Below, in pieces: positions 1 to 64,000 of a DNA stretch of 64,000 nucleotides. Every line of letters begins with the position of its first letter. The stretch's first letter is position 1. Origin of the DNA: Asterochloris sp. CNOR1. Its lineage: Eukaryota; Chlorophyta; Trebouxiophyceae; Trebouxiales; Trebouxiaceae. A program made the position numbers and the translations under genes. Where the stretch lies: positions 2,914,001 through 2,978,000 of the forward strand of contig OZ017749.1 in NCBI GenBank assembly GCA_963969365.1, written 5' to 3'. A model generated the notes under the pieces. That model saw only the letters and a list, made by a program, of their open reading frames with translations. It ran no database searches and was not told the origin of the DNA.

Positions 1-105
1 GGCTGCACAGCTGGACTCAGCAGAGCGTTCACTGTAGATGCTCAGAGGGCGGCAGTCACTGTTCAGGCTGCCGCATGGTGCCGCCAGCTGTGCGGAGTGA
101 CTCAC

Positions 106-3100
106 CAACCAGATGGGGAGGAAATGGTCGCTGAGACCCAGCGCAGGGCCTGTCAGATCCACCTCCTCAGACAGCAGCTGGCCCTGCTGCCAGTACCTGC
201 AGTCATTGCCACAGCAGGCTGCGTTGTTGCCCGAGGAAGGCGGTGCAGCCCAGGTGGCATCCAGCAAGACAAACTGGAAGGCACATAGATTGCTGGCTGC
301 AGTCCCCTGACAGCATCCAGACGACCTATGGCTGCGCAAACAAGAAGCTGATGCGGATCACCAGTACACCGCGGTCATCAGGCCAGAGTTGGTCGCCCAG
401 TAGTACGGACTGCAGTCAGAGGCGTGTGTCAGTTGGCTGAAAGGCTCTGGAAATTCCACTAAGTTGTGCTGCACACGTACATTCCTGGGCTGCTGCTCAC
501 CTGGTGGAGTTCAGGCAGCTGCTTGTGTTCTCCCTCAAGCAGCCGGCATGATAATAAGTCTGCAGGGCACGCGCACGCTGAGAGGATAGTAAGGCAAAGT
601 TAACTGGCAGCATGCACATCGCAACGATGCAGAGCAAAGGTCCACCAGAACTATGCCGCCTGTCCAGCTGAGTGTCGTTGCCAGGAGGGGCAGTCATGTT
701 TCTGCAGGCAGGCTGACCTGGATGAGGGCAGCACTACTCAGGGAGTCTCCATGCAGCGTCAGCGTGGTCCACACTAGACTGGGGTCATATATACCTGCAG
801 CAGGAGGTGCAGTAGATGCTGCAACAGTGTGCAGACGTGCCCTTTGCAGTAGGCCAGGGTAAAGCGAGGTCGCTCCTCATTATGCTAATGCAAGCTAGCC
901 ATCAGAGCCAGCATGCTGCACAGCAGGTGTTCTGAGGTCGTGAAGCACAGCCTGAAGCTGCCAGGGGAGGTGACGACTCCTGTGGAGGAGCGAGGGCTGT
1001 CTTACTTGAAGTGTGATCTACTCCGCCGAACAACGCCTCAGGCAAGCCTGCACGCTGATGCTTCCGCAACAGCATGCTTGTCGCATTTAAAAATGACTTT
1101 GGTGAGGTACAGCAGAGTTAAGCATGTCAAAGCTGGTCAAAGATGCGTGGCCAGCAGCACCTGCGGCTAATCAACATGCACATCCTCACCATCAGCATCT
1201 GAGTCAGCTGCCCAGAAGGCCTTCTCTTGCCGTCTCCCTGCCCTGCTGGCCACTCTTGGCTGACCACATACGGCAGCCAGCTGTGCTCGCTGCAGCTGGC
1301 CACACGGTCGGCCCTTCCCGGCGGAGCATGAGCGACACCTCAGGTGCAGCCAAACACTGCACAGCAGCACTCTATCCCCCGGCATTGCTCTGGATGATGT
1401 GAGTGGCCAGCCGTACCTGTGGTGGAGCCAAAGGCCAGCAGTTCCTGCCATGTCTGCATCTCCATTGACGACTTGTTCAGCTCAGTGCGGTGCTGTGCAA
1501 CTGCATCGAGGTCGCTGTTGGCTGAATTGACGACCATCTCCTGAGCATGGAAGCGGATTGCAGCGCCTACAGTGACAAGGATTTGAGGCATCAGCAACAC
1601 TGAACTGGAAGCGTGCAGGCAGATTGCAGCAGCTGCAGCGTGTCTTTCACTCAGCACCGTCGACAATGCAGAGCTGCGCCCACTGCAGGCACTGCTTCTG
1701 ACTTGCATGCTCTTGTTCTGGGTGCGCTAAGCCACACTGCAGCCAGAAAAGCAATGCCATGGTGCACATGTAGAATACCCTGCCCAGTAGCTCAGTTCTT
1801 AGCACTCACTCTGCCACAGGACGCGGCCGTTGACATTGACATCCGACAGGCGGCTGGCGCCTGTGCTGATGAGACTATATGCGACGCCGTACACAACAAT
1901 GACCAGCGCAGACCACAGGATGAGGGGAGCCATCATCTTCCAGATGTCCAGTGAGCTGCAGCAGGGCATGAGCTTCTGTTGGCCCAGCGCCAGCACTGGA
2001 GCTCAATCTGCCTGAGGACAGAGCAAGCCCTGTACGGGGTAATCAAAGGAGGAATGTCGTGGTGGGGGAGCAACCAGTGAGGTGGCCAGGCACCGGGAGA
2101 GTTCAGAGGGATTGTTGCCAGGGACAAGGTAAGGCGTGGGCCATTGCTGGCAGTGGGCACAGGCCCAAAAAAACCTGTTTGCATGCAGTGGCCGCGATCA
2201 ATAGCTAACAATGGGCACGGTTACCAGAAAATTGTGTGCTGCAGGCAGAGCATGTGCTGCAGGCAGAGCTGATGTGCATCAGTTTGCAGCCCTGTACCGA
2301 GCAGCAGGCGGCAAGTCTGATCAAGCTAACTTCTGCATGTGCTTGCAGCAGCATTTCAGCACTCCTCCTTTCAGGGTGCAGGCAAAAGCACCTTACGCTT
2401 GGCCCTCATGCAGGCAAGCGGCATGCAGGGGGTGACACACTGTACATGCCTCTGTGCACACTGCCCTGCACACGTGTCTCCACCTGTAGGCTATCGTTCG
2501 CTCCACCCTGGGGGGGACATGCACTTCAGCCAAGTTCATTGTCAGGACCAACCATGTGAGCTAACTGAAGCCCTGCACTGCAGCCCCTTGTAACATGAGA
2601 TGCATCGTCAAGGCCCACCTGTAGGCCAGCGTCCTGTCTGTCTGGATCTGGTACTTGATGCCCTTCCCGCCGCCTGCCCAGTTCTCTTCCTCCTCCTTCT
2701 GCTTCTTTCCGTCCACCTGTAGCAAGACCCACCTCATTGTCAACGCCCTAAAAAGGTACTTGGACCTGCTAGGCAGCGCTGCCCTGCCCACGACATCTGC
2801 AGCACGCAGGTGACAGACATCTGCCCTGAACAATGCTGGTCGACAGCTTATGCAGCTCACTCCCTACCGGAACGGCATCGTCTGCATCGTCCTCATCATC
2901 GTCACCGTCCCCCAGGTGGATGGGCTGCTTGGCAATGGCCACCACTGTGGGGCGCGGGATGCGCAGGAACACACAAAACAGGTTGGCGCGCTCGGCGGCC
3001 ATGTTGCGGACCAGGAAGTACCTGCAAGTACGCCAAGTGGCTAAGAGGTACAGGTGAGTTGTGGGTGGATGAATTCGGGCGACAGCAAGGCCTGCTGCCA

Positions 3101-6100
3101 AATGTGGCAGTTGGCATGTAATGAGCTGCATGTTGGCAATGAGCTGATGGTGCCTAGTGCCAGGCTGTCATGCTCAGCAGCAAATCAATTTGGCTGGTAA
3201 GCTTTGCAGCATCTGGTGGAGCTCAGTCAGCTGCAGATCGCCAGTGGCACACAATGGGCTTGCACATCATGGCTGACTGTGTGATTGCACAAGCAGTGCA
3301 CAGAAGGGTGGTGCTTGCATGGCTGCACGACTGCAATAGAGGCAAACATGGCACACAGGGTGCTGCTCAGGGGGAGTCAGTGGCGTGATGACCAACAACA
3401 GTGCAGCAGCCATCTGAGTTCATCTGTAGGAGCAGGACTCACATGAACACCAGCGCTATTGGAACCATGATGATGCCTTCAATCACCAGGACTGTGGGCA
3501 GCAGCGGGCACTTTTAGAGCAATATTCAATATGAGAGCAATGGCCTGCTCACTCTGCAAGAACTGGCCGATCTGAACACTCCTGGCTGCCAGTGGTACAC
3601 TGGTGGGAACACCACCACAAGTTGAGGCGCAAGCAGCTCACCTATGATGTATACCAGCGCTATCCTCATGGTGTTGTGCCTAGCAACCTCTGTCTACAGA
3701 GAAGGGGCAGGCATATGAGTGGGGAGTCTGCTGCATTCAGTGTCCTAGGTCCAAAGTAAGCCTCAGCTGCATCACACTTGTGCCTGGCAGAGGCAGCACA
3801 TTGCAAAGCCGAAAGCAGCTTGCAGGCACACCCCTTGCATGAGACAGCAAGGTAAGTGACGCAAGCGTACAGGCAGAGCTCTGCAGAGAGCAGCTTGTGC
3901 CTCTGCTGCAGTGCAGCGCAGCACAGTTTGTGGGAGTGAGCTGCAATGCAGGCCTGGGCTTGGGCTGAGGAGGCATTGAGGTGTGCTGCACCCCTGTCTA
4001 GGTGCCAGCAGAGCCCACCACTCACTTGAAGGTCCAGGCTGTGGACGAAGGCTGGCACGATGGCATCATAGTCATTCTCAACAATGAAATACCAGTCTCG
4101 CATGTTCTGGAACTGGTATCTGTAGGTGGGGGTCAGCTGGGCCACGTTGCGCACAGCAGCCACAAACTGCGACCAGCCAGGAGCTGTGACAGGCTCGGGA
4201 GCAAGCCCACAGTGCACTGTCAGACACAGGATGGTTCCCAAGCAGGCATTTTTCATGTACAATGAGTCTCACCTTATTGCCCAAGTCCCACAATCTGCAG
4301 TGCAAGGTGCTCTTCAAGCAGGCTTTTGAGAGGATGAGTAGGACAGCAGGGCCTGAGAAGTCGCCAAGCATTGTCACACTGCTCAGCAACAGGCAGCAGG
4401 ATTCATCTGAGTGCCTTTGCCTTACCCGTACGCTGTTGTTTGCGTGGTGTCTGGCGAGACGTTTATGAGCTCCACCACTTCTATGCTGGGCACCTCGTAG
4501 AGGTTTCGCAGCTCAGTTCTGGTGGTGCCGGTGGCCGTGTCTGCAGCAGCAGATTGTTTCATGCAGCTGCAAACATGTTGGAGCTCAGAAGGGCAGAGCA
4601 GATGCTGGTGCTTGGCATAAACCTGACACAAGCTATTGCTTTGTAGAAATGCAGTGCACGCTTGCAGTACAGAAAGCTGCTGCTGCAGTCCCCAGCGCGC
4701 AGGATTGCTCTGGCCAAGCATGCTTACTGATCCCAAGGTAGAGGGCCTTGTGAACATTGGACACTGTTGCCACCTCAGCCAGCATGCTGGTGGCTGTGGT
4801 GTTCTGGTCAGGATAGAAGTACTGAGCATTGGCACTCCCATTGAAGTAGGCTCCTGAGACTTGCAGGGCTCTGGCCTCCGTTGCCAGCCGTTGGACAAGC
4901 CGCAGAGTGGATGCTGCCTGGACCACCTGTGCAGGCACAGAGATGTGTGGGGTGCCTGTCCAACAGCAGGCTGTGCAGGATGCCTCATTGCTGATGCACA
5001 GCTGATGATGTGAGCTGGTTCCCAGCGGGGATGTGCGAACCAGGATCCCTGCCAACAGGGAGTATAAAGCTGAAACAGTTGCAGGTCCTAAGGGCTCCCA
5101 CGTATGCAAGCTGCCTGCTGGAGACAAGGCTGACACAAGTGCCCTGCCAGGCTTGTGCAGCCAGCCTTCAGGCAGGCTGACAATACAGCTTTCCATGGAC
5201 TTCACCTGGCCAGGATCAACTATGCAGGCAGGCAGGTCACACTGCTGTATGTGCCACCCCTCCTATTCATGGCAATTGATCAGATGTGAAGGCAGGCAAT
5301 GCCAGCGCTGCCCAATTCCGCACCTGATTGATGATGTTGTGGTGTCCATGGTAAAGGATTCGGAAGACGGCAAACATGATCACATGCACAATAATCATGC
5401 AGAGCAGGATGATGCGAGAGCGCGATTTGAGGGCCTGGATGGCCTTCTTGGATCGATTGCTGCTCAGCATTTTCAGGACCTTCTTGAAGCGACGGGCGCG
5501 GGCAAAGTCGGCCGTGCTAGTCTGCACGGACAAGCACAGGAAGCCATCAGCAGGGGGCCAGGGGATGTTTGCATACCCAGCAGCAGAAGGGCAGAAAATT
5601 GACTCCCAGCAGTGTTGTCAAAACTGCACGGCAGCTACAGGCTGTCACTCAATGGCAGTGCTGCTCTGTGCGCCACCTCTGGGTTGTGCCTGCTCAGGAC
5701 AAGGGGCGCAGAGGCCAATGCATCAACAGACGGGCAGGGGCGTGGCCCAAGCAACATGTCTGCAGCCAGACCAGCCAGTCAGGCAGGCGCAATGAGCAGA
5801 GCCAGCAGCCTACCACCAGAAACACAGGGGATGGGCCTGAGGTGCACTCTCAGCCACACGGCAGCCTGCAGATCAATGTGACCACCGCCCCTGATAGCAT
5901 GGCACCCTCTGCCTTGCCGCGCCCTCAGCCTTGCAGACTCCGAGGGCAAGCCCAGTTATGGTCAGGCAGGTGTGTGCTCTGCAAGCTTTGATACTGACAA
6001 GCACACCTCATCTGGGGCATCACCAGCTGCACTTGCACTGTCCAGCCCGCCAAGATCAACACCCTTGTCGTTGGTGGCTTCCAGGTCCGTGTCCCTGCAA

Positions 6101-6294
6101 GATGTGGGGCTGTGATGTTGTTGCAGTGACTCCGACACAGACCAGGATAGACAGGAACAGTGGGCAGGGGAGGCAGCTGTATACAAAATTGCTCCAGTGG
6201 TGAAGCGATAGAGCTATAACCACCTCACAGCCTGGGAGCATTAGAGTGAGATGAGGTAGGCAGCATCGACTTACTCAAGACCTGAAGTAGCCGT
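106..6294 (-). other. TMC gene, exons 29-45: C-terminal membrane block
   Basis: Exons: 6294-6275, 6094-6007, 5521-5324, 4926-4728, 4540-4426, 4294-4273, 4166-4026, 3687-3642, 3491-3443, 3021-2868, 2716-2619, 1955-1810, 1566-1417, 794-718, 559-501, 409-362, 196-106. All join in phase. Exons 29 (20 nt) and 34 (22 nt) are micro-exons supported only by phase and family match: exon 34 supplies LWDLGNK before FVAAVRNVAQL. Helices include RIILLCMIIVHVIMFAVF (exon 31) and MMAPLILWSALVIVVYGV (exon 40). Exon 43 carries a paired-Cys loop (CLRENTSSC) typical of an extracytoplasmic TMC loop. Confidence 0.72.
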
Positions 6295-9200
6295 CTGCAA
6301 GGGTACAGCCTCCGCCAGCGGTGTGCCAGCGTTACCCTCCTCCTCCTGCACAGCCAGCAGGGGCAACACTCAACACACATGCAATGCAAATTCACATGGG
6401 CCACCTGTGCTGATCTGTGTGGCATATTACAGGGGGGCAGAAACGACAATGCCCATGCCCCTGCAATGAAGATAGGCACCCCTGCTGCCCCAGACATCTC
6501 CCAGAAAGCCAGAGACAGATGCTGAAGCAAGTGCACCGCAGGATGTGGCGATGTCTGTCCATGTGGCACCACTGCTTGGAGGCACCAAGTGGCAGGCAAG
6601 CCCCCCTCAAAGGCAGGCTGTGCTTGTCCACCTAGTGGCCCATCAGGTGTGAGAATCTGTAGAGTGGTAAGTAATCTTGGCGTGAAGATGGTTGGTGACA
6701 TGTTGGATGTGTGCCCACCTGCTCCTCCCCCTCCTTGCCCGGCTCTGGCAGCTTGGCCACCCACTCCTCCACAAAGAGCTTCTTCTCGGCTGTCATGGGA
6801 GTGAAGTCCTTGCGCGCAGCCTCATCTGGATCCTCCTCATCTCCAGCACCGCTGCCAACGCCACTCACGCCGCCCAGGCTGTCCTGCAGGCAGGAAGCAG
6901 AAGTTTAGGTCTTTGTCAGCTCAACTGCCGCCACCAGCGCTCAGGCTAATAATGCTGCCTACCACGTGCTGCAGCACATCAGTGGCAGCACTCTTCAGCA
7001 GACATGAGCAGGGCGGCCTGCAGAGGCTGTGCAAGGCCTTTTCCCCACGCGGACGCTGCAACTTTTGGGAACCATCCTGACCAGGATGCAGGCCTCAGAG
7101 GCTGCAGGGGTGGCTGCAGGGAGGCTGCGTGTTAGCAGAAACAAAGGCTGAGGTTTTGGCATCTCTGTGAAGCGACCATGCCAATTCGGCCAGCAACTAA
7201 GTCACTGACACACCTTTTCACTACCATGTCTAGAGCCCAGGTCCGCCACACTCTTGTCTGGCACCTCCACAGGCGCTGCTGAGGGAGGCCCTGCCTGGAA
7301 CGTGGCTGGCGCAGGCGCAGGCAGCTCTGGCTGCTCGTCCATGTTCACAGGCATAGGCTGCTCGTCCGTGTTCACAATCATAGGCTGCTCCATCCTGACA
7401 GGCATCTTGGGCACAGGAGGCTTCTCCACTGCAGGACACACACAAGATGTCGAGGCCATGACTGGCTTCGCTCCTGATCTGCAGTCGGCCCTTGCTGCAC
7501 AGCTTCACCCAAAGGGCCGTGCAAACATACATCAAAGCCAGCTCTGGCAAGATCCCAGGAGGCAAGCATGAGTCCACAAGGCGACTCGCAGGATCATGTG
7601 ACCAGAGCTAGCTGCATTTTAGTGTACGTGCCCATGTGTATATTAATGCTTGCAGCAGGCTGAGCTTACCCCTGTCCAGCATATTCAGGGCTGTGTTGCC
7701 CTTGGAGCCAGCACCCGCCAGCAAGGGGTTCTGCTTGATTGCATCAGCCATAGGGGACTTGCGCGCAGCAGAAGTCCCAAAAGGCGCTGGCTTACCTGTG
7801 AGCATGCCCAGGCTTGACTCAGCTGGCTTGGTTGGCCTGTTGTTTGGCAGCTCAGGGTGCAGCAATGTTGCCAAGCTTGAGCCTTCTGGCGGTGCTGTGC
7901 GCATCCCTCACAAACAGCCAGACCACCACAGCGTCACACAGCTGCTGCCTCTGCATGTCAGTCAACCATGCACCGAGGCAGACGAGCACTCACCTGGCTT
8001 GGCGGGCACCTTCTTCCCAGGTGCCACGCTCTGCTGACCCTTCATTGGATCCCCTGTGCTCTGCGGGGACTGCAGGGCATCCCCGTCTGCCTGCAGCAAC
8101 CAAGGTTTGCTCCACAACTGCGGGACAGCTGATGATGCTCGGCGCCGGAGTGAATGCATGCTTCTGGGCACCTCATTGCTACAGCATTATGAAAAGCTGC
8201 ATTGCCAAACCATGACACCCTGGCACAATAGAGATGCAGTCTGCTGTGCTGGGCAAATGCCTGAAAGCCCACCTTGAAAGCAGCAGCCACTGGCTCTGGC
8301 TGCCTTGCATTTGGCCCACCATCACCAGCGATGGGCAGCTCCGCAGTGCTGAGAGCAGGGCTGTCTGATTTCAAGTCAATCAGTGGCCCCTCAGGCTGCT
8401 TCAGGGCAGCTGCGCCTGCCACAGGGTTAGTTGCCAGTGGCTTGGGGGCCACCTTATCTTCAGCAGTTGGGTCATTTTGCAGTGCTGAAGTTTCAGCAGC
8501 AGCGGCCACAGAATCTGCATTGGGATCCACACCTGCCCCTGCAACAGCCACGCAGGGGCACGTTTTGAGATCCATGGTGCTGCAGCCAAACTCTGCAGGC
8601 CTTGCTTACGATCTTGGGGCAGATTGCAACTACAGCTGGAGTCAGCTGGGGGTTGCTTAAGGCAGGCAGGACGACTTTGCTGCTCACTATTGACCACCAT
8701 TGGCTTGCCACTGCTGGCCGCCACTGCGGCAGCCACCACGTTCTTGTCCACAGTGGTCAATGGCTTGAGGACTCTCATGCGAATGGTCATGCGCCCAGTG
8801 TCAGGATCCTCTGCGGCGTGGCACGCCAGAGTGAGGGGCCTATCATCTGGATGGTGCCCCTCCTGTGCAAACACAGCAAGGAAGCCTTTCAGAGGTGACA
8901 GAAACAAGGAGAGTCCCTGTACATTGTGGCCAGCTGAGGCCACAATGTGGAGGCTGCCCAGAAACATGACGAGCTGGTTTTGGCACTCTGCGGGAATCCG
9001 GACGGTGAGAGAAGCTGTGGCAAAGGCTGTGGGAATGGTGCGTGAAAGCCCACACAGATGCAGTCCTGGATGTGCTGGCTCACAGAAGGACTCGCAAAGC
9101 AAGCCAGCTCACCAGGTGCTGCAGCTTCCCCAGGGTCTTGCGGTTTTTGGAGCCCATGCCTCCCTTCTTGCCCACCGCGACGCCCAGCAGGTCGCTCACT

Positions 9201-12200
9201 TGACTGTTTGGGGTGGCCTTGGGCAAAAAGGCTGACACAGGCTGCCCGACCATGTCCGCGAGCTTCACACCAAAGATATGGGCCACCGTCTCATGCGCCT
9301 TCTTGATGATGCATCCTGAGCAGGCAAGTCAATTGGCGTCTGTGGGCTTGACAAGCTTCGAGGCACTGCATCACCAGTTTCAGGATGCTGCACCATGCTG
9401 TGTTGGCGCTCAACTGGAGAGTCGACGCATGACCACGGTGTCCAACAGTCTGAAACAGGCGTTGTGGGCCTGTGCACAAGGCACTGCTGCTTTCAGCTGC
9501 CCTCATCTGACCGTGCCACTTCAGCAGCAGGGTAATGCCTAGATGACATGGCAGGGCGCTCCTGAGGAGGAGCACTTCTGGGTATGAGGAGCACACAGTT
9601 CTGCGGCTTGCCTTTGTCAAGCTCCATGTTGCCTGCCGTAAGGTCAGAGTGGAACATCAGCAGGTTGGTGCGCTCTGCATCCACTGTGATCACCTGCACA
9701 GCAGGGTGCACATGTTGCTGAAATCTGCAGCTGCACAGTGCACGCACATCCCTCGCTGCCCAAAAGGCTGGGCCAGCACCTCGGTGCAACCCAGGGAGCC
9801 AATGCCACGCAGCTGGGCTGATATCCCCATTTACCATCAAGCCATGTGTGGACAAGCTTCGGAGCAGAGGTTTCAGGCCTCCAGCCGGCAGCAAGCTTCA
9901 GCGATGGCCAGGCAACCTACCTCACCTTCATAATCACTGGAACAGGCCGCTTGCCCTTGGCTGACAGGCACATACGGTATGTTGCTGCACCCCCCTTCTG
10001 ATGCTGCTCCATGAAGTACGCCAAACCATCCTTCATACTCATCCCCTCTGCAAGGTGCAGAAGCATCATGTAGTGGTGACTGGAGTGGCTTCAGTGTGAC
10101 AACAACACACTCCAATGCAGAGATGCTTTGCTGTGCCCTCTGCAAGACAAGAGCTCTGCCACTCATGCCACAAAGTGCTGCAGAAGGGGAGCAGTCATGA
10201 GCCTGCTGGCAGCAGCAGTTGTGGGTCACCTGACACCATGGCCCTGAAGACATCAATGCAAAAGGCCACTGACTGGCCCATCAGCTCGTCTGGCCTGACG
10301 CCAAAGAGCTCTGGGTCTACGCGACACTTCTGGATCATGCCATAAGAGTCAATGGTGAGCTGCATGGTCTGCCACCAGACCTCCTCCTCAGGGTTCTTTG
10401 TCGCTGCCGCCACGCGGCCGGTATAGAACTTGCCTGCAGATGGCCAGACAAGTTGAGCAGGCGGGCGGCCAGGCATGCTGATTCAGGAGACAGCCTGGTC
10501 CATAATGCCATGAGAGGCAGACCAAGCTTGACAGAATGCCCAACTCTGAGAGCATGACCTGCTCTCCCAGTCCAGCAGCCACCCAGAGAGCCTGTGAAGG
10601 TGGAGGTGGCTCACGCAGTGTGCAGTCAAAGAGAGCCCTCCTGTTGGGCGGAAGCCATCAATGCAGCCTAATGGTGCCCACACTCCGCATCTTGCCAGAG
10701 GTCAACCAAGGTACGTTCAGCAGCGACACACAAGAGGGCAAGTATGGTTGGCAGTGGCCTCGGCCCCAGGCTGACCATTCTCATCCTCAGTCTCCTTGAT
10801 CTGGTATGTGACCTGGAGCGGGGTGCCATCCTTCTTGGCCATGGGCACAAAGCGCCCACTCCGGCAACTTAGCCCTGGCACCTTGCTCAGATCCCGCCCT
10901 TTCATCCACCTGCAGGATTCCCAGACCAGAGGCAAGACTGAGGGCGGCGTACCGTCCTCCAGCAAGCACCAGATTGTGCTCATTGCAGAACCAGACAAAC
11001 CAGCTCGCACACATGCTGTGGGGTGCAGCTGCTGCAGCCGCTGGAAACGCTCATTGGCAACAACTAGCACCAGGGCCAGACCGCAGTGCCCAAAACAGCA
11101 TGGCTTGTGCAGTTGGCACAGCTGGATCATTGTGAATCGCCCCGTGCACCCCTCAACAGGGCAGCTAGGTGTTGCAAAGGAAGCGGAGGCTGCCACCATC
11201 AGCAGCTCACCGTTCGTGAAGCTGCGCGTAGGGCTGAGGCATGAGCTGGGGCAGCTTCATGTTGATCATCTCATTGGGGGTGTACCCCAGCAACTTGTGT
11301 ACTGAGAGGTTGGCATGCACCACCTTGGTGTGGCTGTCAACAGCCAGAAAGCAGGTGCGGTCAGAGTCGGGCACCATCTGAGCCACCACGATGCGTGTGG
11401 CCCCGGTTCCGACCTGCACAGCAGCAGGTGCATTGAGCACGTCAGGTAGATAGCATGGCTTCAGGTGAACACAAAGGCTCCCCAGAGCTACATGCAAATG
11501 CTGGCCTGGGCAGGTATATGCCACTACCACATGCACACACGTGCAACGTCAGGCAGGACTAGCTCGACAGGTGCAGTCAGCAGAGATCCACTGCTGCAGC
11601 CACCTTGCGCAGGCTGAGCTTGACTCCAATCTCCTCCTCGCCATATCTGTGCAGGATCCTGTGGCTGCCGCCATCTGTCACCTCTCCATCTGACGTGACT
11701 GCTGCAGTCAGCATCTTCATGAATGCCACAGGCTCCTTGCAGACAGTCCTGACCTGCAAATGGGATGCACAGTGACCAAGATCAGGCCTTACAGTTGAGT
11801 GAAATGTCTGCACAGGTACAGACGATATCAAGCACACTTGAGGAGGCCATTATGAGATCAGCAAGCCCTCAGTCCACAGCCTGAAATGTTTGCTGTTGCC
11901 AAGAGGACTAGGAAACCCACTGGTCCTGCTGGCAGCAGGCTGTGCGCAGAGGAGGCTGCCGGCAAGGGCAAATTGAGAGAGTCCGTCTCTGCTTGCAGCA
12001 TTGAGGACAAAGCAGCCCACCTGTTTGCCAATGACAGATGCAGTGTCATGGCCGAAGAGATTGCCAAATCCCCTGTTCACAGCGACGATCATGCCAACCG
12101 GGGTCAGGTGCACCAACGCAACGTCAGTGCTGTCAGGTAGGGGCTTGATGACAGCCATGAAGCCATCAGAGCCTGTAGCAAGATGATCCAAGGTGATGGA

Positions 12201-15200
12201 ACGACTGCTGACATCACGGAAGCATGCGGCTTGCAAGCGGAGAGATTGCTGCACATCCTCTTTCAGGCTGGCAGGCAGCAGACCTGTCTGCAAGATGCCT
12301 GCCACAAGAGGCAGCAGCTGGCTGTGCAGCAGTGCCAGCCAGAAGCAGCAGCAGAACTAGCCGGCCGGTGCGTTTGCTGAAAGCCACAGAGGACACACAG
12401 CAGCAGCCTCACCTCCCTGGGCGATCTTGGTAAGAGCCAGCTTCACAGGGAACACGAAGCGGTCCTTGTGCAGTGCCTGCAGCTCGCGGGTGCTGTTGAG
12501 CACCCTGGCCTTCCCACTGTCCAGGTAGTTGCGGATGAACCCGGTGTGTTGCTGGCTGTGCGGCGCCGGCATGAGGACAGACACATTCTTGCCCTCAACC
12601 TCAGTCTTTGGCCAGCCAAACACCTGCAGGGAGGACTTGCCTGGTCCCCCTTTACCTCTACCACAGACAGCAACATCTGCCAACATCCAGCCGCTTTTCA
12701 ATCTCTGGGGCTCACACGCGACAATAAGGCAGCCTGGCAGCTCAACGGCTTGAAACGTCAGCATTGCAGACCGCAGGCCCACCTTTGTCATGCCTTTGTT
12801 GGTGTACTGAATCACGCCGTCAGAGTTGATGATCACAACACAGTCAGTGTCCTCATTGACCATGCTCAGCATCTGGGTGGTCTCAGCATCCATGTGGGCA
12901 GAGTTGTCTGTTGCCCTTGCAATCATGCTGTCCTGCCGCTTCTGCAGGCCAGAAGAGGAAGGACATGGTTGGGAGGCTGCTGCTGCTGGAAGCAGGCGTG
13001 CAATGGGTGCAGCCGGCAATGCTGCAGCTCAGGACTGGTGCTGAGGGTTGCTATTTTGTTCTGCTCGTTGCAGATGGCGGCACAGGCTGCTGGAGAGCCA
13101 GAGCAGACCCTGTCCAGTCTGCCTGCCTCAAGCCAGAGCCTGCAGGCAGAGCTGCCACCTGTGCGGCCCGCCAGAAGCTTCGCATGGATCAGGACGAGGC
13201 AATCAACAGGAAGCAGGGAGTCACAGGAGCCAGCACTCTGCAGGTGGCAGGGATTGAGGAGTGAGACAGACTGGGGCCTTCCCCCACCTCTTGCTGTTGA
13301 GCGTCCAGCCTGTCAGCTTCAGTGAAGTACCTCATGGAGGCAGTGGGGTTCCCCTTGACCCCCTGCATGAAGCGGCCATAGGACCGCAGCAGCTTGGCGC
13401 TGTGGGGGTACAGCTCCAGGATCTGCTTGTAGGCCCGCTGGGCCTGCACAGACCAGCAGTGAGCTGCAGAGACCACCATGAGCTTGCTTTGAAACGGAGG
13501 CATGAGCAGCTCCGGTGTCCTGGGGTCTGGAGGCAGCCTACATTGCAGCTGAGATTTCCTACTGTAAGGGGAACCCTGGCAGCACGCCCCGATTTGACAA
13601 CCTGGAGGCGCTGCGATGTGGTCTCCAAGCATGCACCAGGGAAGGTGCTGCTGGCCCGCCAAAGCCGCATGCTCAAGTCCGCAGCAGGGGCTACAAGCAC
13701 TGGGTTCTCACCTGGTACTGTGTGGTGTCGATGCGCTGCAGAGAGCGCACAATGCTGGTGAATTTGACCTCATGACGGCTCAGCGTCTGCCAGAAGGAGC
13801 GCACGCTCAGCAGGGATTTCTTGTGGCTCTTGATCACGCTCTTGTATGCTGCTGCAAACTCGGCGTAGGAAACCTGCAGGCAATCAGCCGGCGTTCAAGC
13901 GGACAGCAGGACTTGTGCAGCCTGCTGGCTTTGAAGCTGGGCTGGCAGACACCTTGATGCCATCCAGCAGGCACAGGCCTGCCGCCAGTGCTGCCGCAGC
14001 AGATCAGGTGGACGCTGAGCCCAGGACTGATGGCCAAGCAGGTCAGCGGTAGTACAGGTCGTTGAAGATAGGGTAAGAGAAGCCGGCCAAAGTTGGCCCA
14101 TCAGCAAAGCACCAGCAGGCGGCGCTGCAAGCGCACCATATCCATACTGGTCTCTGCATTCTGGTCCTCACTCATCCTGGCCATCCTGTCCTGCTCCAGC
14201 ATGTACAACATGTAGCGGTCCTCCATCTGAGACACCATGCCCTTGGCCTTCTGAAGCAGTGAGCTGCCACCCTGCAAAACCAGGACTTCTTTGAAACAGG
14301 TGCCTACAGCTTTAAACTCGCTCAAGATGCTCAACGTAGTGCAGAGCAGCAGGCTAGGGGCGGGTCCCACTCAGGCAGAGATGCCACAGGGCTGTATCAA
14401 CTTGCTGCTTAGGTTTCTGCTGTTGTGCACTGTCTATGCCCAGCAGGGCTACACAGCTCACCGACTGATCACCCTTGAGGTGGGTCTGGAAGCCTGCCTT
14501 GACTAGCAGAAGGTAGGCGGAGGTGGGGAACTGGTGCACGCCTGCCCGAAGGACAGTTTCTGCTAAAGCCAAGCTGTTGGCATCAGGCAGACGCGCCAGG
14601 GCATCTTCATCGTATGTTGTCTTGCGGCACACCCTGCACTTGAGCAGCAGGCATGAATGGCCACGTCGCCAGAAGGATGATCTGCAGCAAGGAGTCAGCT
14701 GGCAGCTGCTGGCTGATGCACGTGAGCACTGGGCATCAGCAGACTGGCTGACACCAAGTAAATCAGGAAATAGTGTTTCCTGGGCAGAGAACTCTCTGCA
14801 CTCAAGCTTGCCTTAGGCAGATCGAGAAGCAGGCAGACAGGCAGGTGCAGAGCAGAGAGATTGCAGCTGACTCTCACCTCGCACAAAGCTCAACTTCAAA
14901 GTCATCACGGAAGTGGTGCACCTCGCTCCACTTCAGGGTGGGAACCCACTCTGTGAGGCGCCTGGCAGCATAATGGGAATACAAAATCCTGCAGCACCAG
15001 GGAAACAGTGCTGAGCAATCCAGCAGCATCCAATGACTGCTGGACATGGATGTGCCTGCGCTGCAGCCTGTCTGTCAGAGCTCTCTTGCTGCATGCATCC
15101 AGGAATCCACAGGCACATTTAGTCAAAGAAGCAATTATGACATAAAGTATGCAGTCCAGTCAAGCTGCCTCCACTGGGGAAGTATTCATCACTGCTGAAG

Positions 15201-17743
15201 CCATCACACGGTGCACCGCTCTTGTCAAATGCACAGCCCTTGTCATGGCACCCCTCGATGCAGCCCAGCAAAGGCTTGCTCACCTGGCGCTCGAAAGCAG
15301 CACGTAGAAGATGCCGAGAGGAACTCCAGTGGCATACCACGCCACTGTGATATCCTTCCTGGTGCTTGGGGAATAGGCAGCAACCACAGCCAGCACGCTG
15401 CCCCAGGCCAGCCAGCCATACAGGACTGAATATACCAGGTTCATCCAGATCTTGTAGTAGTACACACGACGCAGCATGAGCCACAAGCTGCAGCACACAA
15501 GGCAGTGATTGCTTTGAATGACCAAGCTGTACCTTCCAGGCAGCAGGTGGGCAGTGGCAGCATCTCTGCACGCAGAAGCAGACAAGATGCATGACTGTAT
15601 GCACTCACTTGTAGTGCAGTAGCAGGAGATACATCCAGGCCTGCAGTGGTGCAACACATGAGGGCTGAGGTATGCACAGCTTATGGCGGTTGCCTATTGA
15701 CGGACTGCTTTCCCAGGAGCTGTCAAGCAGCCTGGATTGTCGCAGGCCTCTGTCTTGCAGGACTGAAGGAAGCTGTGCAGCCGATGGACTGCATGGCATG
15801 CCCAACTCTGACTAGGCCAGGCATTCAAGTTGCAAATGCTGAAGAGTTGCGCCATTTGCCGCAGGCACACGGCCTTACCACAAAGCGGTGGAAGTTGGGG
15901 AGAAGGGCTGGCAAGATGACCAGAATGTTCTTTACCATGGCCCTTCGCCACAGCCACCGTGATTCAGAGGAAGCAAAAAAGTTCTTGCTCAGCGGATTCA
16001 TGTCTGTCCCGTCTGCCAGACTGAGGCATAGGCTCATGGCAACAAATACGATGCTGGCAATGAGGCCCACTGCTGCGTGGACTACATTGGGCGACGTCAG
16101 ACAGCCTGCAGCATGTGCCAAACTGTGAGGGGAGCTGGCCTGATGTCTTGCTGGGGTGACACTGCAATGGCAGAGCAGATCTGGTGAATGGTGTGAGGCT
16201 GCAAGGCTGATTGCTGGTGAGGCTGCATACATCGTGATGGACGATGTGCCTAGCCCTGAAGCGGCACGCTCACAGCACATCAGCATTTGCCTGGCCCACC
16301 TCTGGTTGGAAAGTATTTCATCTTATTTGACACATGCTTGCCAATCACAGGGCAGTCCCATGGCACAGTGAACAGCGAGAGCCACGAGATGTGGAAGGTC
16401 TGGAAGATGATCACCACCAGAATTCGTAGGGCTATCAGCAGCCTGCGGAGCCGAGCAGGAGTCGCTGCACCCAAAGTTTGCATGCACCAAGCAGCGTGCA
16501 GCCCTCAGGAAGGAACAGATGTGCAGGTGAGTGCAGCAGCTCTGGCACAGCAGCTTGCACCACAGCAGGATGAGACTTCAGGAGACTGCAGGTGGGTGCT
16601 GCTGGTGGGTTAGGCAGACTGCACCAGAGCAGGCAGTTCAGCTGCCTGGCGGATCTCACCATTGCCATTTCATGCGTTTGTGTTGCTTGTTGAAGATGTG
16701 TAGCCAGGCACAGGCTCCTATGATGCCCACCACAACCACAATCATGATGTAGAAGAAGAGCAGAAACACCGTGAAGCTCCTTTGGGTTATAGCTCGTTGG
16801 AGCTGGAAGCGCGAGTAAAAGGACCAAAAGCTGCACACATAGCAGGAGGATCCTTGGAGAGAACCACTGCCGGCTGGGGGCTCAAGACACAGAGCACAGG
16901 CAGTAGAATCTAAACAGCTTCTCCTAGCTGGCTGGGGCTTCACACCTGCTCTACGGGGATAAGTACCACCTACTGCGCAAGCAGGGCTGCGCAACAGGCA
17001 GGAGAGATGGCAAGGCCATGCAAGCTTGGATAACTGCAGGGCATGTAGTGCTGGATGGCGCGCATGAGGCAGCTGCTCTGCTGACAATAACGTAGTGGGT
17101 GGTCAGCTGGACAGGCCAGGCACGCTTGCTCACTTGCTGCCCGTCCAGTCCACATTCCAATCCCACTGAGGCCCAAACACCAGGATGAGCCACTGAAGGT
17201 ACTCCACCACCATGTGAGGTATCTGCATTGAGCAAGCTCCAGCTGAGCCGTTGGTGGACAAGGTCATGTCGTTTTGACTAGGAGCAGATGCAGTGTAGGG
17301 CCTCACCGCATAGCGCCAGTCCCTCAGGATGGAGTCCTGAGTAAGCGTGTACACTGCGCCAAATATGGCCTCCTGCAGTGTCCAGAAGAGCACCGCTCTC
17401 AGCAAGCTCGGGTCTGCAGTAGGAGCGCGTCAAAGGTACTGCAAACGCTGCATTCGGCAGTGCTGTGTTGCAGCAGGCCAGCGCCAGTGCTGCTGTATAG
17501 CCTCTGGCTGCGGCCTGTGCTGCCTGAACTTTGGCTGTGGTGGCCACATACATTACACAGTCATCAGGCTGGTCAGACCCTGGCCGGCCTCTGGAAGGCC
17601 AGCCTCACCTTGAGGCTGAATCTGCTTTCCCTGAGGAGCTCTGCCCCATCGCCTCCCGCAGAGGCTGCATCGCTGTGTCCTCCTTGGCTACCTGCATCTG
17701 AGGCGGCTCCTCCCACCGAGCTCTCGTCCCCCTTGACGGACAT
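106..17743 (-). CDS. Giant TMC-like (tiny macrocysts) multipass membrane protein with PAS repeats, 3' partial
   Basis: Forty-five exons chain with matching phases (one exception) and give about 2,170 residues. Order: a short acidic, Ser/Gly-rich N-terminus; a first multipass membrane block; a helical block with TPR-like exons; four or five PAS-like domains; a low-complexity linker; and a second multipass block running off the window. This order matches the TMC proteins (Dictyostelium tmcB and its large green-algal relatives), which are thought to be membrane-bound sensory proteins; ligand and output are unknown. Recognisable family stretches are NPLSKNFFASSESRWLWRR in the first membrane block and SYAEFAAAYKSVIKSHKKSL before the PAS region. 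The start at 17743 begins MSVKGDESS; an in-frame ATG at 17767 is possible. Exons 1 and 2 do not join in phase, so the 5' end needs transcript support. The last visible exon ends at 106 with an open donor. Confidence 0.85.
6719..12941 (-). other. TMC gene, exons 13-28: PAS repeats and linker
   Basis: Exons: 12941-12783, 12623-12413, 12298-12021, 11753-11604, 11413-11211, 10909-10776, 10433-10230, 10047-9926, 9693-9612, 9315-9113, 8862-8688, 8538-8273, 8090-7994, 7894-7670, 7428-7214, 6883-6719. PAS-like units start around VNEDTDCVVIINSDG (exons 13-14), GSDGFMAVIKPLPDS (exon 15), VPDSDRTCFLAVDSH (exon 17), MQLTIDSYGMIQKCR (exon 19) and NMELDKGCIIKKAHE (exons 21-22). The first contains the ...KNVSVLMPAPH... 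signature seen in algal TMC PAS domains. No cofactor-binding Cys of the LOV type is evident. The exon ending at 9612 uses a GC donor. Exons 24-28 encode an Ala/Pro-rich, probably disordered linker. Confidence 0.8.
13288..17743 (-). other. TMC gene, exons 1-12: N-terminal membrane and helical block
   Basis: Exons: 17743-17609, 17413-17134, 16830-16660, 16442-16300, 16105-15879, 15640-15609, 15487-15284, 14961-14878, 14633-14462, 14271-14113, 13873-13712, 13443-13288. Hydrophobic helices lie in exons 2-7, for example YIMIVVVVGIIGACAWL in exon 3. Exons 9-12 are soluble, helical and charged; exon 12 reads AYKQILELYPHSAKLLRSYG, which looks TPR-like. Exon 1 ends in phase 0, whereas exon 2 needs two bases to complete a codon, so either a small exon is missing or the first donor is wrong. 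Confidence 0.75.
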
Positions 17744-18256
17744 TATGCACCTGCAGGACACTGGCAAGCGCCTGACTGCTGCTCAAGATGGCCACAACTG
17801 ACTTCTATACGCAGTGGCTGCTCGAAGATGCAGCACTACGTGCAAAGGATGATAGGACCACTCTGGACAGCATCAGTCTTGGCACAGACTGTGCTGCCGC
17901 ACATGCAAGCCATGTGGAATCAATACTCCAGGGGGGCACCAGCTAGGAACAGAAACCCTGTTATTTGACTCAAGGTGCCAAGATCACAGCAATTTAGCAC
18001 AGGCCAATGCAATGATGTCCAGCTTGCCTTGTTGTGGCCTCCCTGGCTCAAAGGCTGCCAAGGACTGGGAAGACCACTGCTGCCGTTTTAGCACTGTGAG
18101 GTCGCTGTCTCCTGCTGCTGGGGTGGTTTCATTAGCCCCATTTGCTCCGGTGCCGTGCAGACCGCGATGTAGATGCAGCCCAGCAATATGATGAGTCACC
18201 GCAAGCGGTGGCCATAGTCGCGGCCAGCACCTGTAGGTCGAGCATAGTAGCTGGCC
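17744..18256. promoter_or_regulatory. Divergent promoter region, TMC gene / 662-residue protein gene
   Basis: About 513 bp separates the start codons of two head-to-head genes, so both promoters and 5' UTRs must lie here. I see no convincing TATA box or known algal element and no further gene. Confidence 0.5.
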
Positions 18257-21200
18257 ATGCTGCGCAGCCTCAGGACAATCTTGAGGGACAGAGATCTCGA
18301 CAGCCAGCTGATTAGTAGATTGCTCAGCACCTTGTCGGCATCCACCTCTGCGCCCTCAGGTGCACGATCTGCAAAGCAGGTGAGGCTACATCCTGTGATG
18401 CCTCATCTCACAGCATCACTGTTGCAGTGATGTGATGCTTTCTGATGCCTGACAATGCAGAACTGGTCACATGGGCGTCTACAGGGAGTCGCTAGCAGGC
18501 AGCAGCCATGCTGCAGGCTGCAGACCTCAGCTGTTTCACCAGCTGATGCCCCTGAGGCTGCAGCGGCTGATGCAGCGCCTGGTTCAGATGCCATGCAGCA
18601 GGAGCAGGTGCTGTCCCCTTTTGATCCCAATCGGGACTTTGAGCACATGCGCAGAATCTGGTACCCCACCAGCCTGGAGCAGGACGGCACCTGGAGGGAA
18701 GGCGCACTGGAAGATGAGGCACTAGTGCATGAGCGGGAGGCGCTGCTAGGGGGTGAGAGGGCATGTGCATGAGCCTGAACATATAATGAGCCTTCATCAG
18801 GACTGGTGGAGCTGCTAGGCCTCAGTGCTTGCTTGAAGTGTCTCACTTGTGTGTGCCTAAGCAGGAGTGCATCGCCGCCAATCACAGCCAGCGCAAGCGC
18901 CTAGGCAGCAGGATCGTGTGCCCAGCAGTTCACAGGCTGTGCCTCTGGGCTTCTCACCTCTAGACTGCCGAGAACCCACAGCTGTCGTCCTGCATCATGG
19001 CTTGCCTTCTGGTGTCCGCAGTAATGCGCCCAGGAAACATGCGTGGCAGGTGCCCCAGCTCACCCTGCACTCCTGTCTCCTGTCTGCCTGGTAGCTGTGC
19101 TGGGAGGTCCCATGTTCTGCCTGCAGCGGTGCTGTTACGATGGCGCTCATCACCACAACAGCCTTACCCACTGTGCCCACTGCTGCCTGCAGTGGAGCTG
19201 TCCGACGACTCTGACTATGAGGAGACAGTCAGCCTGGCCGGCGAGGGACAGCCCTGCTGGTCAGCAGAGGTGGTGGACGAGGACACAGCCACCTGGAACT
19301 TTGAGCTGGACATGACGGCAGGGATGGCGCACAATCTGGACCAAAATGCCCTCCTCTGCGACGAGGCCAAGACCACGATGTTTGTACTGCACATGGAGGA
19401 CCCCGAAAAGTGAGAGCTTGATTGCTGCATTGCTGTGATGCGCATGCAGATGAGCTGCACATAGACTGCCGAGGGCTGTGTAGGCAGTGGCCCTTCTCCT
19501 GGAGGCAGAGAACATGACGTTTGTGCTGCGCACGACGAACCCTGAGGGGTGAGGTTCCATCCAGAAGTGCTTTGGGAGGCTAGCACTGCCCAGAGTTGGG
19601 GAACTCGTCAGCACTTTGGGAGGGCTGCGGCAGGCAGCTAAGCAGTGCAGTCAAGATGCACATCTGACAGTTAATGCTGCTGGATTCTGCAGTGCTGCAG
19701 CATTTCTTACTGCACAGGCTGGGCCATGACTCAATTGGCGTGGCACTGTGTGGGCTGCCTCACCTGTTTCAGATTCATGTCAAGGCTGCTCCCTATTGTG
19801 TGAATCTACATCGATGCTTTTGGGCGCGCAGACAACCTTCCATTGACAATTCCAGCAGGATGTTGGCCATGAGATGGCTCACCAACAGCCATGTTTGTCA
19901 ATGTGACCCCTGTAGGTACAACACAGTGTTCCTAAGTCAGATGTTCCGCATCCGCCAGCAGCGCGTGATGGCCATCCTTGCGCTAAAGGAGATTGAGCTG
20001 GTGAGAGGCCTGCAGCGTACTTTTGCACTTCACCAAACATCAGAAAGCACTGAGCAGAGCAACAGTCATGGGAGATAGCCAGCTGCGCTGGTTCCCCACT
20101 CTATGCCGCTGCAGCACATCAAGCATGGCAGGGCCGCCTGCGGTACCTTGGCGCCATTCGCCTGCAGGAGCTGCACACGTTGCCTGCTGCATGCCAGTGC
20201 CTGCCCACAGAGCCAAGCAGGGAAACTAGCACTGTATTGAGCAGCTGTTGGCCTCCATGCACAAAGCAGCTCATTTTGCACACCCAACAGGGCCACAAGG
20301 GCCTCGCTGTGTTGTACGGCCTGTGCCTGACAAATGATGATTCAGTGAGCCAGGCAATGAGTGCTTGGTGCAGGAGTATGCAAAAGACAAGGAGGCCTGG
20401 AGGGCGTCAGTGGACGCGGCCAAGGCAGAGGCCGCCGCTCACAATGATGGCCAGGCAGATGCTGCTGCTGCAGCCGGGCAGGACGCTGCGGTCGCAGCGC
20501 CGGCAGCCACAGCGACTGGAGAGCCTGCTGAAGGCAATGAAACAGATGCAATCACAACAGAGGCAGCAGCATTCAAGGTCGAGGCAAATGGTGCAGGGCT
20601 TGAGGCTCCCGAGCAAGCTGAGACTCCCTACCAGCACGCCAAGCGCATGAGGGCAGCCATCAACTTGGAAGCCCCTGAAGAAGTCCTGCAGGAGCAGGTG
20701 AGCAGGTCTGCCTTGCACAGCTGAATTTGAAACTTCAGGTGGGGCAGCCACTGATTTGGAGTTCTGCAGGAGCAGGTGAGCATGGGCTTACACAGTGAAG
20801 CGCTGCTTAGCTACAAGCACCTCAGACTGCCAGCAACCTGGATCCCTGAAAGTAAGAATGCATCGCACAGATGCATGTTGCACAGCTCGATTTTCAAAAT
20901 AATCGAGTGCCAGGGTGTGGGCAGCTGTTGCTGTGCAAGCTTGTTGCAGATACATGCAGCAGCAGGTGCGCAGGTGCTTGCTCAGAGCACAGACCAGAGC
21001 AGAAACTTCAGGGTGCAGGCCTCCTTTGATTGGGAGGCCCCTGAAGGCCTGTCAGGGGCAGCTGCACCGGGATGTGGACAGCTTGCTTGCACAGGCAGGA
21101 ACAGCAGTCATCTGTAAGCTTAAGCAGGTGGGCAGGGGGATGACATACAGCAACCGCAGTGACAGTCTCGGTTTTGTCTAAAGTCGCCGTTGCTGGCAGT

Positions 21201-24200
21201 TCTGGGTGTGCCTCATTCGCCTGCCCTGCCCAGCAGGCCATGCAGCAGCTGCTGGGTACTGCCGGCACCCAGGTTGCACCTTCATGTTAGAGTCAAACCA
21301 GAACTTCAGCAGCAGCTGCACTGACAGATGCTACACTGTGCTTTGCCGCAGGTGCGGGCCTACTACCAGGCCGAGCAGGCAGCCTTGAAGGACGACAGCT
21401 TCTGGAAGGACCCCGACAACCTGGCAGCAGTCATGGAGAATGAGATTTTTGGGGCATTGGAACCCCGCGGCTCGGGAGAGCGCCATGTCAAGCTGTTGCC
21501 CCGCATCCCCCGCTTCAGGGTGAGAATGCATATATAAGGCTTGCCACAAAAGGAGGGCATCTGGGGATCAGGAGTGCTGCAGGAGTGGTCCTGGTATGGG
21601 GCGCTGCCCTCCAAGAGCAGCACTGCAAGTAACACAGCTGCCTTGCTGCCGGACAGGGATGCTGTTTTTGTGCTCACCAACTGCCCCAGATTGTCACTGC
21701 TCATCAGCTGGAGTGTAATGAGAAGGTCTGACACCGGCGCCATGGAGGAGAGTCAAGCATAATCCCACCTCTTGCCACCCTGCTGCCTGCAGTTCATGAA
21801 GCGGTCAGAGATCGGTCCTGTTGAGGCCTCCAGTGAGGAGTTCAGGTCCCACATCCATCGCCTGGAGGAGCGCCGCAGCAGCCTGCAGGAAGCCCGTATA
21901 CAGCTAAGCGACCGCCTCAACAGGCTGGCCCAGCACGTGCTGCCACCCCAGGTCAGCGGTGGTACCCTCACAGATCCTGCACTGCATGGTGCAAAGCATT
22001 GCACAGACTTGATGCCTGAGCTGTCCAGCCCTGCGTATGCTGTCCCGTCCAGAGTGCATGAGCTGTGTGCCTCGTCTGTCCAGTCCTGCATGTGGCCAAC
22101 TGCAACACAGCTGGTGAGGGGCTCCCTCACCAGGGAAAAGAGGACACCAGAGCTGGTGCTGCTGAGCCAGGTAGGGGGCACTGTAGCTGTCTACACACCT
22201 GTTGATGATAACCCCAGCCGGGCCCCATTCCTGTGTGCGCTGCAGCTGTAAAGTGGTACTTGCATTGGCACTGATCGACCCTGACTTGGAGAGGGTCTCT
22301 GGCTGCTTACCCTGCTTTCACAGAGAAGCTCACAGACTGCTATGCTCCTTGATGGTGTCGCCCATCCAGTACCTCTGTACACATGGACATCACCTCAGCA
22401 GCATTCTGTGTGCCCATGCAGCGGCAGCGCAGGCAGCCCACCCAGCAGCAGGGGCAGGCGAGCACGGCCCCAATGCAGCACCTGGGCCTGACCTCGGCCC
22501 AGCAGCAGCAGGTGGTCGACATGCGCGCCCGCTTGGAGCCCAGGCAGAAGGACCAGAGCGAGATGGCCCTGCAGGCAGAGGCGCCTGCTGAGCTGGCTGA
22601 GCTCGACAAGGTCAGCCAGGGGTCCAAGCTCTGGCAGCACAACAGTGGCCCGCCAGCCATGTGTGCTGCTTCCTGTGGGGCGGGGGCAGCTCTGAGTCGC
22701 CTCTGCTTGCTGCGGCCAGAGATCAGCTGGCTGACATGTGGCCTGCCTGCACAAATGCCTGCTGAGCAGGTAAGACTCTTGTCTTGTTGTGGATTCTTTG
22801 AAGATCTGCAGAACAGGGCAGCTTCTCAGGAACTTGCAACAGCTGTCTGTGACAAACATGCTGCACAACCCAGCTGAGGCTTGGGCTGCCTGCCTGCCTG
22901 GCCATGTGTGCTGCCGCATCACTGGTATTGGTGCCGACCTGGCAAGAAGTTCAGCTGACAGGCTTCCTGACCTTAGTCACTGCATCCTCCCAGCTCGTTG
23001 TTAGCCCCAACCCCCGACGTCAGAAGGATAGATGCACCTCTTGCTCGTGCAGATCTAGCGCAGCATGAGGAGCCGCAGCAGGTGCCACTCTGTTATCTCT
23101 TCCTGTGTTGCAGCAAGCGCATCAGCACCCTTGGGCCTGTCTAAGTGCCTGCAGATCCGGCGCCAGCACCTCATTCCCCAACGCTGCTCCACGTTGGCGC
23201 TGACGGGCAAACTACAATGTCTGCAGATCATGCGCCAGTATGAGGAGCTGCAGCTGGTGGAGGAGGAGCTGGCGCGTACAGACGCCGGCGAACCCCTGGC
23301 TACAGCACTGGTGGAGCAGACAGAGCACCAGCTGCAGCGCCCCCTTAAGGGCTACCAGGTGCGCTGGGGTCTAGTTCAGATTGCCTCATGCTGGCATGGT
23401 GCACACGCACACATACAAACACACCATACGGAAAAGTGACACATTTTGTGTCACCTTGCGATGGTGGCGCCTGCCTGCAGATGCCTCCCTGCCAGCTGCC
23501 GCGCTGCTGAAGATGGGACCGCGCCCAGGGCAGCTGCCTCACCCATAACTGGCTGGCTTGTTGCCGTGGTGCTGTTGCACTGAGCAGGACGTATTTCACA
23601 GTCCAGCAGTCCGTGGCAATGCATGCAGACGCCACCCTCTGCTGCTGGCTGTGCAGCCGCCAGCTGCGCCATGGGGGCATCAGTTACATGTGAGGTGCTC
23701 TCTCACAGTGCAGCGCATCCTGCAATGCATTCAAAATGGTGCTGCTGTCTGGCAGCTCTGGCCTGTGTCATATGCCAGCCCCTCCATAAGCAAGTGTCAG
23801 CTCCCTGACACATGTAAGCAGTGAAAGTTCACAAAGCATGCCCTTGTGCCCAGCACACCTTTCATGCGCTGCTGTGCAGGCAATGGAGCCCCACCTGACC
23901 TCAGACATGTTCCTGCCACCGCCTGTTACCCGCTATCGTCAGCAGTGTGAGATGGCGGCGCAGGAAGAGGAGGCTCACATGGTGCTGGACTTTGCAGAGC
24001 GGCTGAACTACAACCTGGGCAAGGTGTGTGATGGTGTCAGTGCTACTTTGTCAAACATGTCTCGGCAGAGCGTGGTGCGTGCCAGCCCCTGTCTTGCTGC
24101 CGCGCCTGGGTAAGATGGGTGCTAGACTTTCAGAGGAGCGCAGCTGTACCCTGGGCAAGGTCCAAGCTGGAGCTCAGCGATTGTGCTGACGCTGCAGTCG

Positions 24201-24938
24201 TGCTGCTTTGGAGGCATGATAGCCTCATCATGCCTGACGTGCAGGCTGCACTGCTGGTCTATGGCACCTAGGGGCTGGTGTCCGTGCAGCTTGGTCAGAC
24301 TGTGCTGGGTCAGACCATGGTGTGTGCCACTGCTGTGTTGCTGATGCGCCTGGGCCTAGAGGAGTCTGGGCTCAGAGTTTCTGATGTACAACATGGCCAA
24401 GGTAAGTTGTAGTCCTGTGTCTGGGATTTGAGCTTTGTGTTGCTGTCCATCTGGGTACTGTGGGCGCTCAACCATGCATCTTCTACATGGCCCAGGCTTC
24501 CTGGCTGGGCCTGACAATTGGGCTGGCACCCCAGCATAGCCTGGTGTAGCAAGCTGTGCCCAGCCTGCAGACATGGTGGCTTGCCGGCAAAATGCTGCAC
24601 AATGCAGGTTGTGTGCGCAACAGTGGCACATGAGGCGCAAGCTGTCAGCGCTGACAGCTTGCGCCTGGCACCTTCCAGGGATGCTGTTTCTGATGTCATG
24701 CTCTCCCTGTGCCCTGCAGACTGGGCAGGGCATCTGCCGTGACAGCCGCATCACAAAGCCACCTACCAGGCCACAGGAAGGCTGGAGCCTTGTCGTCAAA
24801 GACCGCTCTGGTGGCGAGCTGAAGCAGACTTTTGTCGCCACACCTGATGGGCGCAAACACAAGTTGACACCGTCCGAGGAGCTTTATCTGGAGCGGCAGA
24901 AGCCAAAGGCCAGAGCTGCTTACATGCCAGGCCCCTAA
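18257..24938 (+). CDS. Unassigned conserved-looking protein, 662 aa, probable mitochondrial targeting
   Basis: Eleven exons chain in phase: 18257-18379, 18524-18752, 19193-19409, 19916-20000, 20374-20697, 21352-21519, 21793-21951, 22422-22610, 23227-23358, 23880-24023, 24720-24938. Exon 1 (MLRSLRTILRDRD...) is rich in Arg, Leu and Ser and looks like a mitochondrial presequence. A hydrophilic protein follows with an acidic stretch (ELSDDSDYEE), the block MFRIRQQRVMAILALKEIE, an Ala-rich low-complexity segment, long helical charged segments (HIHRLEERRSSLQEARIQL) and a basic C-terminus. The RxxRVMAILALKEIE block recalls the Bot1/mS45 group of mitoribosomal proteins, but that is a weak impression and I do not assign it. 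Introns 5, 8 and 10 hold degraded look-alikes of neighbouring exon ends. A Met at 18455 opens another frame into exon 2, but the exon 1 junction gives a better targeting signal. Confidence 0.7.
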
Positions 24939-25094
24939 GACAACCTGTTACTGATTCTCCTCAGGCCTCAGCATCTCCATCATAGCTGGCACTTACAGAG
25001 CTGGGCTAACTGTGCAGCTGATGTTCTGAAAGGTCATGAGATGCTCTTGAACTGGCTCAGTGACTCTGGTCATCTTGGACATCCTCAGCTGGCC
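24939..25094. other. Short convergent intergenic region
   Basis: The 3' ends of the 662-residue protein gene (+) and the SMYD gene (-) lie 156 bp apart, so the 3' UTRs must be very short or overlap. I see no gene here. Confidence 0.6.
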
Positions 25095-28000
25095 TCACCA
25101 GTAATCTTCCTGGTCGCTATCTGCTGATTGCTTGACAGCATCTGACAACATCTGCTCGAGGTGCACATAGATTCCAGTACAAAGATGAGTATATTTGAGC
25201 TGCTGCAAAGCAGTTGCTGCTGCTGACTTGATTGCCTCCCAGTCCTCCAACAAGTGAGCAATCTTGACAATGGCTGCTGCATGCAACCCTTTTACCAGCC
25301 ACACCTGCACATCAACAAGATGTGCACTGCATGATAGCCCTTGTGTGCACTAGGAAGGAACATCAGGAAGGACCACAGACGTAGCAACATGCATGAGCAA
25401 GCCATGACTGGCTTGGCCGCTCACGTTGGGATACACCAGTTCATACATGGGGCACAGCTCCTGTGCAGTCTTCAAGGCAGCTGTCCAGTCATGTCTGATC
25501 TCAATGTAAATCCTGCACCCACAGCAGCGCAACTGTTGACGGTGGTCTCAGCAGCACTTCACACATGTGGCAGACATGCAACAGGAGATCAGTGCAGCAT
25601 CCAGCATGATGGCGAGCTCTGCTGCTTGCCAGACATGGGTGCATCTCATTGTCTAGCCTGCAGCTGCACACATCTTGATGCTCTATTGCCAGAGTCAGAC
25701 AGGTCCCCACTGCTCTTTGCTCTGCTCACCAGGGCTCTGTGCCATGTGCCTGGGAGCAAACAAGCAGCCAGAGTATGCTGCACGCACCTTCCAACATGCG
25801 GCAGCTTTTGTCTGTAATGTGGCTGGCCTGAAGACCCTCTCCAGCGGACTGTATCCCCAACACTGCTTGCAGCTTTGGCATGCATCATCCTGTTGGCTCA
25901 CTGCAGCTTGATAGTTGCCTGGAAGTATGTAGCGGGCGCAAACGCAGGACGCCAAATACGGCTGCACACAAATTCTCCTCTCTGCCACTGCTGTCAGGGC
26001 ACCATAACTCACCTGAAGGCAACCTCCAGCAGGCGCATGCGCCAGATGTGCATTGGACCAAGCACCACGCGAGGTTCTGACTGGGCAAGGTCGTCAACCA
26101 TGGCCAGGATGGTTGGCAGAATACGGCTTGTCTGTGCAACCTCATCAGCCTGGCCACCCCTCAGCTGTGCGAGCATTTGATGGAGCAGCCGCAGCACGTG
26201 AACCAGGCGCCTTGCTGCCAACTTAAGCAGGTCTGCAGGCAGGGGCCAGCGCAAGTTGAGCATTGCAGACTGCGGGCATGAAGAGGTAGATTGCTCCTCA
26301 GCTGGGAAGATCGGCAGCGATGCAGCAGGGCCTAGCACTGGTGGTCGCTTCAGCAACTTACAGGAGTCAGTGCCACTTCTTGTCCAGTGTAGCCCAGCGT
26401 ACATGAGCATAAAAGGGGTGAGACTCACCATGATGGGGTTTGTGCTTGCCCCAGCTCCAGATGTTCGCAGACTTGCACGCCCCAAGCTCAGCAATGGCAG
26501 TTTCACCACCAATTGAGCTCCGAGACTGGGGGACACGTTCACTCTGAAGGACTCCTGTCATGTGAAAAGATCTGCCGCCTGTAAGTCACAAAACAGCCCA
26601 GCTTGGTGATGCTGAGTTGTTGTAGGCAGTACAAGCATTGCAACCAGGGCTGAGTCCCTTTCATCAGCTACATATTGCTTCAAGTTTATCATCAAGGATC
26701 TGTCTGAGCAGATGAGGGCAGTGCGGTCAATGTAACAAGGCAGCTCGACCATGGGTGCAGCACAGCAGATGCAGCCTCATGTATGCGAAATGCAGCTCAA
26801 AGTCAGTGGGGCATGAGCACATGCGGCTGCTGGCGCCAGCAGGTGCCTGGCAGCATTTGGTGCCGCTTGCATTGTGAGGACCACCCAAATCAGAGGGACT
26901 GCCGCAGCTCTTGAGTGTGAGCACTCATCACAGCCTGCACAAGGAAGGACTTCCCAGATGTGAGGGCCCACCAGAGCTCACAATCACGGGTCCCTAGCAT
27001 GGCTTGCTTTCCTGTCAATAACCACACATGAGGACCCACTGCAGCTTGCACCTACGAGGCCATCCCATGTGTGGCTGATCTGGAGTTCCCATGTGTCAGC
27101 AGCAGGTGCTGCGCCTCCATGCGGAGCCAAGCCTGCTGCAGAGCCAAAGCTGCCTGGTAAGAGGCCAAGCCCCAAAACAAAATGCGAGGCCCCACCACAG
27201 CATTCAGACGGCCACCTTGTATCTTCACGCCCAGCAGATTATAGAACCCAGGTGGACAGCAGAACAGCTTGCATCTCTGCCCGCTACTGCTTGCATATCT
27301 GGGAGGCCACCCATAGCTCATCAGGAGCCCCGACCACAGCTGGCATCTGGGAACCCCCCCCCCCCCTCCCCCCCGCGCCCGCCCCCCCACCCACACAGCT
27401 GGAACCTGTGTGGACTTACCACAAGTCACAATCGTGAGTTCCTGATCCACTGGGTCCATGGGGAAGGGCGGCTCATCACATGTGAGCAGGTCGTAATCCT
27501 CTTTAGGCATCAACTCCACGCCGATGCAGCCCGCACTATCAGGCTCGACAGTGGGGAACTCCTGCGTGCAGCATTCATGCTGCTATCCCCATGCGCAGTG
27601 CTGGCAGGAGTAGCTCAAGTACCAGTGCGCTGGCCATAGGACCACGTGCAGCATTCATGCTGCTATCCCCATGCGAAGTGCTGGCAGGAGTAGCTCAAGT
27701 ACCAGTGCGCTGGCCATAGGACCAGTACTGGGCCCCATTGAAGGCTCTCAAGTCCCAGCAAGCTCAGAGATGCTATGAAGTGGCAGAGGTCAATTGGTGG
27801 GCAGCCAATTCACGATGCCAGCAGCGGATGGCTAGTCCACTCAGCCCTTGCACACCCCTCTGCATATACTGTCCAACACAGCAGTGAGGCCGCCTCAATG
27901 AAAGCTTCCCTGCGGAATACAGGCTGTACCTCAAGAACATGCTGAGTGCGCTGCTGCCTTTTGTTGCGGCCGTCGAGTCATGCACTGCACTGCACTGCAG

Positions 28001-30602
28001 AGCTCTCACTGGCCATTTGGGGTCGATGTCAAAGTAATAGTGGTGAGCCAGAATATCCCTGCGCTCCTGCCGGGTGGCTGCCAGCTCAGTGTAGGCAATT
28101 GTGATCTCAGCCCCTGCACCATTGCAGGCAACTTTTGACAAAGGAACCTACGCTCAAGCCTGGAGGCTGCTAGCTGTGCTGCCATCTGAGACCGTGCATC
28201 AATGTCCCGAGCCAATGGTGCACTGCTTTGGCGTCCAGCATGCGTGGCCAGCTGTTTCAAGCAGTGCTCAGCAAGCTTTGCAGGAGGCTGCCCTCTGCTC
28301 TGCCAGGGTGGGGACGCCAGAGACAATGACATCTGGGGGGCTTGCCTGGAGCGATGGGCGCCAGTGCAGTAAACTGGATCCCTGGGCCATCAAATGTCTG
28401 CACAGCATTGGGCGTGCAGGAGTGGTTGATCAAGGCGCCTGTTGTGTGGAGCCCGATACCTGGAGGCAGCAGAGAGCTGTTGACGTCACAGGAGATGGCC
28501 TACAGTGCAATTCCAAGCAAGCATGGTGTCCAGTGGTGACCACAGACTGGTGCCCAGAGCTTGAGAAGCTGCAAAGCCACCCCTTGTGCAGCGCAGCCAG
28601 CCAACAAGGTACACAAACACAGCACAGATTGTTTGGGACGTTGCTGCCGTGATTACCAAGCTGGTGCGCAGAATGCCTGACGTGCCTTTCTACAGCACAC
28701 GCCCAGGCACTGCAGCCACGCTGTGCTGCCAGTCTCCTGTCCCATGGCATGCCCCAACAATGCACTCACCCACAGGTCTGAGCTCCTCATCGCAGATGGT
28801 GTGGACGTTACAGGCAAAACGTGCCAGCAGCTGAGCCACTTCCCTCACATCGATCTGCTCCATGTCTGTCTTGGTGCATTTTGACATGTACTGCCTGCAC
28901 ACCAGCAATTCCAGGACTGAGAAGTGCACCAGGTACTTGGAAAGTGCGGCAGCAGAGCTGCAGGCCAACTGCGAACTGCCTGCACAGCAGCAAAGTCTTG
29001 GCACAAAAAGCAACACAAGCAGGTTGCAACAAAGCAGCAGGCAGACATGGTTTGCGTGCAGAATGGCCTAGTGCCTGCAAAGCTTGCAAAGCAGCGAGAA
29101 GGTGCCCCAGAACTGCTGCAGGCTGACATCAACTGCCTGCACAGCTACAAAGTCAGAAACGCCTGCAAAGCAGCAGGTGGATTGCGTACATCATGGTGGG
29201 GAAGCTGGGCGTGAGAAGCGTGTAGCAGAGAGAGGTAGCAATGCTGCAGGCCGACCTCAACTGCCTGCACGGCAGCACAGCCAGGGAAGCGCACACAGCA
29301 GCAGGACCAGTCTGCAGCGATTCCATCCCAAGCCTTTAGAAACAACCTTAGGCTGCTGCATACAGGACTCCTAGCAGCTGCGGGCAGCTGACCTGACAAA
29401 CACAGCCATGTTGGCACACACCCACGTGCTGGGGCCAAGGGTGTGCTGCCAGGTGGCTGAGGGGCTGTAGTCTCTGGTGGCCCTCCTTCAGGCCCAAAGC
29501 ATGCACCCCACAAGGTTGCGGCAACTGACCTGACAAACATGGCCATCTGGGCATGCATCTGCTTGTTCTTGTCAGCCACCTTGTCCCAGTGGTGCTGCAG
29601 GGACTCCACTGCAGCCCACTGCTTGCCAAATCCTGTGCGCGGATTGTTTCTGCAGAAGCAGCAGCCCACATGGGTCTACCCAGGCCCAGAGTCTACCCGG
29701 GCCGGGTCAGTTCTGCACAAGCGGCAGCCAGGCTTACAAACCCTGCAGAAGCAACACAGGAGCTATCTTTTTGCAGAAGCAGCACAACAAGCGACTGCAA
29801 GGGCGACGGCTCTAAGCATCAGCACAGCTTTAGGCATCAGAGGTGGCCACAGGGAGCAGGAAGTGCAGCAAGCATGGCGTGTGGGGGCCATCAGGCCCAC
29901 AGCGACAGCCAGCAGCAGCCGTGCCTGCAGCACTTGCATGTGATGTTGGCAGTCAGACCTGGCCCTCCTGGAGCACAGCTTTCACCGGCAGAATGTTTCC
30001 AGTTGATAAACTCATGCAGGCAAGGCAGGATGAGCAGGCAGTGCAGGCTGGGCAGGCATTCCCACCTGTTCAGCTGGCGTGCCCACAGCAGGCGGCTTGC
30101 CAGCAGGCAACTGGCTGATGGCACTTTGGGAGCGACCCCCCGCAGGGCGAGACACTCGAACTGGTGATAGGCATTCCAGGCATAGCGCTGCGCGTCTGTG
30201 CTGCTGTATCGGGCCACCTTGCACCTGCAGGCACAGGTGACGGCACCTCATAGCACACACATGTGAATCACAGCGAGGTGTCTGAGCAAGAGGAGGCCCC
30301 CTGGAGGAGGACTCAGGTGGGGCGGGGTGACCTCGAAGACGAGCACAGCTGCTTGATGGCAAACTGAGCGCATTGGTGCATGTCATGGTTACCCACCTGC
30401 TGCAGCGCAAGAGTCTGGTCCCCTGCAGCTCGAGATCCCTTTCGCTTTGGAAAGTCACATCACAGCGCTGAGCGGACGCACTCTCATACAGCGAGGCTAC
30501 CATGGGCCTCTCCACTAGGAAAGTTGTTCCAGCCTCGATCTGGGCATTGGCCACCAGGTGCCTGCCCTTGGAGGTGCTCTGCTCCTGCCTGTAGAGGACC
30601 AT
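25095..30602 (-). CDS. SMYD-type SET/MYND-domain protein (putative protein-lysine methyltransferase)
   Basis: Eleven exons in phase give 529 residues: 30602-30397, 30224-30066, 29649-29530, 28894-28770, 28459-28346, 28113-28010, 27561-27420, 27153-27052, 26232-26013, 25512-25425, 25304-25095. SET signatures are present: GRHLVANAQIEAGTTFL near the start, the pseudoknot motif NHSCTPN in exon 5 (about residue 218) and GAEITIAYTELAATRQERR in exon 6 (about 242-260), in the SMYD3/ASHR1-like order, followed by TPR-like C-terminal helices. These enzymes transfer methyl from S-adenosylmethionine to lysines of histones or other proteins. The MYND finger (exons 1-2, RLLRCSRC then KVARYSSTDAQ) has lost several zinc cysteines. 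Exon 5 ends with a GC donor. Upstream of the ATG, in another frame, about 30677-30603 looks coding, so the true N-terminus may be longer. C-terminus: SDQEDYW. Confidence 0.87.
27354..27388. repeat. C-rich / G-rich tract in a SMYD intron
   Basis: The plus strand is almost pure C (runs of 13, 7, 3 and 7 with single interruptions). On the transcribed sense (minus strand) this is a G-run array beginning about 30 nt inside the intron, downstream of the donor at 27420. It has the pattern of a G-quadruplex-forming sequence. It could also be a homopolymer assembly artefact. Confidence 0.85.
27565..27724. repeat. 80-bp tandem duplication, two copies, in a SMYD intron
   Basis: Bases 27565-27644 and 27645-27724 are the same 80-bp unit with one mismatch seen (cgcagtg versus cgaagtg). 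Copy one abuts the 3' splice site of the exon starting at 27561; the second copy has lost that site's CAG. It must be recent, since it has hardly diverged. Confidence 0.95.
28960..29290. repeat. Degenerate tandem repeats in a SMYD intron
   Basis: Three diverged copies share the core ctgcaggc(c/t)ga...aactgcctgcac at roughly 28970, 29130 and 29250 on the plus strand, inside the intron between exons 3 and 4. On the minus strand the copies resemble the 3' splice region of exon 4 (tgtgcag followed by GCAGTAC). Confidence 0.5.
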
Positions 30603-30796
30603 GGATGGCTGCTGCCAGATCTGGCTGGTTCTTGATCAGGCCGTTCAGGCTCGCATCACTGCCACTATAGGCTCTGTTGACAAAAGAGCAAGATCAGGGC
30701 CATTACAATGAGCAAACCAAGCTCTGCTGTGCGGGGCAAACTAGAGTTTGACCATTTTGAGTACTTCCCGAGTACTTGCTTTTACGTGTTTGAAGC
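30603..30796. promoter_or_regulatory. Compact divergent promoter, SMYD / small plastid protein
   Basis: Only 194 bp separates two outward-facing start codons. Part of it (about 30603-30677, minus strand) reads like protein in a frame that does not join the SMYD ATG, so the usable promoter may be shorter still. Confidence 0.5.
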
Positions 30797-31462
30797 ATGC
30801 ACATGCAGCTGTGCAACCCCTGCTGCTCGGGCCTGCCTGTGAGGTCCACCTCACGGCCGCCTGTCCAGCTCCCCGGCAGGTGGCACCTGCAGAGGCTGCA
30901 GTGCTCTGAAACCGGAGCTACCCAGCCTGCTAGATCCCTGGAGCAGGCAGAGACAGAGCAGGTGTGAGCTTGGGCAACTCTGAACAATGAGGTAAACCAA
31001 CATCTGCCGGTGTGCTCAACTGCACTGCTCATGCAGGACTTTGACGGCTTGACTGCAGAGGAGGACTGGGTGGTGAGCTATTTCTCTTGAGGCTACCAGG
31101 GCACCCGAAAGTATGTTACGATGCCTTCTAGTATCAGCCGGGCCTTACACGCAGGTACCTGGTGGATCTGAGGACTCATTGTCGTCAAACACAGAACTAG
31201 GCAGGGCCGTCAGGGAAGCCTGCGATGAAATTGAGCACCTTGGCCGTTTGGTGAGGCACTGCTGTGCATTGCCCTTGCGGTCCTGCCTGTTGCCACACTG
31301 CTTGCCAATGCAGTGTCCATTGGTCCAAGCACTAAAAGGGCTTGTGGCATGCAGGAAGCAGAGAACCTCCAGAAAGCAGACGAGCTTCTCAGAAAGCTAG
31401 GGTTCAAAGGCAGCATACTTGCTCCAGCACCAGATCAGCAGGAAAATGGTGTAGATGGCTGA
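30797..31462 (+). CDS. Small plastid-targeted protein, 134 aa, unassigned
   Basis: Four exons, all phase 0: 30797-30961, 31037-31072, 31155-31250, 31355-31462. A stop codon lies directly upstream of the ATG, fixing the start. Residues 1-50 (MHMQLCNPCCSGLPVRSTSR...) are rich in Ser, Arg and Pro and nearly free of acid, like a chloroplast transit peptide. The mature part is acidic and helical: DFDGLTAEEDWV, ELGRAVREACDEIEHLGRL, then ENLQKADELLRKLGFKG. There is no transmembrane segment. I recognise no domain; the helical pair ending in a KLGFKG turn suggests a small coiled-coil subunit or assembly factor (inference). It starts 195 bp from the SMYD gene, head to head. Confidence 0.72.
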
Positions 31463-31630
31463 TCGACTGCTCTGACTGCTGCATTGCCTTTGTGTATCTC
31501 AATCCACTGGTCAACTAATGAGCCAACTAATGGGTTGACTCAGGCTGCCGTTCAAGCTACTGACTCGGGTCCTCATTCCTCCGAGTAGGGTGCTGGGCGG
31601 GCACAGTGAGGCCGTCCATATCCAACGGTC

Positions 31631-34600
31631 ATGGCAGCCCTTCAGTGTGCTCTCCTCATGGCTGGCCTGGGCATGGCTGCTGCTCAGCCAGCTGGTGCTC
31701 CAGTTGCCGCCAGTGCTTTCCACCTGCAAGACACCTCAAGTGGCAGATGCATGGACACCATAAACGGCCAGCTGACTGTTGCAGCCGGCTGCAACGTGCT
31801 GTCAACTTCAAAGGTGCGATCAGTTTCTCTTCACAGGCCTTGTACAACCAGGCCAGCTGCAGATGACAGGTGTTTGCCATGTGGCAGGCTTGCCTTTGTG
31901 AATCCATGGAACCTGGTGTGCAGGTGTTTCAGCTGGAAGCTGATGGCTCCCTGGTGCAAAGCGCATCCGGGCTGTGTGTCACACCCGTCAACTACAGTGA
32001 GACATGTGACGAGCAGCATATTGCGAAGCTCTGGCTTGAGGTTCCTGTGGTGCCCTGCAGGCTCCTCGGGAGCAGCCTCCACGGGCAGCAACGTCACCTT
32101 GAGCACCGTGAGCAACATGCTCAGTCACTATTGACTGCCTCACCTGCCATTTGATGAACCCCATATTTCCCTGTACAGGCCTGCCAGGGCGGGACGCCTG
32201 CTTATGCTCAGTTTGAGCTGACACATGGGGGCTCCATAAGGCAAGCTCAGCGGCAGCGTCGGCTGGGGTTCCCCTGCAGGCGGCATGTTGACTACCTGTT
32301 ATGTCAGCCTCACAATTCATGGGCTGCTTCACTCAGCGCCCTGAGCTGCCCGCTGCTGCCCCTGCAGGCACATAGCAAGCGGCCTGGCTTCCCCTCTGTG
32401 CCTCCAAGCATCGTTGAGCGGCCTGCTGGCCCTCACTGCCGGCTGCAATCAGCAGTACCTTCAATGGCAGGCTTACCCTGCCAGCGGGGCATCAGCCTAT
32501 GTGAACCACACTGTGACCGGATTGTGCCTGTACCCTGGAAGTGAGTCGACGCTGTGCACCTCATGTCCTGAAACCCCGCATTTCCTAAAGTGCCTGCCAG
32601 TCTGCACCGCCAGGCACCCTTGCTGCAGATGGCCTATGGGCTGGGACAAGCAGCACAGTTACGGTTTCCAACCAATGCCACATGTGCTCAGACGTTGAGC
32701 TGCTGAGCTGAAGCCTGTTATCTGGCGCAGGTGGCCCTGGAGTGCTGCCAGTGCAGGGAACACCAGTGCAGCTGCAAGGGACCTGCACAGATGAGCTGGC
32801 AGACTTTGTGCTCACTCCCAGCGGCTTTCTGAGGCACCAGTACAGCGGCCTTTGTGCAGCTCTCAACCCTGCCGCGCCAGGGACAGAGCCTGCCTCCCCT
32901 GCTGCTCTGGCCAGCCAAAATGCGGCAGTGGAAAGCGCAGGCGTGGGTGAGACCAGCGCCGTCTTGTTGCCTGCTGGCAACATTGGCACACATGCAGCAG
33001 AGGGCAGCCAACAGTGCAGGCCATGGGGCATAGCTAGAATGGGTTGCAGCCATCAAAACCTCCCAAGCAGCAGCTGGCCGGGCAGATGCTGTTACAGCTT
33101 GCTGCACCTCAGCTGACAGCACTCCGCAGCCTGTGCAGCCAGGCGCGCCACACTGCTACTCACAAGGCACCGCCCTGCCTGCTGGTGGCACTTTCTAGCC
33201 CGCAGCGCAGGACACCCCCTTCTGCCAGTCTGCCAGCTGCCAAGCATGCCCATGGCTGCACTGCAGGCAGCCCAGAGGCCCCTGCACTGCTTAGTGTGGG
33301 CAAACCCAGCCTGCAGAGCAGCACTGCCGGGTCCCAGGGAGCCGGTCTGGCCAACGACGGCAGCCTGTACACCAATGCATCCCAGTGCAGCTCCACGCAG
33401 ACTGCAGGGGCCCAGTACTGGCAGGTGGACCTTGGCAACACCTTCCAGCTCGTCAATATATCAGTCCTGAACAGGTGGGGATCTCTGCAGCAGCAGGGAC
33501 TTCATGGCGCTGCGTTCATGTTTGGCACTGTCAGTCAGCGGGTTGCACAGGGTGCGACCAACACTTTCAGCAGCCTGTGGCAGCACGGCCAGCCGGTACT
33601 TGTGTATGCTGCAACACCAGGACGCCATTCCTGCAGAGCGCTGGGCCTGCTGACGGCGTGGCGGCTACCTGCGCCATTCAAACACCCATCAGTGCACCTG
33701 TGCAGAGACACAAATGCAGTGGGCAACCCTCCCTTCCAGATCTTCGCGGGCAACAGCAACGTGAGTGTGCCCGGGACATACACAGCCCTGGATGGCACAG
33801 CATGCGAAGCCTACCCTGTGGCGTTCACCCAGCCCGGTCAAATCTTAACCACACCCTGCAGCGCTGTGGCACGCTATGTAGTCATAAAGTCCACTGGGGG
33901 CCCGCTGAGCTTCTGCGAGGTCGAGGTGTATGGTGAGTGTGCCTTGAGCAACAGGCCTTGCCGCAGTTGGCGCCGCACACATAAGGAGCATAGACACCCA
34001 GAGCCTGCTGACATTTGAAAGGCAGAGGCTGTTTGCGGCTGCATGTGCTGTGGCTGGCAGCCTACGCATGGGTGGGGAGTGTGGAAGCTTGCTCCAGGCC
34101 GCATCCCTTAAAATCACCTGCAGCAGCCCAGTGTTCTTTGCAGGGTACACGCCAGTTGCGCCAGCCCCCGGGCAAGGGGCTGTGGAGTCTGTGGGCAACG
34201 TCGCTCAGCAGAGTGTGCTGCTGCTGTCCAACACGTGCACAGAGCAATTCACCTTCACCCTAGGAAGTGAGCAGGATGTGCTGCCAAGCTGCCAGTCAAG
34301 CTGTGGCCAGGTCAAGCGCTGGGCCTCTGCCGCCAGCCAGTCACTGCTGTATGGCACAGGCTGCATGCCCCATTCTGCTCAAAGCTGCTGTGTGCCCCCT
34401 CAACTCAGGCAGCGGACCTGAATACTCAACTTTTATTCTCATGTCTTTCCTGTGCAGCTGAGCTAAAGAGCGACACAACAGGCACTTGCCTGACTGCCAC
34501 CAGCCCTCTTCAAGATGCCACGGTGTGTTTGTTGACCTGTGTATGGCTGGTCTGCTGCACCTCAAGACAGGAATGCTTGACTCTCCTGTGTGGCTGCAGG

Positions 34601-34692
34601 GCACCACCTTCTACAATCTGCAATTTGCCACATGCAGTGCGCAGACTGCAGCCAACAAATTTGCATTTACCCTGTATGCCACCCAAGCCTGA
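31631..34692 (+). CDS. Secreted lectin-like protein with discoidin (F5/8 type C) domain
   Basis: Eleven exons in phase give 489 residues: 31631-31813, 31924-31996, 32061-32107, 32179-32240, 32368-32540, 32731-32946, 33267-33474, 33706-33932, 34144-34266, 34458-34522, 34600-34692. Residues 1-18 (MAALQCALLMAGLGMAAA) form a signal peptide. The N-terminal half has repeated Cys-containing short strands (SGRCMDTINGQLTVAAGC, GLCVTPVNY, NQQYLQWQAYP), resembling ricin-type beta-trefoil repeats. Exons 7-8 match a discoidin/F5-8C fold: a conserved start (AGLANDGSLYTN), QYWQVDLGNTFQLVNISVLNR, and the closing RYVVIKSTGGPLSFCEVEVYG. Such domains bind glycans or lipids, so a cell-wall or extracellular sugar-binding role is likely (inference). 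Many Cys suggest disulphides. The exon ending at 32240 uses a GC donor. Confidence 0.78.
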
Positions 34693-35067
34693 GCATGCAG
34701 CTCCCCTTTCATCTTTGCCTTCAATTTGTTGTTGTCAACATGAGTGCCCATATGTTTTGTGCTTCATCCTCACTGGCCAATGTTAACTCCAATCAAGGTG
34801 AAAATTATGTTACACAAGTCACTAACTCTACAAAAAGCTGCTGCTCTTGGACTGAACTTGTCCCAAAATGTGGGGGTCATCCAGGCTCTCTTTGCGTACC
34901 TGCATCAACGCAAAAGGCACAGGCGACTCAGCTACAAGCTGCTGGGACCCCAACAGTCCTACGCCACATTGGGCAGGGGCACTGTATGGCCCCATCGCAG
35001 AAACTGCATTGGTGTCGGAACGAGCTGGCAGCAGCACATCAAGACTCAGAAGCAGACAGTGCAGCCC
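34693..35067. other. Convergent intergenic region
   Basis: This 375-bp stretch lies between the stops of the lectin-like gene (+) and the beta-rich protein gene (-). I see no further gene, repeat or RNA. Two short open frames on the plus strand overlap the region but lack splice support and coding character. Confidence 0.5.
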
Positions 35068-38000
35068 CTACACCACAGCCCTACAGCAGTGTGAACTGCG
35101 ATGCAGCTTACTGCAAGATCTCACCATGACACCCCTGCCCTCCTGGTTGGCGATGTCGCCTGGCAGCGCAACATGGCGCTGCACCAGGGCCCTCCCAAAG
35201 CGCTGGGACTCCCCCTTGACATGGCCGGCACGCTCATACCTGCAGCAGGCACAGGCCATGTTTGATACTGCCTGAGCCACGTGTCGTCATGCCTGCGGTA
35301 CACGGCCTTTACCATGGGGTCAGGACGTGGGGCACTGCGGCCGGCTGGGCCACCTCAGGCACTGCTCTTTGTGGAGCAGTTTGACGTTGCGCGGGAACTG
35401 GCCAGTTCCGACACCTGAGACTGATGCAGGGTCCAGCTGAGCAGCGCATGAAGATGCTGTGGCAAAAGTGTCAGCAGGGCATGACATACACAGTAATGTC
35501 AGACCCCTGTCCCACCTGATGTTGCCATAGTTCTCCAACCCGGCTGTGAGCCCCAATTTTGGCTTGCCATCCTTGAAGCCATAGCCCAGCGCCAGGGCCA
35601 CCCAGAAGCTGGGCTGCCACCAGGCCTTCAAGGCCAGGGCTGCTGACACGCCTGCCGTGCCCACTTTGCCCTTGAGGAGCAAGTTCTTGTTTGCCTGCAG
35701 GAAGAGGTGGGTCGTCCCAGCGGTCAAAGGCACAGGGCTGGTGTGGCAGGATGGCCAGGCAGCTGCCCAAGTGCAACCACCATCAGGCCAGCAGTGGAAC
35801 CTGTTGAGGACCCAGTTCAGTCATCCAGCATTCAGGGAGGCCATGCTCACCTGCCAGGCTGCCGCCATCTGCAGCTCTGAATCAGACTGGGGGCTGCCCC
35901 CCTGAATCCCTTCGTTCAGAGGAGTCATGCTGGTGGACACCTGCATCAAAATGGCACAGCAATGCCAACCCTGGTATTAAACTGCAGCTACCCAAAAGCA
36001 CCCTCGACAAGCACTTCTCAGGGGTCGCTGCCATGCAGTACCCGCATGCTGCTCTTCAGGCATGAGGTTTGACATCTTGCAGATTGTCGTCAGCATGATG
36101 ATGCAGCAGAAGGTCTGGGGCCAGCAGCTGCAGACTGCAAGCCGCTGGGAAGTCTGCGTGACAGCAGCAAAAACATGCTGAGCTGGCACTTCATGGCCCA
36201 CCTGCAGCCCCAGATCCAGAAAGGAGGTGACCCCGACCACGTCCCGTGCCTCGAAGGGATTGTGGCTCAGGCGCTGGGCTGCCTGGTGATGCAGGAAGGA
36301 CACCACCTGCAAACAAATGGCAATTTCTCAAGTCTGTGCATGCTTTCAGGAGGTAGCAAAGTCAACATTTCACCCACAACAGCAGGAGGCGCAACCCTAG
36401 CACGGCAGGGCCTGCAGCCAGGAGCGCCTGAGTGACACGGTTGCCATGGGTATGCAGCCACTCTCACCAGGCGCTCATTCCGCTGCACCTCTACACTGGC
36501 AGTGAAGGTGCCCTTACCTGCAGCAGGGAGGCAGTGCTGTCAGGCTGTACCTAGGGCATTGACTCAGTCTGCAGGGCGCTGCTGCAATGTGGCACAATGT
36601 TCCAGCAGGGTACCCGTACATCTTTCAGCAGCAACATGGATCTCTGATGGCAAGCTGTTAAGCCATGGGCATTCAGGCTGGTTGGCCCACCATATGTTGA
36701 GCCCCCCTCTGGTGAGTAGGACACGGCATAGCACAGATCCCGATTCAGCTGGTCCCAGAGAGCCTCAGAGCTGGCAGGGCTGTAGCTGAGGGGCTGTTTC
36801 AAAGGGCTGAAGGGTGCCGGCCGCAGCTGGGCGCCATAGGTGAAGCCGCCCTGCTTGAAGGCCTGCAGCATGCAGGACCCCTGATGGCGGGTGCATCCTT
36901 TTTTATGGGACTGATGGTTGGCATTGGATGGGAGCAGGTATAAGGGGACACTGGGATGGGCACATCAGCTAGAGGCTGCTGGCTGCACGTTGCCTCCTGA
37001 CAAGCCAGCAGCTGCCGAGTGTCCTGGCAGTGTGCTCGTGCAGGGCAGCTGCACTGCAACATCACAGAGTCATGTTGTGGCTTGGTGACAGAAGGACTCA
37101 TGCACCCAGCACCACGGTAAGCTGAGGGGGTGCTGCCACCGGGGCGCAGTCTGCCGTGGCCAGCCTGCAGGGGACTCACCCACCAGGCAGCGTCCAGTCG
37201 CGCCGAAACGGGCTGCACAATGGCCCCGGCGCTGGTCTGGGGGGTGCTGTATCGCATGCCTAGCGAGGGCTCGGGTGCACTGCTCTGGGCCAGCAGCGGC
37301 ATGGTGGCAAAGACGCCGTAGCTGTTGGAGGTGTCAAACCAGCAGAAGCGCAGTCGGGCCTTCTGGTCTGCCTGCAGCACAGGGCCGAGCTGAGTCTGCT
37401 GAAGCCACTGCTGAAAGCAGAAGAAGGCCTCAGCTGCATAGTGCGGCCAGCCCCCACAGCACTGGAGGGGAGTCAAGGCTGCCTGGCATGTGAGATTGCA
37501 CTTGCTGCCATGCAGGCTGCAGCAGGTTGCAGGGCTTGCCTGGGTGGAGGCCTTCACATCAATGAAGGTCAGCGGCTCAGCAGGGTCTGGCTGGAAGCGC
37601 ACTGCCATGGATCCTGCAGTGGCAGGACATCCTTGCTCTACCAGTTGCAATGCAGGGTCTGTCTTGCCAGGAAACAACGCAGCACAGGCGTTGATTGCAG
37701 CAGGGTCATGCCACCCGTTGAAGGGTCGAACTGACAGTGCCATGCCTCAAAGACCTGGCCGTCCGCTCAACCCTAAGAGTAAAGACCCAACCCTTGCTGC
37801 GCCTCCCTACTCTGACAGGCAATTGCAGCAGGGTCAGTGCATCAATGGCAGAGTGACTCTAGCAGAGCCATGCAGAGAGCATTGGCTGATTTCAGGCCCT
37901 GAAGCGGAGAGCACACCTCCGCTGCGCTTGCCCAATCTGATGTGGTCCAAACGGTCCTGCACCTCCAGGGAGCTGGCAAAGCGTGCTGTGATGCTGATGC

Positions 38001-38506
38001 GGGGGTCCTCCCCTGGGCTGCAGGCATAGCAGGCAGTGGCTTTGGCTTCGACCCAGCAACCCGGGTTGCCACGTGGCAGGATGCTGCAGTGCATGCCATG
38101 AGAAGCGTGGAGTAAAGATGGACAGCCTGCGTGACACGGGCTGTGAGCTGGCTGACCTGATGCGCACCAAGGCTCGTGCCTGGCCCTCCATGTAGTCATT
38201 GAACAGCCATCTCAGCGCGGGCTTGGCAAAGAGCCAGTCATAGCTGGAGTTTGCCATCCTGCAAGATGACATGCCATGAGCTGCTGCCTTTGCTTTATCC
38301 AGCAGCAGGCCTGGGTCAGTGGGCATGGACTGCCATGTTGTGCGAGCCATGCCAAGCAGAGTGAGGCAGCTCCCATGCAGGCCTCACCTGCTGCGCCCCC
38401 GGTGATCACGCTCAAACAGTGGGGGCACCAGCACCAGCTGGGGTGGAGCATTGTCCTCCCCCTTGCCGAGCAGGGAGTCAAGGAAACTCATCAGCATGCC
38501 AGCCAT
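35068..38506 (-). CDS. Unassigned protein of about 549 aa with beta-barrel-like segments
   Basis: Eleven exons in phase: 38506-38388, 38258-38157, 38083-37917, 37730-37540, 37482-37180, 36862-36691, 36517-36468, 36306-36202, 35940-35851, 35694-35516, 35239-35068. The ATG may be 38506, 38497 or 38491 (MSFLDSLLGKGED). There is no signal peptide or hydrophobic helix. The C-terminal half alternates polar and hydrophobic residues with many Gly and aromatics (FTYGAQLRPAPF, GTFTASVEVQRNERLVVSF, WVALALGYGFKDGKPKLGL, AGLENYGNIRYER), the look of amphipathic strands of an organelle outer-membrane barrel. That is inference; I recognise no named family. Exon 4 probably ends with a GC donor (CAG|GCAAGC at 37540); a GT donor at 37558 is also in phase but would shorten the protein by six residues. 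The last exon runs to a stop at 35068, though a possible GTGAGA donor lies inside it. Confidence 0.7.
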
Positions 38507-38706
38507 GATCGATGCCGATACAGGACGTGTAAGGTGCTGTTTGAATGTTAAGAGCTAGCTTGGTTGTGACAGTCGAGCGCAGAGGGCCTTTACCACTGCT
38601 TCATGTGACAATCCGGAGCAGAAACGTCTCTAGGCCAGTTCTTATGTGTACCTGTGCACATTGACCAGCACCTAGGTTTGGTCAAACGCACTGAAGCCAG
38701 AGCTGC
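38507..38706. promoter_or_regulatory. Compact divergent promoter, beta-rich protein / GPATCH11
   Basis: About 200 bp separates two outward-facing start codons. I see no clear motif or other gene. Confidence 0.45.
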
Positions 38707-40184
38707 ATGGCCAGAGGCATGCAGAGATCACGGCAGAAGAAGCTCTGGCTCCCATCAGAAGCCACTCTGGCGTGAGTCACCTCTAATGGAAGTCAAATGT
38801 GCAGTCAGTTCGCTCATGCAGAAGCTCTTGCAAGTCCTTTGCAGGGCATCTGAACCAGCAATCAAGCAAGAGGAGGGATGTGATGGCCAGGATTCAGATG
38901 ATGAATTAGACAAGCTCACAGCACAATTTGAGCAAGAGGCTGCCCAGCAGAAGGCTGCTGTGGTCCAGGCAAAAGGGAAGGGCAAGCCACAGGCCAAAAG
39001 CATGAGTGAGCGGCGGGAAGAGGGACTAGCAATACCGCTGGACAGTGATAACAGGTCAGCACAGTGCATTTTGCTGGGCGTCATATGCAAAGTGCAATGA
39101 TGTCCCATGTATGGGCCCCAACAGGCAACTCGTTGAGCCACTGGCTGCTGCGCCAGCGTGACACATTGACAAATTGCTGCACAGCCCTGCCCACAGTCTG
39201 TGCAATGTGTACAGAGGCTTCCAGATGCTGGCAGCCATGGGCTATCAGCAAGGCAAGGGGCTGGGGAAGGATCAGTCTGGCCGTGCTGCCCCCATCGACG
39301 TCAAGTTGAAGTCAGACAGGCTGGGCCTGGGGGGCGAGGAGGCCAAGAAGAGAAAGCAGCAGCACCTCCAGCAGCAGCAGGCGGAGGCAGGTGTGCTCCA
39401 CAGCACTTGTGTGGCACAGTTGCAAGCACTTGCCTACTGCCTCTCCTGTTGGTCAGTGGGGCTGTGTGCTGCATGTGGCACCTTACTCAGCGCCTGATTG
39501 AGCAGCACTGATGGCCTGCTGCAGCCCAGAAGCGTATGAGGAATCAGGAGCAGCAGGCAGGGGAGTTTAAGCAGGCTTCTGTGGCCAGGGCTGCACACAG
39601 GAGGGCTGAGGGACTGGTCTGTGATGCCCGCAAGGTGCAGAGGTCAAGACAGCAGCGATTGCTGCAGCCTGTAAGACATTTCGGCATCTTTGCTATAGCC
39701 ATCGAGGGTGCCTCACGCTAAATGGGAGCCCCTGCTTGTGAGGGGTTGCATCTGCAGTGAGGGGCAGCCCTGCATTGTTTTACTTCAGATTGCTTGTTGC
39801 TTGCTGCTTGCTGCAGGCCATTGAGATGCTTGACCATCGCCAGCGCCTGCCAAAGTCTCATCTGTGGCCCCCAGAACCCAAGCAGATGCCTGAGGATGAT
39901 CAGGAGGCTGCTGAAGACATCCCAAAGACTGCTGCAGAGGCAGACCAACAGGCTTGGGAGGAGCTGCCTGTCCAGGCCAGGCTGGCTGAGGCCCTGGACT
40001 ACCTGAGGCAGCGCTATCACTACTGCCTCTTCTGCGGCTGTCAGGTGCGTGTTCTGCCATTTTTAGCTGTCACAACAAGCACTGTCTCTCCCAAAGTTTA
40101 TGTTAATAGAGCACTCGACTGCAGTACGAAGATGAGGCAGATCTGGACCAGAACTGCCCAGGTCTCCAAGCAGAGGATCATTGA
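38707..40184 (+). CDS. GPATCH11: G-patch domain-containing protein 11 (GPATCH11/CCDC75 family)
   Basis: Six exons in phase give 294 residues, close to the family's usual size: 38707-38771, 38845-39054, 39215-39390, 39525-39670, 39817-40044, 40125-40184. After an acidic/basic N-terminal coiled region, the G-patch starts at about residue 93: GFQMLAAMGYQQGKGLGK, then the RLGLGGEEAKKRK tail. A long helical stretch follows (FKQASVARAAHRRAEGL). The C-terminal DUF4187 module is intact: ALDYLRQRYHYCLFCGCQ, joined across the last intron to YEDEADLDQNCPGLQAEDH, with CxxC and a final Cys matching the family's terminal motif. G-patch proteins activate DEAH helicases in RNA processing; this member is nuclear/centrosomal in animals. 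The start at 38707 is supported by a phase-2 junction; an in-frame Met at 38719 is an alternative. Confidence 0.92.
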
Positions 40185-40418
40185 CGTGGGCCCAGGGCAC
40201 AGCTAAGGTGTGTGCGCACCGTTATTTGCCGGAAACAGAGCAACAAAACCGATGTGATTTGCCCTTCCCTCTTCTTCTCCTTCTTGCTGCTCGGCCCTGG
40301 CACATCAAAGGGAGCAAGAGCAATGCTGACTGGTGCAGCACTCGGTCTGGCTGCTGACCGGTCCCAGATCATCGCCTGTTGAGCTGCTTAGGCCAGGACT
40401 GATGTTAGGCCAGGACTG

Positions 40419-40925
40419 ATGCCACAGCAAGATCTTCATGAAGCTTGGCAGATTGCTGCAAATATCTGGCATCATGGCACCTCTGGCATCCCTGAGAGGG
40501 GCAGTGTGGGCTTGCGCATGCTCCTGATGGGCTCCGCAGGGACCCTGCTGCTTGCGCAGGTCAGCATACCTCCTTCCATGTGAGCTGCTGCTGACATTGT
40601 CACCTGGATGAAACAGACTGCCTTGATGCTGCAGATCTGTGTATTGCTGCTCAGCCACAAGGGTCGCAAATGGACGTTTGATGCCTTGGACACGGTGCTG
40701 GCAGTCGTGCTAGTCCTCACTCTGCTTGGCATCGTCGTGGGGCTGCCTCTGGGTGAGCGGGCGTGGTCTGTGCTAGCTCTGCCAGCTGCCTGTCAGCACA
40801 TGTAAGCTGATGCACTCACCGAGCCTTCAGGGACTACCCTTGCAGGCGCCATCTATCTAGCGGCTAAGGGGGCCTTCTTCCTATACACATCGCTCCATGA
40901 CCTCGCCGTTTCACTGATGTCATGA
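40419..40925 (+). CDS. Small membrane protein, 112 aa, unassigned
   Basis: Three exons in phase: 40419-40559, 40635-40752, 40846-40925. It begins MPQQDLHEAWQIAANIW. A first hydrophobic helix covers about residues 32-52 (LRMLLMGSAGTLLLAQICVL), then a short basic loop (SHKGRKWT), a second helix at about 62-80 (VLAVVLVLTLLGIVVGLPL), and a third, weaker segment near the C-terminus (YLAAKGAFFLYT). There is no obvious targeting peptide and no family I recognise. The gap to the GPATCH11 stop (234 bp) must hold its promoter. Confidence 0.6.
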
Positions 40926-41060
40926 AGGCAGTGTGGCAATGAGCTATGATGCTGGCATGAATGCCCGCAGCTACCCCAGTCTTCATGACACGAATTACAG
41001 CTTCAAATACGCCAGGCTCTTCGAATGCATTTCAATATTCGTCCGATTGAATCAAGTGTG
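40926..41060. other. Short convergent intergenic region
   Basis: The stops of the 112-residue membrane protein gene (+) and the signal peptidase gene (-) lie 135 bp apart. I see no gene here. Confidence 0.5.
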
Positions 41061-43690
41061 TCAGGGACTTGCACTCAAGCGCAGGCCAATATTTCTGAAA
41101 ACCTGAATATGTCCCAGCATCAATTCGCTTCTAGGGGTGTCCAGGGTTTTGTCAGTCAGGGGAGGCGCAGCAGGCAGCTTTCCCTCCTCTTGCTGGTACG
41201 ATGGAATGCTCCCCCACTTATTGAGAGGCCAGTAGACAAATGCAGCCTTGCCCAGGATATTTTTCCGTGGCAGCGGGCCCCAGATATGTGAGTCGTAGCT
41301 GTTGTTTCTGTTGTCTCCCATCACGAATACCTGCAGCGCAGCCTTGCAGGTGGGGAGCGGCAAGAGGTGGCAAAGAAAGGGCAACAGAGAGGTGTGCAGG
41401 TGAAGAGCAGCAGACAGTGTGGCAGGTCAAGACCAGTGGAGAGGGTGGCAGGTGACGAGCAGCAACAGGGTGGCAGGTGACGAGCAGCAACAGGGTGGCA
41501 GGTGACGAGCAGCAACAGGGTGGCAGACGGAGAGCAGGGTTTTGAGGGAACAGAGGAGCATGGTGGCTGTGGCGCAGAGGCAGCAGCTTACACAGTCCTC
41601 TGGCACTGTGAAGCGCCTGAGCTCATATGCTGGCCGCTCGTTCAGATAGGGCTCTATCCGAGGTTTGCCATTCACCACAAGCTGGCCGTTTTTGACCTGC
41701 ACATGTGGTTTGCGTAAGCTGGGACGAAGCAGGGGCAGGTGCTGATTCAGACAGCCTGCAACACAGCTATTGTGTGCCAAGTCAGGTGTGCATCAACACT
41801 AAGCGGGCTTGTGCAACCGCCACAGCAGGCTCTATGATACATTAGCCTGGGCACTCCGCACATCCCATCACCTGCCACAGCACCGCTGGCTGCATGGAGC
41901 CTACACGGGGCCCTCTGCATTCAGCTCCCCGTGAACCTGACGTTGATCCTATCAGCAGACAAAGGCGACATGGATCCCCTGGCAATGCCAGCTGTGCTCA
42001 GGATGCCTGCACATGCTCTTTCCACCCTCAACCAGCCTGCGGTTGGCACCTGTTGCAGGTCTCCCCAAAGCTGGCAGCAGCAAGGACGTTCCCGCTCAGA
42101 GCCTTCATGTCCACTTCCATTCCAACAACTAAGCAACTAAATGACGACTGCTGGCTCCTTGAGCCTTGCGGCCCACATGCTGAGACCCCCTTCATTCACC
42201 TCCAGCTGGTCCCCGCCCACAGCCACCACCCGCTTGATGAATACTGGCGCCTCCTGAAACCAGGGGCGTTCCTCTGGGATGGCCCCCTTAGCTGGGTGGA
42301 AGATGATGACATCGCCTGCCTTAGGTGGCCTGTAAAGCACCAACAGATTGGTTGTTTGAGGACCATGGAGTGGGGTTGCTACTTGCAAACTTTGCATGGG
42401 GAGGATGATGGGCAGGCAGGACACTGCCCGCTCAGGTGGCCTGCAGAGCAGCAAGCAAGCAGTGCGTGTTGTGCCTGCTGGAGGCAGCCTGCAGGGCAGG
42501 AACAGAGGGCTGCTGGCCCAAATCGAGCAGGTGGCAGGCCATGTAGTGCCAGCCACGGGCGGCATGCAGGCCACCTTGCATTGTGCGGAGTGAGCAGTCA
42601 CTGCCCTGGGCGGCCTGCAGGGTAGCATGCACTGCAAAGGCCGCAAGGCAGGAAAAACTGCTGCTTGAGCAGGGATCACTGCTGGCAGAGGGGCATCCAG
42701 TGTCTGTCCACTATAAGAGACCAGAGGCTGCGCCCAGCGTATGTTGTGGGCATGACATTGAGGCTGTTAGTCAACCCTGCACCAGGTGCAGGCAGCACAG
42801 ATGCCCACCTGCTGAACCTGTAGGTGAGCTTTTCAGCGACGAGGCGGTCATTCACGTCAAAAGCTGGGAACATGGACAGGCTGGGGATGTACCGGGGCTC
42901 TGCAATGAACCTGGAAGCCAGCAGAGGCACACATCAGTGTCGCAATGGGGCTGCCTGCAGCCGAGCTAGCAGGACAAAGGGCCCTAGGCAGCAGCAGATC
43001 TATGGTGGACCTTGGCGCTGCATCTGCCTCAGGCACCAAGGTCCTCTGTCACGCAGTGCTGAATGGTTCTATGTAGACAAGGCCGGCTTGTAATGGAGGC
43101 CATGATGGAGGTCTTGCTCAACAGCCGTCAGCTGCCAGGGGCCCACATGCGTATGAGGTAGGATCCTAAGAGCGCTATGGCAATGGTGGTGATGTCCTCC
43201 TTGTTAATGCTCAGCCAGGACTGCTTCTTGGGAGGATCCTCATCCTGCTCAGGGTCTGCAGGGCACACTGAAGCTGGAATTTGTGGGCAGATGCGCTTCC
43301 GACATTCTGGTGCTAATGTCAGGCTTGCTGGCGCCCGCCACCAGTTCCCAAGCAGCCTGCATGCGAACTGCAAGCAGGAGACACACCTGTGACAGGTGGT
43401 GCAGGAGCGGGGCCACGGCCCCCACTGCCATCATCGGAGCCTGCATGCAACATGCTGCCTGGTCAGCACGCATAGGACGCAGCAGCTCAACAATCCCATC
43501 ACCCACTTGCTGAGACTGATACAGGGTGCCTCCACCTATTACGGGGGGCCCTCCAGAGCGTGCATGTCCTAGGGGGCAGGGGCCTCCATGCACAGCCTGC
43601 TCTTCTCTGAGCAAATGGCTGTGACGGCCGGAGGTCGCATGTATGCTCCTGCCTTGACGGTTGCATGCTACAGTGCATGCTGGGCGTCAT
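41061..43690 (-). CDS. Thylakoidal processing peptidase (chloroplast signal peptidase I, Plsp1/TPP)
   Basis: Six exons in phase give 296 residues: 43690-43507, 43255-43147, 42910-42818, 42329-42200, 41696-41592, 41330-41061. It cleaves the lumenal targeting signals of thylakoid proteins with a Ser/Lys dyad. Seen: an Arg/Ser/Pro-rich transit peptide (residues 1-60), a membrane anchor ([15 protein letters not shown]), the active-site region [16 protein letters not shown] with Ser110 as nucleophile, the base Lys161 in [12 protein letters not shown], and the closing [17 protein letters not shown]. About 45 residues follow the usual end (after YWPLNKWG), a modest C-terminal extension. Exon 1 is inferred from phase and transit-peptide character; the catalytic exons are certain. 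The intron between exons 5 and 6 holds a 25-bp minisatellite. The gene starts 108 bp from the F-box gene, head to head. Confidence 0.92.
41443..41525. repeat. 25-bp minisatellite in a TPP intron
   Basis: Three exact copies of a 25-bp unit (41443-41467, 41468-41492, 41493-41517) plus eight bases of a fourth, wholly inside the intron between exons 5 and 6. The unit begins gggtggcaggtgacgagc. Confidence 0.95.
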
Positions 43691-43798
43691 GCAACTGCTT
43701 GAAGAGCTGCTGGTCTCATGCTTGTGACAAAGTGTTGACCAAACCTATTTTTGAGCACCAATCCTTTTCAGGCTGCGGAGCATTCAGCAGCTCTCACG
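43691..43798. promoter_or_regulatory. Very compact divergent promoter, TPP / F-box gene
   Basis: Just 108 bp lies between the outward-facing start codons if the inferred TPP first exon is right, leaving room only for two short 5' UTRs and shared promoter elements. No motif stands out. Confidence 0.4.
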
Positions 43799-45374
43799 AT
43801 GGAGTTTGCATCGAGACAGGCCGGCATCGATGAGGGCGGTCTCATGGTAAGCTGACGTGGCTGGAACATTAGCACACTGAAGCAAGTCAAGCTCAGTTTC
43901 TGGACAGGCCAGTCAGTGTTTCTCACAGCCTGATGATGCTCATTTCAGGCACTGCCACGGGACGCTTTGCTCACAGTGTTCAGCGCTGTCCCATTGAGTG
44001 ACAGGGTGCGGGCCTGTGAGCTTGTGTCCAAGTCTATGCACAGCGTGCTGCAAGAGCAGCCCCTGTGCTCAGTGCTAGACCTCAGCATGGACCCAGTCTT
44101 TAGGAACCAGGTGCGGAGGTGTGCATAGCGCCCAACCAGCGGGGCGATCTGTGCCCACCCAGAGCTTGCTGATTCTTGACTGTGCATTGGCTGTGTTCCC
44201 TCATGGCCGCTCAAACCTTGCGCTTCACCCTGTAGGTCACCATGCAACTGTTGCAGCGCCTCATTGAGCGCAGCATGCTGGCGCAGAGGCACTCCGTTCA
44301 GGCCAGTCCCATCCAGCAGGTGGTACTGCGCGATTGCCAGGCCCAGGGGGCCCTGCCAGCCCAGATGCTGCAGCAGCTGCTGCTGCGCTGCCCCTCTGTG
44401 AGGGAGGTGGACGCTCGTGGCTTTGGGGCCTGCCACTTTGTGGTCAACCAGCGGGGCTACATGCACTTCAATGACCTGCTGGCCTTGCTGCGCACCTTCA
44501 ACATGAACAGACACCTCATGCAACAGGTGGGATGGCATATCATCGCTTGACCTTGGGCCTTTGGTCTGCATACTATCGCAGCCTGGATGAGCTGCATGCC
44601 TGACAGCAGCTGCATGTGTGCGCCCATCATTGGGTGACAGCTGCCTGTGAAACAAGCCAGTTGCTGCCTGGGTTTCCCCTCCAGCTTGCCTGAAGCACCT
44701 GTGCACCTGGAACCTGCAGGTCAAGGCAATTCACGTCGACGTTCTTTGCTGGTGCTTGGGAGACAGCTGGCAAAGCTCTGCATACCAGAGAGCAATAGGG
44801 TGTGACTCCCTATGGCTTACCTTGATGAGGATGCTGGAGCCGGACAGCATCTTCAAGATTGGGCGCATTGCCTTCTCTGCTGGCATTCCCTCATCAGGTC
44901 AGTTTGAGGAGACACCTGCTGCTGTGGCTGGCTAGTAGCTCCTCCTGTGCACCGGGTCATCGTCGCATGCCTTGCGTCGGCAGTAGGCAGTCTTGCCATG
45001 TCCAATGCGCCACTGCCTTAGCTCGACCCAGGGCAGCTGCAGTTGGTTCTGATGTGCTGCAGCCTCAATTGATGCTCTCCTGCCTGCTGCAGACCTGCTC
45101 AGCCCCCTGCCCCAACCACAACTGGTTGCCTGCTGCAGATCAGCTGTCCATCTCGCCCTCAGAGATGCGCAAGGCAGTGCTGGCTCGCATTGCCCACATC
45201 GAGAAGCACATCACACACCACTCGACAGTGGAGTGTATCGACATGCTGCCTGGATCAAAGCTGGAGTCCAGCCTGCTTGAGCAGCCAGATGTCTGCAAGT
45301 GGGCAGGAGTGCCGCCCTGCAGACTGTGGACCACCAGCAGGAAGGCCGCTCCAGGCTATCAGCAGCTAAACTGA
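43799..45374 (+). CDS. F-box-like protein, 304 aa
   Basis: Five exons in phase: 43799-43846, 43949-44110, 44236-44526, 44720-44897, 45139-45374. Residues 17-60 (ALPRDALLTVFSAVPLSDRVRACELVSKSM...) fit the F-box pattern LP.d.l..vfs.lpl.dr......s+.w, which docks on Skp1 in SCF ubiquitin ligases. Downstream, LQQLLLRCPSVREVDARGFG and the preceding VVLRDCQAQGALPAQML look like one or two leucine-rich repeats, the usual substrate-binding part; the rest (EKHITHHSTVECIDMLPGS) is unassigned. A TGTAA, the chlorophyte poly(A) signal, sits about 72 nt after the stop. Assignment rests on the F-box alone, so moderate. Confidence 0.7.
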
Positions 45375-45445
45375 AGACTTGACTGCTTGAACTGATGTAT
45401 TGCACTTGTTGAACTGTGCTCGTCATTCTTGGCAATTATGCATTG

Positions 45446-45450
45446 TGTAA
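45446..45450 (+). terminator. Candidate poly(A) signal TGTAA of the F-box gene
   Basis: TGTAA lies about 72 nt downstream of the F-box gene stop. This pentamer is the known chlorophyte polyadenylation signal; a single five-base match is weak evidence alone. Confidence 0.4.
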
Positions 45451-45814
45451 AGGACCACCACAGCATTGGCACTCCTTCCCAGGCCTGAGAGAGACACAAT
45501 TCAGCCCCTCCTTGGCTGCCTCACCCCCAGAGTCTGGCAAAAAAGCTATTGTGTCTACGGCCGTAGCCCTTACCAACAACCCCTGACACTTGCTGCGGCC
45601 CTGGCAGGCACCTGAGGGGTGTGCTGGGCAAGGACACATACTGTGTATGCCAGTTGCAAGGAGGGGCAAAGCCTAGCCTGCGCGTGTCTTATTGATGGCA
45701 TACTAATCTGTGGGGTATATCTGCTAGCGCTGCCAGTCTCAACACAGAAGAGGAGCAGCCATGACCCTGTGGCCCTTTGCCCATACCCAGGATGTGTCCA
45801 ACAAGCCGCCTCGG

Positions 45815-45819
45815 TTACA
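45815..45819 (-). terminator. Candidate poly(A) signal TGTAA of the 60-aa gene
   Basis: On the minus strand TGTAA occurs 48 nt beyond the stop of the 60-residue gene, which agrees with the exon chain ending at 45867. Confidence 0.4.
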
Positions 45820-45866
45820 TTTAGTGAGGTTTGGCCAATTTCATCTGTGATGGCAAGCTGTGACTC

Positions 45867-46812
45867 TCAGTTAAGCTGGCTCTTAACGTTCTGCAAGACA
45901 ATGAGGTGCGAGTTGTTGATCAACAAACGTCAGCGGCAAAGCAACACGCAAAGAGTGAGAGTGTGCAGGAAGAAACCCAAGCTACAGGCACCTGCAAGCC
46001 ACAGCAAGAACATGATCAGATGAGCAGTAGCTTACCCCCTTGGCCTCGTGGTACTTGCCTGCACACAAGAGTGGCACAAGTCAGTTGCAGACAGAGTTGA
46101 GCGATCTCTTTGTGAGTGTGTTGAGCAGCAGACACAGCATTGCAGCAACCACAGCAGGCCCACCCTTAGCATCGCCCTTCAGGTCCTTGGCAGCACCTGC
46201 TCAGGCAGCAGGAGAGCAGTTTGTAGTGAAATAGCACGAATGAGCAAGAGATGTTGAGCAGGACAGGAAGACAGCAGCCATATGGCTGCTTAAGCTGATT
46301 TGTATGGCTCACCCTTCACAGAGTCATCATCCCTGAATGCCTTGAAAAGGATCACGCCACCAATGACTGCAGACGCAGCAGAAAGGGGTGACCTCAATGG
46401 CTGGCATCATACAGCTGAGGACAGCCAGCAGAAGGCATCCTACACCATATCCCCCATCAATGCTGTGCAATCTTGACCAAGCTTCAAGATGATGTCAAAG
46501 GCTGCATGCTGCTCAGAGCCAGCATGCCGGGCTGGGGCATAACCTGCCCTAAGACAGGCGAGCAGCCTGCCAGCACACCGCACCCACATCTGAGCTTGAT
46601 CTGGTCAAGATGTTGCACTGCCAGAGCCACGCTTCAGAGCTTCAGGCAGGACCCTGAGCGCAGCCTGCCACCACCCCTGAGCGCAGCCTGCCACCACCAG
46701 TCAACAGACCACCCACACAACAGAACAGGAGACCTCCTTCATTGCTTGAAAGGCTGAGCTCACCGGCAGCGACACCCACGGCGATCTTGACAATGTCGTC
46801 TGAGGTAGCCAT
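45867..46812 (-). CDS. 60-aa single-pass membrane peptide with Lys-rich tail, five micro-exons
   Basis: Exons 46812-46764, 46366-46313, 46196-46164, 46058-46036 and 45890-45867 (49, 54, 33, 23 and 24 nt) each have a GT donor and CAG acceptor, and all four junctions are in phase. The product starts MATSDDIVKIAVGVAAVIGG, has one hydrophobic helix at about residues 8-25, then a charged tail with repeats of the type KGAAKDLKGDAKGKYHEAKG, ending VKSQLN. The repeat looks like LEA/CsbD-type hydrophilic stress proteins, anchored by a helix; function and membrane are unknown. A TGTAA follows 48 nt after the stop. No open frame longer than about 20 codons marks it, so it is easily missed; it could still be a chance chain, but phase, residue pattern and poly(A) signal agree. 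Confidence 0.6.
46652..46697. repeat. 23-bp tandem duplication
   Basis: Two exact copies of a 23-bp unit (46652-46674 and 46675-46697, starting ccctgagcgcagcctgcc) inside the first intron of the 60-residue peptide gene. Confidence 0.93.
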
Positions 46813-47544
46813 TTGAGAGGTTGTGAGCTGAATATGAACTGCAGGGGGGGCAGGCAAAGTGTTGTGAGCTGGCACAGTCAAACACAGCCAGCTGCAGGAC
46901 ATATCCAGGGTACACTGGCCCTGAGGCCATGCCCCCCTCATGGCTGCCCTGCCATGCACCCCTTGGGACTATGCAGGGACCCTCAGGGGCAGGGCAGTGG
47001 AACGCGGCAGCACGGGTGTCAGCCGACCACCAGCTGCTCGCTGGCGTCTCAGTCAATCCGTGGACAGCAGGCGTTCTCCCGGGCTCACCTGGAGGCAGAG
47101 ATGTGAATGAGGAGCGCTTCAAAAGTTTTGCGGGCGTCTTTCCCTTTTAAGATAATGCTCAGGCAAACTCGGAGCACTGCACCCCATCAAGTCGCGCAAG
47201 TGCCCACCAGCCCCACTTCCTTAGGCAAGTAGATTGTGCCGTCCTTGGGTGGCGAATCGTACTGCCACATCGACCACCGATGGCATCTCTCTGTGTCCTG
47301 TCTGCGCATATGCCACCGTGACTGTGATGCGTCGTGAGGCCTCTGGCACGTCCAGATCGTGGCAAGGCTGCTTCTCGTCTCCCTGATCACCATTGTCATG
47401 CATGACCTGGCACCAGGGGCCCATCACTCCCATGTGGCATGACAAGCAGTTGCACATGTAGCAGAGAGGATCTGGTGTAGCAGCCACGCCGCAACCACAA
47501 AACCCCAGGGACACCCATCGTGCCCCGCCTGCAGGCTTGCAGCC
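46813..47544. promoter_or_regulatory. Divergent region, 60-aa peptide gene / rhodopsin
   Basis: About 730 bp between outward-facing ATGs must hold both promoters. A minus-strand open frame at about 47187-47399 ends with a protein-like stretch (PPKDGTIYLPKEVGLVGTC) but has no start exon or splice partner I can support. No light-response element is recognised. Confidence 0.45.
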
Positions 47545-49633
47545 ATGGACGCCGCAGCTGACATGATCGAGAAGGGAAAGCAGCATCTGCCAGAGGTCCT
47601 GAAGATCACCCATGCAGGACACAATGCCCTCAGCGTGGTCTGCGTGGCCTTCGCAGCAGCAACCAGTGAGCCCCTCCACGATTTTGCTGTCACAGTGCTT
47701 TTGCCTGTCATATTGTTCCACTTTGCTAAACTGTCGTTATGCTTGCAGTCATCTTCCTTGCCCTTGGCATGCGCGAAGCCCCTGCTCGCCGGGAGCACTT
47801 CTGTAAGTCTTGCAGAAAGTGGCCCTTGTGTCCTGTTCTACATGTTGTCTGCTGCTTGGGCGTCTCTGCAGCAAGCGCTCTGGTCAGGCCCGCTGCCGGC
47901 CTGAACTCTGCATGGTCTCTGCACTGCAGATGCCACCACTGTGGTGACATGCATGGCATTCCTCAGCTACTACGCAATGTCTACCGGCTATGGATGGACC
48001 ACCGTCTCCGTTGGCAACTCCGACATGGCCCGCCAGTTCTTCTACGCCCGTTACATTGACTGGGCTGTCACCACCCCCCTGCTGCTGGTGAGGGCTGGAG
48101 CTGGCAAGCAGTTTGCTTTTGAGTCTGTATACGTTAGCACCATCTATGTTGGATTTGCATCAGCTGCTCGGCGACCGAGCCTGGCTGACAACCATTACCT
48201 GGTGGGGCGGGAGACAGACTTGACCATCACACCTTCTTCCCAGATAGACTGCTTCCCCATGCAGGTGGATGTCTTCCTGCTGGCTCGTGTCAGCTGGGGC
48301 GCCATTGGCTGGGTCATCTTTGCTGACCTTGGCATGGTAAGCACTGACTTGCTCCTGAAGTCCATGTAAGCCTAAGACCTGCCAGGCGCTGCAGCTGTCA
48401 CCTGCCAGGCCCGTGCTTTCGTCATGTCCTGGGCATATTGGAGAGCTCCTCTTGTCAGCCTGCTTCCTTCTAACTCCCAAATGGCATTTACGTATCACCA
48501 GCGTGACTAAGCTGATGTGGGCTGCAGATTGTGACTGGGCTGCTGGGCGCCCTTGTCCCAGACGCATCCCGTTGGGGCTGGTTTGCTATTGGCTGCATCT
48601 TCATGCTGGTGAGGCCTGCCTTGTGACAAATCTGTGATTGCCAGCCGTGGTAGGCTGGTAAACTGAGCCCATCACTCACTTTGCTATGTAGGGAGCACTT
48701 AGCATGAGTTGTATGCTCATCTAGCAGCAATTGCGACCTGCTGCAAAACAATGCGAGGGGCTGTTCTGTGCTTTGCCAACCCAGCTGCCTGACTCAGGTC
48801 TGCACATATTCTTTGTCTCTACAGGCCATCTTCTACCAGCTGCTGACCGAGACCCGTGCAGCCGTTGAGAAGCGTGACTCCAGCCTCGTAGGCTTCTACA
48901 ACAGCCTGGTGCTTGGCCTGGCTGCCCTATGGACTGCCTGTAAGTTTGTGCTTCGGCAGGCCTGCCCTGAAGCAGCAGTTTGGCTTGGCACAGAGCAAGC
49001 CGCCTGTGGACTGGCTGCCAGTTGTGTACTAAGCAGGCTTTGCTATGTCTGATGTTTCAGCTCTTGGCTGGCCTCTGCTGCAGTCCTGTCTCGGCAGCCT
49101 TTTCTTTGAAGCATGTCCCTATTGGCAATGTCATCCTGTCCACTCTGTGACCAAGTTCTGCTGCTGCCCGCAGACCCCATTGTGTGGGCCCTGGCAGAGG
49201 GCACCAACTACATCTCTGCCAATGTGGAGGTGAGCTGCACAGATGCCTGTTGGCACCCTGCGCACCTCATCCCTAGCGCTGCTGCCTGTGCGCACCTAGA
49301 TCTGCATGGACTTGTGCCAAATCTGCCCCCCCGCTTACACACAACTTCAACTCTGCCTGCAGACCTACTGTTATGCTGTCCTGGATGTGGCAGCCAAGAT
49401 TGGCTTCGGCGCCGTCATCATTGGCAGCAACAACCGCTTGATGGAGAGCTACGGCATTGGCAGGCGGGTGCTGCCCTGCTGAAAGTTGATTTGGATCTTG
49501 CGAGTGTGGAATATAAATTCTTGGCCCTTCCATGCAAATGGCGCCTGTCACTTGCTCCGACTCTGACATGCTGCTCTTCCTCTGTGGCAGGGGTGCAGTG
49601 GGCGATGCTGAGGCTGCACTGCTGCAGGAATGA
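47545..49633 (+). CDS. Type-1 (microbial) rhodopsin, probable light-driven outward proton pump
   Basis: Exons 47545-47665, 47749-47802, 47930-48087, 48244-48336, 48528-48608, 48825-48939, 49174-49229, 49363-49463 and 49591-49633 give 273 residues and seven helices. Compared with bacteriorhodopsin, every pump residue is present: Arg99 (R82), Asp102 (proton acceptor D85), Thr106 (T89), Asp113 (proton donor D96), Glu216 and Glu226 (E194/E204 release pair), Asp234 (D212) and Lys238 (K216, the retinal Schiff-base Lys) in VLDVAAKIGFG. Leu110 at the L93 position predicts green absorption. Helix C reads ARYIDWAVTTPLLL; helix F reads LWTAYPIVWALAEG. The last junction is uncertain: a GC donor at 49463 gives a short tail (AVGDAEAALLQE), whereas a GT donor at 49467 with acceptor before 49599 gives a roughly 363-residue protein with a long basic tail ending at 49907. 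Confidence 0.95.
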
Positions 49634-49973
49634 GTTGTCAGCCAAATCCAAGCAGCGCTCCAAATTGCCTGCCAAAAAAAAGGGTATCTTTGGCGCCCTG
49701 ACTGCCCCTGTGTACAGGCAACAGTGTGCTGTTGCGCCTTCAACCAACACCTCCCGTGTCCACGCACCCAAGTCCATCAGATCTTCCCCCAACCTGCTGA
49801 CCTCAAGGCCCATTGCCGGCAGGCTGCAGGCAGCCTATCGTGCTCCTCGGCAAATCGCTGCCCAGCAATGTCTGAATACCTGCTCTGCTTTTTGCAAGGC
49901 CTTCTGACAGTAGCTGCTTTCAAAACTGTGCTTACTTCCACCTGCAATAGCCTGTTGCTCATTGAAAGCTGTT

Positions 49974-49978
49974 TGTAA
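49974..49978 (+). terminator. Candidate poly(A) signal TGTAA of the rhodopsin gene
   Basis: The first convincing TGTAA after the rhodopsin exons is here, 341 nt after the short-form stop and 67 nt after the long-form stop. It therefore fits either ending, slightly better the long one, and abuts the end of the convergent TMEM161 gene at 49990. Confidence 0.35.
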
Positions 49979-49989
49979 ACCTGACATTC

Positions 49990-52900
49990 TTATACCAGTT
50001 GGAGAATGCCGGCACTGGAAAGCATTAGTATCAAGGCGCTGTATAGACAACAGCAGGTGCAGGTGAAGAAAGCTGTGAAGGTGGCAATGCTGTGGCAGAA
50101 GGCCTGAGGTAGCTTCAGCACCTGCATGCTCCCTCCTCCTAGCCAAGGCCTCCCTGGCATGCCTTCCTTATCCTCTTGAAGCATCACCATCCCACAACCC
50201 AGCAGAATGACGGAGGGAGCCAGGCACTGCACCGCTACCTGCATCAGATGCACTGCCAACATCAGCTGCTGACAGGGGCAGCCAGCACTGACTCTACAAG
50301 TGGCAATGAGAGGTCTTGTGAAAGCTGTTGCAGGGTGCAGGCCCCAGAACCAGCCCAGCTGGACGTGCGGTGATGAGCAGCGCAGGTCAGGGCGCAGGCC
50401 CACGATGGCAGTCAACACACACAAGCCAACAAGCACCCAGCTACGTGACACAGGCCAACACACACCCAGCTCACCTTGACACGCAGGTAGTTGACAAGGC
50501 TGGCTTTTCGCCGAACCTGGTCCCCGAGGGTGCCTCCGCCCTTGCCTGCCTGCACACAAGACCACCAGAGTGACCCCTCTGCCCTCCCAACGTTTCTGTT
50601 CATGGAGATCTGGCTGCAGCCCAGACTCGATGCTGTGAGGCAAGTGCAGAGTAGGCACTCAGCCCGGGACCCTCTTCCTGCCCCACCAGGGGCCATGTCC
50701 AAGGGCATCCCAGGAAGGCCACCTCTCTGGGCTCAGGCTGCAGAGTGTGTCGCTGCACCACCAGCGCGAGGCGCATGCACCCTGCCCGAAGAGGGTTTGC
50801 ATGCACCCTGCCAGAGGGATTGCACGCACTCTGCCAGAGGAGGGACTGCATGCATCGGAGCCCTTCCTACCTTCTTGGGCCCATGTTTTAGAGAGTGCCA
50901 GTGCACAACCACAGTATCCATGTAGGCCTGCACCAGCTGGCGCACAGACAGCAGCTGCAGGGCCGCAGCTAGCAGCAGGCCCACAGCCTGCACCTGGCGC
51001 AGCTTGGCGTCTGACAGGAAGAAGAGCTCCTGCAGGAGGGGCTTGACCTGCGGGCAGCCACCAGCAGGCATCACACCTGTAGCAGCAGCTGGTTTACTTG
51101 CTCGCTCCACTAGCCCGCACTGCGGAGTTGCAACAGACTCGCAGGCAATGCCTTGCGGCACGAGCTGCAGAGCACTGCATCTTGTGGCTGCCATGCTCGT
51201 CGAGGCTCATGCCACCAGTCAGGCAGATGAGCTGTCAGACGGAGCACTTGGAGCATGGGCACAGCAGAACATCTCACCCAGATGAGGCCCAGCACAGCCG
51301 GCAAAGCCACGCTGGCGTACAGACGTGTGACCTCGGAGCCCAGGGCCTGGGACCCCTTCAGCTCTTGCAGCACTTTGGGCGGCTCTGCGATCAAGACAAA
51401 CCCCCGCATCATGCGCGTGCAGGGCGTGAAGAGCAGCGCCGCCAGCACCCCGCCCAGGGGGATGTACAGGGCCGCCAGGTATGCCCCCTTGAGGTGCAGC
51501 TCTGGGAAGTCCTGCATCTGCAGGGGGACACTGCGCGCCTCAGGAGGGTGCAGGCGATCAAAACTCTGCATGTTCTGTATGCTCCCTGAGAGGTGCACCT
51601 GCAGCAGGTCCTGCATGCGCGGGCGGGATAGCAGGCACCCAACAGGTGCAAACACACAGCCAGGTGGGTGCCCGACAGCAAGTCTCCATTTGCAGGGGTC
51701 AGGTGTACCACTCCATGGGCTCACAGCCTGCAGGTTTATGGTGTTTCAGGCTGACTGCCTGACAAGCATCGGCTGCTGGACAGTCTGCCACTTGCCACCG
51801 TACATAGGGTACAACAGGCTGCCGAAGGCTCCAGGGCGATGTGTATGCAGTGCATGGCGGGCTGGTCGCTCCAGGGCGGCCATGCTCTGTGGAGGAAGCC
51901 CTGCTGGCCAGGCTGGTGAGTGCTTGTGGGCCCCAGGGCACTCGCAGCAAGCCCTGGGCATCATTCCCTGACGAAGTGTGTTGCAACGACACTTCAGTCA
52001 TCGCAGGGCACTACAACAGGGCAGACGGGGCTGTTCGGAAAACCCTGCTCACCAGGCTGCCCAGGTCATGCTGTCCTTGTGCATTGGCTGCCCCAGCACA
52101 GTAACCCCAGGTTCACAACCCAAGTCTGATTCTGAAGACCTCTGTACTGGCCGCTCAGCATGGCCCGTCTAGGCCGGGTCAGGTGAGGCTGCCCTGCACC
52201 GCCAGAAACCTGCTCACTTGGCTGCTCAGCCCCCACTCACTCGCGCATCGTCTGGGCCCAGCACCCGGGCTCCCAGCGCCTGCCAGGCCTCCCCCAGAGC
52301 ATCGGCAGCTTCCTGCGTGCCAAAGGACAGCAGGGCTGGGGAAGGGACGAACACAGCCACTGCTGCCGCCACCATTCCAACAAAGCCCAGGCCAGCAATG
52401 TAGTACTTGTCACTGGTGGCTGTGACTTTCGAAAAGACCTCGATCTGCAGGCAGGCATGCAGCAGAGTGAGCCATGCGTGGCAGACGCAGTGCTGATCTC
52501 TGCAGCCACAAGGGCTGCGCATGTATTGGCGTGGCTATGCTTGGACTTGACACTGGTGGCTGAGGTGCTTGGTGAAATGGTCACATGCAGCGGTCAGCCC
52601 CTCGAGGTTGTGGGAGTCGCCTGCCCGCCTGGGGCAAGGGAGAGGCTCTGCACAGAGCAGGCCCAGACTTGGCAACTGTCGTGGCCTGCTCAGAAGTCAG
52701 ATTCTGCTTGTGGTGAATCTGCTACTCAGGCCCAGCGACAGTGCAATGGTCAAGAGCAATGAAGAGTCACAACAAGGGGTGACTACAGAGTCAGGTGGGC
52801 AGCCTTATGTCTGCAGGTCTACATGAAGTCAGGTCTGTGGCATGCTGAATGCATTCAAGGTGCTGCAGCTCACCCTGATCAGGGCGTACAGCGCCACCGC

Positions 52901-54669
52901 AACAGCAGCAAAGGCAAACAGGGTAGACATGGGGTTGGTGGGGGCGCCCAGCAAGCACAGCGCCTCGCCGTACGCAAAGTTGGCCAACGCCACAGGGATG
53001 AAGGTGACCTGCAGTCAGAGAAGGCATCAATTCATCAAGGTCAACAGCGGGGGCAGCCAGTGGGGAGGGCTGACAGGCGCAGGTACAGACCAATACCTCA
53101 GCAGCCAACAGCAGAATGGGTCCAGATCAAGCAGATGACTGACAGTGGCAGACAGGAACCATGCAGATCAGCCCAGACGTCAACAGGGGAGAACCTGCAG
53201 GAAGACCTGAGGCAGAGAGAATCCCCATGCTGCTCTACATGACAGCAAAGCTGGCACAGGTGCTGGTGTCTGCCCTCGAGAACATGCAGGCAAGCCTGCT
53301 CACTTGCTGCGGAGCATGCTGTGCCTTTGCAGCAACAGCCAGCCTCCCCCCCTTCCCCCCCAACCCGCCTCATCCATCCTTCCCTGGCTCCCCCGTGGCA
53401 AGTAACCGACGCCATAGATGCCGCTATGGTCTGGCCTGGACCCCAGCTTGATGCAGCCTTTGCCACCATGCCAGACGTGGCCCCCAGCCTGCAGCCCGCG
53501 GCCATATGTACCGATCTGGGCGGTTGCTCCTGATGTGGTGCATTGCCTGATGCCAGTCACCGCCATCAGCCTGGCTTCCAGCACACCGCATGCCACAACA
53601 TGCCACAACTCATCAGACTGTGCACTGCTCACCAGAGTATCTAGCGTGCCAAAGTGGGCCGTCCCCTCTACGTGCTGCATGGCCAGGGGCACAGACACCA
53701 GCGAGTTGACGCCATCCAATCTCATCTCCTGCTTCCTGTCTCTCAGCTCCTGCTGCTTGGTGCGCTTGCGCAGGTCGCCCTGACTGCTGGAAGCAGGCTG
53801 CGTGTTGTCCACCTCTGGGTCTGATACCTGCACGCAGGAGTGAGCTCCCAAATGGTGGCTGGAGCCCAGGCCGGCTGCGTGCCGCCATCTCTGGGTCTGA
53901 CAACTGCACTGCAGATGTGGCGCCTCCCAGACCAGCTGCAGCTGTGCTTGAAGGGGGCTGCTGCGGATTCAGGCACCTGCACTCAGCAGGCGACTGGCAA
54001 CATGGGCCTGCGGTCTTCTGGTGCTGGCAGCAGCCAGACTGCTGGGCCCCCTCAGGGGCAGGGGTGAGGTTTATGGTTTGCCTGCAGTGAAGCAGTGGTG
54101 TCGGAAGACTGCATGCCATCCAGCTCTGGGCCCGAGACTTCGAGATGTGATGGGGTGGTGCAGTGGCCGCCGTCTCTGCATTGCTGCTACAGCGTATGCA
54201 AGCTGAGGCACTGCCGGTCTGGCCTGCCAGTGTTGATGCCATATCAGCAGTCACCCACGCCAGTCAGGCCCACAGCCTCCAGGTGGCAGGCAGGCGACCT
54301 GTGCCGCGCAGAACAGCAGCACTGCAAGGTGCAGGTACCCTCACCACAAAGGTGTGAAGCCCCTGCAGAAGCCGGGCTGCCAGGTTCCACCTGCAGCAGG
54401 GATGGGTGAGCAGTGTCTGAAGTAGGTCAGTCGATGCCTGAGGTTATCAGCTGAGCATGGGCTGCTTTGCAAGGTGTGATGCACGCAAGGGCACTCTGGT
54501 GCAATCTGCAGCAGATTGGAAGCAGTGCTGCACGGGGAAAGCATGGCAACGGTTTGATGGGATGAGTATCAAGGAGGCAGCACATTGCAGGATCTTGCCT
54601 GTCCCTGCACCACTTTGTGAGCACCAGGGTGAGGACAATGTTGCCTAGAGTATTGCCGAGCACTGCCAT
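49990..54669 (-). CDS. TMEM161 family multipass membrane protein
   Basis: Nine exons in phase give 463 residues, close to animal TMEM161A/B (about 480): 54669-54599, 54390-54345, 53827-53633, 53008-52874, 52444-52241, 51517-51278, 51047-50871, 50549-50475, 50238-49990. Order matches the family: an N-terminal helix (MAVLGNTLGNIVLTLVLTKW) followed by RWNLAARLLQGLHTF, a charged soluble loop (DLRKRTKQQELRDRKQEM), then helices such as YYIAGLGFVGMVAAAVAVF, LAALYIPLGGVLAALLFTP, the family-typical LSVRQLVQAYMDTVVVHWHSL, and a C-terminal membrane pair. Animal members affect cardiac rhythm and oxidative-stress tolerance; the biochemical role is unknown. Exon 1 ends with a GC donor (ACAG|GCAAGA). Long introns carry a 25-bp repeat (50771-50855), a C-rich tract near 53346, and look-alikes of the exon 3 start. 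Confidence 0.88.
50771..50855. repeat. 24-25-bp degenerate tandem repeat in a TMEM161 intron
   Basis: Three and a half imperfect copies of a unit containing gcatgcaccctgcc(c)gagggg-type sequence, at 50771-50795, 50796-50819, 50820-50844 and a partial copy to 50855, inside the intron between exons 7 and 8. Confidence 0.75.
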
Positions 54670-55513
54670 GGCCACAGAATGCAGAGAACCTGCAACTACA
54701 CCGACACTTCCAGCACAAGGAATTCTGATCTGAAGAGCAGCTTAGGTCATCTAACTGACATGACAGATGCAAATTTCTCTGATGGGACTCGCCAGTGCAT
54801 CTGCTATGTATCGCTCTGGTGATGCTGTGCACACTACTGAATTCAGCAGTTTGCAACCTCACAAACCAGATCCATCTCTGTTGCATCAAGTGTCTGGCTT
54901 TACCAGATCTGCTTGCGGCTGCACCATGAAATGGAGAACCAGATCTAGGAATGGCCAGATGTCAGCCCTGTCACTGCATCCGAAGAAGCACTGCTAACGA
55001 ACCATTCTGCGGCTTATGGGTAAGCACTCAGGTGCATTTCACAGCTTCAAAGATGTCTCTTCAATCTTGATATGGTGCACAGCGGGTAGAAGGGTGCAAT
55101 TCATGGGCAGCTGGCCACGCCAGCAGGGATCATCAGGGTCTTGCACAGGCGGGGACGATACTATTAGATAGTAGTAAAGGCGGGTGCAACTGGCACAAGG
55201 GGTGAGCAAAGAGGAATTGACAAGTGCTACAAAGGTATTGAGGCGGGAAAGAGCAGTTGATGCCAAAGCCACAGCAGAACGTCTCAGAGGGGCTTGATGA
55301 AAAAAGATGGACTCTGGGTAAATTGCAATTCCTGGGACTTATGCTGTGATCAACGCCTCAGGCGAACCGAATGTGGGATGAGCCTCCTTATCACTGATGC
55401 TGCTAGAAAAATCTGCAGCCATACAGGATAAGCCTGTCAATGTCAGCCATTGCATGGCCCATGCGATGGCCCAAGAGGTCCATCAGGTGCAAGCAGGTGA
55501 CTCACTCATCCGG
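54670..55513. other. Unannotated stretch upstream of TMEM161
   Basis: About 840 bp between the TMEM161 start and the open end of the kinase gene. By eye it is less GC-rich and poorer in CTGCAG than its surroundings. It holds small open frames on both strands (minus 55272-55039; plus 54767-54997 and 55397-55723, the last running on into the next stretch) that have neither splice signals nor recognisable protein. It must include the TMEM161 promoter; the remainder may be a decayed insertion (inference). Confidence 0.4.
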
Positions 55514-58500
55514 CTAAGCGCAGAAGTCAAGGCAGCTGCTCTGGCCTCCTGCATGGAAGTGGCAAACAAAGTCACGGGCAGCCCGTTTGGTGAGCCAAAG
55601 ACAACACACGACAAGCAGTGCTTCAAAGTGCACACGCCCACTGGCTATATTGCACAGTGGAGAGACGGTCAGAGCCCTTGCCAATGCACAACAGCAATAC
55701 AAAACACATGTCATGCTCATTGATGGCTTGGCACCAGCTCTCCTGGCAGGCAGCTGGTGCGTGTGCAAGCTCCACGGCTGCTGCGTGGCCTCCTGGGAGC
55801 AGCAGCACTGAACAGCGATTACCGGGGACTTGGCGCCAGCAGGAACTGCGCTCCAAGCGGGCAGCTGGTGCATATGTGGGCTCCAGGAATGCTCTGCAGG
55901 CGCAGCAACCGCGTCCCTGGGCTCTGGCATCCTGGGCCTGCCCCTGCAGGCGTCCATCGAGGCTGCTGACGCCCCTGGGACCTGCTGCCCCGACATGAGC
56001 ATCAGGAACCGGATGGTGGCACTGCGTTGTGGGGACCCAACTGCCAGATTCCGCAGCGCAGCAGCTGCCGAAGCCGTGGCAGCCATGTTGCTCCCCGTGG
56101 TGGCCAGGTCCACTAGGGGTTGGATTGCAGGGGACAGCGCTGCCTGCCGCGGCTCTGGGCCTGCGCTCAGGTTGCGCAGGCAGGCTGCTGCATTGGCCTG
56201 AGCGGTGGGGGAGTGCCCTGACAGCAGGCCAATCAGGTCGTGCAGGCCCTCAGCATTGGCGCAGATGACGCCCTGAACAGCAGTGGGGAGCAAGGTTTGT
56301 TGGGGTACCCTGCTGGAGAGACAGCTCAAGAGAAACAAGCAACAATTGTTGCAGCAAAGCTTTGTAGCCTGGAACGTCGTCTGCATGCACTGAGGCTGTG
56401 CAATGCCCACTGAGCAGAAGCTGTGCTGCAACTGGCGGGGCCAGCAGGCAGTGGCAGGCCGGCATGCAGATGCTGATGTGCCATGGAGGCCTCCTGCCCC
56501 ATATACATCACCCAGCAGGGCGTTGCACACAGTCGAGCACCACAGTCTCTTCCCCAAATCCCCACAGGATTTTCTCACCTTGCAGGCGGCTGAGGCTGCG
56601 CTCAGGTTTGCCAGCGCCCCTGCGGCGTTGCTCTGCGTCTCCGCAGCACCGCAGCCCAGCAGGGCCAGCAGGGCAGGCACGCCCCCAGCCTCCAGGATGG
56701 CTGCCTGGTCTGAGGGGGACCCCGCGGCCCAGTTGCGCAGGGCCACAGCGGAGTAGCACTGCGCCTTGGCGCTGCCCTGGGAGAGCAGCCAGACCAGGGG
56801 CTGCGCTGCCTGGGCCTGGAGCAGGGCGCGGCGGCACTCCTCTGGGCCCGCTGCCATGTTGGCCAGGGCACCCGCACTCTCAGCCTGCAGGGGTTGTGTG
56901 AGGACTGACATGGCAGCCAGTGCAGCGACATACAGTCAGGCTTTGCAGGAGCCAACTCTGCCTGCTCAGCCTGCAGGCGTCCTGTTGGCTGGAGCATGGA
57001 CGCTCTGGTGCCTGCCTGAATGCAGGTCAGGCTGGCGACCCATCAGAGGCCACAGGAAGCAGCGAGCCAGCAGCAACTGCTTGCCTGCGCTGCTGCGCTG
57101 CCATGGGACAGCAGCCACACCAGGTGGGAGACCCCGCCGGCTCGGCACACTGCCAGGCGGTCCGCCTCGGAGCCGGCCGCCACCCCCCGCAGCGCCCCCG
57201 CAGCGCAGGCCCTGGCGTTGGCGCTGCCCTGCACCAGCAGGCGGGCCAGAGGGGGCAGGGCCCCTGCGGCACGAACTGCCTCCCTGCCTGCCTCGGAGCC
57301 TGCCACCAGGCTGGCCAGTGCGCGTGCTGCCCGGGCTTCCGCTGCCGGGCTGCTGTTGGACATGACCTGCACGAGGGCAGCCACGCCACCAGCCTCGACT
57401 GTCTCGCGCTTGCCTTCACCCGAGCGAGCTGCCAGCTGGCCCAGTGCCCCTGCCGCCACCTGCAGCAATGCATTCTTGAATGACTGCCGTGTTTTTGTGA
57501 GGAGGGGTTGCTGATGAGTCAGAAGCGGGCTGGCAGCTGGTCCAAGGCCCTCTCTGCCACCTGCAGCAATATATATTAAGTTGATAGGATGCATTGTAGG
57601 GAGGGAGACTGATGGCACAGGAGTGGGCTGCCAGCTGCGACAGGAAGCCTGCTGCAAGCCTGCAGGCAGTGGTTTGCATGTGGGGCCAGCCTTTCTCAAG
57701 GAACAGATCACGAGCTGCCTGCTGAAATGCATCACACAGTTGCTTCCCATGTCCCTGTGCGTGGGGCTGTGTGGCCGCCTGTGGGAAATACACTGCACAA
57801 AGGGGCCGCATGGTGTGTGGCAGACACTGCCGTTGCTGCTTGTGTACAGCAGCACTGGACACTGCCTCTGCCTGCCATGCGCAAAAAGGAGCAGGTGCTG
57901 GTTCGGCTGTTGCACGATGATGCCTAGCTCCAGTGCCCGTGCTGAGCAGTCTGCTATCGCTGCTGCCCCGCACGACTGCATGACTCACCTCCTGCGCCTG
58001 AGCGCGCCCAAACTTGAGCAGGTCGACTAGAGCGCGTACGCACTCCCGTGAAGTCATTGCCACAGCGTGGTCCTCAGATGCGGTGGCAAAGGCCCATAGA
58101 GCCCCCGCAGCATTGGTCTGAGTCGCCACAGAGCCCCCAGCCACCAGCAGGGTCAGGTGGGGGACCGCGTCTGCTGCGAACATGTCTGCGGCGCGCCCGG
58201 GGGCCCCCAGGGCCAGGCGCCAGAGCGTGCCAGCCGCCTCGGTTTGGGCCACAGCGCTGCCCTGGGACAGCAGGGCCACCAGGCCAGGGATGGCCTCCTG
58301 GGCAATGGCTGCGGCGTGCTCCTGGGAGGCAAAGGCCAGCCAGTGCAGGACGCCGGCGGCCCAGGTCTCAGCGTGCAGGCCGCCTCCATTCAGCAGCTGC
58401 ACCAGGCAGTCCAGGCCGCCCTGCTTCACCAGGTCCTGCAGCGGGTCAGCACAGATGCGTTGCAGCGGGTCAGCACAGATGCACTGCTTCATGGAGGACC

Positions 58501-61500
58501 TAGCTCATTGCCATAGCCCAGTGGACACAGCCCTGCAGGGTGCAGTGTGACTGTTGGCTTGCAGCAGTTTGCTGCAAGAGCATCCACAGTTCAAACTGCC
58601 GTGGTACCTCTGAGCGCTGAGCTGTCTGCCAGCTGGGAGCGTGGCAGACAGCTGCTGCAAGCACCAGCATGGCAGACCAGTGCCCCACAGCACAGCAGGA
58701 GGGCCTGATGAAATATGCCTGCGCAAGCTCCCTGTCAAGGCTGCTGACAGAGCAAGCCAACCAATGCTGCAGAGCAGTGCAGAGCAGGAGCCAGTCAACA
58801 AACTCACATGGTTGAAGTCAGTGGAGCCAAGCGCAACCAGGGAGTAGAGCAGGCCAGCCAGGAGTGATGCCAGCTCGCTCCGGGGCTCAGCCAACAGAGC
58901 CAGCATGGCTGGCAGATGCTCACCCTCCCTGCACACAGACACAAAACCTGCTGAGCACTGACGACCTTCATGATTGCCTGTCGGACCTGACCAAAAAGCA
59001 GACTCGTCCAGAGCAGCACCTGCAGCTGCACATAGCTGCACAACAGAGTGTCCAGCAGCTAGTTTCCCCTCAAGCCACACTTGCACAGCAGGGCAGCCTC
59101 GTCAGCAGGCAACGGCAGGCCGAACTGACCTGAGCCCAGCCTGCACACGGGCGGCCCCTCCCCTTGCGCACAGCTGCACCAGGTGCCTGGCTGCTGCCAC
59201 CTTGGCCTCTGTGTCGCCCTCAGGGTCCACCAGCTGCTGCAGCTCAGCCGACAGCGGGCGCAGGTCGGCCTGCTGCACTTGGTGGCACCCCCTGCACGGC
59301 ACAGCAGCAGGCTGCTGACCTGCGGAGCAGGGGAGCCAGGAGCAGCCCGCCGAGGATGAGCACAGGAGGAGGCCGCCTGCGCTGAAACCCAGTCTTGCTG
59401 GGCCGCAGCCATGGTGTTGAGACTGTTGCAGCACACTTGCTCAGGTGCATCCAGCATGCCTGCTGCAGGTCGTCGTTCTTCCTGAGGCCGGGGAAGCCCA
59501 AAGTGAGAGCAGCCCGCTTTTGCTTGCAGTGCTCAAGCAGGCCTGCCTGGCTAATGCGTGGTGTGAGGCAGACATATTCCGATTCCCAGAACAACACACA
59601 GCAGTCAACGCCTGGGCTGACCTGTAGAGTGAAGCAGAAATGGTCTGAATGACTTTCAGGGCGTCCGGCCGCAGGGCAGGGTTGCGGTCCAGGCAGCGGT
59701 CCACCAGCTGGACGATCTCAAGGGGAGCCTCCTCAGGGGCACTGCAGCAGCAGGCAGAGGATGCTGAAACCTGCACCAGGCATGGCACCCAGGCAGCCTG
59801 CGTGCAGCACAGCAGGCAGGCCGGGACCAAAACAACCTGCACCAAGCTGCATCTTGATTGCGAAACAGGGGTTGAAGCCCTGAGGGCAGTCGCCAGGGCA
59901 GTAAACAGCAGTGAGGAGGCCACCGCAGCCCTCTGTCGGCCAATACATCAAACAACAGGTGAGAAATCTCTGCTGACATTTTCAGGCACTGCCAGACACT
60001 GCCAGATTTACATGCCTAAATGGGTATCAAGATTCAGTCAGTGCTGACCGTATGTCGCGGAGGCGCCCGCGCTCTGGAACCTTCCCGCTGCAGATCTCCC
60101 AGAGCGTGATGCCGCAGCTGCAGGCAGCCGTGGCTCATCATGAGGTGCCAATGGATGACGTGAAGCATCCCTAACTGCAACACTGTTCAGAATGCAGCCT
60201 CAGCAATCATTCCCGTTGTGACCTCGCTCCGTCATCTCAGCTGGAAAGCATGGAGCCAGCAAATTTTATCTCACAACAGCAGCGCTCAGCAGCGATGCTG
60301 TCCTACCCTGCTCAAAGGCAGCGGCGCTGGCAAGCCAAAGCATGCTCGCTCTAGAGTTGCAGAGGCATCCCAACCCACTGCTTGGCAGAGGGGCAGGTCT
60401 GGGGCGAGTTCCCCCCAGCAGGCGGCAAGCTGGCTGGCTGGCAGGCCGCCCCACCTGAAGATGTCTGAAGCCGGGGTGCAGGTCTGATTGAGGAAGATCT
60501 CGGGGGCTGCATAGGCAAAGGTGCCGGGGAAGCTGGTGCAGCCCCGTGCCACATGGGACTGCGTGAAGGCACGGGCCAGGCCAAAATCGCCCAACTTGGC
60601 TGTTCCATTGCCAGCCAGTAGAACGTTGCCGCTCTTCTGCAGGGCAGCAGGGAAGCAGGAGGTGGGCATGGAGGTTTGCAGTGGTGGGGACACACATGTC
60701 ATGCCCAGTGGTCGCAAGTGGTCAGGAACTGCATTTGGGGCCGGCCCTTGACAGGCAGACTGGAATGTCTGACGCAATCATGTGGGGGTGGACCATGCAC
60801 AACAGAGGCGCCTGGGCAGCACTGCAGAGAGACAGGCAGCAGCCCACCAGGCCCAACAGAGGCACACAGGCAGCAACAAGGAGACACGGGTCGCAGCTCA
60901 CCAGGTCTAGGTGGAGGATGGGGTTGGGCTTGGCGGTGTGCAGGAAGCGTAGGCCGCAGGCAATGTCCAGAGCCACAGCCTTGCCTCTGAAGGCAGGAGG
61001 GAATGGTGGCTCCTGAGGGGGGTCCTGACAGATGCAACAGGCACAGAGGTGCATCAGATGCTACCAGGCATTCCTTGCTGGGCAGTCGGCCAGGCACAAG
61101 GCTCACCTTCCATGCCAGCCCCAGGTCTCAGGGTCCCGCCGGATGGCCTGCCCCAGGTCGCCCAACTCCATCAGCTGCAGCGGCAGGCATGGCTCGATGC
61201 GACAACCCTGTGACCGAAAGCAGCGCACCACTGCCCAGGTGGTGGCACACAACAAATGCACAGCCTGTGGCCATCAAATCACTTCACTAACAAATTTGCC
61301 TGGCAGGCACTTTTACCATACCTCTGTTGCAGCTGTACTGGGTATTAGAGCTGGGCAGCAGCGCCAACCTCACCTCAGTGACCAGCAGGACCTCATTTGG
61401 CTTTCGCACCACTCCGTAAAAGGTGATGATGTTCTTGTGCCTGCAGGGCCGGCAAAGTGGGTGCAGGGAGGCCTCACGCTTGCAGGGCTGGGCCAGCCAC

Positions 61501-62868
61501 CCCTGTGTCCTGCTTCACAGATGCTCTCTGCGCCAGGACGTGTACAACATGGGGTGTCAGCCACGCACAACTGCCTGCCAATGTCTTGCAGGGTATGGCA
61601 AAGCAGCTCTCACATGCTTCACAAGCGCGTCGAGCTCAGCTGACCTGCATGTCTGGAGGAAGCTGAGCTCCTTCATCTCATCGCTGGGCAGGGAGATGCC
61701 CTTGAACTGTTTGACCGCCACATCCTTGCGGCCCTTGGGGCTCACCCACACGCCGCGGAACACTGTCCCATAGCTGCCTGCAGCCAGCAAGTGGCTTGCC
61801 GACTCTGCCTGGAGGGAGCACACACAGGCCAAAGGACTGCACAGAGGCGTGTGGGGCAATCACCTTCGCCCAGAACCCAGTCCTGCCCATCAGGGTGCTT
61901 GCAGATGTGCACCTGGTCTGCAGGGATCTCCTGCACTCCATTCTGCACTCCATCCTGCAAGGCAGCATTCTAGGATGAATCAATGATGGCAGCGCGGGAA
62001 CAGCCTGCTTCAGTCACTCCCAGCCACATCAGACAAGAGCTGCAGCAGGAGGAACATTGAGTCTGGTTGGTTCTGTGCAGGCATGAAGTTGGGCTAGGGC
62101 AGGCTCAGCCCAGTAGTGCTTGCAGCGTCTCAGACATATCTCTGTGGTGTTGCGCATCTCGTCCTGCATGAGCTGACCTTGTCAATCTGCTGCTGCTCCT
62201 GGGCTGCGTCCAGGTCATCGGACAGGCTGCCCGACAGGCTGCCAGACTCCTGCTCCAGCAGCGGGATGGGCTGCTGCTCTCTGGAACCCTTCACCTGCAG
62301 CCGACATGTACCATACCTTGGTGTCCAAGGCCTCACCACTTGAATAAGTTGGCGATATGTGCAGCCTGGTGGCTCTGTGCCTGGCGGCTCACCATGACTG
62401 GCTGTTCCAGGTGCTAACTTGAAAACCAGGTGGCCTGTAGGACACACGATCATCGTTTAAGCAGATAGGGGCACCTGAACCCATGGCCATATTCTGGCTT
62501 CCTCACATTGTCACATTGAGCTTGCTCTTGGGGACAGAAGAGCATGCCGGCTGCAGCCTTTGGGGTGAGGGTTCTATGCAAGGGGATGCAGGGAGAGGTA
62601 TCAATTGAAGATCACACCTGCTGGCACCCTTCAGTGCGCCAATCTGCTCAGGTCGAGATGCCTCGAGAGATGCGGATGGGGCTGGTGGACCTTGTAGAGA
62701 CCTCTCTCCCAAGGCTTTGTGCTGTGACGGTAGGAGGCAAGCAACTGGCCACCGGCTGAAGGCGGCTTCGAAGGGTACGCGCTGTGAATAGTCATCAAGA
62801 AAGTGAAGCCTGCCCCTTGAGGGCTTTTTCTTTGACGAACTGTTTGAAGTTCCAGGGCCTGCTTGCAT
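55514..62868 (-). CDS. Protein kinase (TKL-like) fused to C-terminal armadillo repeats
   Basis: Exons chained in phase: 62294-62178, 61954-61864, 61777-61645, 61440-61374, 61207-61107, 60986-60902, 60636-60455, 60117-60049, 59741-59622, 59291-59130, 58928-58808, 58435-57989, 57459-57085, 56884-56579, and one from 56272. The kinase is complete: glycine loop LGEGSYGTVFRG (joined across an intron), VAVKQF Lys, Glu in EMKELSFL, catalytic loop HLDLKSGNVLL (Leu where Arg is usual in HRD), DFG, GTFAYAAPE, and RPDALKVI near the end. About ten ARM repeats follow, typified by GGVPALLALLGCGAAETQSN and AAGALANLSA. ARM arrays bind partner proteins, so a scaffolded signalling kinase is likely. Exon 57459-57085 ends with a GC donor. 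N-terminus is unsure: Met at 62868 or 62453. The frame stays open to 55514, but recognisable repeat ends near 55980. Confidence 0.85.
57510..57670. repeat. Two decayed copies of an ARM exon start inside an intron
   Basis: On the minus strand, about 57563-57515 and 57668-57617 resemble the splice acceptor plus first 40 or so bases of the exon starting at 57459 (ctgcag then GTGGCGGCAGGGGC...). The first copy reads VAERALDQLPA against VAAGALGQLAA in the exon and then hits a stop. Alignment was done by eye. Confidence 0.6.
58438..58482. repeat. Duplicated splice-acceptor region, 24-bp spacing
   Basis: The 21-bp unit gcagcgggtcagcacagatg(c) occurs at 58438-58458 and 58462-58482. On the minus strand this is the 3' end of the intron just before the exon starting at 58435, so the acceptor has been tandemly duplicated. 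Confidence 0.85.
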
Positions 62869-63004
62869 GTGGATCTTGTTCTGTAGTCATCAGAAGGTCT
62901 GCTTGAGGGCAATAGAGGACCTGTTGGTCAGCTGAGGGGATTCAGGGGCTAAAGATCTCAATGCAGAATGTATGCGAAACAAAGGCTGCTGCGTACTGAG
63001 GCTG

Positions 63005-64000
63005 TCACCCCATCCCTCGTCGCCGAGAGGAGCGCTCATAGGCAATGGTGTGCTTATCCACGATCTCATTGATGCCCTGCACTCCCTTGGTGAGGCTGGA
63101 CATGAAGACAGTGAGCATGGCATCATTGTATTCCTGCAGGCAGGGCAGGGGCAGGCCTGGAATGTAGCTGCATCATCTGCCAGCCAGCAGAAGAGGTTGG
63201 CACAGAAGTGCCAGCAACTCACAGTGACATTGGCGGGCAGGCAGCCAAGTCTGCGATGCCCCAGCAACCTCCGCTGCAGGCTTCTTGTGACACGAGGCAA
63301 GCAGCAGGTGCATGTCAAGCATCTGTAGTCAAGCACTGCTCAGCAGCTGCACCCTCACCGCGAGGAAGTCCTGCTGGAACTCGGCCGTGTTGATGGCTGG
63401 AAGGCGCCGCAGCAAGCCCTTTGTTTCCCTGACTAGGCTGTGATCATAGGGCAGGGCTCCTGCAGCAGAGCTGGAAAACATCACCTCCTGTTCAAGGGCA
63501 AGTGAAAGTGTTACGAGCAAGGGCCAGGCAGCGTTCTGCAGCAGGCCGGACCCAACAGCTCCCACAAACTGTTGCCCAGGTGAAAGGGTCTGCAGTTAGT
63601 CAGGCCAAGACACCACACGAGGTACCCCATTGGCTGATGCGGAGGGCAGCTTCTGCCTATCAGGCACCTGCTCAAGACTGCCCCACACTTCCATGTATGC
63701 ATTCCAGGAGCGATGCCAGACTGTCAGTGCTTGGGCGGCAGCACGTCGCAGGCTGCTGACAGAGCAGACGCTGCCTCTCACCTGACTGCATGCGCTGCAG
63801 CAGCTGCAGCAGGATGCTGATGCGCCCAATGAGCATCTTCACACCAGACTCTGTGGCTGTGAGGTGCACCGTCACTGCAGCAGGCAGGGCAGAGTTCAGG
63901 GGGTTGGAGACGGGCCTGGCTGCAGACAACGCTGCCCAGCAATGCTGGTCCAGGCAAGCAGCTGTTGTGGCCACCGAACCTCGTCAGGAATGAGCAAGCA
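63005..64000 (-). CDS. CSN6: COP9 signalosome subunit 6 (CSN6), C-terminal part, 5' end off the window
   Basis: Three C-terminal exons chain in phase: 63874-63782, 63459-63359, 63133-63005. They read ATESGVKMLIGRISILLQLL, then ALPYDHSLVRETKGLLRRL, then QQDFLAEYNDAMLTVFMSSL ... NEIVDKHTIAYERSSRR and a stop. This is the helical tail of plant-type CSN6 (SAIKML.SRI..L, P..D..LLR....LL..LP, EYND.L...L...T......N..VDK...AYD+.SRR). CSN6 is an MPN-domain subunit without isopeptidase activity that supports CSN5 in removing NEDD8 from cullins. The MPN domain lies beyond position 64000. Bases 63875-64000 are probably intron, with perhaps a few coding bases at the very edge. The gene ends only 137 bp before the likely kinase start on the same strand. 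Confidence 0.88.

Follow-up and report, generated by a model that had tools for sequence, protein, structure and literature searches.

A bacteriorhodopsin-type gene of Asterochloris sp. CNOR1 that probably encodes an outward proton pump

Light-driven pump rhodopsins of the bacteriorhodopsin (BR) kind have already been described in other algae and in fungi. Solved structures relevant here include PDB entry 6gyh, which we take to be CsR, the rhodopsin of Coccomyxa subellipsoidea; 7bmh, presumably LR, the rhodopsin of Leptosphaeria maculans (the entry itself says Opsin); and 5awz and 3am6, which we assume to come from Acetabularia. The 6gyh sequence contains the CsR antibody peptide named in PMC5781313, which also gives the Acetabularia rhodopsins and CsR as algal pumps of this kind and counts very few known eukaryotic plasma-membrane proton-pumping rhodopsins. 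According to PMC4657025, CsR, an outward pump by measurement in oocytes, absorbs at 545 nm and becomes a passive proton channel when R83 or Y57 is changed. A review table citing other work (PMC9434271) gives rhodopsin as a feature of lichen-forming algae that non-lichen-forming algae lack.

Here we describe a type-1 rhodopsin gene in a 64,000-nucleotide stretch of the Asterochloris sp. CNOR1 genome (C4:2914001-2978000; hereafter the window). Judged by its residues, it probably encodes an outward light-driven H+ pump with retinal at K231. The gene is not named in the titles and abstract openings found, a scope without most subscription papers and database annotations. The host alga may be a lichen partner. 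The link between lichens and rhodopsins could be tested well in a genome like this one, where a histidine-kinase rhodopsin accompanies three BR-like opsins. For optogenetics, the window protein is a candidate silencer driven by green light.

Gene model

The gene occupies positions 47545-49482 of the forward strand and consists of eight exons in one frame, encoding 258 amino acids. Its seven introns are all GT-AG and measure 83-234 nt; the GC content of the window is 55-65% in 2-kb steps, which is near the 56-62% given for 98% of the A. glomerata genome (PMC6652019) and unlike Trebouxia sp. A48, whose 69.1-Mb genome has 49.7% GC (PMC12712428). The features, in window coordinates, are as follows.

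47545..47665 (+): exon 1, opening with the ATG and covering the N-terminus and first stretch of helix A (MDAAADMIEKGKQHLPEVLKITHAGHNALSVVCVAFAAAT), from the translation
47749..47802 (+): exon 2, end of helix A, from GT-AG introns and alignment, the donor also from the CsR-guided run
47930..48087 (+): exon 3, helix B plus the larger part of helix C, containing Y72, R99, D102, T106, T107 and L110
48088..48264 (+): intron 3, 177 nt, containing an alternative acceptor ending at 48243 that would insert IDCFPMQ
48265..48336 (+): exon 4, D113, end of helix C, D132 and M135, from gap-free alignment and the CsR-guided run
48528..48608 (+): exon 5, end of helix D and start of helix E, from the translation, the CsR-guided run and alignment
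48825..48939 (+): exon 6, remainder of helix E and start of helix F with W198
49174..49229 (+): exon 7, Y201, P202, W205, E209 and E219 (BR Y185, P186, W189, E194 and E204)
49363..49482 (+): exon 8, helix G with D227 and the retinal lysine K231, a short tail, and stop TGA at 49480-49482
49599..49907 (+): open basic frame, Lys/Arg-rich, 3' of the stop; possible tail exon via a weak GT donor at 49468, not favoured
49974..49978 (+): TGTAA, possible polyadenylation signal, a motif we take to be the green-algal one

The gene is real and intact, and its match to the rhodopsin family lies far beyond chance. Pfam found a single domain, Bac_rhodopsin (PF01036; 163.7 bits against a cut-off of 24.6, E 6.1e-48), spanning residues 31-239 and profile positions 8-218 of 224. 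The sequence-only reading, which had placed a type-1 rhodopsin at these coordinates and noted no long regulatory domain, is supported on both counts: Pfam found no HisK, cyclase or other extra domain in the 258-aa model.

We compared the exon limits with an automatic spliced alignment of the locus guided by a stretch of CsR without the CsR N-terminus. For exons 3-7 this run agreed with our model on both limits, and it also agreed on where exon 2 ends and exon 8 starts. Instead of exon 1 and the beginning of exon 2 it chose different sequence. Our placement of exon 1 and of the first exon-2 residues is based on the open frame, on a phmmer alignment with Leptosphaeria rhodopsin that starts at residue 22, and on the HAGHN motif of exon 1, which the window protein has in common with a paralog at C4:4066k (L008, below). 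Because exon 1 was not recovered by the CsR-guided alignment, the N-terminus is, beside the C-terminus, the least certain part of the model.

At the 3' end, the alternative splices listed offer no clear advantage over reading through to the TGA; other splices and a longer tail, with the frame extending to 49907, are possible. The third-position GC content of the frame at 49599-49907 is 0.65; the coding sequence has 0.74, and the two remaining frames have 0.49 and 0.57. The open stretch at 49599-49907 may be a tail exon, a chance frame or a piece of another gene. About 0.7 kb upstream of the opsin, a divergent frame has its start region at ~46780-46812 (-), beginning MATSDDIVKIAVGVAAG...; that it encodes a small membrane protein is a guess.

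The sequence-only reading had proposed a 273-aa protein ending at 49633. We could rebuild it exactly by using the acceptor at 48243 and a GC donor at 49464, both doubtful, and an end at 49633 found no support. The acceptor at 48243 retains 21 nt of intron 3, adding seven residues (IDCFPMQ) inside helix C, whereas the acceptor at 48264 leaves helix C gap-free against CsR, Leptosphaeria rhodopsin, archaerhodopsin-2 and the paralogs L006 and L008. We rejected the insert, as it is absent from all five of these proteins; the pump-like paralogs L006 and L008 have no intron at this site. Since IDCFPMQ starts with Ile-Asp, an Asp falls at position 113 in both models by coincidence: the Asp113 earlier taken as the homologue of BR D96 was encoded by intron sequence, and the true homologue occupies position 113 once the model is corrected. 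The residues earlier numbered E216, E226, D234 and K238 become E209, E219, D227 and K231. With its good pyrimidine tract, the upstream acceptor may still serve in some transcripts.

Functional residues and the proton-pump reading

Searching PDB sequences with phmmer returned 141 distinct matches at E <= 0.001, led by 6gyh (E 2.9e-41) and then by archaerhodopsin-2 and 7bmh. The best 60 of the 141 comprise BR and its variants, archaerhodopsins, CsR, LR and Acetabularia rhodopsins. The alignments with solved structures cover residues 37-241 (CsR) and 22-248 (LR).

We compared the protein with BR at 25 positions, with BR residues and numbers anchored on motifs, and found the same residue at 23. 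Equivalents (BR in brackets) include T61 (T46), Y72 (Y57), R99 (R82), D102 (D85), T106 (T89), T107 (T90), L110 (L93), D113 (D96), D132 (D115), M135 (M118), M161 (M145), W198 (W182), W205 (W189), E209 (E194), E219 (E204), D227 (D212) and K231 (K216), the last being the retinal-binding lysine position in helix G (motif LDVAAK). The two differences lie in the retinal pocket, where W138 is replaced by F154 and S141 by G157. The protein thus has the outward-pump set of Asp85, Thr89 and Asp96 homologues (D102, T106 and D113), the homologues of the shuttle residues Arg82 and Tyr57 (R99 and Y72), and those of the release group Glu194 and Glu204 (E209 and E219), so that each class of pump residue named in the sequence-only reading is present in the corrected model. 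The sites of CsR R83 and Y57, equivalent to BR R82 and Y57, are unchanged.

An outward pump built on these residues would work as follows. Light would isomerise the retinal and the Schiff base proton would pass to D102; R99, Y72 and the E209/E219 pair would hand a proton to the outside, and D113, aided by T61, would reprotonate the Schiff base from the cytoplasmic side. In the alga, such a pump would likely hyperpolarise a membrane or add to the proton-motive force. By analogy with CsR and with the maxima of Acetabularia rhodopsin and LR, its absorption maximum is likely green, roughly 520-550 nm. Leu110, from which green absorption had been predicted, is indeed present; on its own it does not fix the color, being a rule of thumb, and two other pocket sites differ. 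Several features count against the pump reading: the occurrence of the same Asp-Thr-Asp set in cation channels (below); a stretch before E194 that is one residue shorter than in archaerhodopsin-2, a difference also seen in CsR; a long end branch of 2.23 in the tree described below; and the presence of F154 and G157 instead of BR W138 and S141.

As a general rule, cryptophyte bacteriorhodopsin-like channelrhodopsins carry a Cys at the Thr90 position. PMC7175095 shows that cryptophyte BCCRs carry the Asp85/Thr89/Asp96 set as well, and these three residues therefore do not suffice for pumping; the pump residue set, complete as it is here, is no proof of transport. A light-gated channel of the bacteriorhodopsin-like sort, for protons or cations, is nonetheless a quite improbable reading of the window protein. 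The protein has Thr107 at the BR T90 site, where PMC7175095 gives Cys119 for the cryptophyte channel RaCCR1, and it keeps R82 and Y57, which hold CsR in pump mode according to PMC4657025. The best 60 of the 141 PDB matches, listed above, also argue against a channel. That the gene is a decaying or silent paralog is very improbable: the protein is divergent, with 38.7% identity to CsR over 204 aligned residues, but 258 codons without a stop, seven GT-AG introns and the retained proton-path residues do not fit decay. A further reading, which we regard as unlikely, is a light sensor that keeps the pump residues and photocycles but signals via a partner protein and moves few protons. The long branch in the tree would fit such a sensor, as would the close CsR-like rhodopsin already present in the genome (E 1.2e-65 to 6gyh), because a second copy could then have been freed for another task. 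Sensors, however, often lose the proton donor and the release glutamates, and the window protein retains the donor D113 and both glutamates, while Pfam found no transducer or kinase domain in it. In PMC7693036, which covers 47 modular algal rhodopsins, Asp96 is reported for AsRh4 only.

Related rhodopsins in the genome and descent of the gene

We searched the 56.4-Mb genome with PF01036 and with the window protein, in both cases exon by exon, so that the counts are lower bounds. The PF01036 search gave five matching stretches at four loci, or at least three rhodopsin loci beyond the window gene; the same settings gave no match in 14 control genomes. The window protein matched 12 stretches at E <= 1, eight of which are the gene itself and four of which lie at the same three other loci:

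C10:2505k (-): L006, CsR-like, 114/204 residues identical to CsR (55.9%), E 1.2e-65 to 6gyh
C4:4066k (-), C4:4062000-4070500: L008, BR-like opsin, PF01036 E 5.9e-38
C10:1952k (-), C10:1948500-1956500: L007, histidine-kinase rhodopsin with PF01036, HisKA and HATPase_c

L008 has His at the BR R82 site, Ser at T89 and Asp at E194, and keeps D85, D96, E204, D212 and K216. Since changes at CsR R83 give a light-gated proton channel (PMC4657025), L008 may be a naturally occurring proton channel or else a pump of low activity. L007, which we spliced by eye with one junction unsure, has Gln at BR 85 and Asn at BR 212 and thus lacks both counterion acids, as do AsRh3 and Chlamydomonas Cop6 in PMC7693036; a deprotonated, UV-absorbing Schiff base is conceivable for it. 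The PF01036 genome search found no counterparts of AsRh1 and AsRh2. RPE65-type carotenoid oxygenases matched 22 stretches on five contigs, 18 of them above the cut-off, making a retinal-producing enzyme possible, although the family does not tell the product.

Upstream of the L006 opsin exons, at ~5199-5100 (-) in L006 coordinates, there is a WD40-like stretch (E 0.001; 20 bits, below the cut-off of 27). It lies ~0.6 kb upstream of the exon LAVYWITFGL (4467), with an ATG in between. The start of helix A in the CsR-like opsin seems to come from that exon. A Rav1 match upstream of L006 was not found in the two frames tested.

Intron positions link the three BR-like genes. In the aligned part, three introns of the window gene (seven) and L006 (seven) coincide in column and phase, with a chance of 3e-5 over 612 sites if introns fall evenly. 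Two are common to the window gene and L008 (six introns; chance 0.001) and two to L006 and L008 (chance 0.002), the same two occurring in all three genes. The introns flanking exon 7 on both sides are common to the window gene and L006. Paralog introns were taken from a scripted spliced alignment; an extra L006 intron in helix A, recognised by eye, falls beyond the aligned part and does not enter these counts. The shared introns indicate that the window gene, L006 and L008 most likely derive from one intron-bearing ancestor.

For a tree, we used 39 rows: the window protein, two paralogs (L007 was left out), five PDB chains and 31 loci from the genome_contigs collection. In that collection 157 of 189 stretches encode a relative; we kept the best 80, hand-picked 31 of them for spread, and lengthened each on its 5' side, wherever the frame stayed open, by at most 120 nt. 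Beside the genes of this alga, CsR is the only opsin from Trebouxiophyceae in the tree and LR the only one from a fungus, and dinoflagellates are absent. The tree placement proposed in the sequence-only reading, made here with the 258-aa protein, put it on the eukaryotic-pump side of a 97/96 branch and outside a group of CsR, L006, Acetabularia, LR and L008 (96/88), with the root at the midpoint. In a tree without seven long rows, L008 among them, these values were 97/94 and 91/80. In AU tests, holding the window protein with CsR and L006 gave p 0.053, with L008 0.095, with LR 0.181, with all green-algal rows 0.104 and with the 22 haloarchaeal rows 0.063.

The AU tests thus do not firmly reject other placements. 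On a separate-lineage reading, an old line of eukaryotic BR-type pumps would have branched off ahead of the CsR, Acetabularia and Leptosphaeria types and would survive as the window gene; the same alga would also have retained a CsR-type pump and the Arg82-to-His paralog, with pump, possible proton channel and sensor forming one opsin set. We consider this rather unlikely as a whole. We rejected a horizontal origin from haloarchaea: the introns common with the paralogs speak against it, while the tree alone gives no firm rejection. A scan of viral_contigs for a virus origin returned 73 pattern matches and no confirmed relative.

Comparison with known rhodopsins

Among described proteins, CsR has the same proton-path residues and is likewise green-algal, with 79 of 204 aligned residues identical to the window protein (38.7%). 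It is closer to the paralog L006 (114/204, 55.9%) than to the window protein, and has Y and S at the W138 and S141 sites, where the window protein has F and G. LR (PDB 7bmh) is identical at 93 of 227 residues (41.0%) and has the RYIDWA.TTPLLL.D motif in common, but differs in having Asp at BR E194 and a longer helix B-C loop, and it is fungal. Archaerhodopsin-2 (PDB 1vgo; 85/208 identical, 40.9%) has both release glutamates, as in the window protein, but carries one residue more before E194, is haloarchaeal and falls on the opposite side of the 97/96 branch. Acetabularia rhodopsins I and II (PDB 5awz and 3am6) are likewise members of this Pfam family and pumps from a green alga; in the tree their place is with CsR and L006 (95/76, and 98/93 in the reduced tree) and not with the window protein.

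AsRh4, as given in PMC7693036, is green-algal and pump-like, with the same Asp-Thr-Asp set as the window protein; its D2593, D2718 and K2722 lie behind Rav1 and WD40. The prefix As may stand for Asterochloris. The AsRh4 distance of 129 between BR positions 85 and 216 equals that of the window protein and also that of L006. Given its N-terminal WD40 and the weak WD40 match upstream of L006, AsRh4 is probably the counterpart of L006 and not of the window gene, and the published Rav1/WD40-rhodopsin fusion may be two neighbouring genes merged by annotation. L007 in turn matches AsRh3, for which PMC7693036 lists Q78, T82, T83, V89, L187, C195, N203 and K207: it has the same letters at these sites and the same 85-to-212 and 85-to-216 distances of 125 and 129.
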